Origin: an uncultured Lysobacterales bacterium
GTDB lineage: Bacteria > Pseudomonadota > Gammaproteobacteria > Xanthomonadales > SZUA-36
Reading direction: 5' to 3'
Assembly: GCA_937927755.1 (NCBI GenBank)
Contig: CALBDB010000037.1
Coordinates: 1-51,411 of the forward strand
Length of the DNA stretch: 51,411 nt
Positions 1 to 51,411 of the stretch are shown here, piece by piece. Made by a program: the position numbers and the translations under genes. The first letter of the stretch is position 1; the number at the start of each line of letters is the position of its first letter. The notes under the pieces are model-generated. The model was not told the DNA's origin and searched no databases. It worked only from the letters and a program-made list of their open reading frames with translations.

Positions 1-573
1 CTCCTCAAACTGGACAACATGGTCCAGGAATGGGACATGCTGGCCTTGATAGGAAACCGACAAGGCTCCGAGGTTCGGAGCGTCCGTGCACCCGGTCAAC
101 TCCGTGCACATCTGAGTTATCCGGAAAAATTCGAAACGAGAATATTAAACGATGACTCCGCCTACACGGTGTTTGGCAACAATCCCCCGGAAACCGTATC
201 AGGCATCCAAAAAGATGCCATGAAACTGCAGTTGATGCGGGTGTATTCACCGCTGATGTTGCAGAAAAAGCTCGAATCTTTGAGCCTGGTAGAACAGGGA
301 GACATGCTGGCCATATCCCTGGTCGAAAATGGGCTGCACGTCCACTACCTGGTAAACCAGGAAAACTGGCAAATCGAAAAAGTCGCGGGATCATTGATGG
401 CAGGCGGCCGGGAGATCCAGTTTCTTACCGAGTATTCAGACTTCAGGTTTGTCGATGGTGTGCTTATGCATTTTCATGAAAGCAAGTTCGCCGCCGGAAC
501 CAATACCGCCAAGCTTCAAATGCGGAAAGTTACTTTGGATGCGGATTTGGAAGATGATCTGTTTAAACCCTGA
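1..573 (+). CDS. C-terminal part of a LolA-like / outer-membrane lipoprotein-sorting-type protein (5' end outside window)
   Basis: The frame is open from base 1 and ends at 573, so the gene starts upstream and the first Met at base 19 is probably internal. About 190 residues are visible. The tail, with FVDGVLMHFHESKF, then QMRKVTLDADLEDDLFKP, follows the pattern of LolA-like periplasmic proteins, in which the last strands end in 'V..N..LDD..F.P'. I see no membrane segment in the visible part. The family fold binds lipids or lipoproteins in the periplasm, but the substrate cannot be told. A mosaic repeat follows and the next gene converges on it. The family call is tentative. Confidence 0.5.
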   Translation, partial: LLKLDNMVQEWDMLALIGNRQGSEVRSVRAPGQLRAHLSYPEKFETRILNDDSAYTVFGNNPPETVSGIQKDAMKLQLMRVYSPLMLQKKLESLSLVEQGDMLAISLVENGLHVHYLVNQENWQIEKVAGSLMAGGREIQFLTEYSDFRFVDGVLMHFHESKFAAGTNTAKLQMRKVTLDADLEDDLFKP

Positions 574-590
574 ACTCTGATATTTTTGAT

Positions 591-708
591 GCCGTGCCCG
601 GCCAAGGGAGCGCTGTACCTTCCTTCAGGACACGGCATAAACACATCCATGTGGCCTCGGACTCGACTTCGTGTCTCGTACGGTCCTGAATGAAGGTACA
701 GTAACCCC
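591..708. repeat. Mosaic intergenic repeat, copy A
   Basis: This is an imperfect hairpin between two convergent genes. The arms TGTACCTTCCTTCAGGAC (614-631) and 683-700 pair at 17 of 18 positions. Bases 615-651 match the reverse complement of 10714-10750 (copy B) at 36 of 37 positions. Bases 591-613 match 17683-17705 (copy C) at 22 of 23. No protein is likely to be encoded. Confidence 0.8.
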
Positions 709-710
709 GA

Positions 711-1988
711 TCAATGACCTGTCGCAGGGCGAGCTGCAATGATCGGCTTTTCCACTTCTACTTTCTGACCACGGGTTCTGCCCTGGTTGAAAACGGCCAG
801 CAAGGCACCGCAAACCATCAGGCCGGATGCGATATAGAAGGCTATATCTTCTTTACCCGTCATATCCTTGACCATACCCGCGATGCGGGGAAGAATAAGC
901 CCACCCACACCCCACGCAGTGAACATCACACCGTAGTTCAGACCGAATGACTTCATTCCAAAGTGGTCCTTGGTGGCTGATGGGAAGAGTGTCAGGTTGG
1001 CACCGTAGCATGCTCCGATGGTCATCAATGCAACCAATAAAATTACAGCATTATCGGCGAAGAATAGCGGAATCAGTACCACCATGCTTTGAATCATGAA
1101 GGCAATAAACAGGGTCCACTGGCGGCCAATTCTGTCAGAGACAACTCCGGCCAGTATACGTCCACCCGCGTTGCCAACGGACAAAACCACCACTGCGACA
1201 AAGGCCGCTGTTCCAAGCGAGGCCTTGGCCATGCTTGCAGCCGAACCAATCACCATCAGGCCAGCCGCGGCACCAAAAACATACATGATCCAGAACATCC
1301 AGAAATTGGTGGTACGGATCATTTCTTTCCAGTTCATCTCTACGGGGGGCTTGGCTGCGGCAATGTCGGTAGGCCGCAAATGCGCCTTGGGATCAAATGG
1401 CTGGTAACCGGCCGGCGGATTCCGCAGTAGCTGTGAAAGACCAACCACGATGACAAAGAACGAGACTCCAAAAATTATCATGGTGGTCGACACACCATAG
1501 GCATTCAGCAGTGCTTGTGCAGTCGGTGCGATATAGACGGACGCCAGGCCAAACCCGGCCACGACCAGGCCGGCAATCAAGCCAGTCCGGGAAGCGGGAA
1601 ACCACTTGACGGCAGCCGGTGTGGCCGCTGCATAACCAAAACCGATGCCTATACCGCCAAAGATACCGAAACCGATGACAAACCCGAGATAACTTGACCC
1701 GGACAAGCCTGCAATAATGCAACCCATTGCCACCATCACACCACCGATGGTGGCCACCCAACGCGGACCGATTTTATCCTGCAGGCGCCCGGCCGGAATC
1801 ATGGCAATGGCGAATACAAAACATGCCAGGGCATAAGGATCGGATTTCTGTGCAGCAGTCCATCCCCAGTCGGCTGGAATGGCAGCTTTGATAACTGACC
1901 AGGTGTAAAGAACCCCAAGTGCAAGGTTGATGCCGGTACCTGCAAAAGTTACCCGCCAACCCTTATTGACTGTCTCTGAATTTGTCAT
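711..1988 (-). CDS. OFA-family MFS transporter (oxalate/formate antiporter type)
   Basis: This 425-residue, roughly 12-helix inner-membrane transporter belongs to the oxalate/formate antiporter family of the major facilitator superfamily, which exchanges small organic anions. The N-terminal helix carries GINLALGVLYTWSV, and loop 2-3 carries the MFS signature GRLQDKIGPRW. A second copy, GRILAGVVSDRIGRQW, opens the C-terminal half. The start at 1988 is chosen because AAGGAG lies 8 bases upstream; a start at 2027 would add 13 unlikely residues. It is divergent from malic enzyme. A small organic acid such as oxalate, formate, pyruvate or acetate would fit the neighbours, but the substrate is not readable. 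Confidence 0.85.
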   Translation of the reverse strand: MTNSETVNKGWRVTFAGTGINLALGVLYTWSVIKAAIPADWGWTAAQKSDPYALACFVFAIAMIPAGRLQDKIGPRWVATIGGVMVAMGCIIAGLSGSSYLGFVIGFGIFGGIGIGFGYAAATPAAVKWFPASRTGLIAGLVVAGFGLASVYIAPTAQALLNAYGVSTTMIIFGVSFFVIVVGLSQLLRNPPAGYQPFDPKAHLRPTDIAAAKPPVEMNWKEMIRTTNFWMFWIMYVFGAAAGLMVIGSAASMAKASLGTAAFVAVVVLSVGNAGGRILAGVVSDRIGRQWTLFIAFMIQSMVVLIPLFFADNAVILLVALMTIGACYGANLTLFPSATKDHFGMKSFGLNYGVMFTAWGVGGLILPRIAGMVKDMTGKEDIAFYIASGLMVCGALLAVFNQGRTRGQKVEVEKPIIAARPATGH

Positions 1989-2055
1989 TCGTATGTCTCC
2001 TTGATGTACGCCGCAGTTTAAAACCACTATGTAGTCAGGGGACCTGACAGACTCT

Positions 2056-2083
2056 GAAAATCAGCATGGATTTTCGGAAATCC
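2056..2083 (-). promoter_or_regulatory. Overlapping small hairpins in the leader of the OFA transporter
   Basis: GAAAATC (2056-2062) pairs perfectly with GATTTTC (2069-2075). The overlapping GGATTT (2068-2073) pairs with AAATCC (2078-2083), so the two structures exclude each other. A further perfect repeat, ATTCAA-7-TTGAAT, lies at 2098-2116. The rest of the 2028-2441 gap holds the FNR-type box listed separately; I see no other gene in it. Confidence 0.3.
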
Positions 2084-2273
2084 ACCAGTGCTTTTCGATT
2101 CAAATATCTGTTGAATTTTCCGAGCGTTCTCCTACTACCAACCAAGATCGCAACGATTTCTAACTTGCTGTTTTTATGATAAAAATAAAATGAATAAGGG
2201 ACTCCTCACGGATAAGGATTTTACCACTGTTCAAATGGCCATACCGTATTGAAAATTGCTTTCAGAAGCTTAA

Positions 2274-2287
2274 TTGACCCAGATCAA
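2274..2287 (+). promoter_or_regulatory. FNR/Anr-type box upstream of malic enzyme
   Basis: TTGACCCAGATCAA fits the FNR-family consensus TTGAY-N4-RTCAA at every defined base. Its centre is 2280.5. A weak -10 (TATTGG, 2309-2314) would place the box near -41, and a better -10 (TACAAT, 2338-2343) would place it near -70. Both are positions FNR uses. It lies 154 bases before the maeA start codon. Confidence 0.6.
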
Positions 2288-2441
2288 CTGGGGTCGATTC
2301 ACCCTTGTTATTGGTCCGGGAAATGGGCGTTTAGTGGTACAATCCGTTAACCGCTTGTCAGGGAAAATCAATCTATTTCCCGGGCTAACCAGATATGATT
2401 TATGAGCAGTCCCATGCTTACAAACATCACAGGAAATCATC

Positions 2442-5482
<3,041 letters not shown>

Positions 5483-5493
5483 TCAAACCGGAC

Positions 5494-5534
5494 AAAGCCG
5501 GATATTGACCATGTCGATATCCGGCTTTATTTTT
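5494..5534 (+). terminator. Intrinsic terminator after gdhA
   Basis: AAAGCCGGATAT (5494-5505) pairs perfectly with 5517-5528 around an 11-base loop and is followed by ATTTTT. It closes the maeA-gdhA unit. It also argues against a start at 5533 for the next gene. Confidence 0.9.
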
Positions 5535-5571
5535 GCTCGATACACTGCACCAGCTTTGCTACTGTTGGTTC

Positions 5572-8532
5572 ATGAGCCCCGTTTTTAACATCAAGGATTT
5601 TGAAAAGGAATCGGCGCACTTTGATTCGCTGATGCCCTTCAAGGTCAAAGATATACTCCTCGTTTCCAGCCTGTACGATATATACAATTTGCGCGAAGAC
5701 GGGCAACTTGCCAACCTTGTGATGTCCGAATACGCCGAGTTGAGGCTTTCCAGCGCACCGACCATCAAGCGGGTAGATTCCGGCCTGAGCGCCCTTGAGG
5801 CTTTAAAACTCAAGAAGTTTGACCTGATTATTGTTTTCCGCTCACCCAGCGGTATAGACCCGGTTGAATTCAGTCGCCGCGCCAAGGAGTTGCGCCCCGA
5901 TATACCCGTCGTCCTGCTCGCACTTCACCATCGCGAACTGGAATTGATGAGAGAGCGCGAAGACCAGGCCTACGACAACGTATTTTTCTGGAGTGGTGAA
6001 GCCAAGATTCTGCTGACCATCATCAAGTTCATCGAGGACAGGATAAACGTCGAAGCCGATACCGAAGCGATCGGTGTGCGCGTGATTATCCTGGTTGAGA
6101 ATTCTGTCCGGTTCTATTCGTCCTTTTTGCCCCTGATCTATACCGAGACGATGCAGCAGACGTCAAAACTGCTTTCCGAAAGCATAAACTCCGCCAACCG
6201 CTTGCTGAGGATGCGCGCAAGACCAAAGATACTGCTGGCTGAAAATTTTGAAGAAGCTCTCACCCTTTTCAACAAGTACAAAAAATACCTGTTGGGCGTG
6301 ATATCGGATATTCAGTTTTCGAAAGATGGAAAGATCAACTCAAGCGCCGGGATACAACTGGCCAAGCTGATCAAAAAAGAGATCAATGACTTACCGGTTT
6401 TACTGCAATCTTCGAATGACGCCAATGCGCCAAAGGCTGCCAAATGTGATGCCGCGTTTCTGAACAAGAATTCACCGACGCTGTTGAATGAACTAAGTAC
6501 TTTCATCAGCCAGAATTTCGGATTTGGCGATTTTATTTTCAGGCTTCCGGATGGTACCGAACTCGCCCGCGCCAGCAACTTCAGGGAAATGATCAAATGC
6601 GCGGCAGTGGTTGATTCCAGGTCACTGGTGTATCACGCGGAAAGAAACCATTTCTCAAACTGGTTAATGGCCCGGACCGAATTTGACCTGGCGGCCCGTT
6701 TGCGTCCCAGGAAAGCCAGCGAATTCAAAGAACCCGAAGACCTGCGCAACTACCTGGTCAAAACCCTCGAGGATTTCCGGCACGAGAGACAGGTGGGTGT
6801 TATTACCGATTTCAAGCGGGACCAATACGATGGCCGGGCCGAATTTTTGAGGATCGGCGAAGGATCACTGGGCGGCAAGGGCCGCGGACTCGCTTTCGTC
6901 AATAACCTGATCAACCGCTTCCCCGTCTACAAGACCTTCCCGGGAGCCCGTATTTCGGTACCCCGCTCCGCGGTGATATGCACGGGCGTGTTTGACGAAT
7001 TCATGGAGAGCAACGACCTGACCGGTCTGGCACTGGGTGATATCAGCGACGAGGAAATGATCGCGGCATTTACCAGCGCCTCGATCCCGCGCGAGTTGGA
7101 AGAGGACTTACGTGCCTACCTGGCTGTCACTACCCATCCAATAGCGGTGCGATCCTCTTCGCTGCTTGAAGATTCGCATTACCAACCCTTTGCCGGAATC
7201 TTTGACACCCATTTTCTACCCAACAACTATCCATCACTGAAAGGCCGACTAAACCGCCTGCTGTTGGCCGTGAAATTGATCTACGCATCGGTTTACTTTA
7301 AAAACTCAAAGAATTACATCGATGCGACCGGCAACCGCGCCGAAGAAGAAAAAATGGCGGTCATCCTGCAGGAAATAGTGGGCAAGAACAGGAATGGCAG
7401 CTTCTACCCGGTACTTTCCGGCATGGCCAGATCCTACAACTTTTACTCGGTCGGACGTATCAAGCCGGAAGAAGGCATTGCCTACACCGCACTCGGGCTG
7501 GGCAAAACCATCATGGAGGGTGAAAATTGCCTGTTCTTCTCCCCCGCCAATCCACAGATCCTGCCGCAGTTCTCCTCGCCCCAGGATTATCTCAGAAATA
7601 CCCAGCGCGAGTTTTTTGCAGTAGACATGGAACATTCCTCGGTGTTTCCGGAACGCGGCGGCGATGTCGGTCTGATCAAACTGAATATGTCCAAGGCTGA
7701 AGAGCACGGTGTGCTCAAGTATGTCGGCTCCACCTACTCTGCCGACAATGACAGAATTTACCCCGGGGTTGGCCGCAAAGGCGCCCGGGTCATCACTTTT
7801 GACCCGATACTCAAATCAAAAATATTTCCACTGGACCAGATCCTGGAGTACCTGCTGAAGCTTGGCAGCAGTGCGATGAACGTGCCCGTCGAAGTGGAGT
7901 TTGCGGCGGAGGTCAGCTCCGACCCGCGTAAACCGCACGAATTCCGCTTTCTGCAGATCAGGCCGATGCTGGTTGATTCTGCGTTTGAAGATGTGTCCCT
8001 GCACGATGCAGGCGACCAGCAGGTTTTCTGTCAATCCGACCAAGCGCTCAGTAATGGCCGGATCGAAGATGTCAGGGACATCGTTTTTGTCCGGCCAGAT
8101 AATTTCAAGCGCGCCAACATGGTCCACATGGCGGAACAGGTTGGCAAGTACAACCGGATGTTCAAGGAGAAGAAGCGGCCCTACATGCTGGTGGGGCCGG
8201 GTCGTTGGGGAACATCTGACCGCTGGCTTGGCATTCCAACGAAGTGGGACCAGATCTCATCGGCACGGGTAATCGTCGAGGCCAATTACGGTGATTTCGT
8301 GGTTGAGCCGTCATTCGGAACACATTTCTTTCAAAACCTGATCACGTTCCAGATCGGTTACCTGACCATCAATGATGGCATAGAAAACAATACCATCGAC
8401 TGGGACTGGCTAAACGCCATCGAGCCCGTCTCGGAAACCGAGTACGTCAGGCACGTACGACTGGAACAGCCGATGACCATCCTGATTGACGGCCGCAACG
8501 GCAAGGCCGTCATATATAAGCCGGAAAACTGA
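5572..8532 (+). CDS. Two-receiver + PPDK_N (ATP-grasp) protein, PEP-synthase-like but lacking the His and PEP domains
   Basis: This large cytoplasmic protein has 986 residues. Residues about 25-160 look like a degenerate receiver: the phospho-acceptor position in FDLIIVFRS is not Asp. Residues about 217-315 look like a second receiver that keeps Asp246 (LGVISDIQF) and Lys299. From about 430 it is a PEP synthase/PPDK N-terminal ATP-binding domain, with GSLGGKGRGLAF (431-442) and AVRSSSLLED (525-534). The C-terminus carries MLVGPGRWGTSDRWLG. The swivelling phosphohistidine domain and the PEP/pyruvate barrel of true PEP synthase are absent, so it should not make PEP alone. The Met at 5572 is chosen because the preceding terminator overlaps the earlier start. 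Its stop overlaps the start of the next gene by one base. Confidence 0.8.
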   Translation: MSPVFNIKDFEKESAHFDSLMPFKVKDILLVSSLYDIYNLREDGQLANLVMSEYAELRLSSAPTIKRVDSGLSALEALKLKKFDLIIVFRSPSGIDPVEFSRRAKELRPDIPVVLLALHHRELELMREREDQAYDNVFFWSGEAKILLTIIKFIEDRINVEADTEAIGVRVIILVENSVRFYSSFLPLIYTETMQQTSKLLSESINSANRLLRMRARPKILLAENFEEALTLFNKYKKYLLGVISDIQFSKDGKINSSAGIQLAKLIKKEINDLPVLLQSSNDANAPKAAKCDAAFLNKNSPTLLNELSTFISQNFGFGDFIFRLPDGTELARASNFREMIKCAAVVDSRSLVYHAERNHFSNWLMARTEFDLAARLRPRKASEFKEPEDLRNYLVKTLEDFRHERQVGVITDFKRDQYDGRAEFLRIGEGSLGGKGRGLAFVNNLINRFPVYKTFPGARISVPRSAVICTGVFDEFMESNDLTGLALGDISDEEMIAAFTSASIPRELEEDLRAYLAVTTHPIAVRSSSLLEDSHYQPFAGIFDTHFLPNNYPSLKGRLNRLLLAVKLIYASVYFKNSKNYIDATGNRAEEEKMAVILQEIVGKNRNGSFYPVLSGMARSYNFYSVGRIKPEEGIAYTALGLGKTIMEGENCLFFSPANPQILPQFSSPQDYLRNTQREFFAVDMEHSSVFPERGGDVGLIKLNMSKAEEHGVLKYVGSTYSADNDRIYPGVGRKGARVITFDPILKSKIFPLDQILEYLLKLGSSAMNVPVEVEFAAEVSSDPRKPHEFRFLQIRPMLVDSAFEDVSLHDAGDQQVFCQSDQALSNGRIEDVRDIVFVRPDNFKRANMVHMAEQVGKYNRMFKEKKRPYMLVGPGRWGTSDRWLGIPTKWDQISSARVIVEANYGDFVVEPSFGTHFFQNLITFQIGYLTINDGIENNTIDWDWLNAIEPVSETEYVRHVRLEQPMTILIDGRNGKAVIYKPEN

Positions 8533-10598
8533 TGATCAACCAATCTCTCATCGACCCCAGCAGCATCGTGGTCGTTGGCGGCTCCGGTGATATTGAAAAA
8601 CCCGGCGGCAAAATCCTGAAGAACCTGCTCGACGGCTGTTTCGGCGGTGACCTGTACGTCGTCAACCCAAAAAATGAATCCGTGCAGGGCATCGCCTGTC
8701 TGCACTCGGTGGCCGAGTTGGAGACGGCTGAACTGGCAATTATCTGCGTGCCTGCCAGGTACTGCCCGGACATTGTTGGTACGCTGGCAGGCAAAAAGAA
8801 AACACGTGCTTTTATTATTCTGTCCGCGGGCTTCGGTGAAGAGGGGGAACAGGGCAGGCGGTGGGAGCAAGAGATCGTTGAGACTGTCAATTCGGTCAAT
8901 GCCTGCCTTCTCGGGCCGAATTGCATCGGCATCCTGAACAGCAACTACACCGGCATTTTCACATCTCCTGTTCCACAGCTCGACCCAATGGGCTGTGACC
9001 TGGTTTCAAGCTCCGGGGCCACCGCCGTTTTCCTGTTGGAAGCGGGCATCCTGCTCGGCCTGAAATTCTCCGGTGTGTATTCCGTGGGAAACAGCGCCCA
9101 AACGGGAATCGAGGAAGTTCTCGAATACATGGATCAGACTTACGATCCGGAAAGGGACTCCAGCATCAAGCTGCTCTACCTGGAATCAATTGCAAACCCC
9201 GGAAAACTGCTCAAGCATGCATCCTCCCTGGTACGAAAAGGAGCTCGAATCGCAGCCATCAAGGCCGGTAACACGGAAGCGGGTGAACGGGCCGCCGCAT
9301 CCCATACCGGCGCGCTGGCCAATCCCGATATGGCCGTTCGCGCACTGTTCAAAAAGGCCGGGATCGTAAGTTGTGATAGCCGGGAAGAGTTGCTGAGCGT
9401 GGCATCCGCCTTCAATTACAAGCCGCTGATAGGTAAAAACATAGCGGTAATTACCCACGCGGGTGGTCCGGCGGTGATGCTGACGGATGCCCTTTCCAAT
9501 GGCGGTCTGAATGTCCCGCTGATAGATGGCCCGAATGCCGAAGAACTGCTTTCCATGCTGAATCCTGGCTCTTCGGTCAGCAACCCCATCGACTTCCTGG
9601 CCACCGGGACAGCTAACCAACTCGGAACCATCATTGATTTTTGCGACAGGAAATTCGACCAGGTCGACGCGATGGTAGTCATTTTTGGAAGCCCGGGACT
9701 ATTCGATGTCGCCGACGTATACGAGGTGCTTAGCGAGAAGCTGGAAACCTGCCGAAAGCCAATCTATCCCGTGCTGCCTTCCGTTATCAATGCACGTGAA
9801 GGGATACAGGCATTCCTGGCGAAAGGACACATCAACTTCCCTGACGAAGTCGCCCTGGGAAGTACATTGGCCGTCATCTGCAAGACAGCTGCCCCACCTG
9901 AGGCGAGCGAGACTGACTACCGCGTTGACCAGGCTCGCATCCGGAATATTATCGATGCATCTACTGACGGATTCTTATCACCTGCGGAGGTAGCCGGCTT
10001 GCTGGATGCAGCCGGTATTCCACGCGCCAGCGAAACCACGATCACTACACCGGCGGACATCGAAAACATGAGCCCGCCAGGCTTCCCCATCGCAATGAAA
10101 GTAGTAGGTCCGGTGCATAAAACGGATGTTGGCGGCGTAATGCTGAACATCAACTCCATGCAGGAATTGAAATCCGGTTTTGAGCGTTTGATGCAAATCG
10201 ATAATGCAGAGGCTGTGTTGGTTCAACCGATGATTGACGGGGTAGAACTTTTTGCAGGTGTGAAACGCGAGTCCAATTTTGGCCACCTGATCGTATGTGG
10301 ATTGGGGGGGATATTTATCGAAATACTGAATGATTTCTCCTCCGGTCTTGCACCGCTGACCAAAGCTGAGTCCTTGGATATGATCAGGAGCTTGCAGGGC
10401 TATAAGGTTTTCCAGGGTGTTCGCGGGAGAGAAGGTGTAAACGAGGAATTGTTTAGCGAGATTATTCAGCGGCTGTCGTTGCTGGTAGAGATTGCTCCCG
10501 AGATAGTGGAGATGGATATGAATCCGTTGATGGGGGAAGCGAATAGCGTTGTTGCTGTGGATACCCGGGTCCGGGTGTTACGGCAGTCTGAAAATTAG
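8532..10598 (+). CDS. Fused ADP-forming acyl-CoA (acetyl-CoA) synthetase
   Basis: This single 688-residue chain carries the alpha and beta parts of an NDP-forming acyl-CoA synthetase. Such enzymes convert acyl-CoA, ADP and phosphate to acid, CoA and ATP. Residues 1-140 are the CoA-binding Rossmann domain (IVVVGGSGDIEKPG). The ligase part carries the phosphohistidine motif AAASHTGALA with His258. From about 465 the ATP-grasp part has GFPIAMKVVGPVHKTDVGGV. Translation is coupled to the preceding gene by a TGATG overlap. With the pyruvate oxidoreductase encoded nearby, acetyl-CoA to acetate with ATP formation is the likely direction under anoxia. Protein acyl transfer or another acyl-CoA cannot be excluded. 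Confidence 0.85.
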   Translation: MINQSLIDPSSIVVVGGSGDIEKPGGKILKNLLDGCFGGDLYVVNPKNESVQGIACLHSVAELETAELAIICVPARYCPDIVGTLAGKKKTRAFIILSAGFGEEGEQGRRWEQEIVETVNSVNACLLGPNCIGILNSNYTGIFTSPVPQLDPMGCDLVSSSGATAVFLLEAGILLGLKFSGVYSVGNSAQTGIEEVLEYMDQTYDPERDSSIKLLYLESIANPGKLLKHASSLVRKGARIAAIKAGNTEAGERAAASHTGALANPDMAVRALFKKAGIVSCDSREELLSVASAFNYKPLIGKNIAVITHAGGPAVMLTDALSNGGLNVPLIDGPNAEELLSMLNPGSSVSNPIDFLATGTANQLGTIIDFCDRKFDQVDAMVVIFGSPGLFDVADVYEVLSEKLETCRKPIYPVLPSVINAREGIQAFLAKGHINFPDEVALGSTLAVICKTAAPPEASETDYRVDQARIRNIIDASTDGFLSPAEVAGLLDAAGIPRASETTITTPADIENMSPPGFPIAMKVVGPVHKTDVGGVMLNINSMQELKSGFERLMQIDNAEAVLVQPMIDGVELFAGVKRESNFGHLIVCGLGGIFIEILNDFSSGLAPLTKAESLDMIRSLQGYKVFQGVRGREGVNEELFSEIIQRLSLLVEIAPEIVEMDMNPLMGEANSVVAVDTRVRVLRQSEN

Positions 10599-10639
10599 TA
10601 CTACTTGCTTGATATTGAACTTTCTAAATTTGAGTTAGG

Positions 10640-10755
10640 TGGGGCGCTGGGCCGGGGGTTACTCCCGGAACACGCCATTATGTTCAGGATGAACGGTACT
10701 TCGCGATAGAGCACATTGATGTGTTTATGCCGTGTCCTGAAGGAAGGTACGGCAT
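10640..10755. repeat. Mosaic intergenic repeat, copy B
   Basis: It lies between two convergent genes. Its left part (10640-10676) matches the reverse complement of 17862-17898 in copy C at 35 of 37 positions. Its right part (10714-10750) matches the reverse complement of copy A at 36 of 37. It is therefore built from both other copies. Confidence 0.8.
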
Positions 10756-10779
10756 GGCCTTGGCGACGACGAAGTACGT

Positions 10780-11082
10780 TTAGTCCGCGTCGACTACCAA
10801 CACTTCGCGAAGACTGAATGCCTGTGGCTTAGCGCCAAACCAGGCCTTGACCTCCGACCAAGCCCCCTTAAACAACTCACTCTGACGATAAGCTTCCAGG
10901 TCATCCTCACCATCCCACTTGCTATAGGTATAAAAGACATTGGACTGCCCGGCATCCCGGTGAAGTTCAAGGTGCCGCACGCCGGGAAAAGCGCGTATCA
11001 GATGTTTGACGGTATCAAACTGAGCGAGGAAATCATCCACGTGCTCAGGGCGGAATTCCATTCTTACGATTCGCGTAATCAT
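10780..11082 (-). CDS. Antibiotic-biosynthesis-monooxygenase-fold (ABM) small protein
   Basis: This 100-residue protein has the ferredoxin-like ABM fold pattern: ITRIVRMEFRPEHVDDFLAQF, a central HLELHRDAGQSNVFYTYSKW, then EAYRQSELFKGAWSEVKAWF. Family members include quinol monooxygenases and haem-degrading enzymes, and many have no known role. It lies 53 bases after porB on the same strand and may be the last gene of that operon. No Shine-Dalgarno sequence is obvious. A link to quinones or thiol/oxygen damage is only a guess. Confidence 0.75.
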   Translation of the reverse strand: MITRIVRMEFRPEHVDDFLAQFDTVKHLIRAFPGVRHLELHRDAGQSNVFYTYSKWDGEDDLEAYRQSELFKGAWSEVKAWFGAKPQAFSLREVLVVDAD

Positions 11083-11135
11083 GGCGTCAGTAGCTTAAAG
11101 CCCTTTTCGGGGAAATCAATGCCACTGAAGCTGTT

Positions 11136-12044
11136 TTACCTCGTCGAAGACGGGGCCTTGGCCGGGAACACGGTCGCCATTGCTTCCAGGTAACGCCACT
11201 GCGCATCGATATGTGCCTGGATATCTTCGGAATTGTTCCACAGCTTTCTGAAACGGTTTTGCTGTTCGAGGTAAGTATCAACCGGTGTGCTGTCGGGGCG
11301 CTGGTTGATGCGGTAACGCACACCGTCAAATATCTCGTAGAGCGGAAACAGGCCGCTGCGCACGGCAAGCTCGACCAGTTCGGTGCTCTGGTCCGGCTCT
11401 GATTTCCAGCCGGTGGGGCACGGCGACAGCATCAACAGGAAACGGAAACCCTTCACGGACAGTGCATACCTGACCTTCTTCAGGAAATCCTTGCGGTTAC
11501 CGATCGATAAAGTAGCGGCATAGGGAATACGGTGCGCGGCCATGATGGCCATGATGTCCTTTTTGCCTTCGGTTTTTCCGCCGGACGTGGTACTGGTGAC
11601 TGCACCAATTTGCGTGGCGCCGCTGCGCTGACCGCCGGTGTTGCCGTAAATCTCGTTGTCGTAGCAGATGTAGATGATATCTTCGTTGCGCTCGGCTGCC
11701 GCCGACAGGGTTGCGAGACCAATGTCATACGTGCCGCCGTCACCGGCCCAGCAGATAACCGGGTTTTCGTATTCGGTCATATTGACCACTGTCGATATAC
11801 CCGTGGCAACCGCCGGTGAACTGGCAAAGGTGGTCGCTGCTGTCGGCATACCATATCCGCTGGTGGGGAACGCCCCCGCCGTGACAATGCCGCAACAGGA
11901 CGGGATTACAAGCACCGGCTCAAGTTCGCCAAGCGCTTCATCCAGCCATTGCAGGCCGACCGACATTCCGCAGCCGGCGCAATTTGTATTGCCCGGACGC
12001 AGCAGGTGTTCCCGATAGGGTTTGGAGGGGGTTACCGTAGTCAT
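11136..12044 (-). CDS. porB: 2-oxoacid:acceptor oxidoreductase beta subunit (TPP-binding, PorB-like)
   Basis: This is the thiamine-diphosphate subunit of a pyruvate/2-oxoacid oxidoreductase, which decarboxylates a 2-oxoacid with CoA to acyl-CoA. It has 302 residues. The Fe-S ligands CAGCG near the N-terminus and CCGI are visible. The TPP motif starts at WAGDGGTYDIGLATL and continues to CYDNEIYGNTGGQRSG. The start at 12044 is fixed by an ATGA overlap with porA and by GGAAGGA nine bases upstream; the upstream Met at 12062 is less likely. The order and tight coupling with porA and the gamma/flavin/delta fusion define one enzyme. Substrate (pyruvate or an aromatic 2-oxoacid) is not settled. Confidence 0.88.
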   Translation of the reverse strand: MTTVTPSKPYREHLLRPGNTNCAGCGMSVGLQWLDEALGELEPVLVIPSCCGIVTAGAFPTSGYGMPTAATTFASSPAVATGISTVVNMTEYENPVICWAGDGGTYDIGLATLSAAAERNEDIIYICYDNEIYGNTGGQRSGATQIGAVTSTTSGGKTEGKKDIMAIMAAHRIPYAATLSIGNRKDFLKKVRYALSVKGFRFLLMLSPCPTGWKSEPDQSTELVELAVRSGLFPLYEIFDGVRYRINQRPDSTPVDTYLEQQNRFRKLWNNSEDIQAHIDAQWRYLEAMATVFPAKAPSSTR

Positions 12045-13213
12045 ACTGATGTGTCCTTCCATTCCGGGGTTGAAGCTGACTCACGCCGGTTCAGGTCGTC
12101 GATAATCGCATTGACATTCTCCGGGGTGACATCACCGCCACCCAGGCCGACCAGGTAATCCTGCAACAGCACATCGTTGCGCCCGATCAGTGTCGCTGCG
12201 ATTTCCTGCCAGAAAATGCCACCCGAGCCCGGTGAGTGGTTACGGTCCATCACGCCAACCCGCTTTGCGTTGCCTATGGCCTTCAGCAATTCCTCACGCG
12301 GGAATGGCCTGAACATCTTCAGACGTATCATGCCGATTTTCTCGCCCCTGGCCCGTCGCTCGTTGATCACGTTGTGCAGTGTGCGGGCCATGGTGTTGCA
12401 GGCGACCAGGATGGTTTCTGCATCTTCGATTTCAAAAGTTTCCAGTGCCCCGGCAGGGCGACGGCCAAAAATGCCTTCAAACTCGTTACGGGCTTCTTCC
12501 AGTACCGAAATCGCGTTTTCCATCGACTGTTGTATTTCGAAGCGGTGATGTTCGGTCTCATTTGGCATGGTCATACCACCAACGGTCGTGGGATGGGCAT
12601 GTTTCAGGCCGTGGGGAATAAGACAGTTTGGAAGGAATTCATCAACCTGCTCCTGCGTGGGCAGGTCGGCCACCATTTGCGTATGCGAGGTGACAAAACC
12701 ATCCAATGCCACGATCACGGGCAACATCACGCGGTGATCCTCGGCGACACGGAATGCCATCAGCGTCGTGTCCAGTAAATCCTGGTGACTGTCACAGTAA
12801 AACTGTAGCCAGGCAGCGTCACGCATCATCAGGCTGTCGCCCTGGTCCACCCATATGTTCCAGGGCGGCCCGAGGGTCCGGTTAACTGCCATCATCACGA
12901 TAGGCAGGCGGTAATAGCCGGCCGAGAAAATGTTTTCTGTCATGTAAGCCAGCCCATTCGAGGAACTGGCGGTAAATGCGCGGGCCCCGGCGAGGGATGC
13001 ACCTATGCAAACACCCATCGCGCTGTGTTCCGACTCGACCAGTACAACCCGGCCCCTGCTGAACGAAAAATCTGAAAGATACTCGATGATCTCTGTTTGC
13101 GGCGTTATCGGGTAGGCCCCCGCGCAGCAACCACGTGCATCGCGGTTCGCTTCACCTGCGAGAGCCAATGCGTAACCGGCAACATGGTTTCCGGTTGCAA
13201 GCGTTCTGGTCAT
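12041..13213 (-). CDS. porA: 2-oxoacid:acceptor oxidoreductase alpha subunit (PorA-like)
   Basis: This 390-residue alpha subunit begins with GNHVAGYALALAG and contains the family signatures YPITPQTEIIEYL, ESEHSAMGVCIGASLAGAR and TASSSNGLAYMTE. A Rossmann-like domain follows, with 'ETILVACNTMARTLHNV' and KMFRPFPREELL. It forms the pyrimidine-binding half of the TPP site with PorB, whose start codon overlaps its stop. It begins 17 bases after the fused gamma/flavin/delta gene. The set resembles the PadEFGHI phenylglyoxylate:NAD oxidoreductase of Azoarcus as well as pyruvate oxidoreductases. Confidence 0.88.
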   Translation of the reverse strand: MTRTLATGNHVAGYALALAGEANRDARGCCAGAYPITPQTEIIEYLSDFSFSRGRVVLVESEHSAMGVCIGASLAGARAFTASSSNGLAYMTENIFSAGYYRLPIVMMAVNRTLGPPWNIWVDQGDSLMMRDAAWLQFYCDSHQDLLDTTLMAFRVAEDHRVMLPVIVALDGFVTSHTQMVADLPTQEQVDEFLPNCLIPHGLKHAHPTTVGGMTMPNETEHHRFEIQQSMENAISVLEEARNEFEGIFGRRPAGALETFEIEDAETILVACNTMARTLHNVINERRARGEKIGMIRLKMFRPFPREELLKAIGNAKRVGVMDRNHSPGSGGIFWQEIAATLIGRNDVLLQDYLVGLGGGDVTPENVNAIIDDLNRRESASTPEWKDTSV

Positions 13214-13230
13214 TAATCTTTACTCCCTGT

Positions 13231-15453
13231 TTACAGGCCTGTCATGTAAATGGCCCCGCGCGGGCAGGCGGTCATGCACACTCCGCAACCCTTGCAGTAC
13301 TCCAGGTCGAAGACATATCCGTCTTCATCGTCGCTCCGCTGCAGAATACCTTCCGGACAATATTCCAGGCAGCGGTCACACTGGTTGCATACGCCGCAAC
13401 TGAGACAGCGCAGCGCCTCGCTGACGGCGCCGGCGCCATTGGGGCCGGCCTGGAAGCCCAGGTGCACTTCATCAAAACAACGCCGGCGTCCTTCCGCGCT
13501 GAGCGTGTTAACCTTTTCTCGTGCCTGGTGCGGAAAGCGGTGAAACTTAATCATCTCGGGGCCTGCCACGGTCTCAGGCAGCACCGGGAACAGGTCTTCG
13601 CCGCTCAGGGTGCGATGAATATGCCTCGCAGCCCTGACACCGCAGCCTATGGCCGCTGAGACAGTTCCCTCGTTGGTTGCAAAATCGCCACCCAGGAACA
13701 CCGGTGCGCCGCTCAGGCCGAGCAATGCTTCACCTTCCTTGATCTCTGCGCCTTCCGGGAGGATAGAAATATCGTGAGACTGCCCAAGTGCCAGGATGAC
13801 CAGGTCACAGGGCAAATCAAAAAGGGCTTCCGGGCTGGTATCAGCAATCGGCCTGGGCCTTCCGCTATCATCGGGTGGTCCCAGGACCATACCCTGGCAG
13901 GTCAGTTTGGGGCCATCACCTGAATCTGACAAACGGACCGGGGAGACAAGTTCATCGAGGATGATGCCTTCTTCCAGCGCCTGTTCGATTTCTTCGTGTA
14001 TAGCAGGCATTTCACTACGGGTCCGCCGATACACGACACGTACTTCATCGGCACCAATACGCAGGGCGGAACGGGCCGCATCCATTGCGGTGTTACCACC
14101 ACCGATGACTACCACGCGTTTGCCGTCCAGCCGTTCATTGCCCTGGCGAACACTTTCAAGGAAGTTCAGACCCTGTACCGGTGTCAGCAAACCCTTGCCG
14201 CCGAGGTCCAGATCACTGACATTCTGCAGCCCGGTACCAACAAATACTGCCTGGTAATCCTGGCTCAGACGCAGCATGTCTTCGCGTTCTAACTGGCTAC
14301 CTGTATGAACGGTAATGCCATGGCCGAGTATGTAGTCAATTTCCTCGTCCAGCACATCACGCGGCAAACGGTACGCCGGTATGCCGGTACGTAATACACC
14401 GCCCAGTTCATCACCAGCTTCGTACATCGTGACCGGGTATCCCAGGCGCGCAAGCTGGTATGCGGTTGTCAGTCCGGCGGGGCCGGAACCAACCACTGCA
14501 ATTGCTTCATCCCGGAAAGATTGTACCGGCTCCGGGCGTTTGCCAAGTTCGGCCGCAGACCGTTCAATTTCCCTGACATTCACCGAAGAGTCAAAATCCG
14601 CCCGGTTGCAGGTTTCCATACACGGCGCCGGACAAACACGGCCACATACGGCAGGCAGCGGAGATGTTTCAAGCAATATACCCAGGGCACGGTCAAAATC
14701 TTTATTGCCAACCGCATCCACAAACCCCCGCACATCATTGCCGGCGGGACAAACGTGGTTACAGGGTGGGGTCAGGTGACGTCTTTCCGGTTTTTCCGTG
14801 GCCCAGGTTCCGGTCTTGATCTTTGGCATACCGCCGAGGTCGTCATCGAACAGATGGGCAATGTGGTCTGCATCGTCGGCCTTCACCGGTTGGTGGATTT
14901 CGCCGGGCACGGTAAAGCTTTGTACTTTTTTGAATGCTTCACGTGCACAGGTCTTATTCGACCCGGTAAAATTCAAATGATCCAGCGCTGCCAGCATATC
15001 TGACAGGGACAGATTCAGCGCCCTGGCAACTGCACCCGCCATGGTGGTGTTGACGATTGGAACCGTCCGCGTACCAAGCCCATGGGCAACCGCAATACTG
15101 GTCGCATCAACCCTGGCAATATCACGTCCGGAGAAATGCTCCTGGCAATCGGTCTTGTCTTCACCCGTGTTGACGATGATAACGCCGCCGGGCTTCATAT
15201 TGGCATCCAGACCGGGCACGATCAGGGTGCGGTCCAGCACAACTATGTGATCAGGGTGCTTGATCTGGTTATGGTTAGTGATTTCTTCATCATCAACGCG
15301 GACATAAGCCTGGAGTGGCGCACCGGAGCGTTCCGCGGCATACACGCCAAATGCCTGCACGTACTTGCCTTTCAGAAAATAGGCCGAGGCGATAATCTTG
15401 GCCAGCGTAACGCCGCCCTGCCCTCCACGTCCGCAAATTGTGATTTCCATCAT
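13231..15453 (-). CDS. Fused 2-oxoacid oxidoreductase gamma + GltD-like FAD/NAD(P) + ferredoxin (delta) protein
   Basis: One 740-residue chain joins three subunits. Residues 1-185 are the gamma domain (ICGRGGQGGVTLAKI). Residues about 228-620 are a GltD-type flavin reductase with N-terminal Cys ligands 231, 235, 270, 274 and 278, the FAD motif VVGSGPAGLTTA, the NAD(P) motif VVIGGGNTAMDAA and a second FAD motif FLGGDFATNEGTVSAA. Residues 683-731 carry two ferredoxin clusters (LSCGVCNQCDRCLEYCP and CKGCGVCMTACP). In the Azoarcus phenylglyoxylate enzyme these parts are separate (PadE, PadH, PadF). The predicted role is passing electrons from the TPP centre to NAD(P), so no free ferredoxin would be needed. 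GGAG lies 8 bases before the start. Confidence 0.88.
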   Translation of the reverse strand: MMEITICGRGGQGGVTLAKIIASAYFLKGKYVQAFGVYAAERSGAPLQAYVRVDDEEITNHNQIKHPDHIVVLDRTLIVPGLDANMKPGGVIIVNTGEDKTDCQEHFSGRDIARVDATSIAVAHGLGTRTVPIVNTTMAGAVARALNLSLSDMLAALDHLNFTGSNKTCAREAFKKVQSFTVPGEIHQPVKADDADHIAHLFDDDLGGMPKIKTGTWATEKPERRHLTPPCNHVCPAGNDVRGFVDAVGNKDFDRALGILLETSPLPAVCGRVCPAPCMETCNRADFDSSVNVREIERSAAELGKRPEPVQSFRDEAIAVVGSGPAGLTTAYQLARLGYPVTMYEAGDELGGVLRTGIPAYRLPRDVLDEEIDYILGHGITVHTGSQLEREDMLRLSQDYQAVFVGTGLQNVSDLDLGGKGLLTPVQGLNFLESVRQGNERLDGKRVVVIGGGNTAMDAARSALRIGADEVRVVYRRTRSEMPAIHEEIEQALEEGIILDELVSPVRLSDSGDGPKLTCQGMVLGPPDDSGRPRPIADTSPEALFDLPCDLVILALGQSHDISILPEGAEIKEGEALLGLSGAPVFLGGDFATNEGTVSAAIGCGVRAARHIHRTLSGEDLFPVLPETVAGPEMIKFHRFPHQAREKVNTLSAEGRRRCFDEVHLGFQAGPNGAGAVSEALRCLSCGVCNQCDRCLEYCPEGILQRSDDEDGYVFDLEYCKGCGVCMTACPRGAIYMTGL

Positions 15454-15566
15454 TGCGTCAGCTCCTTACTTTTCTGGGCGTTCCACTGGGTGAGCCCAGG
15501 TTTCGTTCGAAATCGAGGATCCGGGTAGGTCTGATGTCAACTTACGCCTCTTCAAACGAGCCGTAA

Positions 15567-15580
15567 ATGACTATAATCAA
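15567..15580 (-). promoter_or_regulatory. Near-consensus FNR-type box upstream of the oxidoreductase operon
   Basis: On the minus strand the sequence is TTGATTATAGTCAT, one base off TTGAY-N4-RTCAA. Its centre (15573.5) lies 120 bases before the start of the gamma/flavin/delta gene. A start site 41.5 bases downstream would need a -10 at TAAGTT (15544-15539), which is weak. A palindrome, CCGGACGTCCGG, also lies at 15611-15622. Confidence 0.4.
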
Positions 15581-15634
15581 GTGCCCTGCATTTAGTTTTA
15601 AAGACCGTATCCGGACGTCCGGCCGGCTTTTGGA

Positions 15635-17509
15635 CTAGCGAATTTCATCGCCCGGCAAAATACTGAATGACAGGTGGTAAATACCTGATTCCAGTGTGCT
15701 TTCTATCGGGTTTGGCGCACACTTGTGAAAGATGTGCAGCATCCTCGCATTATCCTGGAGCACGTCGGCAGTGAACTTTGCAATACCGCGTTTGCGGGCC
15801 ACTTTGAGCAGTTGGTTAAACATGGCCATGCCCAAGCCCAGGTCCTGCCAGTCATCCCTGACGATGAAGGCCACCTCGGCAGCGTTTGACGCCTTTGTAA
15901 TCGAGTAACGGCCGATGGCAACAATCATCTCGTGCTCGTCTTCCCGCACCACACTGGCCAGGGCCAGTTCGTTCACGTAGTCAATATTGACGAACTTTCT
16001 GAGCTTATGATGCGGCATGGATTTCATTTTCGTGAAGAAGCGGTGGTACAGCGTATTTTCAGAGCAGCCGTAGAACAGGTCGCGCGTCATATCTTCATCT
16101 GTCGGCAGGATCGGGCGGGTATGAACGTCTTTACCATCCGATGTTTTGAACCTTTTCTCAAACGATTTGCGATTCAAATCACCGACACCGTAAACAGCAA
16201 CCTGGTCGCTGTAGACCATCTTCCGGTTGCGGGCCTCTTCCATCAGCCTGTCCCTGTGGTCCGGGTGTGCGATATGTATCAGGGCCATGGCACGTTCGCG
16301 AATGGTTTTTCCGTGCAAATCAGCAATACCGTATTCGGTCACCACGTAATGGACATCGCCCCGGCTCGTCACAACGCCGGCACCCTCTGTCAGCGTTGGA
16401 GCTATGCGCGAAATTTTTCCACCTGCTGCAGTGGACGGCAGGGCGATGATCGGCCTGCCCTCATGAGAGCGTGATGCGCCGCGGATAAAATCGACCTGCC
16501 CACCAATACCGCTGTAAAAGTAAGAACCGAGGGAATCCGCACATACCTGGCCGGTCAGATCGACTTGCAGGGCTGAGTTGATGGCCACCACGCGGTCGTT
16601 CTGTGCTATCCGGAACGGATCATTGGTAAATTCCGAGGGGTGAAATTCACACATCGGGTTATTGTCGATAAAGTCGTAAAGCCGTCGCGTGCCAATAACA
16701 AAACTGGCCACGATCTTACCCTTGTGAATATTCTTTCGTGAGCCGTTGATGACACCCTTCTCCACGAGTTCGATTACACCATCGGAGAACATTTCAGTGT
16801 GAATGCCAAGATCTTTCTTGTCACCGAGACATGAAAGAACCGCATCTGGAATTGTGCCAATGCCAAGCTGCAGCGTGGAGCCATCCTGGATCAAATCGGC
16901 AATGTGCTGCCCAATGCGTTGTGCAACCTCGTCCATCTCCCCTGCCGGCGCTTCCAGAATGGACTCATCACTGGGCACCAATGCATGGATACGGCTGACA
17001 TGAATGAAACAGTCACCCAGTGTGCGCGGCATATTGGGATTAACCTCGGCGACAATGTAACGGGCGCTTTCCGCACCTGCCTTGGTCACATCGACACTGA
17101 CCCCGTAGCTGCAATACCCGTGCTCATCCGGCGGCGAAACCTGGATCAGCGCAACGTCTATCGGCAACTTTCCACGGCGGAAAAGCCGCGGCACCTCGGA
17201 AAGGAAAACAGGGGTAAAATCAGCGCGCCCTTCGGCAACCGCACCGCGGACATTGGGCCCAATAAACAGCGCATTGTGGCGGAAGCCGTCTTTCAGGCGC
17301 GGGTCGGTGTAGGGGGCGGTGCCGAGGGTCAGGATATGGGTAATTTGCGTGTCGGCCAGCTCAGTTCCACGCTCAGCCAGGGCACTGACCAGCAGCTGCG
17401 GTTCCGCCGCACCAGAACCAATGAAGACCCGCCGGCCACTCCTGACTTTCCGAACTGCTTTCTCCGCAGTAGTCACCTTGTCCTTGTAAATTTCTTTCCA
17501 GTCGCTCAT
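15635..17509 (-). CDS. Acetyl-CoA hydrolase/CoA-transferase fused to a C-terminal GNAT acetyltransferase domain
   Basis: This 624-residue protein has two parts. Residues 1 to about 430 are a family I-like acetyl-CoA hydrolase/transferase, with GSGAAEPQLLVSAL, LQLGIGTIPDAVLSCLG, GIHTEMFSDGVIELV and VVTEYGIADLHGKTIRERA. Residues from about 465 form a GNAT domain, with FIVRDDWQDLGLGMAMF as the acetyl-CoA loop. The first part would move CoA between acetate and another acid; the second could acetylate a protein or small molecule. The start at 17509 matches where the family begins, though its Shine-Dalgarno is weak; a GTG at 17545 lies inside a hairpin. It is upstream of the oxidoreductase genes on the same strand, 181 bases apart. 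Confidence 0.85.
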   Translation of the reverse strand: MSDWKEIYKDKVTTAEKAVRKVRSGRRVFIGSGAAEPQLLVSALAERGTELADTQITHILTLGTAPYTDPRLKDGFRHNALFIGPNVRGAVAEGRADFTPVFLSEVPRLFRRGKLPIDVALIQVSPPDEHGYCSYGVSVDVTKAGAESARYIVAEVNPNMPRTLGDCFIHVSRIHALVPSDESILEAPAGEMDEVAQRIGQHIADLIQDGSTLQLGIGTIPDAVLSCLGDKKDLGIHTEMFSDGVIELVEKGVINGSRKNIHKGKIVASFVIGTRRLYDFIDNNPMCEFHPSEFTNDPFRIAQNDRVVAINSALQVDLTGQVCADSLGSYFYSGIGGQVDFIRGASRSHEGRPIIALPSTAAGGKISRIAPTLTEGAGVVTSRGDVHYVVTEYGIADLHGKTIRERAMALIHIAHPDHRDRLMEEARNRKMVYSDQVAVYGVGDLNRKSFEKRFKTSDGKDVHTRPILPTDEDMTRDLFYGCSENTLYHRFFTKMKSMPHHKLRKFVNIDYVNELALASVVREDEHEMIVAIGRYSITKASNAAEVAFIVRDDWQDLGLGMAMFNQLLKVARKRGIAKFTADVLQDNARMLHIFHKCAPNPIESTLESGIYHLSFSILPGDEIR

Positions 17510-17533
17510 TGGGTATGCTCTTGATTCAATCAA

Positions 17534-17561
17534 TAAAAATAGCACCCGAATTGTGGGTGCT
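17534..17561 (-). terminator. Intrinsic terminator hairpin in the CoA-transferase leader
   Basis: Read on the minus strand, AGCACCC (17561-17555) pairs perfectly with GGGTGCT (17547-17541) around a 7-base loop, and ATTTTTATT follows. It sits 25-50 bases before the start codon and downstream of the predicted FNR promoter. No minus-strand gene lies upstream for it to terminate, so attenuation of the leader is the likeliest use. Confidence 0.6.
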
Positions 17562-17600
17562 GTTATGTTTTGAAGGATATTTGATCTTCCCCGAAACCCT

Positions 17601-17649
17601 TGGTGTGAGAATACACTTTTTGGGTCTTAATGCAGTTGATGTTAGTCAA
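17601..17649 (-). promoter_or_regulatory. Predicted class II FNR-type promoter of the CoA-transferase gene
   Basis: TTGACTAACATCAA on the minus strand (17649-17636) fits TTGAY-N4-RTCAA fully. A -10 candidate, TATTCT, lies at 17613-17608. A start site seven bases on (about 17601) puts the box centre at -41.5, the classic class II FNR distance. The leader to the start codon would be about 92 bases. Confidence 0.65.
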
Positions 17650-17682
17650 GCGGCGGGGGGGTTTTTGGAACGGAAACTTGGC

Positions 17683-17898
17683 GCCGTGCCCGGCCAAGGG
17701 GGCGCAGCACCTCCCCCGGCTAATCTAGTGCCGTGCAAAATTGCAAATCTTCGATTGACTGTGTGCTTTAGCACGGCGGTACTCAGTGATGGGTCGGGGG
17801 ATTACTCCCGGAACCGTGAGCGACATGGATGTCGCGACCGAGCCCCCATGGACGGGTTCACGGCGTGTTCCGGGAGTAACCCCCGGCTCAGCACCCCA
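17683..17898. repeat. Mosaic intergenic repeat, copy C (long hairpin)
   Basis: This repeat lies between divergent genes. Arms 17796-17814 and 17867-17884 (GTTCCGGGAGTAACCCCC) pair with a single one-base bulge. Its left edge matches copy A and its right edge matches copy B in reverse. A small frame inside reads through it, but the sequence is explained by the repeat. The remaining bases to 18048 hold no gene I can support. Confidence 0.8.
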
Positions 17899-18048
17899 CA
17901 CCCTATGCGCACCGCCAAAACCTTATAGGTCCAGCACTCCCCTATACCCTAAACGCACCACAACCCAAACTAGTTTGAAACCAACATCACTAATCCACTA
18001 CCATGCACATGCCAGCTATTTCACTATTTCCTACTGCGGAGCCCACAA

Positions 18049-18738
18049 GTGACCACCCTGTATATCGCCAATAAGAACTACTCATCCTGGTCACTGCGCC
18101 CCTGGCTCCTGATGAAGGAATTATCCATCCCCTTCGATGAGGATATCAGACCCCTGCTGGAAGGTTCCTGCTGGGATTCATACCGCGAATTCAGTCCCAA
18201 CGGCCGGGTACCCTGTCTCCACGACGGCGGCACGGTAGTCTGGGAGTCCCTGGCGATTGTTGAATACCTGGCTGAGCGTCATCAAGGCGTATGGCCGCAG
18301 GATAGAGCAGCTCGCACATGGGCGCGTTGTGCCGCTTCGGAAATGCATGCGGGCTTTTCCGCGCTTCGAAACGAATGCCCAATGTGTTGTGGCGTCAGGG
18401 TAGAGATGAAATCAATATCGCCTGCACTTCAACACGATCTCGATCGGATAGACGAATTGTGGAGCGAAGGCCTGGAGCGTTTCGGCGGTCCGTTCCTGGC
18501 CGGTGATGCCTTTTGTGCAGTCGATGCTTTTTTTGCGCCCGTTGCTTTCCGCATACAAACCTACCGGCTGCGCCTGGGTGACACTGCTGCGGCATACGCG
18601 CAACGGCTGCTGAATCTTGGGTTCATGCGCGAGTGGTATGAAGCGGGGCTTCAGGAAAGCTGGCGTGAACTAAGCCATGACCAGGAAATTACGGAAGCAG
18701 GGACGCTTATCGCAGACCTGCGCGCACCAGCGAGGTAA
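18049..18738 (+). CDS. Glutathione S-transferase family protein
   Basis: This 229-residue cytoplasmic protein starts at GTG with GGAG seven bases upstream. The thioredoxin-like N-terminal domain shows LYIANKNYSSWSLRPWLLMK, with Ser residues in the catalytic area, then GRVPCLHDGG and WESLAIVEYLAE, the glutathione-binding loop. The C-terminal helical domain ends with RLLNLGFMREWYEAG. These features fit the GST group often called zeta/YfcF-like, used in detoxification or isomerisation with glutathione. hemH begins 7 bases downstream, so the two are probably cotranscribed. The substrate is unknown. Confidence 0.85.
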   Translation: MTTLYIANKNYSSWSLRPWLLMKELSIPFDEDIRPLLEGSCWDSYREFSPNGRVPCLHDGGTVVWESLAIVEYLAERHQGVWPQDRAARTWARCAASEMHAGFSALRNECPMCCGVRVEMKSISPALQHDLDRIDELWSEGLERFGGPFLAGDAFCAVDAFFAPVAFRIQTYRLRLGDTAAAYAQRLLNLGFMREWYEAGLQESWRELSHDQEITEAGTLIADLRAPAR

Positions 18739-18745
18739 TGATGCA

Positions 18746-19762
18746 ATGAGTAACAGGGCAGTACTTTTAACCAATCTCGGTTCACCTGATAAGCCGGACG
18801 CACCTTCGGTCAGACGTTATTTGGACCAGTTCCTGATGGATCCTTATGTGATTCAGTTACCATGGATCCTGCGTCGTATGATTGTCAGCCTGTTCGTATT
18901 GCCTAGCAGGCCCAAATCCTCCGCCGAGGCCTACCAAAGCGTTTGGACCCCGGACGGGTCACCCCTGGTCGTTTTATCAGAGCGCTTATTGAAAGCAGTT
19001 CAGGCGAAAACAGACGTTCCGGTCGCCATGGCCATGCGTTATGGCAACCCGAGTATCGAATCGGAGATGTTGAAACTCGCCAAAACTGATGGCGTCGATG
19101 AAATCCTGTTGATGCCGCTTTACCCGCACTTTGCAGACAGCACGTTTAAAACATCGGTTGAAGAGGCAAAAAGGGTTATCGACAAACACAATCTCGATAT
19201 CAAACTTACCGTCTTCCCACCGTTTTATCAGCGGGACGACTACATCGCCGCCCTGGTGGCCAGCACTGCACCCTGGATCAACGCTGAAAACAACTTTGAG
19301 CATGTGCTTTTCAGCTATCACGGTTTGCCGGAATCACACCTGGTGAAAGCAGACCCGACAGGCGTGCATTGCCTGAAATCTACCGACTGCTGCCAGCAGC
19401 CGTCAGCTGCACATGCCAGCTGCTACAGGCACCAGGTTTTACGCACCACCGAGTGTTTTGTGCAGCAGGCCGGTTTGAGACCGGACCAGTATTCAATCGC
19501 ATTCCAATCGCGGTTGGGCAAGGCAAAATGGCTGGAGCCCAGTACGGTTGATACCCTGGAAAAACTGGCCCGCGATGGTGTCAGGAACCTGCTCGTCATG
19601 TGCCCGGCATTTGTTACCGACTGCCTGGAAACACTTGAAGAGATTGCCATCCAGGGATCGGAGATATTCCAGCAGGCGGGTGGAGAATCCCTGACACTGA
19701 TCCCCTGCCTGAACGCTCACGAAGAATGGGTACAGGTTGTCTCGGCATGGTGCGAGCGATGA
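18746..19762 (+). CDS. hemH: Ferrochelatase with internal four-Cys motif (probable [2Fe-2S])
   Basis: It inserts ferrous iron into protoporphyrin IX, the last step of protohaem synthesis. The 338 residues begin VLLTNLGSPDKP and hold the catalytic HVLFSYHGLPESH with His192, and the downstream VMCPAFVTDCLETLEE. Just after the active site Cys209, 215, 216 and 226 fall within 18 residues. This matches, as I recall it, the class of bacterial ferrochelatases that bind [2Fe-2S] through an internal segment of about 20 residues. The start at 18746 gives the usual N-terminus; GAGG lies ten bases upstream. It follows the GST gene by 7 bases. Confidence 0.93.
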   Translation: MSNRAVLLTNLGSPDKPDAPSVRRYLDQFLMDPYVIQLPWILRRMIVSLFVLPSRPKSSAEAYQSVWTPDGSPLVVLSERLLKAVQAKTDVPVAMAMRYGNPSIESEMLKLAKTDGVDEILLMPLYPHFADSTFKTSVEEAKRVIDKHNLDIKLTVFPPFYQRDDYIAALVASTAPWINAENNFEHVLFSYHGLPESHLVKADPTGVHCLKSTDCCQQPSAAHASCYRHQVLRTTECFVQQAGLRPDQYSIAFQSRLGKAKWLEPSTVDTLEKLARDGVRNLLVMCPAFVTDCLETLEEIAIQGSEIFQQAGGESLTLIPCLNAHEEWVQVVSAWCER

Positions 19763-19783
19763 TCATAATGACACCTGTCTCGA

Positions 19784-20110
19784 TTACACCTGTTCCGGCT
19801 CAACCCTGACCGCGGTTCCCACGGCCAGCAATTCGGCCGCGCCACCCACGATCACCGACGTGGTGAAGCGGGTGGCAACGATGGCATTGGCTCCCAGGCG
19901 TTCTGCCTCTGCAACCATGCGGTCGATCGTGTGTTCGCGGCTCTCAGCCATCAGCTTGGTGTACTCGTGTATTTCCCCACCGACTATATTTCTCAGGCCG
20001 GCCACGATATCCCTGCCCACATGGCGCGCACGCACTGTGTTTCCACGCACCAGTCCAAGTGTCTTCACGATTCGATGATTTGCTACTTTTTCACTGGTTA
20101 CTACTAACAT
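19784..20110 (-). CDS. YbjQ/UPF0145-family protein
   Basis: This 108-residue cytoplasmic protein matches the YbjQ (UPF0145) family. It has VTSEKVANHRIVKTLGLVRG at the start, GGEIHEYTKLMAESREH in the middle and the hallmark AERLGANAIVATRFTTS near the end. Family members form small oligomeric rings and have been suggested to bind metals, but the role is unproven. It begins one base after the stop of the anti-sigma gene, so it is the last gene of the sigma operon and may belong to the same stress response. Confidence 0.9.
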   Translation of the reverse strand: MLVVTSEKVANHRIVKTLGLVRGNTVRARHVGRDIVAGLRNIVGGEIHEYTKLMAESREHTIDRMVAEAERLGANAIVATRFTTSVIVGGAAELLAVGTAVRVEPEQV

Positions 20111-20111
20111 T

Positions 20112-20564
20112 TCAGATCTCCACGTCTTTGTATTTGTCAGTTTTGCGTTCGATGAGTCTTTGCCGCAGTACCGAAAACAGCAGGGTCGCCAAGCCGCCGT
20201 AGATTGCGATCATGATCAGCTTCACAGCTACGGATATTGAATCATCAAACAGGAAAACAAACACGCCAATGCCAACGATAGCCAGCAAGCCTGCGATAAA
20301 CATCAACCAACCGATATTACGGCTCGTTTTTACAGTACTGTCATCCATAGCTTCCCTCCACTTGTCTTCGCCAACCTCGCTGAGGTTTGCCTTGGAAATA
20401 CGCTCCCTGAGTTCACGCAGTTCGAGAAGTTTTTCCATGCATTCCGCGCAACCATTACAGTGCAGTGATACAAGCTGGCGCTGCTGCTGCGTCAGTTCGC
20501 CGTCAACAAAACCCGAAAGCAATTCACCTACGTGATCATCTACATGTAGATTGCCGTTAACCAT
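20112..20564 (-). CDS. Zinc-finger anti-sigma factor, membrane-anchored
   Basis: This 150-residue protein has an N-terminal zf-HC2 motif with His35, Cys39 and Cys42 (H-x3-C-x2-C). A short helical linker follows, then two hydrophobic segments near residues 84-108 and 112-135. Such proteins hold their ECF sigma factor at the membrane until a signal, often oxidation of the zinc site, frees it. The gene overlaps the end of the sigma gene. AAGGAGG lies 12 bases before the ATG at 20564; a TTG at 20573 is only 3 bases from it, so the ATG is preferred. Confidence 0.85.
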   Translation of the reverse strand: MVNGNLHVDDHVGELLSGFVDGELTQQQRQLVSLHCNGCAECMEKLLELRELRERISKANLSEVGEDKWREAMDDSTVKTSRNIGWLMFIAGLLAIVGIGVFVFLFDDSISVAVKLIMIAIYGGLATLLFSVLRQRLIERKTDKYKDVEI

Positions 20565-21081
20565 GGTTACCAAGTTCCTCCTTCAATGCCATCCGGGCCC
20601 TGTGCAAGCGGGACATCACGGTGCCCGGCGCAATATCGAGCACATCCGCGATTTCCGCATAGCCCAGGTCCATGTAATCACGCAACACGATGATCTCGCG
20701 TTGCTCTGTTTTCAAATGTGACAAGGCCTGTTGCAAAGCCTGGTCGCGCTGCGCAGCCTCCAGCACTTCCTCGGGGCCAGGCCCCGGGTTACTCAGCTTG
20801 GCGATTTTGTCATCGGTGGAGCGCCTGCGTCTGATCAGGTCGATACAGTGATTGCGTACCACGCGTAAAAACCACGGGGCAAACGGGCCGGTGTCCGCCT
20901 TGTAGGCGCCGGGTTGATTCAGCGCCTTTACAATCGCGTCATGAACGGCATCGGTCGCATCATTGGCATTGCCCAGCATCTGTGTGGCCAGTGCGTGTGC
21001 CCCGTTGCCAAGTTGTACCAGTTGTTGTTGCATGTCATGGTTTTTCATTTGCTCTGGTATATGTACGCGCGGGCCCGACAT
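20557..21081 (-). CDS. ECF-type RNA polymerase sigma factor
   Basis: This 174-residue sigma-70 family protein has region 2 near residues 30-85 (DATDAVHDAIVKAL, then PWFLRVVRNHCIDLIRRRR). Region 4 follows near 115-170 (LKTEQREIIVLRDYMDLGYA, then DVLDIAPGTVMSRLHRAR). It lacks regions 1 and 3, as is normal for extracytoplasmic-function sigma factors. The anti-sigma gene overlaps its 3' end, so they act as a pair. A start at the Met of MKNHDM is also possible. The signal is not readable; the upstream lipoprotein gene is 80 bases away on the same strand. Confidence 0.9.
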   Translation of the reverse strand: MSGPRVHIPEQMKNHDMQQQLVQLGNGAHALATQMLGNANDATDAVHDAIVKALNQPGAYKADTGPFAPWFLRVVRNHCIDLIRRRRSTDDKIAKLSNPGPGPEEVLEAAQRDQALQQALSHLKTEQREIIVLRDYMDLGYAEIADVLDIAPGTVMSRLHRARMALKEELGNHG

Positions 21082-21161
21082 TTATTCCCAAAGTATTTTT
21101 CATAGTGCATTTTTGAGTATCAGCTGTCCGCCGGCAGGCGCGATGGTATTACAATCTGCTG

Positions 21162-22259
21162 TCATTGGATATCTGGGTATTTGGCCAGGTCTTCGTCCAC
21201 ATAACGCAGCAATGCCTCGACAAAAACCTCGCGCGGGTAGTCGTTGCGGTTCACTATCGTGCTGCCAATAAACGGGTGGTTGCGCTCAACAGGCACGGCC
21301 ATAGCCCAGTGATCTGCATTGGTAAAAGCCACCAGGGTTGATCCCGGGATAATCTGATCGTAGAAAATGACCTGGCTGTCGTTCCTGCTGTCGATTTTCG
21401 CCAGTTTCTTGTACCCACGTTTTAATCCGGATGAAATCCGGTCAGGTTGCGGGTAGGTCACGACAGAGTAATAACGGATGTGCCCGGGTAAAGGGTTATC
21501 AGCCAGCCACTGCCTGCGCACATCCGGCAACATACTTTCAACCACACCGCGGTCACCCGTGGTGCACTCCGAGCCCGGTACACGCAGAAGCAATTCCGCC
21601 TGGTTCTGGGTGGCGTTGATGGCCAGCGGAGAGCCCCCCACGGCACCGGAAATACTGACCACGGCTTTAACCCGTGCCGCCGCTTGCGGGTAATTCACCA
21701 CGAACTCGAGGATGTCGGGGGCACCTTTTGAATAGCCGAGAAGAATAATCGGCATGCCGTCATACCCGGGGTCCAGCCCTTCGATCGCTGAATTGATATG
21801 TCCGGCGTTGACGAGCGTGCCGGACAGTCCGTCCACTTCCACCAGGGAAAATTTGTAGCCGTATTTCTCGATGTGGGCAGGCACCGTACGCTTGGTATCC
21901 AACCAGTTGGTAAAACAATCCCAGCCTAAGCCCGGCACGAGTCCAACCAGGAAATCACGTGAAGCATTCCCCAGGAAAACCGGCTCGCCGGTGCCCGGTG
22001 GTTCATCACCCACACGGGTTAGTGCCTGTTCACAGGGGCGGTAGTCCGGCATTTCTTTGCCATGCGTTTCCAGCACGCTGCACAGAATCTCACGAAAACG
22101 CCCTCGCCCGTCTTCCACGCCGGCGAAACTCAGCGGGACCATGATCATGGGCTCAGCTTGATCGGTGTAGGGAATAAGCGGTTTGCCACTGCAGGCGAAC
22201 AGGCTCAATGCCAAAAAAACCGTAACTACCGGCTTAAATTGAATTAAGAGTTTTTTCAT
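21162..22259 (-). CDS. Alpha/beta-hydrolase-like lipoprotein
   Basis: This 365-residue protein starts MKKLLIQFKPVVTVFLALS and has a lipobox-like LFAC, so it is probably a lipid-anchored envelope protein. A nucleophile elbow, LLGYSKGAPD (GxSxG), lies in the middle. A late FTNADHWAMAVP would supply the histidine. These point to an alpha/beta-hydrolase fold, possibly an esterase or lipase-like enzyme. The substrate is unknown. The start at 22259 places the signal peptide at the N-terminus; an in-frame start at 22289 adds ten residues. It lies between an aldehyde dehydrogenase and the sigma operon on the same strand. Confidence 0.7.
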   Translation of the reverse strand: MKKLLIQFKPVVTVFLALSLFACSGKPLIPYTDQAEPMIMVPLSFAGVEDGRGRFREILCSVLETHGKEMPDYRPCEQALTRVGDEPPGTGEPVFLGNASRDFLVGLVPGLGWDCFTNWLDTKRTVPAHIEKYGYKFSLVEVDGLSGTLVNAGHINSAIEGLDPGYDGMPIILLGYSKGAPDILEFVVNYPQAAARVKAVVSISGAVGGSPLAINATQNQAELLLRVPGSECTTGDRGVVESMLPDVRRQWLADNPLPGHIRYYSVVTYPQPDRISSGLKRGYKKLAKIDSRNDSQVIFYDQIIPGSTLVAFTNADHWAMAVPVERNHPFIGSTIVNRNDYPREVFVEALLRYVDEDLAKYPDIQ

Positions 22260-22306
22260 GGCAAAGGCTTCAGGGCCGTGGTTAAACATCAGCTTCAGAA
22301 GGGCTA

Positions 22307-23728
22307 TCAGCTATGAAAACGCATCACTGCCCTGATCAGCTTGCGCACCTTCGGTGTATATGGCGGATAAAGCATGTGGCCCATGCTGAATTGGTCGTGC
22401 AGCACCGCGCGTTCATTGGAAAATGCCTGGAAGCCGAATTCCCCGTGCGCCTTGCCTATTCCCGAGTCGTTGACACCTCCAAACGGGAGATTATCTTGCG
22501 CGAACTGGACAATGCTCGTGTTGATGCAGGTGCCGCCCGCCGAGGTTCTGCTGATTACGTGTTTGATAAACTGTTTGTCGCCGGAGAATATGTACAGGGC
22601 AAGCGGTTTTGGACGGGAATTTATTTCAGCGATCACCCGATCAATATCCGTGTAAGGACATACCGGCATCACCGGGCCGAATATTTCCTGCTGCATGATG
22701 GCCGAATTGTGGTCGACATTGCGCAGCAGCGTTGGGGCGATAAAGTGGTCGGGGCCGGTTTCACCGCCAAATACGACCTCCGCACCCCCCTGGACGGCAT
22801 CATCGATCAGAGCCGACAGGCGTTCAAAATGATTCTGATTGACGATACGGCAATAGTCAGGGTTAACAGACTGGTCCGCGATGGTTTTTCCGTAGACGCG
22901 CTGTACACGTTCTTCCATCGCAGCGCAAAACTCATCGATGATATCTTCGTGGACATAGACATGGTCGGGGCTGATGCAGGTCTGGCCATTGTTGAGAAAC
23001 TTGCTCCAGGCCAGGTTGCGGGCGGTTTTTTTTATATCGGCAGTCTTGTCGATGATCGTGGGTGACTTACCACCAAGTTCCAGGGTTACGGACGACAGGT
23101 TTTTTGCAGCGGCGGTCATGACGATCTTTCCAACCATGGTGCTACCGGTGAAGAAAATATGATCAAACGGCAATTCCAGCAAAGCCGTGGATGTCTCGAT
23201 ACCACCCTCGAAGACTGCGACTTCCTCCTCATCGAAAATGGATTCAATGATCCGGCGAATCATGGAAGACATATGGGGTGTCATCTCCGAAGGTTTGATA
23301 ATCGCCGTATTACCCGCAGCTATTGCTGAAACCAATGGGCCGAAACTGATCGTGAAAGGGTAGTTCCACGGCGAAATGATCAGCGCCGTGCCCTTTGGCT
23401 CGTATCGAATGTGACCCTTGGTGCCCAGCAGCACCAGCCCGGAAGACACGTGCCTGGGTTTCATCCATTTGCGCAGTCGCGAGATGGCTGTGTTCAGCTG
23501 TGAAAGTACCGCAAAAATTTCCGCAAATTCGACTTCTGCAGGTGTTTTCCTGAAATCAGCATAGGCAGCCTCGCACATCTCCTGCCGGTTATCGAGGATT
23601 GCCTGCTTCAGTTTTTTAAGCTTTGCCAGCCTATCTTCGCAGGTCGAATATCTCAGCTTCAGGGCGTGCGTCTTTTGCTTGCGAAAAACCGCCCGGATTC
23701 CCAGGTTGTATTCATTTGTCTGTTCCAT
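22307..23728 (-). CDS. Aldehyde dehydrogenase, class 3-like (coniferyl/fatty aldehyde type)
   Basis: It oxidises an aldehyde to its acid with NAD(P). The 473-residue form with a hydrophobic basic tail (YPPYTPKVRKLIRAVMRF) resembles coniferyl-aldehyde and fatty-aldehyde dehydrogenases. Signatures are IISPWNYPFTISFGPLVSA, FFTGSTMVGK, the glutamate segment TLELGGKSP and the catalytic cysteine in NNGQTCISPDH. The start is uncertain: Met at 23728 fits the family, but in-frame Mets at 23740 and 23743 and a longer frame from 23827 exist. It lies just upstream of the lipoprotein gene on the same strand. A natural substrate cannot be deduced. Confidence 0.88.
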   Translation of the reverse strand: MEQTNEYNLGIRAVFRKQKTHALKLRYSTCEDRLAKLKKLKQAILDNRQEMCEAAYADFRKTPAEVEFAEIFAVLSQLNTAISRLRKWMKPRHVSSGLVLLGTKGHIRYEPKGTALIISPWNYPFTISFGPLVSAIAAGNTAIIKPSEMTPHMSSMIRRIIESIFDEEEVAVFEGGIETSTALLELPFDHIFFTGSTMVGKIVMTAAAKNLSSVTLELGGKSPTIIDKTADIKKTARNLAWSKFLNNGQTCISPDHVYVHEDIIDEFCAAMEERVQRVYGKTIADQSVNPDYCRIVNQNHFERLSALIDDAVQGGAEVVFGGETGPDHFIAPTLLRNVDHNSAIMQQEIFGPVMPVCPYTDIDRVIAEINSRPKPLALYIFSGDKQFIKHVISRTSAGGTCINTSIVQFAQDNLPFGGVNDSGIGKAHGEFGFQAFSNERAVLHDQFSMGHMLYPPYTPKVRKLIRAVMRFHS

Positions 23729-23916
23729 GGACTCTAGCATCATAACCGTACCAACCAATTGAAATGATGAGCCTGTGCTCGCTGCATACAGGCAGAAAAA
23801 TCTCCCGAATGGGTATTCTAATATCAATTGTACGGCAACCCTAATTAATCAGTAGCATTCTCTTTATCGGGCTTGTCTGATAACTTAAGCACCGATCATA
23901 TTACGGAAATCAAACC

Positions 23917-25284
23917 ATGAAGACTATCACCAAGTACACCCTGGCAGCCTGTGTGCTGTTGGTGCTGTGCGCTATGAGCAGTGCCAACGCCAACCCAGGT
24001 CAAACAGACAAAATTCTTCCCTACCCTATTTATCAGCACAAACTGGCCAACGGCCTGAATGTCGTCACCGTACCTTTTGATTCACCGGGCCTGGCCGCGT
24101 TTCATATCGTCACGCGTGTGGGTGCCAGAAATGAAGTGGAACCAGGCGTCACCGGCTTTGCCCATTTTTTCGAGCACATGATGTTTCGGGGTACAGATAA
24201 ATATTCAAAAGAAGAATACAGCGCAGCTTTGAAATCGACCGGTGCGGCGGCAAATGCCAATACCACGCAGGACAGAACCGATTATCACATGACCGGCAAT
24301 GCCGACAAGCTGGAGCTGATGTTCGAGCTCGAGTCAGACCGGTTCATGAACCTCAATTATTCAGAACACGAGTTCAAGACCGAGGCAGGTGCGGTGAAAG
24401 GCGAATACACCAAAAACTTTGCCAGCCCCTACAGCCAGATCAACGAAAAGCGCGCAGAAACGGCGTTCACCACGCATACCTATTCGCATACGACGATGGG
24501 TTATTTCAAGGATATCGTCGATATGCCAAACCAGTATGAGTATTCAATGAAGTTCTTTGACCGCTATTACCGCCCGGAATACAACACCGTGCTGGTGGTT
24601 GGCGACGTAACACCGGAAAAAGTGAACGCCCTGGCGGAAAAATATTTTGGCGCCTGGGAACGCGGCAGTTACGAATCGGTTGTGCCGGTTGAGCCGGAGC
24701 AAACCGAAACGCGTTACACGCATTTGCAGAACGGAACGATACCGGCCTATTTGAGCATGAGTTATAAAGGCCCGGCCTTCAGTGACACAGCCATCGATAT
24801 GCCGGCTCTGGATGTGCTGGCGTCCATCGTGTTTTCCGATACTTCCGACCTGTCCAAAAAACTTGTCATCGAAGAACAGAAGGTCCGCTTTATCGGCGGC
24901 GGTGCGTATGACAGCCGCGATCCAAACCTGTTTACCATCCAGGCGTCCATGGTTGAAAAAGAAGATATGGCCTACGTCATGAAAGAAATAGAAAAGGCCA
25001 TCGCCAAGGTGCAAAGCGGTGACGTGGATAAAGACCTGCTGGAACGGACCAAGTCCAATCTCAAATATGGTTTTGCCATGGGCATGGATACCGCAGATGC
25101 CATTGCCGGGTCATTGGCGCACTATATTCAACTGACCGGAGACCCTGAATCGATCAACCGCCTGTATTCCCTTTACGACAAGGTCACTGTTGAGGATCTG
25201 AAAATGGTAGCCAACAAGTATTTCAAACCGGAGCGCCTGACCATCGCCACCATTTCTGAAGACGAACAGGGAGCGCTGAAATGA
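23917..25284 (+). CDS. M16-family zinc peptidase, catalytic subunit
   Basis: This 455-residue secreted or periplasmic protein has a signal peptide ending near residue 26 (CAMSSANANPGQ). It carries the inverted zinc motif HFFEH (residues 83-87) and the distal ligand Glu162 in AVKGEYTKNF, as in the mitochondrial-processing-peptidase/insulinase family. It probably degrades peptides in the periplasm. Its stop overlaps the start of the next M16 gene by four bases (ATGA), the arrangement of heterodimeric M16 pairs in which one subunit is catalytic and the other supplies substrate binding. Confidence 0.93.
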   Translation: MKTITKYTLAACVLLVLCAMSSANANPGQTDKILPYPIYQHKLANGLNVVTVPFDSPGLAAFHIVTRVGARNEVEPGVTGFAHFFEHMMFRGTDKYSKEEYSAALKSTGAAANANTTQDRTDYHMTGNADKLELMFELESDRFMNLNYSEHEFKTEAGAVKGEYTKNFASPYSQINEKRAETAFTTHTYSHTTMGYFKDIVDMPNQYEYSMKFFDRYYRPEYNTVLVVGDVTPEKVNALAEKYFGAWERGSYESVVPVEPEQTETRYTHLQNGTIPAYLSMSYKGPAFSDTAIDMPALDVLASIVFSDTSDLSKKLVIEEQKVRFIGGGAYDSRDPNLFTIQASMVEKEDMAYVMKEIEKAIAKVQSGDVDKDLLERTKSNLKYGFAMGMDTADAIAGSLAHYIQLTGDPESINRLYSLYDKVTVEDLKMVANKYFKPERLTIATISEDEQGALK

Positions 25285-26831
25285 AACATATTCTCAGCGG
25301 GTTTATCAGCCTTTTGCTGGTCATTTGCGCCACGCAAGTGCAGGCCATGGAAGTGGTCGAACTCAAACTGGCAAACTCCAACAAGGTCGTTTTCAAGGTC
25401 CGTTTCAATAATGGCTCGGTCTCTGATCCTGCCGGAAAACAGGGCCTGACCTACGCCACGGCCTCGCTGATGTCACAGGGCGGTGCCGGGGGTATCAGTT
25501 ATTCCGATATCCAGGACACTTTGCACCCCTGGGCGGCAACCTATTCGGCTGCCGTGGACAAGCAGGTTACGACTTTTACCTTCCAGGTGCCGGTTGCATT
25601 TGTTGATGAATTTTACCCAATTATGAAGAACGTTTTGCTCGCGCCTGATTTCACCGAAAAGGATTTCAGCCGTGTCATGAAAAATCAGCAAAATTACGTG
25701 GACCAGATCGTGCGGGCATCCTCAGATGAGGATTACAGCAAGTTCGCCCTGGAACACCAGTTGTTTAGTGGCGGCAATATGCAACACCTTCGCCAGGGCA
25801 CCTCTGAATCTGTTAAGGGCCTAACGCTGGACGACATCAAGAGCCACTACCAAAACACTTTTACACGCCACAATGTAAGTATCGGGGTCGCCGGCAATTA
25901 CGATGATGCCCTGTTGCAACGACTCAAGAAAGACATGTCAAAACTGTCCGGCTCTGCGTATACGCCTGCGACACCATCAAAGGCAAACAATGCCAATGGT
26001 ATTGAGGTGGAAATTATCGCCAAGGAGGGTGCCTTTGGTTCCGCCATATTCACCGGTGCACCACTGGCCATTACCCGTGCAGATGATGAGTTTGTCGCCC
26101 TGATGATTGCCAATTCATGGATGGGCGAGCACCGCAAAGCGTATTCGCGCCTGTACCAGAAAATCCGCCAGGCACGCTCCATGAACTACGGTGATTATTC
26201 ATATATCGAGTGGTACAGCGCGGGCGGAAGCAACCAGTTACCGCCATCCGGCGTGCCGCGTGCATCCAATTACTGGTCTATCTGGATCAGGCCCGTTCAA
26301 ATCGCCACGCAACTGCAAAAGCAGTACGAGGAACTGGCTGACATCAAGATTGGCCACGCCCACTTTGCCTTGCGCATGGCAATCCGTGAATTTGACCTGA
26401 TGATCAAAAACGGCATGGACAAGGAGCAGTTTGAGGCCACCAAAACCTTCCTGCGCAGCTATACAAAACTCTATGCACAAAGCCCGGCAGCACAATTGGG
26501 CTGGCTGATGGACTCGCGTTTTTATGGCCGCAAGGACTATCTCGCCGAATTGGATACGCTGCTGGACAAAACGACACTGCAGCAGGTTAACAATGCCATT
26601 CGCAAGCATTGGCAGACTGACAACATGTTTGTGACGATCGTGACCGATGTCAGCGAAGCCAAGCCGCTGGCGGACAGCCTGATCAACAATACACCATCGC
26701 CCATGAGTTACTCCAACCTGGTCAAGTCAGGTCTGCCGGAGGAAATACTGGCCGAGGACGAAGTGGTTGCCAACTATCCCCTGAATATCAAAAAGGTGAC
26801 CATTGTAGATTCTGCAGACACCTTCAAATAG
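25281..26831 (+). CDS. M16-family peptidase, non-catalytic partner subunit
   Basis: This 516-residue protein has a signal peptide (cleavage likely after CATQVQA). It shows the M16 fold pattern, with FNNGSVSDPAGKQGLTYA near the start and LYQKIRQARSMNYGDYSYIE later. The region that holds HxxEH in the partner reads YSDIQDTLHPWAATYS here, so the zinc ligands are missing. It should pair with the preceding catalytic subunit, with which it overlaps by ATGA. A terminator-like hairpin follows at 26848-26873. Confidence 0.9.
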   Translation: MKHILSGFISLLLVICATQVQAMEVVELKLANSNKVVFKVRFNNGSVSDPAGKQGLTYATASLMSQGGAGGISYSDIQDTLHPWAATYSAAVDKQVTTFTFQVPVAFVDEFYPIMKNVLLAPDFTEKDFSRVMKNQQNYVDQIVRASSDEDYSKFALEHQLFSGGNMQHLRQGTSESVKGLTLDDIKSHYQNTFTRHNVSIGVAGNYDDALLQRLKKDMSKLSGSAYTPATPSKANNANGIEVEIIAKEGAFGSAIFTGAPLAITRADDEFVALMIANSWMGEHRKAYSRLYQKIRQARSMNYGDYSYIEWYSAGGSNQLPPSGVPRASNYWSIWIRPVQIATQLQKQYEELADIKIGHAHFALRMAIREFDLMIKNGMDKEQFEATKTFLRSYTKLYAQSPAAQLGWLMDSRFYGRKDYLAELDTLLDKTTLQQVNNAIRKHWQTDNMFVTIVTDVSEAKPLADSLINNTPSPMSYSNLVKSGLPEEILAEDEVVANYPLNIKKVTIVDSADTFK

Positions 26832-26847
26832 CCACTAATCTTACTTG

Positions 26848-26873
26848 CGGGACACAGGAATACCTGTGTCCCG
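26848..26873. terminator. Terminator-like hairpin between convergent genes
   Basis: CGGGACACAGG (26848-26858) pairs perfectly with CCTGTGTCCCG (26863-26873) around AATA. The plus side is followed by TATCTTC, a weak U-tract. It could serve the M16 pair and, on the other strand, the small membrane protein. Confidence 0.6.
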
Positions 26874-26878
26874 TATCT

Positions 26879-27433
26879 TCAGGGCCACAACCACCCAAAG
26901 GTGCCGGCAGTCACCGTCGCATATATAAAGCCGTCACCCATCGATTTGAGCGTGTTGCCCCAACTGCGCCCGTACCAGATGGAGTTCTGCATCAGGGCCA
27001 GTGCGTAGCCGCAAAACGCCACGGCGCCGGTAAATCGGAAAACTGCCAGGTAATGTGTGCCTGGACTCATCGCAAGTCCGGCCACGTAAGCGGTGAAAAG
27101 ACCAACCAGGATACTGTAAAGAAACCACATTGCCAGTTTGGGCCCCATATTGTAATTCGCCGCAATCACGGTCAGGAAAGCCACTGGGCCTTTTTCTACC
27201 CTGGCCTTGAATTCAACTGTTTCCCGTTGCCTCGGATCATCAACATACGGGATAAAGTACTCCCCCACCGGTATGCTGAATGCCCTCAAAGCCTCCATGA
27301 CCCCATCCTCCGACGGCACGGCCTTGAAGTCGCTGCGGTGATAGGTCAGAACCATGTGAATGACGGAACTGACGATAAAGACAAAAACTGCCGAGAGCAG
27401 TACCGGAAGCCACAAAGACAATGCAGGGACCAT
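26879..27433 (-). CDS. Conserved small membrane protein of unknown function
   Basis: This 184-residue protein has an N-terminal transmembrane helix (LPVLLSAVFVFIVSSVIHMVL), a soluble loop with RAFSIPVGEYFIPYVDDPR, and two or three further helices toward the C-terminus (MWFLYSILVGLFTAYVAGL, FTGAVAFCGYALALM). The start at 27433 has GAGGAGA five bases upstream; longer frames lack a site. It resembles a widespread proteobacterial family without a known function, but I cannot name it. It lies downstream of another membrane protein and an Lrp regulator on the same strand. Confidence 0.7.
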   Translation of the reverse strand: MVPALSLWLPVLLSAVFVFIVSSVIHMVLTYHRSDFKAVPSEDGVMEALRAFSIPVGEYFIPYVDDPRQRETVEFKARVEKGPVAFLTVIAANYNMGPKLAMWFLYSILVGLFTAYVAGLAMSPGTHYLAVFRFTGAVAFCGYALALMQNSIWYGRSWGNTLKSMGDGFIYATVTAGTFGWLWP

Positions 27434-27532
27434 GAAACTCTCCTCGATTGGTAAAACAGCAGATATAAATGGTCGTACATTTATCTTAGGCGAGGAAAAT
27501 AAAACCGGCAACGAAGCGGCTCGAAAACATTA

Positions 27533-27991
27533 TTATTCGGGTGTTTCCTTCTCCGGCAAATCAGCTTGCAGCCAGAATATGTAACTGCTGCCCAGCAGGG
27601 CAACGGCCAATGACAGTTCAAGGATCGCCATCGCCAGCAATCCGCCGTAATGGCCCTGGGCGGAACTCGACAGGTAACGGCCCAGCATTATCATGGTAAA
27701 CATGAACAGGAAGAAACGGGGGCGATAAAACTGCCACAATCTTGGCCGTGGCAAAGTCGTGATCCGGGCCAGGTTTTTTCTGCAAGCGTGGCCGAAGACA
27801 AGCCGCCCTTTGAGAACACCTATCAAAACCCCGGTCGCTGCGGCCAGTGCCGGAAAGGTAAAACCAGGGCGAAGATCCAGTGCCCGTTCGAGCTGGCCCA
27901 GGCCTTTATACAACAGCACCACTCCGCCGATATACCAGACCAGGGCAGCGAGTATCTTCAGTGTTTGAAACGATGTGTCGAACAAGTGCAT
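27533..27991 (-). CDS. Small membrane protein, translationally coupled to the Lrp-type regulator
   Basis: This 152-residue protein has four probable membrane helices (ILAALVWYIGGVVLLYKGL, FPALAAATGVLIGVLKG, FFLFMFTMIMLGRYL, LLAMAILELSLAVALLGSS) and basic loops such as HACRKNLARITTLPRPRLW. No family is recognised. The TGATG junction with the regulator gene shows translational coupling, so it may be controlled with it, for example as an amino-acid-related membrane function; that is a guess. Confidence 0.7.
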   Translation of the reverse strand: MHLFDTSFQTLKILAALVWYIGGVVLLYKGLGQLERALDLRPGFTFPALAAATGVLIGVLKGRLVFGHACRKNLARITTLPRPRLWQFYRPRFFLFMFTMIMLGRYLSSSAQGHYGGLLAMAILELSLAVALLGSSYIFWLQADLPEKETPE

Positions 27992-28461
27992 CAGGCCGGA
28001 ATTGGCAGGTTTCTGCGAACCCGGATCTGCTTAAGGATAATGATGGACTCAAGGTCCGCTATTTTTTCCAGCACCGCCAAACGCTCCTTGATGAATCGCT
28101 CGTAGTCATCCAGGTCCCTGGTGACGATCCTGAGCACGTAATCATGCCGCCCGGCAACCACGAAACACTCCAGCACTTCGGGCAGTAGTTTCAACGCAGC
28201 CTCGAATTGCTCTGCATTTTCCTTGGTATTCTTCTCAAGATTAACAAATAAAAGCGCCGAGGCCTGTAAGCCAAGGGTTTTTTCATCCAGCACCGCAGCA
28301 TAGCCCCTGATCAGACCGCTGTTTTCCAGCTTGCGCAACCGCCTGAGGCAGGGTGTTGGAGACAGGTTAACTTTTTCCGCCAACTCGGCATTGCTGATAC
28401 GGGCATTCTGTTCCAGCAGGGAAAGGATTTTTTTGTCTACAGAATCTGGAAATATTGACAT
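27991..28461 (-). CDS. Lrp/AsnC-family transcriptional regulator
   Basis: This 156-residue regulator has an N-terminal winged helix-turn-helix (VDKKILSLLEQNARISNAEL, then VNLSPTPCLRRLRKLENSGLI). A RAM-type ligand-binding domain follows, with GLQASALLFVNLEKN and FVVAGRHDYVLRIVTRDLDDYERF. Lrp-family proteins sense amino acids and form octamers. It is divergent from tryptophanase with 105 bases between the start codons, so it is the likely regulator of that gene, perhaps sensing tryptophan or another amino acid. Confidence 0.9.
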   Translation of the reverse strand: MSIFPDSVDKKILSLLEQNARISNAELAEKVNLSPTPCLRRLRKLENSGLIRGYAAVLDEKTLGLQASALLFVNLEKNTKENAEQFEAALKLLPEVLECFVVAGRHDYVLRIVTRDLDDYERFIKERLAVLEKIADLESIIILKQIRVRRNLPIPA

Positions 28462-28513
28462 TTTGTCTATTTTAATCTCATAAAATTAGCATTTTATATC
28501 ACGATTGCTACCA

Positions 28514-28537
28514 TTGACAGGCCAGATTGAATCAATC
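28514..28537 (+). promoter_or_regulatory. Candidate promoter/operator between lrp-type and tryptophanase genes
   Basis: A TTGACA hexamer (28514-28519) is followed by the perfect palindrome GATTGA-A-TCAATC (28525-28537). No good -10 lies at the right spacing for the hexamer, so only the palindrome is solid. It lies in the space shared by both divergent genes, whose remaining sequence is AT-rich. Confidence 0.35.
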
Positions 28538-28566
28538 ACCCCTGCTGCGCATGTTAAAATTGAACC

Positions 28567-29940
28567 ATGAAAACGATCATCGAGCCATTCAGAATCAAAT
28601 CCGTCGAGCCCATACGTATGACCACGCCAGAGCAGCGTGAGCAATATATCAAGGATGCCTACTACAACCTGTTTACCCTGCACTCTGATGATGTGCTGAT
28701 CGATCTGCTGACCGATTCTGGCACCTCCAGTATGAGTGCACGCCAGTGGGGAGCCCTGATGCAGGGTGATGAATCCTACGCCGGAAGCCCGTCTTTTTAC
28801 CGCTTCAAGCAAGCCGTGGAAAAGCTGATGCCGTTCAAGTACCTGATCCCCACGCACCAGGGACGGGCAGCTGAGAGCATCCTGTTTACCATAGTCGCCG
28901 AGCCCCACCATTCAATACCGAACAATACACATTTCGACACGACCCGCGCCAATGTCGAGGCGCAGGGCGCAGAGGCAGTCGACCTGGTTATTGCCGAAGG
29001 GCGTGACCCGGAATCGATGCACCCGTTCAAGGGCAACATGGATATTGAAGCGCTGGAAAAATTCATCACCACCAGGGGTGTCGAGAACATTCCCGTCTGC
29101 ATGTTGACCGTGACCAACAACTCCGGCGGAGGCCAGCCGGTATCCATGGAGAATATCCGGCAGACACGTGAGGTCTGTGACCGTCATGGTATTCCGCTAT
29201 TCATCGATGCCTGCCGTTTCGCTGAAAATGCCTGGTTCATCAAGCAGCGCGAAGAAGGTTATGCTGACACGCCCGTAGAAGACATCGTTCGCGAGATGTT
29301 TTCCTATGCTGATGGCTGCACCATGAGCGCCAAGAAAGACGGCCTGGCCAACAGCGGCGGCTGGCTGGCGATGAACAATGAAGACTGGGCGGTGGAATGC
29401 AGGAATCGGCTGATTCTGACCGAAGGTTTCTCCACCTATGGCGGGCTGACCGGTCGCGACCTCGATGCAATCGCGATCGGGCTGGAGGAGGTCGTACAGG
29501 AAGACTACCTGCATTATCGAATTGCTTCTACGCAGTATGTCGCACGTCATATTGCAGAAGCCGGAGTCCCGATCATGCAACCTGCCGGCGGCCATGCCGT
29601 TTACATCGACGCGAGGCGGTTTCTACCCCATATTCCACCCCTTCAATACCCGGGCCAGTCCCTTGCTGTTGAACTCTACAAACACGGTGGCATCAGGGGC
29701 TGCGAAATCGGCACAGCCATGTTTGGCTTGCATCCTGATGGCCAGGAAATGCCAGCCAAAATGGAACTGGTGCGCCTGGCAATTCCCCGGCGGATGTACA
29801 CGCAAAGCCAGATGGATTACGTTATCGAAGTGGTCCAGGAAGTTAATGCGAAGCGCGAATCAATGCGTGGTATGAAGTTTATCCGCCAACCAAAAGCGTT
29901 ACGGCATTTCACCGGGCGCTTTGACTACGTCGATCAGTAG
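28567..29940 (+). CDS. tnaA: Tryptophanase (tryptophan indole-lyase)
   Basis: This PLP enzyme splits tryptophan to indole, pyruvate and ammonia. The 457 residues match the tryptophanase/tyrosine phenol-lyase family throughout (EPFRIKSVEPIR, DLLTDSGTSSMSARQWGAL, IPTHQGRAAE, then the PLP lysine in CTMSAKKDG at Lys257). Two specificity residues decide between the enzymes. Tyrosine phenol-lyase has Thr124 and Arg381, whereas this protein has Asp124 (HFDTTR) and Ile381 (GCEIGT), as in E. coli tryptophanase. No TnaC-like leader peptide is evident in the short upstream gap. The product pyruvate could enter the oxidoreductase encoded elsewhere in the window. Confidence 0.85.
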   Translation: MKTIIEPFRIKSVEPIRMTTPEQREQYIKDAYYNLFTLHSDDVLIDLLTDSGTSSMSARQWGALMQGDESYAGSPSFYRFKQAVEKLMPFKYLIPTHQGRAAESILFTIVAEPHHSIPNNTHFDTTRANVEAQGAEAVDLVIAEGRDPESMHPFKGNMDIEALEKFITTRGVENIPVCMLTVTNNSGGGQPVSMENIRQTREVCDRHGIPLFIDACRFAENAWFIKQREEGYADTPVEDIVREMFSYADGCTMSAKKDGLANSGGWLAMNNEDWAVECRNRLILTEGFSTYGGLTGRDLDAIAIGLEEVVQEDYLHYRIASTQYVARHIAEAGVPIMQPAGGHAVYIDARRFLPHIPPLQYPGQSLAVELYKHGGIRGCEIGTAMFGLHPDGQEMPAKMELVRLAIPRRMYTQSQMDYVIEVVQEVNAKRESMRGMKFIRQPKALRHFTGRFDYVDQ

Positions 29941-29954
29941 AAAGCCTTCCCAAT

Positions 29955-29988
29955 AAAAAAGACCCCCGTTCCTGTTGTAACGGGGGTC
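29955..29988 (-). terminator. Intrinsic terminator of the small secreted protein gene
   Basis: GACCCCCGTT (29961-29970) pairs perfectly with AACGGGGGTC (29979-29988). On the minus strand the hairpin is followed by TTTTTT (29960-29955), so it best terminates the minus-strand gene. It may also stop tnaA transcription. Confidence 0.85.
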
Positions 29989-29994
29989 AACCCT

Positions 29995-30399
29995 TTACTG
30001 GCCGAGTTCCGAATAACCAAAAGGCTCAAGAGTAACTACTTCTCCAGCCAAATAATTTACTTCCTGACAGGTAGAGGTGGTTGGGATGCGCCCGCCGCAG
30101 ACATAATCAAGATCGACCATGACGTAGTAAGTTCCGGACTGATGAACGTGGAAACTGAATTTTCCACTGTCATCGGTGTGAATGGTTTGCAGGGGGATGC
30201 CACCGCAGTGCTCTGTAAAGAGTTGGATATGGATTCCCTCAAGACCACCATCTTCACAATCGCAATTGCCATCCTTGTTATGGTCGCAGTAAACATTACC
30301 GTTGATTCCATCAATTGCCGGCCGTGTCACGGGGTCTTCAGCGACGCTCGGCACCGGGGTGAGAAAGAGCACAAGAATTATTAGTTTTGAGTATTTCAT
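29995..30399 (-). CDS. Small secreted SdrD_B-like (Ca-binding, Ig-like) protein
   Basis: This 134-residue protein has a signal peptide (MKYSKLIILVLFLTPVPSVA). The mature part starts as an SdrD_B repeat: VYCDHNKDGNCDCEDGGLEG contains a D-x-N-x-D-G-type calcium loop, followed by IHIQLFTEHCGG and the strand pattern DDSGKFSFHVHQSGTYYVMV. Several Cys residues could form disulphides. Such domains occur as repeats in adhesins; a single copy as a free protein is unusual. The start at 30399 follows AGGA at a good distance. Function is unknown. Confidence 0.65.
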   Translation of the reverse strand: MKYSKLIILVLFLTPVPSVAEDPVTRPAIDGINGNVYCDHNKDGNCDCEDGGLEGIHIQLFTEHCGGIPLQTIHTDDSGKFSFHVHQSGTYYVMVDLDYVCGGRIPTTSTCQEVNYLAGEVVTLEPFGYSELGQ

Positions 30400-30421
30400 T
30401 TCCGTTCCTGGCATTAGGTAA

Positions 30422-30614
30422 TTAGTGCAGGTTATCCGTATGGTCGACAATCGTTTCGTTCAACAAGGCCTGGATTGCGGTGATGACCCGGTTTTGGAAA
30501 TGTCTTGCGGTTAATGACCTTTCCGTTTTCTACCGGGTACACTACGTACTTCTCTACACGACCAAAGTGTTTACTGATGGTTTGTTCATCAGCAGAAGCG
30601 ATAGCGATTTTCAT
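30422..30614 (-). pseudogene. Truncated/frameshifted NifX-like (dinitrogenase Fe-Mo cofactor family) gene
   Basis: The N-terminus (MKIAIASADEQTISKHFGR, then YVVYPVENGKVINRKTFPKPGHH) is the start of a NifX/NifB-C-type domain, usually about 110 residues. After GHH the frame runs into NPGLVER and stops at 30432, giving only 60 residues. Skipping one base continues as AIQALLNETIVDHTDNLH to a stop at 30422, hinting at a frameshift, but the rest of the domain is still absent. A good GGAGG lies upstream, so it may still be translated. Divergent from an XRE-cupin regulator. Confidence 0.6.
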
Positions 30615-30681
30615 GGTTTCTGAACCTCCGTTTCCATGTTTTGCTTTTCATTCTGAGTGTACATCTATAATGTGTTATTAT

Positions 30682-30698
30682 CAATTATAATTGTACAA
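30682..30698. promoter_or_regulatory. Twin overlapping palindromes between the NifX-like remnant and XRE-cupin gene
   Basis: CAATTATAATTG (30682-30693) and TTGTACAA (30691-30698) are both perfect palindromes and share three bases. They sit in the AT-rich gap between divergent genes, a natural place for the operator of the XRE-cupin protein. Confidence 0.5.
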
Positions 30699-30746
30699 AA
30701 TACCTTATATTTAGTCTGTGTATTTATTGATAACCAGGAACAGGAT

Positions 30747-31328
30747 ATGGACGAAAAGAAAGCCGTGGGGCAGCGTATCAGGGTGTTGCGAACGAGGAGG
30801 GAGTTATCGCTCAGGGCCTTGGCACAATTAAGCAATCTCTCAACCAATGCCATCAGCCTGATCGAGCGCGGGGATACCTCACCGACGGTATCATCATTAC
30901 ATAGTCTCGCCTCCGCACTGGGCGTTCCAATCACTGCATTCTTCGAGCAACACGGTGATGGGCAGGTGATTCACCTGAAAAAGGATCAGAGACCCAGTTC
31001 TGCAACCGCGGGGGTCGAGATGGAGAACCTCGGCAGTGGTCTGCCGAACCAGCAGATCGAGCCGTTCCTGATGACGATCAAACCCGGGGGCAGCAGCACC
31101 AGCAGCCAGATCACCCATGCCGGTGAAGAATTCGTCTTTGTGCTGCAGGGATCGTTGGTATGCAAAATCAATAAGAAGGAATACGATCTCGAAAAAGGCG
31201 ACAGCCTTTTATTCCTGGCATCACAACCGCATATCTACCGGAACCAGACGTCAGGGATTGCCCGGATTCTGATTATTTTTCAGCCTGTTGTTGGGCAGGT
31301 CATGGCACACCAGCACTACATGGAATAA
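30747..31328 (+). CDS. XRE-family transcriptional regulator with C-terminal cupin sensor
   Basis: This 193-residue regulator has an N-terminal helix-turn-helix (IRVLRTRRELSLRALAQLSN, then ISLIERGDTSPTVSSLHSLA). A cupin domain follows, with HAGEEFVFVLQGSLVCKIN, YDLEKGDSLLFLASQPHIYRN. The cupin probably senses a small molecule or metal. The start at 30747 follows AGGA; a longer frame from 30657 would begin inside the palindromes and is rejected. It is divergent from the NifX-like remnant. The target genes are not known. Confidence 0.9.
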   Translation: MDEKKAVGQRIRVLRTRRELSLRALAQLSNLSTNAISLIERGDTSPTVSSLHSLASALGVPITAFFEQHGDGQVIHLKKDQRPSSATAGVEMENLGSGLPNQQIEPFLMTIKPGGSSTSSQITHAGEEFVFVLQGSLVCKINKKEYDLEKGDSLLFLASQPHIYRNQTSGIARILIIFQPVVGQVMAHQHYME

Positions 31329-31329
31329 T

Positions 31330-33006
31330 TCAAAGCCCGGTTTTCACGTCCGCATCGGCGTTACTCCAGATACCGGCCAGCGTACTGCGTGCATGTTTTG
31401 CTGCGGCCTGGTTGCCCCGCTTACTTTCCGCCTCTGAAAGCCCCAACAATGCCAGCGATTTCAGACGCGTTCTTTCCAGTTGGGTTTCGAATGCCTCTGC
31501 CGCTTCATCATAGTCGCCCCTGGACAACAACAAGCCGCCAAGCAATTCGGCCGATGGCAGGTCAACAAAAGGCGGGCCGAATGAGAATGGCATTTCCCCT
31601 TCCATGCGGCTTGCCTCACGCGCATATTCCACTGCCTTGTCTGGTTGTTGCTCTGCCCGGGCAATCATCGCCTGGATTTCATAGTCCATCACATTGAGAC
31701 GGTCCAGGTACAGGAGGTCGGTGGGCGCCTGTCTTTCCATCGCGAATATCGCTTTCCCCAAAGCCTCTTTGAACTCGCGGAATTTTTCTAAATGCTTTTT
31801 GGCCGTAGCTGCCTCCCCTGCATGGGCTGCATCCAGTGCCCGGACATAGCTGAATGTCAGGTTGGGGTCATATGCATCCGCCATGTTGAACGTCCAGGCT
31901 GCAATCTCACGATCTTTACCGCGGGTTTCAATCATATAGCGGGCCCACATCTGCACCAGTGAGCCGACCTCTGAGCGGTCGGCGTTCAGGTTCAGCGGTT
32001 CCGTGGGAACGACCCCGGAATTATTCGCATCTGCATAAGCCGCTTTGAGCAGCTCACCGGCCTCGGTATTCCTGCCCTGTTGTAGCAGGCCATAGAGAAG
32101 CCAGAAATTGTAATGCCCCCAGTGCCGAGCCGGCTGGCCGCGGCTGACCCGCATCTTGTTTTGGACCAGCACCGCTGCCTTATTGGCAGTGATCACGTCA
32201 CCCCACATGCCAACAGCCGTGAAGATATGCGAAGTCATATGCTGCGAATGCCCGGCATCAGGGGCCAGGACTGCCAGCACGCGGGCTGCTTCGAGCCCCA
32301 GTGGCGCATGGATGGGATCATCGACACCGTGAATCAGGTAATGTGCAGCGCCCGGGTGCTCCCGGTTGGAATAAAACACGGACTGTGAGATTGCAGTGCT
32401 TTGCATATAGGCAGGCACATCCCTTACACCAGCACTGGCGCCGAATATCGCAAGGGCATAAAACAACTGCACCTCGTGATCGTCCGGATAGTTGGCGGCC
32501 ATTTGCTGCATGTGAAACATGTAGGCCCGGTCACGCTCGACCTTTGGTCCGTCACCGTAGAGCACATCAAGGGCGGCCAGGTAATCCCGCTCTTTTTGCG
32601 ATGTTGTTTTTGATTGACGGGCTTCGGCCGAAGACCCCAGTTTATTCAATATGGCCCGTGCTGCTTCAAGCTCCTGCTCGTCCCAGATCGGGTGATTGTG
32701 GGTCATGGCTTCACCCCAGTAAGCCATCACAAAATTCGGGTCATGTTGCCGGGCTTCCTGGAATTTCTCCTCGGCAAAGGGATACTCGAACAGGTGCAAT
32801 AGCAGCATCCCTTCAATGAAGGCAGCCTGGGCTTCGGGTGATTGCGTGGTGGTTGGAAAATTGATACTTCCCAGCACCCTGGTTGTCGCCTGCTGATCCT
32901 GCTCCTGGTGATTGTCATCTTCGTGAGAAATTACCATCGTGGGTGTTACGGCCAGGACCATGGCCATAAACAGGCCACCGATTTTATATGCGCTCATTTT
33001 TTTCAT
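31330..33006 (-). CDS. Secreted TPR-type protein with a conserved histidine-rich motif
   Basis: This 558-residue protein has a signal peptide (GGLFMAMVLAVTPTMVIS). Helical repeats resemble tetratricopeptide units (FAEEKFQEARQHDPNFVMAY early, YDEAAEAFETQLERTRL late). The core holds HPGAAHYLIHGVDDPIHAPLG and DAGHSQHMTSHIF, with His222, 226, 233, 253, 256 and 260, which looks like a metal site. I recall a widespread family annotated only as TPR proteins with this motif. It ends one base after the convergent XRE-cupin gene. An enzyme role is possible but unproven. Confidence 0.7.
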   Translation of the reverse strand: MKKMSAYKIGGLFMAMVLAVTPTMVISHEDDNHQEQDQQATTRVLGSINFPTTTQSPEAQAAFIEGMLLLHLFEYPFAEEKFQEARQHDPNFVMAYWGEAMTHNHPIWDEQELEAARAILNKLGSSAEARQSKTTSQKERDYLAALDVLYGDGPKVERDRAYMFHMQQMAANYPDDHEVQLFYALAIFGASAGVRDVPAYMQSTAISQSVFYSNREHPGAAHYLIHGVDDPIHAPLGLEAARVLAVLAPDAGHSQHMTSHIFTAVGMWGDVITANKAAVLVQNKMRVSRGQPARHWGHYNFWLLYGLLQQGRNTEAGELLKAAYADANNSGVVPTEPLNLNADRSEVGSLVQMWARYMIETRGKDREIAAWTFNMADAYDPNLTFSYVRALDAAHAGEAATAKKHLEKFREFKEALGKAIFAMERQAPTDLLYLDRLNVMDYEIQAMIARAEQQPDKAVEYAREASRMEGEMPFSFGPPFVDLPSAELLGGLLLSRGDYDEAAEAFETQLERTRLKSLALLGLSEAESKRGNQAAAKHARSTLAGIWSNADADVKTGL

Positions 33007-33085
33007 GTGCTATTGCCAGGTTTGTTTTTATTGGGGGTTACTGAAGTGTAGTCCATAAGAAACCAGGTGACCCAGATCTCAATAA

Positions 33086-33124
33086 TTGGCATACCGGCAA
33101 ATGCCAAAACATTTCCGCTACAAT
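33086..33124 (+). promoter_or_regulatory. Inverted repeat and -10 upstream of def-dmsABC
   Basis: TTGGCAT (33086-33092) and ATGCCAA (33101-33107) form perfect 7-base arms 8 bases apart. A -10-like TACAAT lies at 33119-33124, so the repeat covers the -35 region. No FNR box is seen here, which is unusual for a DMSO-reductase-type operon. Confidence 0.45.
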
Positions 33125-33161
33125 CTAATTAAATAAATCTGTCATCACCAAGGGTGTTCTC

Positions 33162-33698
33162 ATGGCGATTCAAGATGTCCTGCAATTCGGCAATCCTTTT
33201 TTGCGCGAATCCTGTGTAAAGGTTGTTGACTTTGAATCCCCCGAAATCCTGAAAACCGGAGCTGACTTGCAGGATACCCTGCACGACCTGCAACGCATTC
33301 ATGGCCGCGGTGGCGGCCTGGCGGCACCGCAGATCGGCTCAAGACTCCGAATGGTTTATGTCAATGCACGTGACCGCTCGTTCCATCTCTGCAATCCGGA
33401 AATCGTTGAGCGTAGCAAAGAGACCTTCGAGGTCTGGGATTTCTGCTTCAGCGCCGGAGCGTCGTTCCTGGCCCAGGTCACGCGTAACCTGCGTATCCGT
33501 GTCGAGTACCAGGATATAGCCGGTGGCAAACTGAGCGAAGAGTTCGAAGGCTATTTTTCCGAGCTGCTTCAGCACGAAATCGATCACCTTGACGGGACCC
33601 TGTTCATCGATCGTGTCAATAAGCCCGAAAGCTTCACGATGGTTGAAGAGTGGGATAAGCAGCATGCTGACCAACTGCACAACGGACGATCAGTTTAA
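33162..33698 (+). CDS. def: Peptide deformylase (divergent type)
   Basis: It removes the formyl group from N-terminal Met. The 178 residues hold the three motifs: GGGLAAPQIGS (Gln57), a divergent second motif WDFCFS in place of EGCLS but with the metal ligand Cys95, and QHEIDHLDG (His138, Glu139, His142). The metal ligands and catalytic Glu are present, so activity is likely. The second motif marks it as a secondary, atypical deformylase rather than the housekeeping one. Its stop overlaps the dmsA start (TAATG), tying it to the molybdoenzyme operon. Confidence 0.88.
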   Translation: MAIQDVLQFGNPFLRESCVKVVDFESPEILKTGADLQDTLHDLQRIHGRGGGLAAPQIGSRLRMVYVNARDRSFHLCNPEIVERSKETFEVWDFCFSAGASFLAQVTRNLRIRVEYQDIAGGKLSEEFEGYFSELLQHEIDHLDGTLFIDRVNKPESFTMVEEWDKQHADQLHNGRSV

Positions 33699-35995
33699 TG
33701 GCAATCAGACCCACACTGGAAATTTCAAACACCTACACCGGTGAAGAAAAAATGATCAGAACCGGTTGCCCCTCACATAATTGCGGCGGCAGGTGCCTGC
33801 TCCGGGTACATGTCAGGGATGGCCTGATCACCCGTATTGAAACCGATGACAGACCGGGTGATACGGTTGCCGACCCCCAATTGAGAGCCTGTATCAGGGG
33901 CCGTTCCTACCGCCACCGCCAGCACCATGAAGACCGCCTGAAGTACCCGTTGAAAAGAGTCGGTGAGCGCGGCTCCGGCAAATTCGAGCGTATCAGCTGG
34001 GATGAGGCCACCGACCTGGTGGCTGCAAACATCAAACGGATAAAGGAGCGGTACGGGAACACATCCATATTTATCCCCTATGGCACCGGCAGCTATAACC
34101 AGACAGGCGGCAGGTGGTCGGCCGAACGCCTGATGAATTTGTATGGAGGGTCGCTGGAGTACTACAACTCGTATTCCTGGGCCTGTATTTCCAGGGCAAC
34201 CGCCACTGTTTACGGCACCGATGTATGCGGCAACCAGCGCCAGGACTGGTTAAACAGCAAGTACATCATCATGTGGGGCTGGAATCCTTCAGAGATGCGG
34301 GACGGCACCAACAGTGAGTATTTTCTGAAAGAGGCCCGCAAGAAAGGCGCAAAGGTCATTTGCATTGACCCGCGCATGACAATGAGCGCAGTGTCGCTGG
34401 CCGATGAATGGATTGCGATTCGCCCGGGCACCGACGTGGCCATGATGAGCGCCATGGCCTACGTGATGATTTCGGAGGGTCTATACGACAGGGAGTTTGT
34501 AGATAGATATTGCATGGGTTTTGACAAGTCGCAAATGCCGCAGGCATATCAAAACGAAGAAAGTTATAGAGATTACATACTAGGCACCAGGGACAAGCAG
34601 CCCAAAACGCCCGAGTGGGCAGAAAATATAACCACTGTCCCCAAACAAGACATTATCCGAATCGCCAGGGAATACGTTACCGCAGAGTCGGCAGTTTTGT
34701 ACCAGGGTTATGGTATGCAAAGACGCGCCTATGGCGAGCAGGTGGTTCGTGCCGGTTGCGTGTTGGCGGCCATCACCGGCAATGTCGGCAAATCCGGTGG
34801 CTGGGCAAGCGGTATTGCCTTACAGGCTGGCGGAGGCCCACTCTGGAATGTCCTGCCGGTTCTTGAAAATCCGACCGGCGCAAAAATACCATCGTTTCTA
34901 TGGTCTGAAGCAGTGCTAAGAGGGCCGGAGCTGACCAAAAAAGAAGGCCTCGTTGGCGTGGACAGCCTGCCTCACGGCATCAAGATGATCTGGGCGGTGG
35001 CTTCAAACGCCATCGTCAACCAGCATGCAAATATAAACCGCACCATCGAAATCATAAAAGACACATCCAGGCTGGAGTTCTTCGCCGTACAGGACAACTT
35101 CATGACGGTGACGGCGCAGTTTGCCGACCTGGTATTGCCCGCCTGCACCCAGTTTGAAACCTGGGGCATGGAAGATGGATGGAAGTATGGAGAAGAGCTG
35201 ATATTCCAGCCAAAAATTTTCGATACCCCGTGGGAAACCAAGAGTGATTACGCCATTTGTGCAGCGGTCGCGGAAAAACTGGGAATCAGGGAGGAATTTA
35301 GCGAAGGCAGGGATGAAAAACAGTGGATCAGCGCCCTGCTAGATGAATATCGTGAGCATAGGTTTCCCAATCTTCCTTCCATGCAAGAGTTCGAGGAATC
35401 GAACATTGGGGTGTATTCGAGACCCGTCGACGAGCCAAAGGTTGCATTTAAGAAGTTCAGGAAAAACCCGGATGAAAACCCCTTGCCAACAGCATCCGGC
35501 AAGATAGAGATTTTCTGTGAAGAGATGTTCAACAGAAATTTACCGGACGAGGTGCCCGCCATCCCCAAGTACATCCAGGAGTGGGAAAGCCCGTTTGGAA
35601 AAGAGAGTGAACAGTACCCGCTACAGGTAATCGGCACCCATTTTATGCCGAGGGTGCATTCCACGTTTGCAAATGTCGACTGGAACAGGGAAGCCTTTCC
35701 GCAACGGGTGTTTATCAACCCGCTTGATGCGCAAGCGAGGGGTCTGAAAAACGGTCAAAAAGTAAAAATCTTTAACGACAGGGGCACGGTGATACTCCCC
35801 TGCCGCATCACCCGGCGAATACTGCCGGGCGTTATCAATATCCCCCAGGGCGCATGGTGGAATCCGGACAAGGATGGTAATGATATTGGGGGTTCCGTCA
35901 ATACACTGACCTCTGAGCGCTGGAGTCCATTTGCCTTTGGCAACACGCAACATACCATCATGGCCGAAGTTGAACCGCTTGGACGCCATCAATGA
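33698..35995 (+). CDS. dmsA: DMSO-reductase-family molybdopterin oxidoreductase, catalytic subunit (no Tat signal)
   Basis: This 765-residue protein is closest in pattern to DmsA. The N-terminal [4Fe-4S] ligands are CPSHNCGGRC and, later, RACIRG. The molybdenum region reads YYNSYSWACISRA, with Ser as possible metal ligand. The C-terminal domain has NIPQGAWWNPDKDGNDIGG, then NTLTSERWSPFA, as in DmsA. The N-terminus (MAIRPTLEISNTYTG) has no twin-arginine signal, unlike E. coli DmsA, so it is expected to stay in the cytoplasm. It overlaps def upstream and dmsB downstream. The natural substrate (DMSO, TMAO or another) is unknown. Confidence 0.88.
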   Translation: MAIRPTLEISNTYTGEEKMIRTGCPSHNCGGRCLLRVHVRDGLITRIETDDRPGDTVADPQLRACIRGRSYRHRQHHEDRLKYPLKRVGERGSGKFERISWDEATDLVAANIKRIKERYGNTSIFIPYGTGSYNQTGGRWSAERLMNLYGGSLEYYNSYSWACISRATATVYGTDVCGNQRQDWLNSKYIIMWGWNPSEMRDGTNSEYFLKEARKKGAKVICIDPRMTMSAVSLADEWIAIRPGTDVAMMSAMAYVMISEGLYDREFVDRYCMGFDKSQMPQAYQNEESYRDYILGTRDKQPKTPEWAENITTVPKQDIIRIAREYVTAESAVLYQGYGMQRRAYGEQVVRAGCVLAAITGNVGKSGGWASGIALQAGGGPLWNVLPVLENPTGAKIPSFLWSEAVLRGPELTKKEGLVGVDSLPHGIKMIWAVASNAIVNQHANINRTIEIIKDTSRLEFFAVQDNFMTVTAQFADLVLPACTQFETWGMEDGWKYGEELIFQPKIFDTPWETKSDYAICAAVAEKLGIREEFSEGRDEKQWISALLDEYREHRFPNLPSMQEFEESNIGVYSRPVDEPKVAFKKFRKNPDENPLPTASGKIEIFCEEMFNRNLPDEVPAIPKYIQEWESPFGKESEQYPLQVIGTHFMPRVHSTFANVDWNREAFPQRVFINPLDAQARGLKNGQKVKIFNDRGTVILPCRITRRILPGVINIPQGAWWNPDKDGNDIGGSVNTLTSERWSPFAFGNTQHTIMAEVEPLGRHQ

Positions 35996-36621
35996 ACAAA
36001 ACGGGCGTAAAGAGACTGGCTTTCTATTTTGATTCCAGTGCCTGCTCGGGCTGTAAAACCTGCCAGATGGCCTGCAAGGACAAGAACAACCTCGCGATCG
36101 GCCAGGTCTGGAGAAGGGTTTACGAAGTCTCGGGCGGCAGTTGGAAAAAACAGGGGTCTGCATGGCGGCAAGATGTATTTGCCTACAATTTATCCATGTC
36201 GTGCAATCACTGCGAGGATCCGATTTGTGCAAGAAACTGCCCGACAAAGGCCCTGTGGAAACGTCAAGACGGCATCGTTCAATTAGACCAGAACCTGTGC
36301 ATAGGCTGTAAGTATTGCGCCTGGGTTTGCCCCTACGGCGCCCCGCAATACGATCCGCAAAAAGGCGTCATGGGCAAATGTGACCTGTGTGCTGACTATA
36401 TAGATGAAGGCAAAAACCCGAGTTGCGTGGACGCTTGTCCGATGCGTGCCCTTGATATCGGGGATTATGAGGAATTGAAAGAGAAATATGGTGAATCCGA
36501 CCATATCTACCCCCTGCCGGACAACTCCATTACGGAGCCATCTATCTGTATCAAGGCGCACCCGAACGCGAGCAAACCGGACCCCATGGTGACAAATGTC
36601 GAGGAGGTAAAACTTGCGTAG
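35992..36621 (+). CDS. dmsB: DmsB-like four-cluster ferredoxin subunit
   Basis: This 209-residue electron-transfer subunit holds four Cys groups: SGCKTCQMACKDKN, CNHCEDPICARNCPTKAL, CIGCKYCAWVCPYGAPQ and CDLCADYIDEGKNPSC, then VDACPMRAL. This is the DmsB/NrfC arrangement of four [4Fe-4S] clusters. It passes electrons from the membrane subunit to the molybdenum subunit. Its start overlaps the dmsA stop by ATGA, and the dmsC start lies inside its last codons. Confidence 0.93.
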   Translation: MNKTGVKRLAFYFDSSACSGCKTCQMACKDKNNLAIGQVWRRVYEVSGGSWKKQGSAWRQDVFAYNLSMSCNHCEDPICARNCPTKALWKRQDGIVQLDQNLCIGCKYCAWVCPYGAPQYDPQKGVMGKCDLCADYIDEGKNPSCVDACPMRALDIGDYEELKEKYGESDHIYPLPDNSITEPSICIKAHPNASKPDPMVTNVEEVKLA

Positions 36622-37480
36622 CCGCGATTGGTCACTGGTGGTATTTACAACACTGGCACAGCTGAGTGTAGGGATAATTCTGTGGTTTACGGTATCAGCA
36701 TTTATTCTGAACAACGCGAGTCTGCTGACCGAAACAGGGCTGAGTTTCAGGAATCCGATCCTGCTGGCACTTGTTTGTATCGGCGTGGCAACGGTGGTTT
36801 CCTTTTTACACCTTGGGAGCCCCGCAAACGCACCCAATGCGCTCAATAACCTTACCAATTCGTGGCTGAGCCGGGAAATCCTGGCGCTCAACGTTTATAT
36901 CCTGGGCCTGTGCCTTGTGCTGTTGCAGGGATGGGTTACCGGCAGTGCGGAGCACATAGCTTACATTCTGATGCCGCTGTGCCTAATTGGGGTTGGCCTC
37001 TTGTGGATGATGATACGGATTTACGTTATTGCAACCATTCCGGCGTGGAACTCCTGGTACACGCCGCTGAGTTTTGTTTCAACAGCGCTTAGCCTGGGCT
37101 TGCTGACATTGCTGGTATTTCTGCTTACCGGTGCTGCCATTATCGATGAGTGGAACACGAGAATGCTGCTGCTTGTCCTGATGCTGGTCCTGTTCACCGA
37201 ATCAGCAGCGGGATTTTTGCATCAAGCCCGCCTGGAAAAACTGGACACGGGCATCAATGACCTGTCATTTGACCAGGGCTTTTTTTATAAGACATTCCTC
37301 GTACGCATGGCCCTGCTGACCATCGCCTTCCTGATAATCTTTGTTGTCATCCTCGATTCAAGTCTGTTACTTGAATACGGCTATTCAACCTGGTTGTACC
37401 CATTAACGGGCCTGATAGCATTACAGGAGTTACTGGGACGCCTTTTGTTCTATTCCTCGTATTTCAGAGCAGGTGTTTAG
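36614..37480 (+). CDS. dmsC: DmsC-like membrane anchor and quinol oxidase subunit
   Basis: This 288-residue protein has eight probable transmembrane helices and matches DmsC, with DWSLVVFTTLAQLSVGI at the start and SFLHLGSPANAPNALNNL, then WLSREIL in the first loop. It takes electrons from quinol and anchors the DmsA-DmsB pair. It starts with TTG, with GGAGG about seven bases upstream, inside the last codons of dmsB. Which side of the membrane the catalytic unit faces is open because DmsA has no Tat signal. Confidence 0.85.
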   Translation: MRSRDWSLVVFTTLAQLSVGIILWFTVSAFILNNASLLTETGLSFRNPILLALVCIGVATVVSFLHLGSPANAPNALNNLTNSWLSREILALNVYILGLCLVLLQGWVTGSAEHIAYILMPLCLIGVGLLWMMIRIYVIATIPAWNSWYTPLSFVSTALSLGLLTLLVFLLTGAAIIDEWNTRMLLLVLMLVLFTESAAGFLHQARLEKLDTGINDLSFDQGFFYKTFLVRMALLTIAFLIIFVVILDSSLLLEYGYSTWLYPLTGLIALQELLGRLLFYSSYFRAGV

Positions 37481-37609
37481 AAGCCCGCGAAAATAACCAT
37501 GCAGCCGGGGTTCGGTGAAATCGGCACGTGGCGCGTGAAGGTGAAAAAAAAGCTCAGGCTGGATTATACTCATACCCATCCCGAGCAAGGCGCTGCAGCC
37601 TCAATCTAC

Positions 37610-38743
37610 ATGAATACTGAAAGCAAGACCGCACGGACGGAAGCGATAATCACCTCCCTCTTGAGCAAGGCAGGTATCAGTATCAATGGAAGCAACCCCT
37701 GGGATATCCAACTATACGACGGGCAATTTTTTAAGCGCGTGCTTACCGGCGGTTCAATGGCACTGGGCGAATCCTACGTGGACGGTTGGTGGGATGTGGA
37801 GTCGCTGGATGAGTTTTTCGTCAAGCTGTTCAATATCGGCGCGGAAAGTGATGCACACCGGCCAACAGGCATGCTGCTCAGAAACCTGTTTTACCGAGTC
37901 TTCAACATACAGGCCGGGCGCCGCGCTTTCCATGTAGGCAAACGGCACTATGACGCCGGCAACGATCTCTTCGAACACATGCTCGACCGGCGCATGGCCT
38001 ACAGTTGCGCCTATTGGAAGGATGCTGCTGACCTGGACGCCGCACAGGAAGCGAAACTGGACATGATCTGCCGCAAACTGCACCTGCAACCAGGAATGCG
38101 TATTCTTGATATCGGTTGCGGCTGGGGCAGCCTGTTGAAATTTTCAGCTGAAAATTACAGCGTTGCGGGGCTGGGTATCACCGTCTCCGGCGAACAGGTG
38201 AAGCTGGCGCAGCAACTCAACGCCGGCCTGCCTGTCGAGGTGCGTTTACAGGACTATCGAAAACTGACGGGCGACTTTGATGCCATCGGGTCGGTCGGCA
38301 TGGCAGAACATGTGGGCTGGAAAAACTACCCGTCGTACATGAAAGTGGCACACCGGTGCCTAAAACCGGGTGGTTATTTTGTCGTACAGACCATTGGCAG
38401 TACCCGTTCGGTCAAGGAAACAGACCCATGGATCGCCAAGTACATCTTTCCGAATTCAATGCTGCCATCACTGGCGCAATTGACACATGCGGCCGAGCCG
38501 TATTTCGTGGTTGAGGATGTACAAAATTTCGGCGCGGATTATGATCGCACGCTGATGGCGTGGGACGACAACTTCCGGACAGCCTGGCCCAAGCTCAAAA
38601 GTAATTACGATAAGCGCTTCTATCGCATGTGGCGTTATTACCTGATGTCCAGTGCCGCTTCTTTCAGAACACGCAGAATTCAGTTGTGGCAATTGGTGCT
38701 GGCCAAAAAACCAAAATCAGCCAGGTACGACGCGCCACGCTGA
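37610..38743 (+). CDS. cfa: Cyclopropane-fatty-acyl-phospholipid synthase
   Basis: It transfers a methylene group from S-adenosylmethionine to unsaturated membrane phospholipids. The 377 residues compare with 382 in E. coli Cfa. Matches include AGISINGSNPWDIQLYD, FFKRVLTGGSMALGESYVDG, YSCAYW (131-136), the SAM motif LDIGCGWGSL (166-175) and GMAEHVGWKNY. The start at 37610 matches the E. coli N-terminus; an upstream frame to 37499 has no support. It lies 129 bases after dmsC, where I see no promoter or terminator, and may be cotranscribed with it. The product protects membranes during stress or anaerobic growth. Confidence 0.93.
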   Translation: MNTESKTARTEAIITSLLSKAGISINGSNPWDIQLYDGQFFKRVLTGGSMALGESYVDGWWDVESLDEFFVKLFNIGAESDAHRPTGMLLRNLFYRVFNIQAGRRAFHVGKRHYDAGNDLFEHMLDRRMAYSCAYWKDAADLDAAQEAKLDMICRKLHLQPGMRILDIGCGWGSLLKFSAENYSVAGLGITVSGEQVKLAQQLNAGLPVEVRLQDYRKLTGDFDAIGSVGMAEHVGWKNYPSYMKVAHRCLKPGGYFVVQTIGSTRSVKETDPWIAKYIFPNSMLPSLAQLTHAAEPYFVVEDVQNFGADYDRTLMAWDDNFRTAWPKLKSNYDKRFYRMWRYYLMSSAASFRTRRIQLWQLVLAKKPKSARYDAPR

Positions 38744-38765
38744 TTCATGGCGTTGATACCGGGGC

Positions 38766-40145
38766 TCACATTCCGTCGCCCTCGCCCGCCCAGATAAAGC
38801 TGCCCATCAGAATATTCACGTTTTCACCAATCTCCGCACCAATATCGAGTTCATCTGATAGCTCCAGGGTTTGCAGATCGATTTCAAAAAACACACCGTC
38901 ATGGCTGGCGGCACTGTAAAAGTATGCGGAATCCAGGCTGACTCCTGATGTGTGAGCCTGGGATTTAAACCCGGAAGAAGCCTCATCAGCCACTTTTATA
39001 CTCTTCAGGAAACTATGATTCCTGGTATTGATCACCGTCATGTGGGTATCGTTATGATTGGTAACAAATGCGACATCATGTTCGGGAACAAATGTCGTGT
39101 GGCCCGATCCCAACCCCGTGTCAATCATGGCCTCGATGTTCATTGAGTTCTTGTTGACAACAAATATATGGCCTTCAGCGGAACCCACATAAATATGGAT
39201 TCCATCAGGATGGAAATCCGCATGGTGGGAACCCATGACTGCGGGATCCAGACCGGCTGCATAGTCGCTAAGAATCGCCTCGCCAGTAATTATCATTTGC
39301 TCCTGCTGAATCTTGAAACGCAGGATGGACGGCGATATCAGTTGGCCTTGATTTCCTTCGACTACTGCATAGTAAATACCGGGTTCTTCCAGGCGCGACT
39401 GGAATACATGGTGAACAGACGTAGGCGTATCAAGGACAGACAGCAATCCCCAGTTGTGGCTCCACAATTGGATCTGGCGTGCCGGCCGGTCCAGCATGAA
39501 AAAGTGCTGATCATCGATCCACAACGGGTGACCGGTTGCCAGTGAGCCGCCGTAATCATGAGGCTGGGCTGGTTCACCAAGACCAAAGACCTTTATGACC
39601 TTGTCATTATTTACCTTGATCAGGCTGGTCATCACTTTATCTGCTCCAGAGACCAGTGAAAACCCGGTGTGCGGGTTAAAGTTTGTAGACCTCGGTTTAT
39701 GATCCAGAAAAATTTTACCGATATTTTCAATAAAGTAGTTTTCCACCACGGTCACAGACTCCGTCTTACGGGTCAGTGCATAAGCAGTTGACGCATCCTG
39801 CTGATCGATACCGTATGGCCCTTCACCGGTGCCGGTTACAGTCTTCAACAAAGACATATCGTCTACATCAATAATGAATACGCGGTTGGAGTCCCAGTCG
39901 CCGTAGTAAGCGAGGTTCTCTACACCGTAATAGTTACCGTCATTATGAGCCCCTTTATACATATGCTTCGGTCCGCCGAAATGCGGGCCCAGGCCCGCGC
40001 CTGATCCTGAACCATCTGACCTTTGGCCGGCATGGAGTTGAGCAACCGGGATAAGCATGGCAGCAGATATTATCGAGAGGCTAATCAGCCTCGCGAGCGT
40101 CAATACAATATTTCTCTTATTTACAATCACTTGAACATTTGACAT
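38766..40145 (-). CDS. Secreted beta-propeller (YVTN-like) protein of unknown function
   Basis: This 459-residue exported protein has an N-terminal hydrophobic signal (SLSIISAAMLIPVAQLHA). It carries repeated propeller strands such as RVFIIDVDDMSLLKTVTGTG, IFVVNKNSMNIEAMIDTGLG and MTVINTRNHSFLKSIKVAD, a pattern of YVTN/YncE-type blades. Histidines cluster in the core (SHHADFHPDG, GHTTFVPEHD, THNHNDTH-like VTNHNDTHMT, AHTSG), which could bind a metal. No Cys haem motif is seen. It is divergent from the cytochrome c/barrel gene, so the two may act together in the envelope. Confidence 0.65.
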   Translation of the reverse strand: MSNVQVIVNKRNIVLTLARLISLSIISAAMLIPVAQLHAGQRSDGSGSGAGLGPHFGGPKHMYKGAHNDGNYYGVENLAYYGDWDSNRVFIIDVDDMSLLKTVTGTGEGPYGIDQQDASTAYALTRKTESVTVVENYFIENIGKIFLDHKPRSTNFNPHTGFSLVSGADKVMTSLIKVNNDKVIKVFGLGEPAQPHDYGGSLATGHPLWIDDQHFFMLDRPARQIQLWSHNWGLLSVLDTPTSVHHVFQSRLEEPGIYYAVVEGNQGQLISPSILRFKIQQEQMIITGEAILSDYAAGLDPAVMGSHHADFHPDGIHIYVGSAEGHIFVVNKNSMNIEAMIDTGLGSGHTTFVPEHDVAFVTNHNDTHMTVINTRNHSFLKSIKVADEASSGFKSQAHTSGVSLDSAYFYSAASHDGVFFEIDLQTLELSDELDIGAEIGENVNILMGSFIWAGEGDGM

Positions 40146-40220
40146 GTCGTTCCATTCCTCGTGAAATTCGACTCGTCAAATGATTAACACACCGATGCTT
40201 AGGCGGCACTGAAAATCCCT

Positions 40221-40235
40221 TTAAGCTCCGCTTAA
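40221..40235. promoter_or_regulatory. Inverted repeat in the divergent promoter region
   Basis: TTAAGC-TCC-GCTTAA (40221-40235) has perfect 6-base arms and lies between the propeller and cytochrome c/barrel genes. A TATACC-like -10 follows at 40241-40246. It could be a shared operator. Confidence 0.4.
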
Positions 40236-40324
40236 GGTTGTATACCATACTGTTCATTATCTGTACTCTGCGGTGCGGGGAAAGAACTCGCTGCAGCCAC
40301 GATAAAAAGCGAAAAGGAATAGTC

Positions 40325-41425
40325 ATGAATCCACAAGAATCGGGCAAACCGGTACTTACCTTTTTCCTGTCACTATTAATGCTAACAGCCTTCATTAACC
40401 CGGCCCGGGCGGACGACCACTCGCGGGGCGCCGAAATCTTCCAGGCCAATTGCGCCGTGTGCCACGGCACAAATGGCGAACCCGATCCGGATTCCGAGCT
40501 GGTCAAGGGACTCGGTGTTGTACCGGCCAACTTTGCGGATGCATTGTTTAACAGCCGCGAAGGCGAGACCGAATGGAAACTTGTCGTGACACACGGTGGT
40601 GCGGCACTGGCGTTTTCCGACAAGATGCCGGCCTTTGGTGAAACCCTTTCAGAGGAGGATATTGACGCCACACTGGAATACATAAAGACACTGGGCGGCG
40701 AGCATGATTATCCCGATGGCTCCTTGAACCTGTTCCTGCCGATACGCACCAAGAAGGCCTTTCCCGAAGACGAGTGGGTATGGAAGCAACGTTACACCGG
40801 CGAAGACGGCGATAACCAGTGGAAAAACACGCTGGAGTACGAATTCCGGGTGGGCGAACGCCTCCAGGGAGTACTCGAAGTCACACACGAAACCGAGGGC
40901 GGCGATAACGAATTTGGCCATTTCGAGCCGGGCTTCAAATACGTGCTCAAGCATGACAAGCGTGCCGGCTTCATTTACACGCTGGGCGGCAACCTGGGTG
41001 TTCCTCTCAACGGTAACGCCGAATGGGAACTGCTTCCCTACCTCGCCTTCGGCAAAATTCTGAGCGATTCGTGGACAATGCAAGGAAGTGGCCGCCTGAA
41101 ACTGTCACTGGAAGAATGGGACCACGGCAGCGCCGAGTTTGCCGGAATCGTGCACTGGACCCACACACCCTGGCCAAGATCGGTATTCCCGGCTCTGGAA
41201 TTGGTCGCAGAAATGCCCTTTGAACGCGGTTCGGGTGCGGATAAGAAAAGTGCGGTACAGGTGTCGGTGCTTCCACAGGTACGGATCGGCCTCAGCAAAC
41301 GCGGCCACGTCGCCGTGAATGCCGGTCTTGAGTTACCGCTCAACGACACAGACCGTTACGACTGGCGCGCCTATGCATACCTGATCTGGGACTTTGCCGA
41401 CGGCGGTTTCTTCGAAGGCTGGTAG
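40325..41425 (+). CDS. Cytochrome c domain fused to a predicted outer-membrane beta-barrel
   Basis: This 366-residue exported protein has a signal peptide ending near residue 29 (FINPARADD). A single haem c motif CAVCH (43-47) and a possible axial Met101 in DKMPAFG follow. Residues about 125-366 alternate like a beta-barrel (LEYEFRVGERLQGVLEVTHE, FIYTLGGNLGVPLNGNAEW, HVAVNAGLELPL), ending in the aromatic EGW typical of outer-membrane proteins. A monohaem c domain tied to a barrel could carry electrons across or to the outer membrane, but this is inference. The start at 40325 follows AAGGA; a longer frame from 40238 has no signal peptide. Confidence 0.75.
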   Translation: MNPQESGKPVLTFFLSLLMLTAFINPARADDHSRGAEIFQANCAVCHGTNGEPDPDSELVKGLGVVPANFADALFNSREGETEWKLVVTHGGAALAFSDKMPAFGETLSEEDIDATLEYIKTLGGEHDYPDGSLNLFLPIRTKKAFPEDEWVWKQRYTGEDGDNQWKNTLEYEFRVGERLQGVLEVTHETEGGDNEFGHFEPGFKYVLKHDKRAGFIYTLGGNLGVPLNGNAEWELLPYLAFGKILSDSWTMQGSGRLKLSLEEWDHGSAEFAGIVHWTHTPWPRSVFPALELVAEMPFERGSGADKKSAVQVSVLPQVRIGLSKRGHVAVNAGLELPLNDTDRYDWRAYAYLIWDFADGGFFEGW

Positions 41426-41471
41426 CCGTTAACGGTGCAACACCAACTCACCTGCACCAGCGGGGCGGCTT

Positions 41472-41879
41472 TTAATGCCTGGCTGCCCTGCGCTCGACCG
41501 GCCCACCGGCCTGCTTCCAGGCGTCGAAGCCGCCATCAATATGCGCCACCGGGTTCAGGCCCATCTGCTGTGAAACCTGGGCAGCAAGTGCAGAACGCCA
41601 TCCAAGGTTGCAGTAGAAAAGAAATTTCTTGTCACCGGCGAATATATCTTTGAAGTACATACAGTCGGGGTCGATCCAGAATTCAAGCATGCCCCGCGGA
41701 CAATGAAAGGCGCCGGGGATAAAGCCCTCGCGTTTCAGTTCGCGTACATCGCGAAGGTCTACAAAGACCAGTGCCTCTTTGCCATGCAATTCAAGCGCAT
41801 CTTCCACGCTGATGGTCTCTATCTCTTTTTCGGCCTCGGCGACCAACTGCCGGTAGCCTCTGGTGATGTTAAGGGCCAT
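41472..41879 (-). CDS. Rhodanese-like domain protein
   Basis: This 135-residue cytoplasmic protein has the rhodanese fold: ISVEDALELHGKEALVFVDLRD, GFIPGAFHCPRGMLEF, the active-site Cys in LFYCNLGWRSALAA, then GLNPVAHIDGGFDAWKQAGG. The family transfers a sulphane sulphur from a donor to a thiol. It starts at 41879 with GAAGGAGA upstream; an in-frame start at 41954 has no site. It converges on the cytochrome c/barrel gene. The partner is not known. Confidence 0.88.
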   Translation of the reverse strand: MALNITRGYRQLVAEAEKEIETISVEDALELHGKEALVFVDLRDVRELKREGFIPGAFHCPRGMLEFWIDPDCMYFKDIFAGDKKFLFYCNLGWRSALAAQVSQQMGLNPVAHIDGGFDAWKQAGGPVERRAARH

Positions 41880-42145
41880 GAAACACTCTCCTTCAAAGAC
41901 AATAGCCGGCCACCATGAATGCGGCCAGGGGAGGCCATTATACTCCCCGGCCACATATTAAAGGCCGTGTCTGCGCGTTGCGGCCCGCCTGTTCCTGAAC
42001 AGGTCAATGAAATGCATTTGTCGCTACCATCGCTTATCATAGCCAGGGCAAATACATGGTGTTCCAAAGTCCTTTTTTGGAAATTCGGGTTACCGTTCTG
42101 CAAGCACTTCTCAGGCGTCTATACATGATCAACGGAGATTAATGA

Positions 42146-42415
42146 TTGAAACCAACAATTGCGATCCTGGCTGTGATGTTTCTTTTACTTGCTGCCTGCG
42201 ACAGGGTGGGAAGTGAAGCCTGGTGCGAAAAGCAAAATGAGAAACCCAAGAGTGACTGGACTTTCCAGGAAACGGGCGACTATACCAAGTACTGCGCGCT
42301 CGGGATGGACCCTGAAAAGTGGTGCAAGAAAATGGAAAAGAAAGACAAGGGTGATTGGACTGCAAACGAAGCCGCAGAGTATGCTTCAAGCTGTGTAGTC
42401 GGACGCAGCGACTGA
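42146..42415 (+). CDS. Small DUF3012-type lipoprotein
   Basis: This 89-residue lipoprotein starts at TTG with GGAG about eight bases upstream. Its signal peptide ends in the perfect lipobox LLAAC. The mature part has two similar units: WCEKQNEKPKSDWTFQETGDY and WCKKMEKKDKGDWTANEAAEY, each followed by a Cys (YCAL, SCVV). This W-C...K..DWT..E...Y pattern matches DUF3012, found mainly in Gammaproteobacteria. Its function is unknown. Confidence 0.85.
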   Translation: MKPTIAILAVMFLLLAACDRVGSEAWCEKQNEKPKSDWTFQETGDYTKYCALGMDPEKWCKKMEKKDKGDWTANEAAEYASSCVVGRSD

Positions 42416-42553
42416 TTAATTAGCTGCAATTGACTGCCATGTCGTCATGGCTTTCGGAATATCATTTTGTGCAGGTCTATCCGGCATTGGGATAAATAGC
42501 GGTTGGTCAGTAATTAGCGGACCACAACTTAAGACGCGGAGGATGAGAGGGCT

Positions 42554-43264
42554 ATGAGCAAGAAAATTCTAATTGGTGTAGGCGTAATTGTACTGGCACT
42601 GGTCATTATTATCTGGCAGGTGGGTGCGAACCTGAACAGTATTGTCGCCGGCATTATTGAGGATACCGGTTCGGATGTACTCAAAACCGATGTAAGCGTA
42701 TCCGGTGTTGCCATTGACCTGAAAGCAGGTAATGCGGGTATCGGCGGGCTGACCATAGCAAACCCGGATGGTTACTCCCGCGCAAACCTGTTTGAGATGG
42801 ATGGTATTGAGGTTGATCTTGACCTCGGCTCCCTCGGAAAAGACGTCCTGGTAATAAAGACCATCCGTATCCAGGACCCCAGGATTGTATTCGAGGGTGA
42901 TGCCGACGGGGGAAGCAATATGCAGACCCTGATGGACAATATTGAGAGTGATTCGAGTGGTGGTGACACCTCAGCCGGTGGGGAATCATTGAAAATGATC
43001 ATTGATCGTTTCGAATTAAGCGGCGCTCACGTCAAGGCTACTTCCGAAGCTAAACCGGGCGAGACCACAGAAATCAATCTGCCTGCGATCAAGATGTCCG
43101 GTATCGGCCAGGCCCAGGGCGGCGTGACCGCAGATGTGGTTGCAAATGAGATTGCCAGCGAATTGGTCGGCGCCATCATTGCTGCTGCTGCAAGAGAGGG
43201 TGTGAACAAGGCAATCGAAGAAAAGAAAAAAGGCTTCCTGGACAAGTTGAAAGGTAAAGACTAG
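42554..43264 (+). CDS. AsmA-like inner-membrane-anchored protein
   Basis: This 236-residue protein has one N-terminal membrane helix (LIGVGVIVLALVIIIWQVG). An extended domain follows, with VLKTDVSVSGVAIDLKAGNAG, IGGLTIANPDGYSRANLFEMD and DVLVIKTIRIQDPRIVFEGD, a strand pattern typical of AsmA/DUF748 proteins that line lipid-transport paths. A Ser-Gly-rich linker lies near residue 135, and the C-terminus is Lys-rich. GAGAGGG lies just before the start and an intrinsic terminator follows. It is small for the family, and the role is not established. Confidence 0.65.
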   Translation: MSKKILIGVGVIVLALVIIIWQVGANLNSIVAGIIEDTGSDVLKTDVSVSGVAIDLKAGNAGIGGLTIANPDGYSRANLFEMDGIEVDLDLGSLGKDVLVIKTIRIQDPRIVFEGDADGGSNMQTLMDNIESDSSGGDTSAGGESLKMIIDRFELSGAHVKATSEAKPGETTEINLPAIKMSGIGQAQGGVTADVVANEIASELVGAIIAAAAREGVNKAIEEKKKGFLDKLKGKD

Positions 43265-43294
43265 GTCCGGAAGGGAGTCCTGAATCGTTCACGC

Positions 43295-43326
43295 AAAACG
43301 GCGCCTTTCATGGCGCCGTTTTGTTT
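43295..43326 (+). terminator. Intrinsic terminator after the AsmA-like gene
   Basis: AAAACGGCGCC (43295-43305) pairs with GGCGCCGTTTT (43312-43322) around TTTCAT and is followed by GTTT. The 260 bases to 43586 hold only a small hairpin (AGCCCAA-AG-TTGGGCT, 43372-43387). Confidence 0.9.
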
Positions 43327-43586
43327 CTGAGTGGATAGTCGGTGCGTGTAAATATCAGAATGTGGGTGGCCAGCCCAAAGTTGGGCTAAAGGTGTCCAAA
43401 TCTCTGCCAGCGCACTTGTCCAAGTTATGTGGTTGGCTACCCGCAATACCACTAATTTTGAATTCATAGCGGATTTGGATTAGACCAATCCGTGGCCCCA
43501 CACGGCACATCAACCCGGATTGCGAGCCTCAGAATGCACCTGTCGCTTTAATTGTTGCTAACGCCTCAAATTGACCTATGGCCCCG

Positions 43587-44510
43587 TCATTCGCCCATAG
43601 CCAGTCTCTGCTGCTGGGTAGTCAATGAAGCCGCCAGCGCAATGCGGGCACTCTGGTCGACACCCAGTTCGGTCAGAAAGGCATCCATGGAACCGTAATT
43701 CTCATCCACGCTCGCGTAATAAGCCTCCAGCATACTGGCATCCACGCCTACAATCGGAAGCCAGGCGCTGGCTGAAGCGCCTTTGCTGAACCTGCTTCCC
43801 CTCGCGGAACTTTTGCTTTGTTTGGAAAGAAAAACGGCTTTGTCATTTATACGGCTAACTTCGTTTGTAAGCAGGTATTCTTCCACAATGGTTTCACGGT
43901 CTACACCAAGGGCTTCCATGATGAGCGCAATCCCAATACCCGAGCGGTCTTTGCCGGCGGTACAGTGGATCAGGACAGGCCAGTTGGATTCATCAAGTAC
44001 GACCTCCATCAGGTTCTGGTAACTTGATGTGCCCTCCTCTGCAATCATGCGATAGCCTTCCACCATGTGTTCCAGGGACTGCTCTTTGGTGAACCTGTTT
44101 TTCTTCATCATCTTTTTCTGTGCAGCGAACCATTCGTTTTTGGAGTCACCGATCGGGAAATGAAGAAACTGCGGTGGGTTGTCACCCTGCCAAACCGTAG
44201 GAGAATGATCGCGCTCCTGCTTACTGCGCAGGTCGATAACCGTTTTCAGCTCCATCTCTTCGAGTTTCTCAAAATCGCCGGCCGTGAGCCGTGACAGGTT
44301 ATCTGAGCGAATAATCTGACCCCAGCGAATGGTATCCATGTCGCCGGTCTGATAGCCGCCAATATCACGGGTATTTGTGGTCCCTTCAAGACGGATCACC
44401 CGCTCACCCGGTAGCGCATTTGCCTCCACCGGGTTGGTCAACGCCCAGGAACTTGTGGCGATAACGGCCATGAATACCACTCTCTTGATCTGTGCAGATG
44501 ATTTCCGCAT
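43587..44510 (-). CDS. Secreted tyrosine-phosphatase-like protein (DSP/Y_phosphatase3)
   Basis: This 307-residue exported protein has a hydrophobic signal (RVVFMAVIATSSWALTNPVEA). It shows RLEGTTNTRDIGGYQTGDMD at the mature N-terminus and the active-site CX5R motif HCTAGKDRSGIG. This is the pattern of bacterial protein-tyrosine/dual-specificity phosphatases, some of which act on phosphoinositides or polyphosphorylated inositol. A secreted location suggests it acts on external or periplasmic phosphates. The start at 44510 follows GAGGAGA; an in-frame start at 44606 is rejected. Confidence 0.85.
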   Translation of the reverse strand: MRKSSAQIKRVVFMAVIATSSWALTNPVEANALPGERVIRLEGTTNTRDIGGYQTGDMDTIRWGQIIRSDNLSRLTAGDFEKLEEMELKTVIDLRSKQERDHSPTVWQGDNPPQFLHFPIGDSKNEWFAAQKKMMKKNRFTKEQSLEHMVEGYRMIAEEGTSSYQNLMEVVLDESNWPVLIHCTAGKDRSGIGIALIMEALGVDRETIVEEYLLTNEVSRINDKAVFLSKQSKSSARGSRFSKGASASAWLPIVGVDASMLEAYYASVDENYGSMDAFLTELGVDQSARIALAASLTTQQQRLAMGE

Positions 44511-44618
44511 ATGTACTTCTCCTCGGGTGTTGATGAAAATCCAGGTTGGATCATAGGGAGAAGGGTTCGGGCGCGCTTGACCCTCAGAGCCAATGACTTG
44601 ACTCACCCTGGAGAAGAA

Positions 44619-44662
44619 GCCCCGACAAGGGGCGTATTAAGATGTAGAAGACCCCTTAATAC
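44619..44662 (-). terminator. Tandem hairpins with competing pairings between ADH and phosphatase genes
   Basis: On the minus strand GTATTAAG (44662-44655) pairs with CTTAATAC (44641-44634). GCCCC/GGGGC (44633-44619) then forms a second hairpin followed by TTCTTCT, a plausible terminator for the alcohol dehydrogenase. AAGGGG/CCCCTT (44657-44652 and 44632-44627) offers a third pairing that competes with both. Confidence 0.45.
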
Positions 44663-44681
44663 TCTTGGGCGGAACCCCGGA

Positions 44682-45884
44682 TCAAGGCAGCAATTTTTCC
44701 AGCAACGCCGTGGCATCAGCGCGGCCGAGGTAGCGGGGCACACCGTAAGTACCATGGGCCTCGGCAAACACACGGTCGATGATCTTGTCGAAATCTTCGC
44801 GCCTGAGTTCCTTGACAGATTCGGGGATCTGCATATCTGCATTGAGCTTGCGGATTCGTGCGATGAAGCCATCCGCCAGTTCCGCGTCCGATGCACCACT
44901 CCCCCCGACACCGGAAACCCGGGCCAGCTCGGCCAGGCGGCGGGTACAGTTCGGCTTCGAGAACTCCAGCACGTAGGGCATCACGATGGCATTGGCCAGG
45001 CCATGCGGCACGTGGTAAAGCCCGCCAAGCTGATGTGCAATGGCGTGTACGTAGCCGACCCCAACACGGGTAAAGGCCAGGCCGGCCATGCTGGCCGCCA
45101 CGGCCATGCGCTCACGGGCTTCCAGGTCCTGGCCATCCGCATAGGCCTTCAAAAGGTTGCGCATGATACTGGCAGTGGCCATACGTGCCAGTTCATCGGT
45201 TTCGGCCATCGCGAGAGTGGAGATGTAAGCCTCAACCGCATGCGTCAGGGCATCCATTCCCGTGGGTGCGGTGATGAAAGGCGGCAGCCCGACCATCAGC
45301 CTGGGATCAAGAGCCACCATCGCCGGCACGGTTTTGGGGTCGATAATGGCGTGTTTGATCTGCGCTTCCTTGTCCGATACCACGGCCGCGATGGTCACCT
45401 CCGCGCCGGTTCCGGCGGTAGTCGGAATGGCGAAGAAAGGCAGGCAACGCTTGCGTGGCCACGAATACAGCCAAATCCCGGTTAGTTTTGACGGATGGCA
45501 GTCGTTGGCATGACTGAGCAAAATTGCCTTGGCCGCGTCGATCGACGATCCTCCGCCCACTGCAATCACTGCATCCGGTTTGAAATCCTTGATGCGTTCA
45601 ACGCCTTCCAGAACGGTTTCGTAGCCCGGGTCGGGTTCGATTTCGCTGAACACCTCCACTGCGATACCGGCATCTTTCAGCAATCCGATATGCGGATTAA
45701 TTATCCCGAGCTGGACCAATTGCCCGTCAGTAATCACCATCACACGTTTTACGCCAAGACCGATGATCTCGCGGACCAGTGACAAAGAGGCGTCAGGCCC
45801 CACGAAAGAGAAGGGTTTTGGAAATCTCAGCACCCGTCCAACCAGGCCCAGGACACTAACCCAAATACGGCTCAGAACATACAT
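44682..45884 (-). CDS. Iron-containing alcohol dehydrogenase
   Basis: This 400-residue NAD(P)-dependent enzyme interconverts alcohols and aldehydes or ketones. The NAD-binding motif VIAVGGGSSIDAAK, the segment FFAIPTTAGTGAEVT, GMDALTHAVEAYIS and the metal-binding HAIAHQLGGLYHVPHGLANA are all present. The N-terminus has an extra hydrophobic stretch (RIWVSVLGLVGRVLRF), possibly a longer leader than in typical members. GGGGA lies about nine bases before the start. The upstream 45885-46203 gap holds nothing I can support beyond a weak TTGACT. Confidence 0.9.
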   Translation of the reverse strand: MYVLSRIWVSVLGLVGRVLRFPKPFSFVGPDASLSLVREIIGLGVKRVMVITDGQLVQLGIINPHIGLLKDAGIAVEVFSEIEPDPGYETVLEGVERIKDFKPDAVIAVGGGSSIDAAKAILLSHANDCHPSKLTGIWLYSWPRKRCLPFFAIPTTAGTGAEVTIAAVVSDKEAQIKHAIIDPKTVPAMVALDPRLMVGLPPFITAPTGMDALTHAVEAYISTLAMAETDELARMATASIMRNLLKAYADGQDLEARERMAVAASMAGLAFTRVGVGYVHAIAHQLGGLYHVPHGLANAIVMPYVLEFSKPNCTRRLAELARVSGVGGSGASDAELADGFIARIRKLNADMQIPESVKELRREDFDKIIDRVFAEAHGTYGVPRYLGRADATALLEKLLP

Positions 45885-46203
45885 TCGCTAAATTCCCCGA
45901 TAGATATTTTACCCGCATGAACCGGGCTTGCGATTTGACTGTTGGCTACCAATCAATCAAGCAAAGACAACCTGTAAACTATACATCTTTCATAGCCGGG
46001 AAGGGATTCAACTGCCGGGTTTTGACAGCGCGGAATTGACCTGCGTCAACCAAGTGGGAAAGTCTGCTTTATTCGGCTATGCGGAGCAGATTTCATCGGT
46101 TAGCATGATGAGATGTCTGCGGGTAATGAATTGCCTCGACTACATTGGGATTTCATGACCCCGCACTTCAAGCATTAAGCTACTTATAGCAGGTCGCTGT
46201 AAT

Positions 46204-47763
46204 ATGGTTGAGCACTCTGAAGACCTCAAGCGCGACGTCGCTGAAATAAAGTTCCTTATCCACGATCTCCGCGTGGAAAGATTTATCAATGAAGTGATCC
46301 ATTTTCACGCCACGGTAAACACCGATCTCGAGATTCATAATATCGAGAAAGCGCTGGCATTTCACGATGCAGACCTGCAGGAACTTAAGAGCAAAGCCGT
46401 CATTCAGCGTAAGGCGCTTGATCACTACAACCACCTGGTCAAGAGTTTTTCTTCATACCAGGCCATTCTGGCCGCGGGCAAGGAATACATTCAGTACGTT
46501 TACGACACCTGCGAATTCATCATGGATCCGCGTTGGGAGCACACGGACAAATTTCTGTCGCTTCTGCCCGACACATCTCGCAGCGTCCTCTCATACCGGC
46601 ACTGCCTGAACTGCATCCGTTGGATAAATGGTGTGTACTACCGCATCCACTATTTCCTTGAGGAGAAGGACAAAGACCTCTACGAAAAATTCGATGTTGC
46701 CGAGGAGTTACGCGATTTCATTCGAAATGTCGTATACAGCTACGTCACAGAGAAAAGTAACGCCCGTATAGAGATCCGCCTGGACCGGCTCGACCCGGCC
46801 GTCCTCGGTGGCAACCGTCACCGTTTCCGCCGCATGATTTTCAACCTGGTGATGAATGCGGTCGATGCGATGAGACACAAGAAGGTCGGCGTACTGACGA
46901 TCAGTGACCTGGTCGACGGTGACAGCGTCATCCTGCGCGTGCGCGACATCGGCTCCGGTATACCCGCCGAGAAGATTGAGCAACTGATGACCGACAAGGA
47001 CAACCTCGACGGCGAGTTAAACTCCCTCGGGTTTGTTTTCGTCCGCCAGACAGTTGCCGAATTCAACGGGTCACTATCCATAGACAGCGTGGTCGACAAG
47101 GGCACTACGATATCTATCCATTTTCCACGCCTTGTCGGTGCGGTAGTGGAAACAAAAAAACCGGTTGAGGTCGAAAACACCGACCTCACCCAAAAGATCG
47201 ACAAGCTGCGCCTGGAAGAAAGGGCCGCGTACCTGAAGAAGACCGCCAAAAGCGGCAACGGACATGACACATGCGGCGAGACAATTTATGGCGACTACCT
47301 GGTCTCGGATGCAGAGTTCCCCGGGTCCATCTTCGCAATCGCCGTAACCGAAAGTAACGAAATCGAACTCTTCACGCACAGACCGTACGAACGCCACTGG
47401 AATATTACGCACGAGGATTTATCGCCGATGCTGTTCGAGGCTACCGTGCGCGGCCGGCTTGAAGAAGAAGAGGACAAGACACCGGCCCTGATTTTCAAGT
47501 CACCGCAGAGTGTCCGGGAGTACTTCGAGTTCAAGGGAGTACCCGACGAAGAAAGAAAACCGGAGAAGTATTTCGAAATGGTTCGAGATGAACTTATCCG
47601 CATCAGCCGGAAAATTATTGATACGGGAATGCCCGCAGACATTGGTGTCCGCGTGACAGACCTGAAGAAGTTTTTTCCCAACCACGAGGAATTAGCGGAG
47701 CAAGAGCCTTTCCCCCTGGAAACACTGGCAAGGCTCACCCAGCATTCTGAAAGGAGCCCGTAG
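46204..47763 (+). CDS. Atypical histidine-kinase-like ATPase protein
   Basis: This 519-residue soluble protein has a GHKL ATP-binding domain at about 205-310: the N box RRMIFNLVMNAVDAM (Asn214), the G1 box RDIGSGIP (248-253) and DKGTTISIHFP. I do not see a normal H box (H-E/D-x-x-N/T-P). The N-terminal 200 residues are helical (IEKALAFHDADLQELKSKAV) and could hold a degenerate dimerisation part. Residues 340-519 form an extra domain of unknown type. No membrane segment is seen. citrate synthase follows after 83 bases. Confidence 0.75.
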   Translation: MVEHSEDLKRDVAEIKFLIHDLRVERFINEVIHFHATVNTDLEIHNIEKALAFHDADLQELKSKAVIQRKALDHYNHLVKSFSSYQAILAAGKEYIQYVYDTCEFIMDPRWEHTDKFLSLLPDTSRSVLSYRHCLNCIRWINGVYYRIHYFLEEKDKDLYEKFDVAEELRDFIRNVVYSYVTEKSNARIEIRLDRLDPAVLGGNRHRFRRMIFNLVMNAVDAMRHKKVGVLTISDLVDGDSVILRVRDIGSGIPAEKIEQLMTDKDNLDGELNSLGFVFVRQTVAEFNGSLSIDSVVDKGTTISIHFPRLVGAVVETKKPVEVENTDLTQKIDKLRLEERAAYLKKTAKSGNGHDTCGETIYGDYLVSDAEFPGSIFAIAVTESNEIELFTHRPYERHWNITHEDLSPMLFEATVRGRLEEEEDKTPALIFKSPQSVREYFEFKGVPDEERKPEKYFEMVRDELIRISRKIIDTGMPADIGVRVTDLKKFFPNHEELAEQEPFPLETLARLTQHSERSP

Positions 47764-47846
47764 TAAAGCGGCAATGTCACGCTTTAGGGCGAGGCAAATA
47801 TTGCCGGGGCACCACGAAAAATGAACCAAGGAAAAAGGAGATAACC

Positions 47847-49151
47847 ATGTCTACACTGAAAACAAATTTAGAACGAAAAATCGAGGAACATCGTCCACGC
47901 ACGATGAAACTCCTCAAAGAACACTCGGACGTTAAAATTGGCGAAGTTACTATTGGTCAGGCCATTGGCGGCGCGCGCGGCGTCAGGTGCCTGGTCACCG
48001 ATATATCCTACCTGGACCCGATGGAGGGCATCCGCTTCCGCGGCATGACCATTCCAGAGGTGTTCGCGGCCCTGCCTAAAGCACCCGGTTGCGAATACCC
48101 GTCCGTGGAGAGCTTCTGGTATTTCATGCTGACTTCTGAGATTCCGACGATAGAGCAGGCCGAAGAGGTCATAGAGGATTTCAAGGGCCGGGCAACAGTG
48201 CCGGAGTACGTCTTCGACGTTCTGAGGGCGATGCCGAAGGATTCGCATCCGATGGCAATGTTTTCGGCGGCGATCACCGCCATGCAGCGCGAGTCCGTGT
48301 TTGCGGCGCAATACCGCGACGGTCTAGGCAAGATGGACCTGTGGGGGCCGACGTACGAAGACGCCTGCAACCTGCTGGCGAAACTACCCGCTATCGGCGC
48401 GTTTATTTATCGCTGGCTATTCAAGGACGGGGATATCATCGCACCAAATCCCGATCTGGATTTCGGCGGTAATTTCGCCCACATGATGGGCATCGACGCG
48501 CCCTATGACGACGTGGCACGGATGTATTTCATCCTGCATTCGGACCACGAATCAGGCAATGCGTCGGCACACACCGTTCACCTGGTGGCTTCGACATTGT
48601 CCGATGTTTACTATGCGCTATCGGCAGGAATCAACGCGCTGGCCGGGCCATTGCACGGACTGGCAAACGAAAATGTGCTGCGCTGGACGCAGAATTTCAT
48701 GGAGAAACTCGGTGACCAGGAGCCAACCCCTGAGGTCATCAGGGAAGCGCTATGGGCCACGCTGAAGAGCGGCCAGGTGGTCCCGGGTTACGGGCATGCA
48801 GTGCTACGCAAAACCGACCCGCGCTACATGTCGCAGCGTGAATTCTGCCTGAAGGTTCTGCCGGATTACCCGCTCTTCAAAGTGATCAACGCGATCTACG
48901 AAGTGGCGCCGGATGTGCTGATGGAGCATGGCAAGGCCAAGAACCCGTGGCCAAACGTTGACGCGCAATCGGGCGTTATCCAGTGGTACTACGGCGTTAC
49001 CGAGTACTCGTTCTACACGGTATTGTTCGGTATTGGACGCGCCATCGGCACGCTGGCCAACGCTACCTGGGACCGTGCGCTGGGCTATCCGCTCGAACGG
49101 CCTAAATCACTGACGACGGCGATGCTCGAGGAAATGGCCGCGAATCAGTGA
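47847..49151 (+). CDS. gltA: Citrate synthase, eukaryote-type (type I)
   Basis: It condenses acetyl-CoA with oxaloacetate to citrate. The 434 residues closely follow the mitochondrial pattern rather than the common gammaproteobacterial hexameric one: LHSDHESGNASAHTVHLV, LAGPLHGLANENVLRW (catalytic His), VVPGYGHAVLRKTDPRY, and GKAKNPWPNVDAQSG. Similar enzymes were described in Geobacteraceae. The start is preceded by AAGGAGAT. A GC-rich hairpin follows. This type is usually a dimer and is not expected to have the NADH control of gram-negative hexameric GltA. Confidence 0.92.
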   Translation: MSTLKTNLERKIEEHRPRTMKLLKEHSDVKIGEVTIGQAIGGARGVRCLVTDISYLDPMEGIRFRGMTIPEVFAALPKAPGCEYPSVESFWYFMLTSEIPTIEQAEEVIEDFKGRATVPEYVFDVLRAMPKDSHPMAMFSAAITAMQRESVFAAQYRDGLGKMDLWGPTYEDACNLLAKLPAIGAFIYRWLFKDGDIIAPNPDLDFGGNFAHMMGIDAPYDDVARMYFILHSDHESGNASAHTVHLVASTLSDVYYALSAGINALAGPLHGLANENVLRWTQNFMEKLGDQEPTPEVIREALWATLKSGQVVPGYGHAVLRKTDPRYMSQREFCLKVLPDYPLFKVINAIYEVAPDVLMEHGKAKNPWPNVDAQSGVIQWYYGVTEYSFYTVLFGIGRAIGTLANATWDRALGYPLERPKSLTTAMLEEMAANQ

Positions 49152-49158
49152 AGTGATT

Positions 49159-49187
49159 GCGGGGCGGGTCTGTGTGTCCCGCCCCGC
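49159..49187 (+). terminator. GC-rich hairpin after citrate synthase
   Basis: GCGGGGCGGG (49159-49168) pairs perfectly with CCCGCCCCGC (49178-49187) around 9 bases. The following TAACTCTT is a poor U-tract, so termination may need Rho. Confidence 0.6.
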
Positions 49188-49350
49188 TAACTCTTCACCA
49201 CGGCTCCGCGGTGAAACTCCACCGATATGAAGCGAGTGTTTACCGGCTAGGAATTGCCTATTGCCGCTTTCGTCAATTGCCTGCATATTTTCTCCGGTCA
49301 CGGTAAACCATGTACCCGTAGTTGTATCCAAATGAATAAAATAGTTGCAA

Positions 49351-49371
49351 AATAGTACGAATCGTACTATT
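49351..49371 (+). promoter_or_regulatory. Perfect operator-like palindrome before the PadR gene
   Basis: AATAGTACGA (49351-49360) and TCGTACTATT (49362-49371) form perfect 10-base arms around one base, ending 13 bases before the start codon. PadR proteins often bind their own promoter, so this is the likely autoregulatory site. Confidence 0.75.
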
Positions 49372-49384
49372 AATATCTCCAGCT

Positions 49385-49954
49385 ATGAAAAAACCGAACG
49401 TCACGACATTGGGTTACGCTATCCTGGGTTTGCTCCACGTAGAGCCCCGTACCGGTTACGCCCTGCGAAAAGTATTCGAAACCACGCCAATGGGGCATTA
49501 CAGTTCCAGCCCCGGTGCAATTTATCCGGCGTTGAAAAGGCTCGAAGAACGCGGTCTCGCCAGCAGCAAGATCGATGACTCTACCAAGTTGAGACCCAAG
49601 CAGGTTTACTCGACGACCCGGACCGGCGTCGACTTCCTGCGTTACTGGGTGTCGCAGCCAATCGAGAAACAAAATGTGGTGCACGACCTCGGGGACTTGA
49701 TGTTGCGTTTCAGTTTCATGGGTACACTGGTCAACGACAGGGTAACCTACCGATTCCTGTCACAGATGGCCAGCGGCATCAATCTGTATGTCGGGGAGCT
49801 TGAACAAATGTTGCAGGACATGCCGGTAACAGTCCCTCCGCATGGACGCCTGGCCCTCCAGTCGGGTATAAGCACTTATCGCGCGCAGGCAAATTGGGCC
49901 AGGCAAGCGATGCGCGAGTTTGCATCCGAAGCAGAAAGAGACGCAGAAAAATAG
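49385..49954 (+). CDS. PadR-family transcriptional regulator
   Basis: This 189-residue regulator has a winged helix (LGYAILGLLHVEPRTGYALR, then SPGAIYPALKRLEERGLASS) and a C-terminal helical dimerisation domain (LSQMASGINLYVGELEQML). PadR proteins repress stress or detoxification genes until a ligand such as a phenolic acid binds. A 21-base palindrome lies directly upstream. The next gene, a DUF418 membrane protein, follows 85 bases later on the same strand and is a possible target. Confidence 0.9.
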   Translation: MKKPNVTTLGYAILGLLHVEPRTGYALRKVFETTPMGHYSSSPGAIYPALKRLEERGLASSKIDDSTKLRPKQVYSTTRTGVDFLRYWVSQPIEKQNVVHDLGDLMLRFSFMGTLVNDRVTYRFLSQMASGINLYVGELEQMLQDMPVTVPPHGRLALQSGISTYRAQANWARQAMREFASEAERDAEK

Positions 49955-50039
49955 TACTACCAGGCAACCCGAAAATTGGTTGATAATCCAGGTGGCAATC
50001 ACCCGATTGAACGTAACCTGGGACCATCACAGAGCGTAA

Positions 50040-51362
50040 ATGACAACTACTAAAGCCGGCCTTTCGAGACAAGCAATGACTAATAAGAAGATACCGGAAG
50101 GGATACCGGGGCAACGTATTCATATCATCGATGCGTTTCGTGGCTTCGCGCTGGCAGGGGTCGTTTTGGTTCACATGGTGGAACAATACCTGGCTGCAGC
50201 GCCGACGGAGGCGTTGAGAGCCGTCATGATCCAGGACTCCGCGGATGGTCTGATTGAATTCCTGCTGATGATCCTTGTTCGCGGCAAGTTTTTTGCAATG
50301 TTTTCGTTTCTGTTCGGGCTGAGCTTTTTCATCCAGATGGACCGGGCTGCCAATCGCGGCGTCAATTACCATGGGCGGTTTTTGTGGCGAGTCACTTTAT
50401 TGCTGCTCATCGGTTATGCCCATTCATTGTTTTACCGAGGAGATATTTTAACGATATACGCCATGCTGGCCTTTTTGCTGGTGCCGTTTTACGGGGCCAG
50501 TAACAAGGTCGTGCTTTGGGTGGCCGCACTGCTGTTGCTGGGCGCGGGGCGTTTTGTCGTTTTTGCATTTGCGAGTGGTGAAACCATCATCCCCTACGGT
50601 GCCGGATTACCGGAATTACCACACAATATAGCCTATCTGGATGCTGTGCTTTCCGGCTCACTGGCAGATGTGTTTGCTGCAAATGCAGTATTCGGCCACC
50701 TGGCAAAACTCGAATTTCAGCTAAACTACAGCGGACGGTTTTACCTGACGTTTGGATTTTTCCTGCTGGGCCTCTGGGTCGGCAGGATCAGGTTATTCGA
50801 AAAGCTGGATGAATGGCACGCCTCGATCAGGAGGGCACTGAAATATGGCATCATCCTAACGGTCGTCTTCCTGGTATCAACGTTCCTTCTGTTTGGTGTT
50901 GCCACCGGAGGCAGCGGGGAGGTTGTGAAGTTTGACACCTGGCTGCTGATGCTGGCCCTGTCGAGTTTGGACCTGTTCAATCTCTCGTTCGCAGCAGTTA
51001 TGTTGTGTGCATTTGTCTTGATCTATAGCGGCAATACAGGGGAGCGCGTACTCGGAAAACTGGCGCCTTACGGCAGAATGGCGCTTAGTAACTACGTCAT
51101 GCAAACGCTGATCGGCACATTCCTGCTGTTCAATTTTGGTTTTGGGTTGCTGGGTGAACTGTCAAATACACAGGCCCTTGGCATTGCAGTCGTCCTTATC
51201 GTGACGCAAATATGGCTGAGTAACGTATGGCTCAAGTGGTTCCGGTACGGGCCAATCGAATGGCTGTGGCGCTCGGGCACCAAGTGGAGTTGGCAACCCC
51301 TGGCCCGTCAAGCCAGCCGCCAGCACCCAGATTCGCTGCATAAAGGATCAAGCCAACAGTAA
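50040..51362 (+). CDS. DUF418-domain membrane protein (YeiB-like)
   Basis: This 440-residue inner-membrane protein starts with RIHIIDAFRGFALAGVVLVHM, the usual N-terminal motif of DUF418/YeiB proteins, and contains about ten hydrophobic helices. The C-terminal DUF418 part has LGKLAPYGRMALSNYVMQT and GPIEWLWRSGTKWSW. The family is loosely related to acyltransferase-3 membrane proteins and has no proven function. The start could also be the Met at 50076. It follows the PadR gene and may be controlled by it. Confidence 0.9.
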   Translation: MTTTKAGLSRQAMTNKKIPEGIPGQRIHIIDAFRGFALAGVVLVHMVEQYLAAAPTEALRAVMIQDSADGLIEFLLMILVRGKFFAMFSFLFGLSFFIQMDRAANRGVNYHGRFLWRVTLLLLIGYAHSLFYRGDILTIYAMLAFLLVPFYGASNKVVLWVAALLLLGAGRFVVFAFASGETIIPYGAGLPELPHNIAYLDAVLSGSLADVFAANAVFGHLAKLEFQLNYSGRFYLTFGFFLLGLWVGRIRLFEKLDEWHASIRRALKYGIILTVVFLVSTFLLFGVATGGSGEVVKFDTWLLMLALSSLDLFNLSFAAVMLCAFVLIYSGNTGERVLGKLAPYGRMALSNYVMQTLIGTFLLFNFGFGLLGELSNTQALGIAVVLIVTQIWLSNVWLKWFRYGPIEWLWRSGTKWSWQPLARQASRQHPDSLHKGSSQQ

Positions 51363-51411
51363 CAGTCGTTTGGGTTGCACGTTCCGTATGGTCGTAACGA
51401 TACCGGCAAAC

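Follow-up and report, generated by a model that had tools for sequence, protein, structure and literature searches.

Beside gdhA, the gene for glutamate dehydrogenase (GDH), many distantly related bacteria carry an uncharacterized gene for a PPDK_N-type protein, and this protein is, on balance, probably a truncated, PPDK-like, receiver-controlled dikinase that regulates GDH. We observed its domain order, its invariant residues, its fold resemblance to dikinases, its gene linkage and its co-inheritance with GDH, starting from one stretch of 51,411 nucleotides (the window; Table 1). GDH links carbon and nitrogen metabolism, and, to our knowledge, how bacteria control it after translation is not well understood. 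A neighbor that is widespread and co-inherited, and that combines an ATP-grasp domain with receivers, is a concrete candidate for a GDH regulator, and one that occurs also in the gut Bacteroidales, in Parabacteroides and Phocaeicola.

Table 1. Positions of the features discussed, in window coordinates
Feature	Position	Strand	Residues	Basis and remarks
Malic enzyme	2442..4085	+		upstream of gdhA
gdhA, NADP-type family I glutamate dehydrogenase	4139..5482	+		NCBIfam NF006929, 780 bits; 89 bp upstream of PPDK_N gene
Terminator-like hairpin	5494..5528	+		16 pairs and T run; between gdhA and PPDK_N gene
PPDK_N protein gene	5572..8532	+	986 aa	ORF, domain search, 50-sequence alignment, AF2 model
Receiver 1	5644..6057	+	25-162	degenerate; structure and alignment
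Receiver 2	6073..6534	+	168-321	intact-looking; Asp246 codon 6307-6309
Helical segment	6544..6861	+	325-430	DUF5752-like, under Pfam cut-off; invariant His355
PPDK_N ATP-grasp domain	6865..7983	+	432-804	Pfam PF01326, alignment, profile comparison
C-terminal domain	7987..8529	+	806-986	proposed divergent phosphohistidine swivel domain; His918 codon 8323-8325
ADP-forming acyl-CoA synthetase, fused	8532..10598	+	688 aa	family and PDB matches; local neighbor

Domain architecture of the PPDK_N protein

The chain runs from receiver 1 and receiver 2 through a helical segment and the PPDK_N ATP-grasp domain to a divergent C-terminal domain, and in the AF2 model (pLDDT 86.1) it ends there, with no third large domain left. 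The match to PF01326 has an E value of 9e-30 and 104.5 bits against a cut-off of 27, and K436, R527, E533, D534, E774, E776, Q795 and P798 are invariant in the alignment of homologues. Compared as a profile, the domain reached Prob 96.8 with 12 PEP synthases and 0.66 with five PPDKs. The best structural match of the whole model was rifampin phosphotransferase (5hv1, 5fbu; Z 26.8), with PEP synthase 2ols at Z 26.4 and PPDK 1dik at Z 19.1 (model range 413-985). The PEP-binding barrel PF02896 found no match in a Pfam search with E up to 1, so that the earlier note was right to describe an ATP-grasp protein without a PEP part; right, too, was its remark that the stop of this gene (TGA, 8530-8532) overlaps the next start, the two sharing one base, 8532, with the ATG of the synthetase frame. 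A PHROGs search returned one weak match (E 0.0048), a PADLOC search returned none, and a scan of viral contigs found no relative.

One degenerate and one intact-looking receiver had also been proposed, and the alignment agrees. No conserved phosphoacceptor Asp was found in receiver 1 among the aligned homologues. In receiver 2, E176, D246 and K299 are each present in 50 of 50, position 280 is S or T in all 50, and position 177 is D in 48, the window protein having N. As judged from these residues, receiver 2 looks intact, with the phosphoacceptor Asp, the acidic residues and the Lys of response regulators. A paralogue of the protein carries a PAS domain.

A possible phosphohistidine domain at the C terminus

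The earlier note took the phosphohistidine part to be missing as well. Sequence profiles agree, and structure makes the claim doubtful. The canonical domain, PF00391, has no Pfam match in the protein, and hhalign of the C-terminal domain against 27 canonical swivel domains gave nothing (Prob 0.35; 2 of the 29 loci, in which the motif is absent, were left out). The hhalign negative is weak, as the method also missed the relation between PPDK_N and PPDK (Prob 0.66). Folded alone (residues 806-986), the C-terminal domain had no significant Foldseek match, the best E being 0.085 and the top entries chitinase-type and other folds. In VIA, which re-ranks only Foldseek's own best 1000 chains, swivelling His domains rank first with a moderate Z of up to 7.1; 16 of the best 17 entries are of phospho-His type, 11 of them PPDK and 2 rifampin phosphotransferase, whose His domain scores Z 6.8. 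A Z of about 7 may reflect just a common arrangement. All 50 aligned homologues have His918, next to an ATP-grasp site that looks intact, and this residue falls where the order of secondary structure would place the catalytic His of a swivel domain, at the start of a helix after a loop; the motifs GPGRWG and HFFQN are also strongly conserved in this domain. Judged from the model, the C-terminal domain may be the phosphohistidine part that seemed to be missing, in an unrecognized form, though the Z score is not decisive.

A separate protein supplying the His and PEP domains would have spoken against the phosphotransfer idea, and none emerged from a PF00391 search of the organism's own genome (97% complete). 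The domain occurs there at three places, none of which is a stand-alone His and PEP protein, since the carriers are a complete PPDK, a PTS EIIA-HPr-enzyme I fusion and a 1921-aa enolase/PPDK_N frame.

Glutamate dehydrogenase as the conserved neighbor

In 47 of 80 loci the gene of the PPDK_N relative has a GDH gene no more than 700 bp away, and in 45 of these the GDH is of family I. The 51 GDH genes of the 45 family I loci stand mostly on the same strand (27 upstream, 15 downstream), with 7 downstream and 2 upstream on the opposite strand. When neighbors were clustered without prior choice, GDH was the top family with its 47 loci, the next commonest having 9; KorAB-like genes appear in 6 loci and a GltD/NfnB-like gene in 8, these names having been assigned by eye from sequence starts. 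Within the protein's own family, gdhA is directly upstream in all seven full-length cases, with a gap of between 5 and about 300 bp. A diverged form that lacks both receivers (25% identical over residues 428-932) begins 7 bp past the gdhA stop in one genome and at the same spacing in another, these being both of the genomes that have it. One locus holds two such pairs, a family I GDH followed by a PPDK_N protein and a family II GDH followed by a 585-aa protein made of PPDK_N and the C-terminal domain. As a control, in 14 genomes with both, the canonical His-domain genes were on another contig than the family I GDH or, in one genome, 305 kb away. The gene linkage suggests glutamate dehydrogenase as the partner.

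The exceptions are of several kinds. In 33 of the 80 relatives there is no GDH within 700 bp, and some of these contigs end close by. A family I GDH is not adjacent in 35 genomes, and two of these showed none at all, L071 and L042, the latter with only a family II GDH, which is adjacent. A Prevotella locus, one of three relatives from a plasmid collection, has no GDH ORF within 8 kb, and in two Bacteroides genomes (G354, G355) the PPDK_N-type gene and gdhA are about 30 and 47 kb apart. In two further genomes (G518, G559) the adjacent GDH is of the 65% type and the closer type is 3.6 and 2.5 kb away. At L042 an overlapping ORF gave the appearance of a PPDK_N-GDH fusion, which we discarded because the two reading frames are not the same.

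In the window, gdhA falls outside the interval 5572-10598 covered by the earlier note. The terminator-like hairpin between gdhA and the PPDK_N gene, which has the longest stem in a hairpin scan that found 7 such structures, no more than the 7.4 expected by chance, counts against the reading of the protein as a GDH regulator.

Co-inheritance with a GDH subtype

Identity to the window GDH is 84-100% in the seven family members; in relatives lacking a PPDK_N protein it does not exceed 65%. In the GDH tree the seven fall within a 12-row set made up entirely of linked GDHs (97/91), apart from 15 GDHs of relatives without the protein. Among 119 Bacteroidia genomes, 4 have a PPDK_N-type protein, with a GDH within 400 bp in 3, and these 4 are the only ones with two GDH matches, at the threshold applied, and with a GDH at least 81% identical to the Parabacteroides query. 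In one genome (G334) just 90 aa of the protein are present, as a fragment at the edge of a contig, yet the GDH there is only 34% identical. Comparison of 57 linked with 15 unlinked GDHs, leaving out of the unlinked group four GDHs of Bacteroides genomes with the protein elsewhere and placing 8 "near" rows in neither group, found 16 positions that differ; no His is among them, and none is a compelling acceptor specific to linked GDHs. Gene maps and alignments show a conserved neighborhood and co-inheritance with GDH, with exceptions.

Titles and abstract openings, a coverage that takes in few subscription journals, yielded no report of a GDH/PPDK_N association beyond Baggio and Morrison, and PMC3281104, in the part available, is unrelated to it.

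Alternative explanations

The earlier note coupled the protein to the acyl-CoA synthetase and offered, as an idea to test, that phosphate passes to the active-site His of that enzyme, though it also left room for a different, new partner. The one-base overlap in the window and the gene order kept in two congeners (G306, G307) speak for transfer to the synthetase, but the synthetase is beside 0 of 80 relatives within the flanks examined, and it adjoins the gene in 3 of the 7 full-length members of its own family and is not downstream in the other 4. The coupling is local, the expected conserved co-occurrence is absent, and we rejected the synthetase as a conserved partner. Moreover, the enzyme carries an ATP-grasp domain of its own as well as the two His motifs, SHTGAL (His258) and HKTDVGG (His529), which we take to be its phosphohistidine motifs, and its neighbors suggest another role: together with GDH and a 2-oxoacid oxidoreductase (11136-15453), an ADP-forming synthetase presumably makes up an amino-acid breakdown pathway. 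Malic enzyme is upstream of gdhA in the same three family members that have the synthetase. As a general mechanism, transfer to the synthetase is largely refuted, and we give it very little credence. What stands of the earlier proposal is an ATP-dependent, signal-responsive phosphotransfer, which fits the anatomy and gains strength if the C-terminal domain proves to be of the His type; the partner that the note named does not hold up, and linkage favors GDH in its place.

Three other readings keep the link to GDH. The ATP-grasp/His core might phosphorylate a metabolite of the glutamate/2-oxoglutarate node, so that the linkage would mean a shared pathway; rifampin phosphotransferase (PMC4844700) and HpeHI (PMC12167813), both relatives, act on small molecules according to the available parts of those papers, and the KorAB-like and GltD/NfnB-like neighbors fit. 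With no third large domain left in the chain, and with receivers, and PAS in the paralogue, suggesting regulation, such a small-molecule dikinase is unlikely, though worth keeping in mind. Doubtful, in our estimate, is an allosteric subunit or energy-charge sensor of GDH that binds ATP without transferring phosphate and docks through its C-terminal domain: the conserved linkage, the absence of a canonical His-domain sequence by profiles and the conserved GPGRWG and HFFQN motifs agree with it, whereas an invariant His918 next to an intact-looking ATP-grasp site is more than ATP binding seems to require. Improbable is an activation or assembly factor needed for activity of the linked GDH. The title of Baggio and Morrison (1996) counts in its favor, as does the position of the PPDK_N-type gene about 93 bp (G559) and 318 bp (G518) downstream of a family I GDH. 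Against it, 40 of the 44 Bacteroidia with a GDH match have no PPDK_N-type protein at the threshold used, and, because of the 30- and 47-kb distances in Bacteroides and of the other ORFs that follow GDHs, the trans-acting gene of Baggio and Morrison may be another.

Proposed mechanism

For the preferred reading, a truncated dikinase regulating GDH, the ATP-grasp domain would bind ATP and phosphorylate His918 of the swivel-type C-terminal domain, with AMP among the products, as other dikinases have it. In a classical dikinase the phosphate would then be handed on to pyruvate by way of a third domain that this protein lacks; here, instead, the phosphate, or a conformational change, would be used on the GDH of the neighboring gene and alter its activity, so that the PPDK_N-type protein could switch the adjoining GDH on or off. 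Receiver 2, phosphorylated on Asp246 by a partner, would set the timing of the module. We infer the phosphorylation of His918, the binding of GDH, the control by the receiver and the direction of the effect from the features described above. A broader version, which we hold only tentatively, is that ammonia assimilation in many bacterial phyla is governed by a dikinase-based signaling class, in which the ATP-grasp core charges His918 and the phosphate could go on to the protein's own Asp246 and to GDH. One polypeptide would then be both a two-component relay and a metabolic dikinase, with a common core served by exchangeable inputs such as receivers, PAS and other N-termini.

Comparison with known systems

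The protein shares the PPDK_N domain with PPDK and PEP synthase, and its model aligns with theirs over the ATP-grasp and C-terminal domains, but it has no PEP-binding barrel and its C-terminal domain has no detectable sequence similarity. It differs from rifampin phosphotransferase in that no rifampin-binding domain was recognized in it and receivers are present instead. In the split dikinases HpeHI, PpsAB and CreHI the modules are divided between two polypeptides, as far as the available part of PMC12167813 describes them, whereas the window protein joins its ATP-grasp and proposed His domain in a single chain, with an oxidoreductase as its candidate partner. Receiver 2 shares the acidic/D/S-T/K set with CheY-like response regulators, but the core behind it is dikinase-like and not a common output domain.

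The nearest precedent, by description, is VadK (Rv1127c), presented in the accessible part of PMC13400623 as a regulatory histidine kinase that evolved from PPDK, with an ATP-binding domain and a kinase domain, acting on the methylcitrate cycle. As described there, it is a truncated dikinase, with ATP-grasp and His domains and without a PEP-binding domain, tied to the control of a central metabolic pathway; the window protein has the ATP-grasp domain, no PEP-binding domain was found in it, and it would share the rest if its C-terminal domain is a His domain and it acts on GDH. Unlike VadK, in so far as that account goes, the window protein has a proposed His domain that is invisible to PF00391, two receivers before the core and a linked GDH. 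If the GDH-regulator reading is true, the protein would be a second regulatory offshoot beside VadK; such proteins could escape annotation, their His domain being invisible to profiles, and it would suggest that truncated dikinases are a general way of controlling metabolic enzymes.

Glutamate dehydrogenase, and not the synthetase, is the conserved neighbour

In the window, the gene for the PPDK_N protein starts 89 bp past gdhA, the gene for glutamate dehydrogenase (GDH), and its stop has 1 base in common with the start of a fused ADP-forming acyl-CoA synthetase (closest PDB match 8wzu, 4-hydroxybutyrate-CoA ligase, E 4e-85). A terminator-like hairpin of 16 pairs lies inside the 89-bp gap, although the number of such sites over the scanned region (7 against an expected 7.4) does not exceed chance. 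Malic enzyme, GDH, synthetase, oxidoreductase and the CoA-transferase-like gene would together read as an amino-acid/organic-acid catabolic cluster.

Features of the window and of the other loci discussed
Feature	Sequence	Positions	Strand
Malic enzyme	window	2442-4085	+
gdhA	window	4139-5482	+
Terminator-like hairpin	window	5494-5528	
PPDK_N protein gene	window	5572-8532	+
Fused ADP-forming acyl-CoA synthetase	window	8532-10598	+
2-oxoacid:acceptor oxidoreductase, gamma part fused to GltD-like and ferredoxin parts	window	11136-15453	-
CoA-transferase-like protein fused to GNAT domain, adjoins oxidoreductase	window	15635-17545	-
Diverged PPDK_N relative (G138)	L029	6156-8732	+
Family II GDH, 585-aa protein and another PPDK_N ORF	L054	10909-17228	-
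1921-aa enolase/PPDK_N/PEP-utilizers frame (own genome, contig C71)	L121	2-5767	+
869-aa PTS protein (own genome, contig C36)	L122	3992-6601	+
Longer paralogue upstream of PPDK_N gene	L063, L083, L085, L088, L094, L098, L100, L102, L106, L113		

The neighbourhood was compared among the best 80 of at least 572 relatives (41-71% identity, one genome per species), which are the closest ones and no random sample. Their record titles name Zixibacteria, Ignavibacteria, Acidobacteria, Gemmatimonadales, Krumholzibacteriia, Bacteroidota, Desulfobacterales, Marinimicrobia and others, but since most are metagenome bins, these labels may be wrong. In 47 of the 80 (family I in 45), GDH is encoded no more than 700 bp from the PPDK_N gene, in several orders and orientations; of the 57 loci that have 1.2 kb or more of sequence on each side, 36 show this. 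When all neighbouring ORFs were clustered with no prior choice, GDH was the commonest family (47 loci; runner-up, 9). Where family I GDH does not adjoin the gene (35 genomes), 33 carry one elsewhere, in two pieces in G363; family I is absent at L071, and at L042 the sole GDH is an adjacent family II enzyme. Among three relatives in a plasmid collection, gdhA adjoins the gene in Parabacteroides and Phocaeicola and is absent within 8 kb in Prevotella. As a control, canonical His-domain genes were never near family I gdhA in the 14 genomes common to both searches, lying about 305 kb away in G090 or on other contigs, where a gap could in principle hide closeness.

The synthetase, which the earlier note had proposed as the coupled partner, is the wrong one: within the flanks examined it is near the PPDK_N gene in none of the best 80 relatives, and it follows the gene in only three of the seven family members described below. 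The coupling is local, and co-occurrence is not conserved.

gdhA and the PPDK_N gene probably travelled together

Within the window's family and order, seven of 61 genomes, the window counted, encode a full-length PPDK_N protein, and in all seven gdhA is directly upstream (gap 5 to about 300 bp). An eighth, G334, retains just 90 aa of the protein, at the edge of a contig, and its GDH is only 34% identical; two more matches are receiver-only. GDH identity to the window's is 84-100% in the seven and at most 65% in genomes lacking the PPDK_N protein. In a GDH tree of 84 rows, the seven fall within a 12-row set (97/91) in which every GDH gene is near a PPDK_N gene, the other five being Zixibacteria/FCB, Bacteroidota and Delongbacteria records plus G138, on a long branch; the 15 GDHs of relatives without the PPDK_N protein fall outside this set. 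The two genes, for GDH and for the PPDK_N protein, probably travelled together.

Across 299 genomes sampled from the phylum, with at most two candidates scored per genome, the PPDK_N region matched only in the own genome and G138, and seven others gave receiver-only matches. G138 and G468 carry a diverged form directly 3' of gdhA, starting 7 bp past its stop at L029, with the receivers replaced by an N-terminus that matches Pfam only weakly (DUF7090) and looks KaiC-like by eye; no other genome of the 115 in their sample matched at E 1e-20. Among 119 Bacteroidia genomes drawn evenly, four have the PPDK_N protein (E 1e-50), and only in those four does GDH match twice at E 1e-100 and include a form at least 81% identical to the Parabacteroides query. 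In three of them a GDH is within 400 bp. It is the 97% type in G593 but the 65% type in G518 and G559, whose more similar GDH is found at 3.6 and 2.5 kb, respectively. The four are probably close relatives and therefore not independent events.

The C-terminal domain is likely a diverged phosphohistidine domain

Pfam places PPDK_N at residues 432-804, with one receiver and a DUF5752 match below cut-offs. In the AlphaFold2 model (50 homologues; mean pLDDT 86.1, pTM 0.75), the two receivers fall, by structure comparison, at residues 25-162 and 168-321. Across the 50-sequence alignment, receiver 2 retains E176, D246 and K299 in every sequence, with S or T at 280 in all; in receiver 1 no phosphoacceptor Asp is conserved. 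The ATP-grasp positions K436, R527, E533, D534, E774, E776, Q795 and P798 are invariant and probably correspond to catalytic residues, as read in part from the PEP synthase alignment.

Residues 806-986 matched no Pfam family. Profile comparison gave no match to 27 canonical swivel domains (Prob 0.35), a weak negative, since the method likewise missed PPDK_N against five PPDKs (Prob 0.66); against 12 PEP synthases PPDK_N gave Prob 96.8. When the complete model is compared, PEP synthase 2ols (model 413-985 on chain 4-467, Z 26.4, 366 residues) and PPDK 1dik (chain 3-511, Z 19.1, 354 residues) align over ranges that take in the His domain, though these mark no more than the first and the last residue aligned. 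Folded alone (pLDDT 90.7, pTM 0.89), the domain best matches PPDK 381-511 (Z 7.1, 119 residues, 3.6 A). Other high matches are residues 755-867 of rifampin phosphotransferase (Z 6.8), residues 474-582 of the S. aureus pyruvate kinase (Z 6.5) and, at Z 5.9 and 5.8, N-domains of enzyme I. Sixteen of the 17 top rows are phospho-His-type domains, judged by names and ranges, but they are not independent because 11 are PPDK entries and two rifampin phosphotransferase; the seventeenth is a DRTGG protein (2ioj, Z 6.8). Foldseek returned nothing significant, and a Z of 7 is not decisive. The succession of elements (strand, loop, [ST]H, helix, strand) agrees with that read from canonical sequences, and His918, in a P-S-x-G-[ST]-H-F-F-Q-N motif, is present in 50 of 50 aligned sequences (S914 is T in one) and retained in the distant L029 relative. 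A diverged phosphohistidine domain is likely, though not proven. The observation in the earlier note is partly confirmed: PPDK_N, one degenerate and one intact-looking receiver and the overlap with the synthetase gene hold, whereas the absence of a His domain is doubtful. Its idea of phosphotransfer is partly supported, with His918 as a putative site, but the synthetase is the wrong partner.

Variant architectures

A longer paralogue (1066-1271 aa) lies at most 170 bp upstream of the roughly 990-aa protein in ten loci, mostly Bacteroidota; that of L094 opens with a PAS domain. L054 carries two pairs: GDH-I with the PPDK_N protein, and a family II GDH whose partner is 585 aa long. After this second pair comes one more PPDK_N ORF, with a nucleotidyltransferase-like domain at its end. 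Because the 585-aa form is PPDK_N plus C-terminal domain only, it suggests a working core of these two, with the N-terminal modules serving as inputs.

In the own genome, the 1921-aa frame matches Enolase_C, Enolase_N, PPDK_N and PEP-utilizers, and the PTS protein joins EIIA, HPr and enzyme I in one chain; in eight relatives, PF00391 is matched by open frames 2037-2136 aa long.

Proposed mechanism and precedents

What is shown is anatomy, linkage and co-inheritance only; in the mechanism proposed from them, the PPDK_N protein may regulate GDH. ATP would phosphorylate His918, the swivelling domain would hand the phosphate on to GDH or relay a conformational change to it, and receiver 2 would gate this. 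A possible lead comes from the title of Baggio and Morrison (1996), listed in PMC4539542, which reports trans-acting gene(s) downstream of gdhA affecting GDH activity in B. thetaiotaomicron. However, gdhA and the PPDK_N gene are about 30 and 47 kb apart in the two genomes of Bacteroides that were compared. The segment studied there is reportedly about 3 kb, close to the size of the PPDK_N gene; that the two are the same is a lead only.

That dikinase modules can be separated is shown by split dikinases of the HpeHI type (PMC12167813). The closest precedent is VadK (Rv1127c), which is described as having ATP-binding and His domains only, autophosphorylating and interacting with methylcitrate-cycle enzymes (PMC13400623). 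The likeness would lie in the core, ATP-grasp plus a putative His domain in the PPDK_N protein, which would make it a variant within the truncated regulatory dikinases, a type already known.
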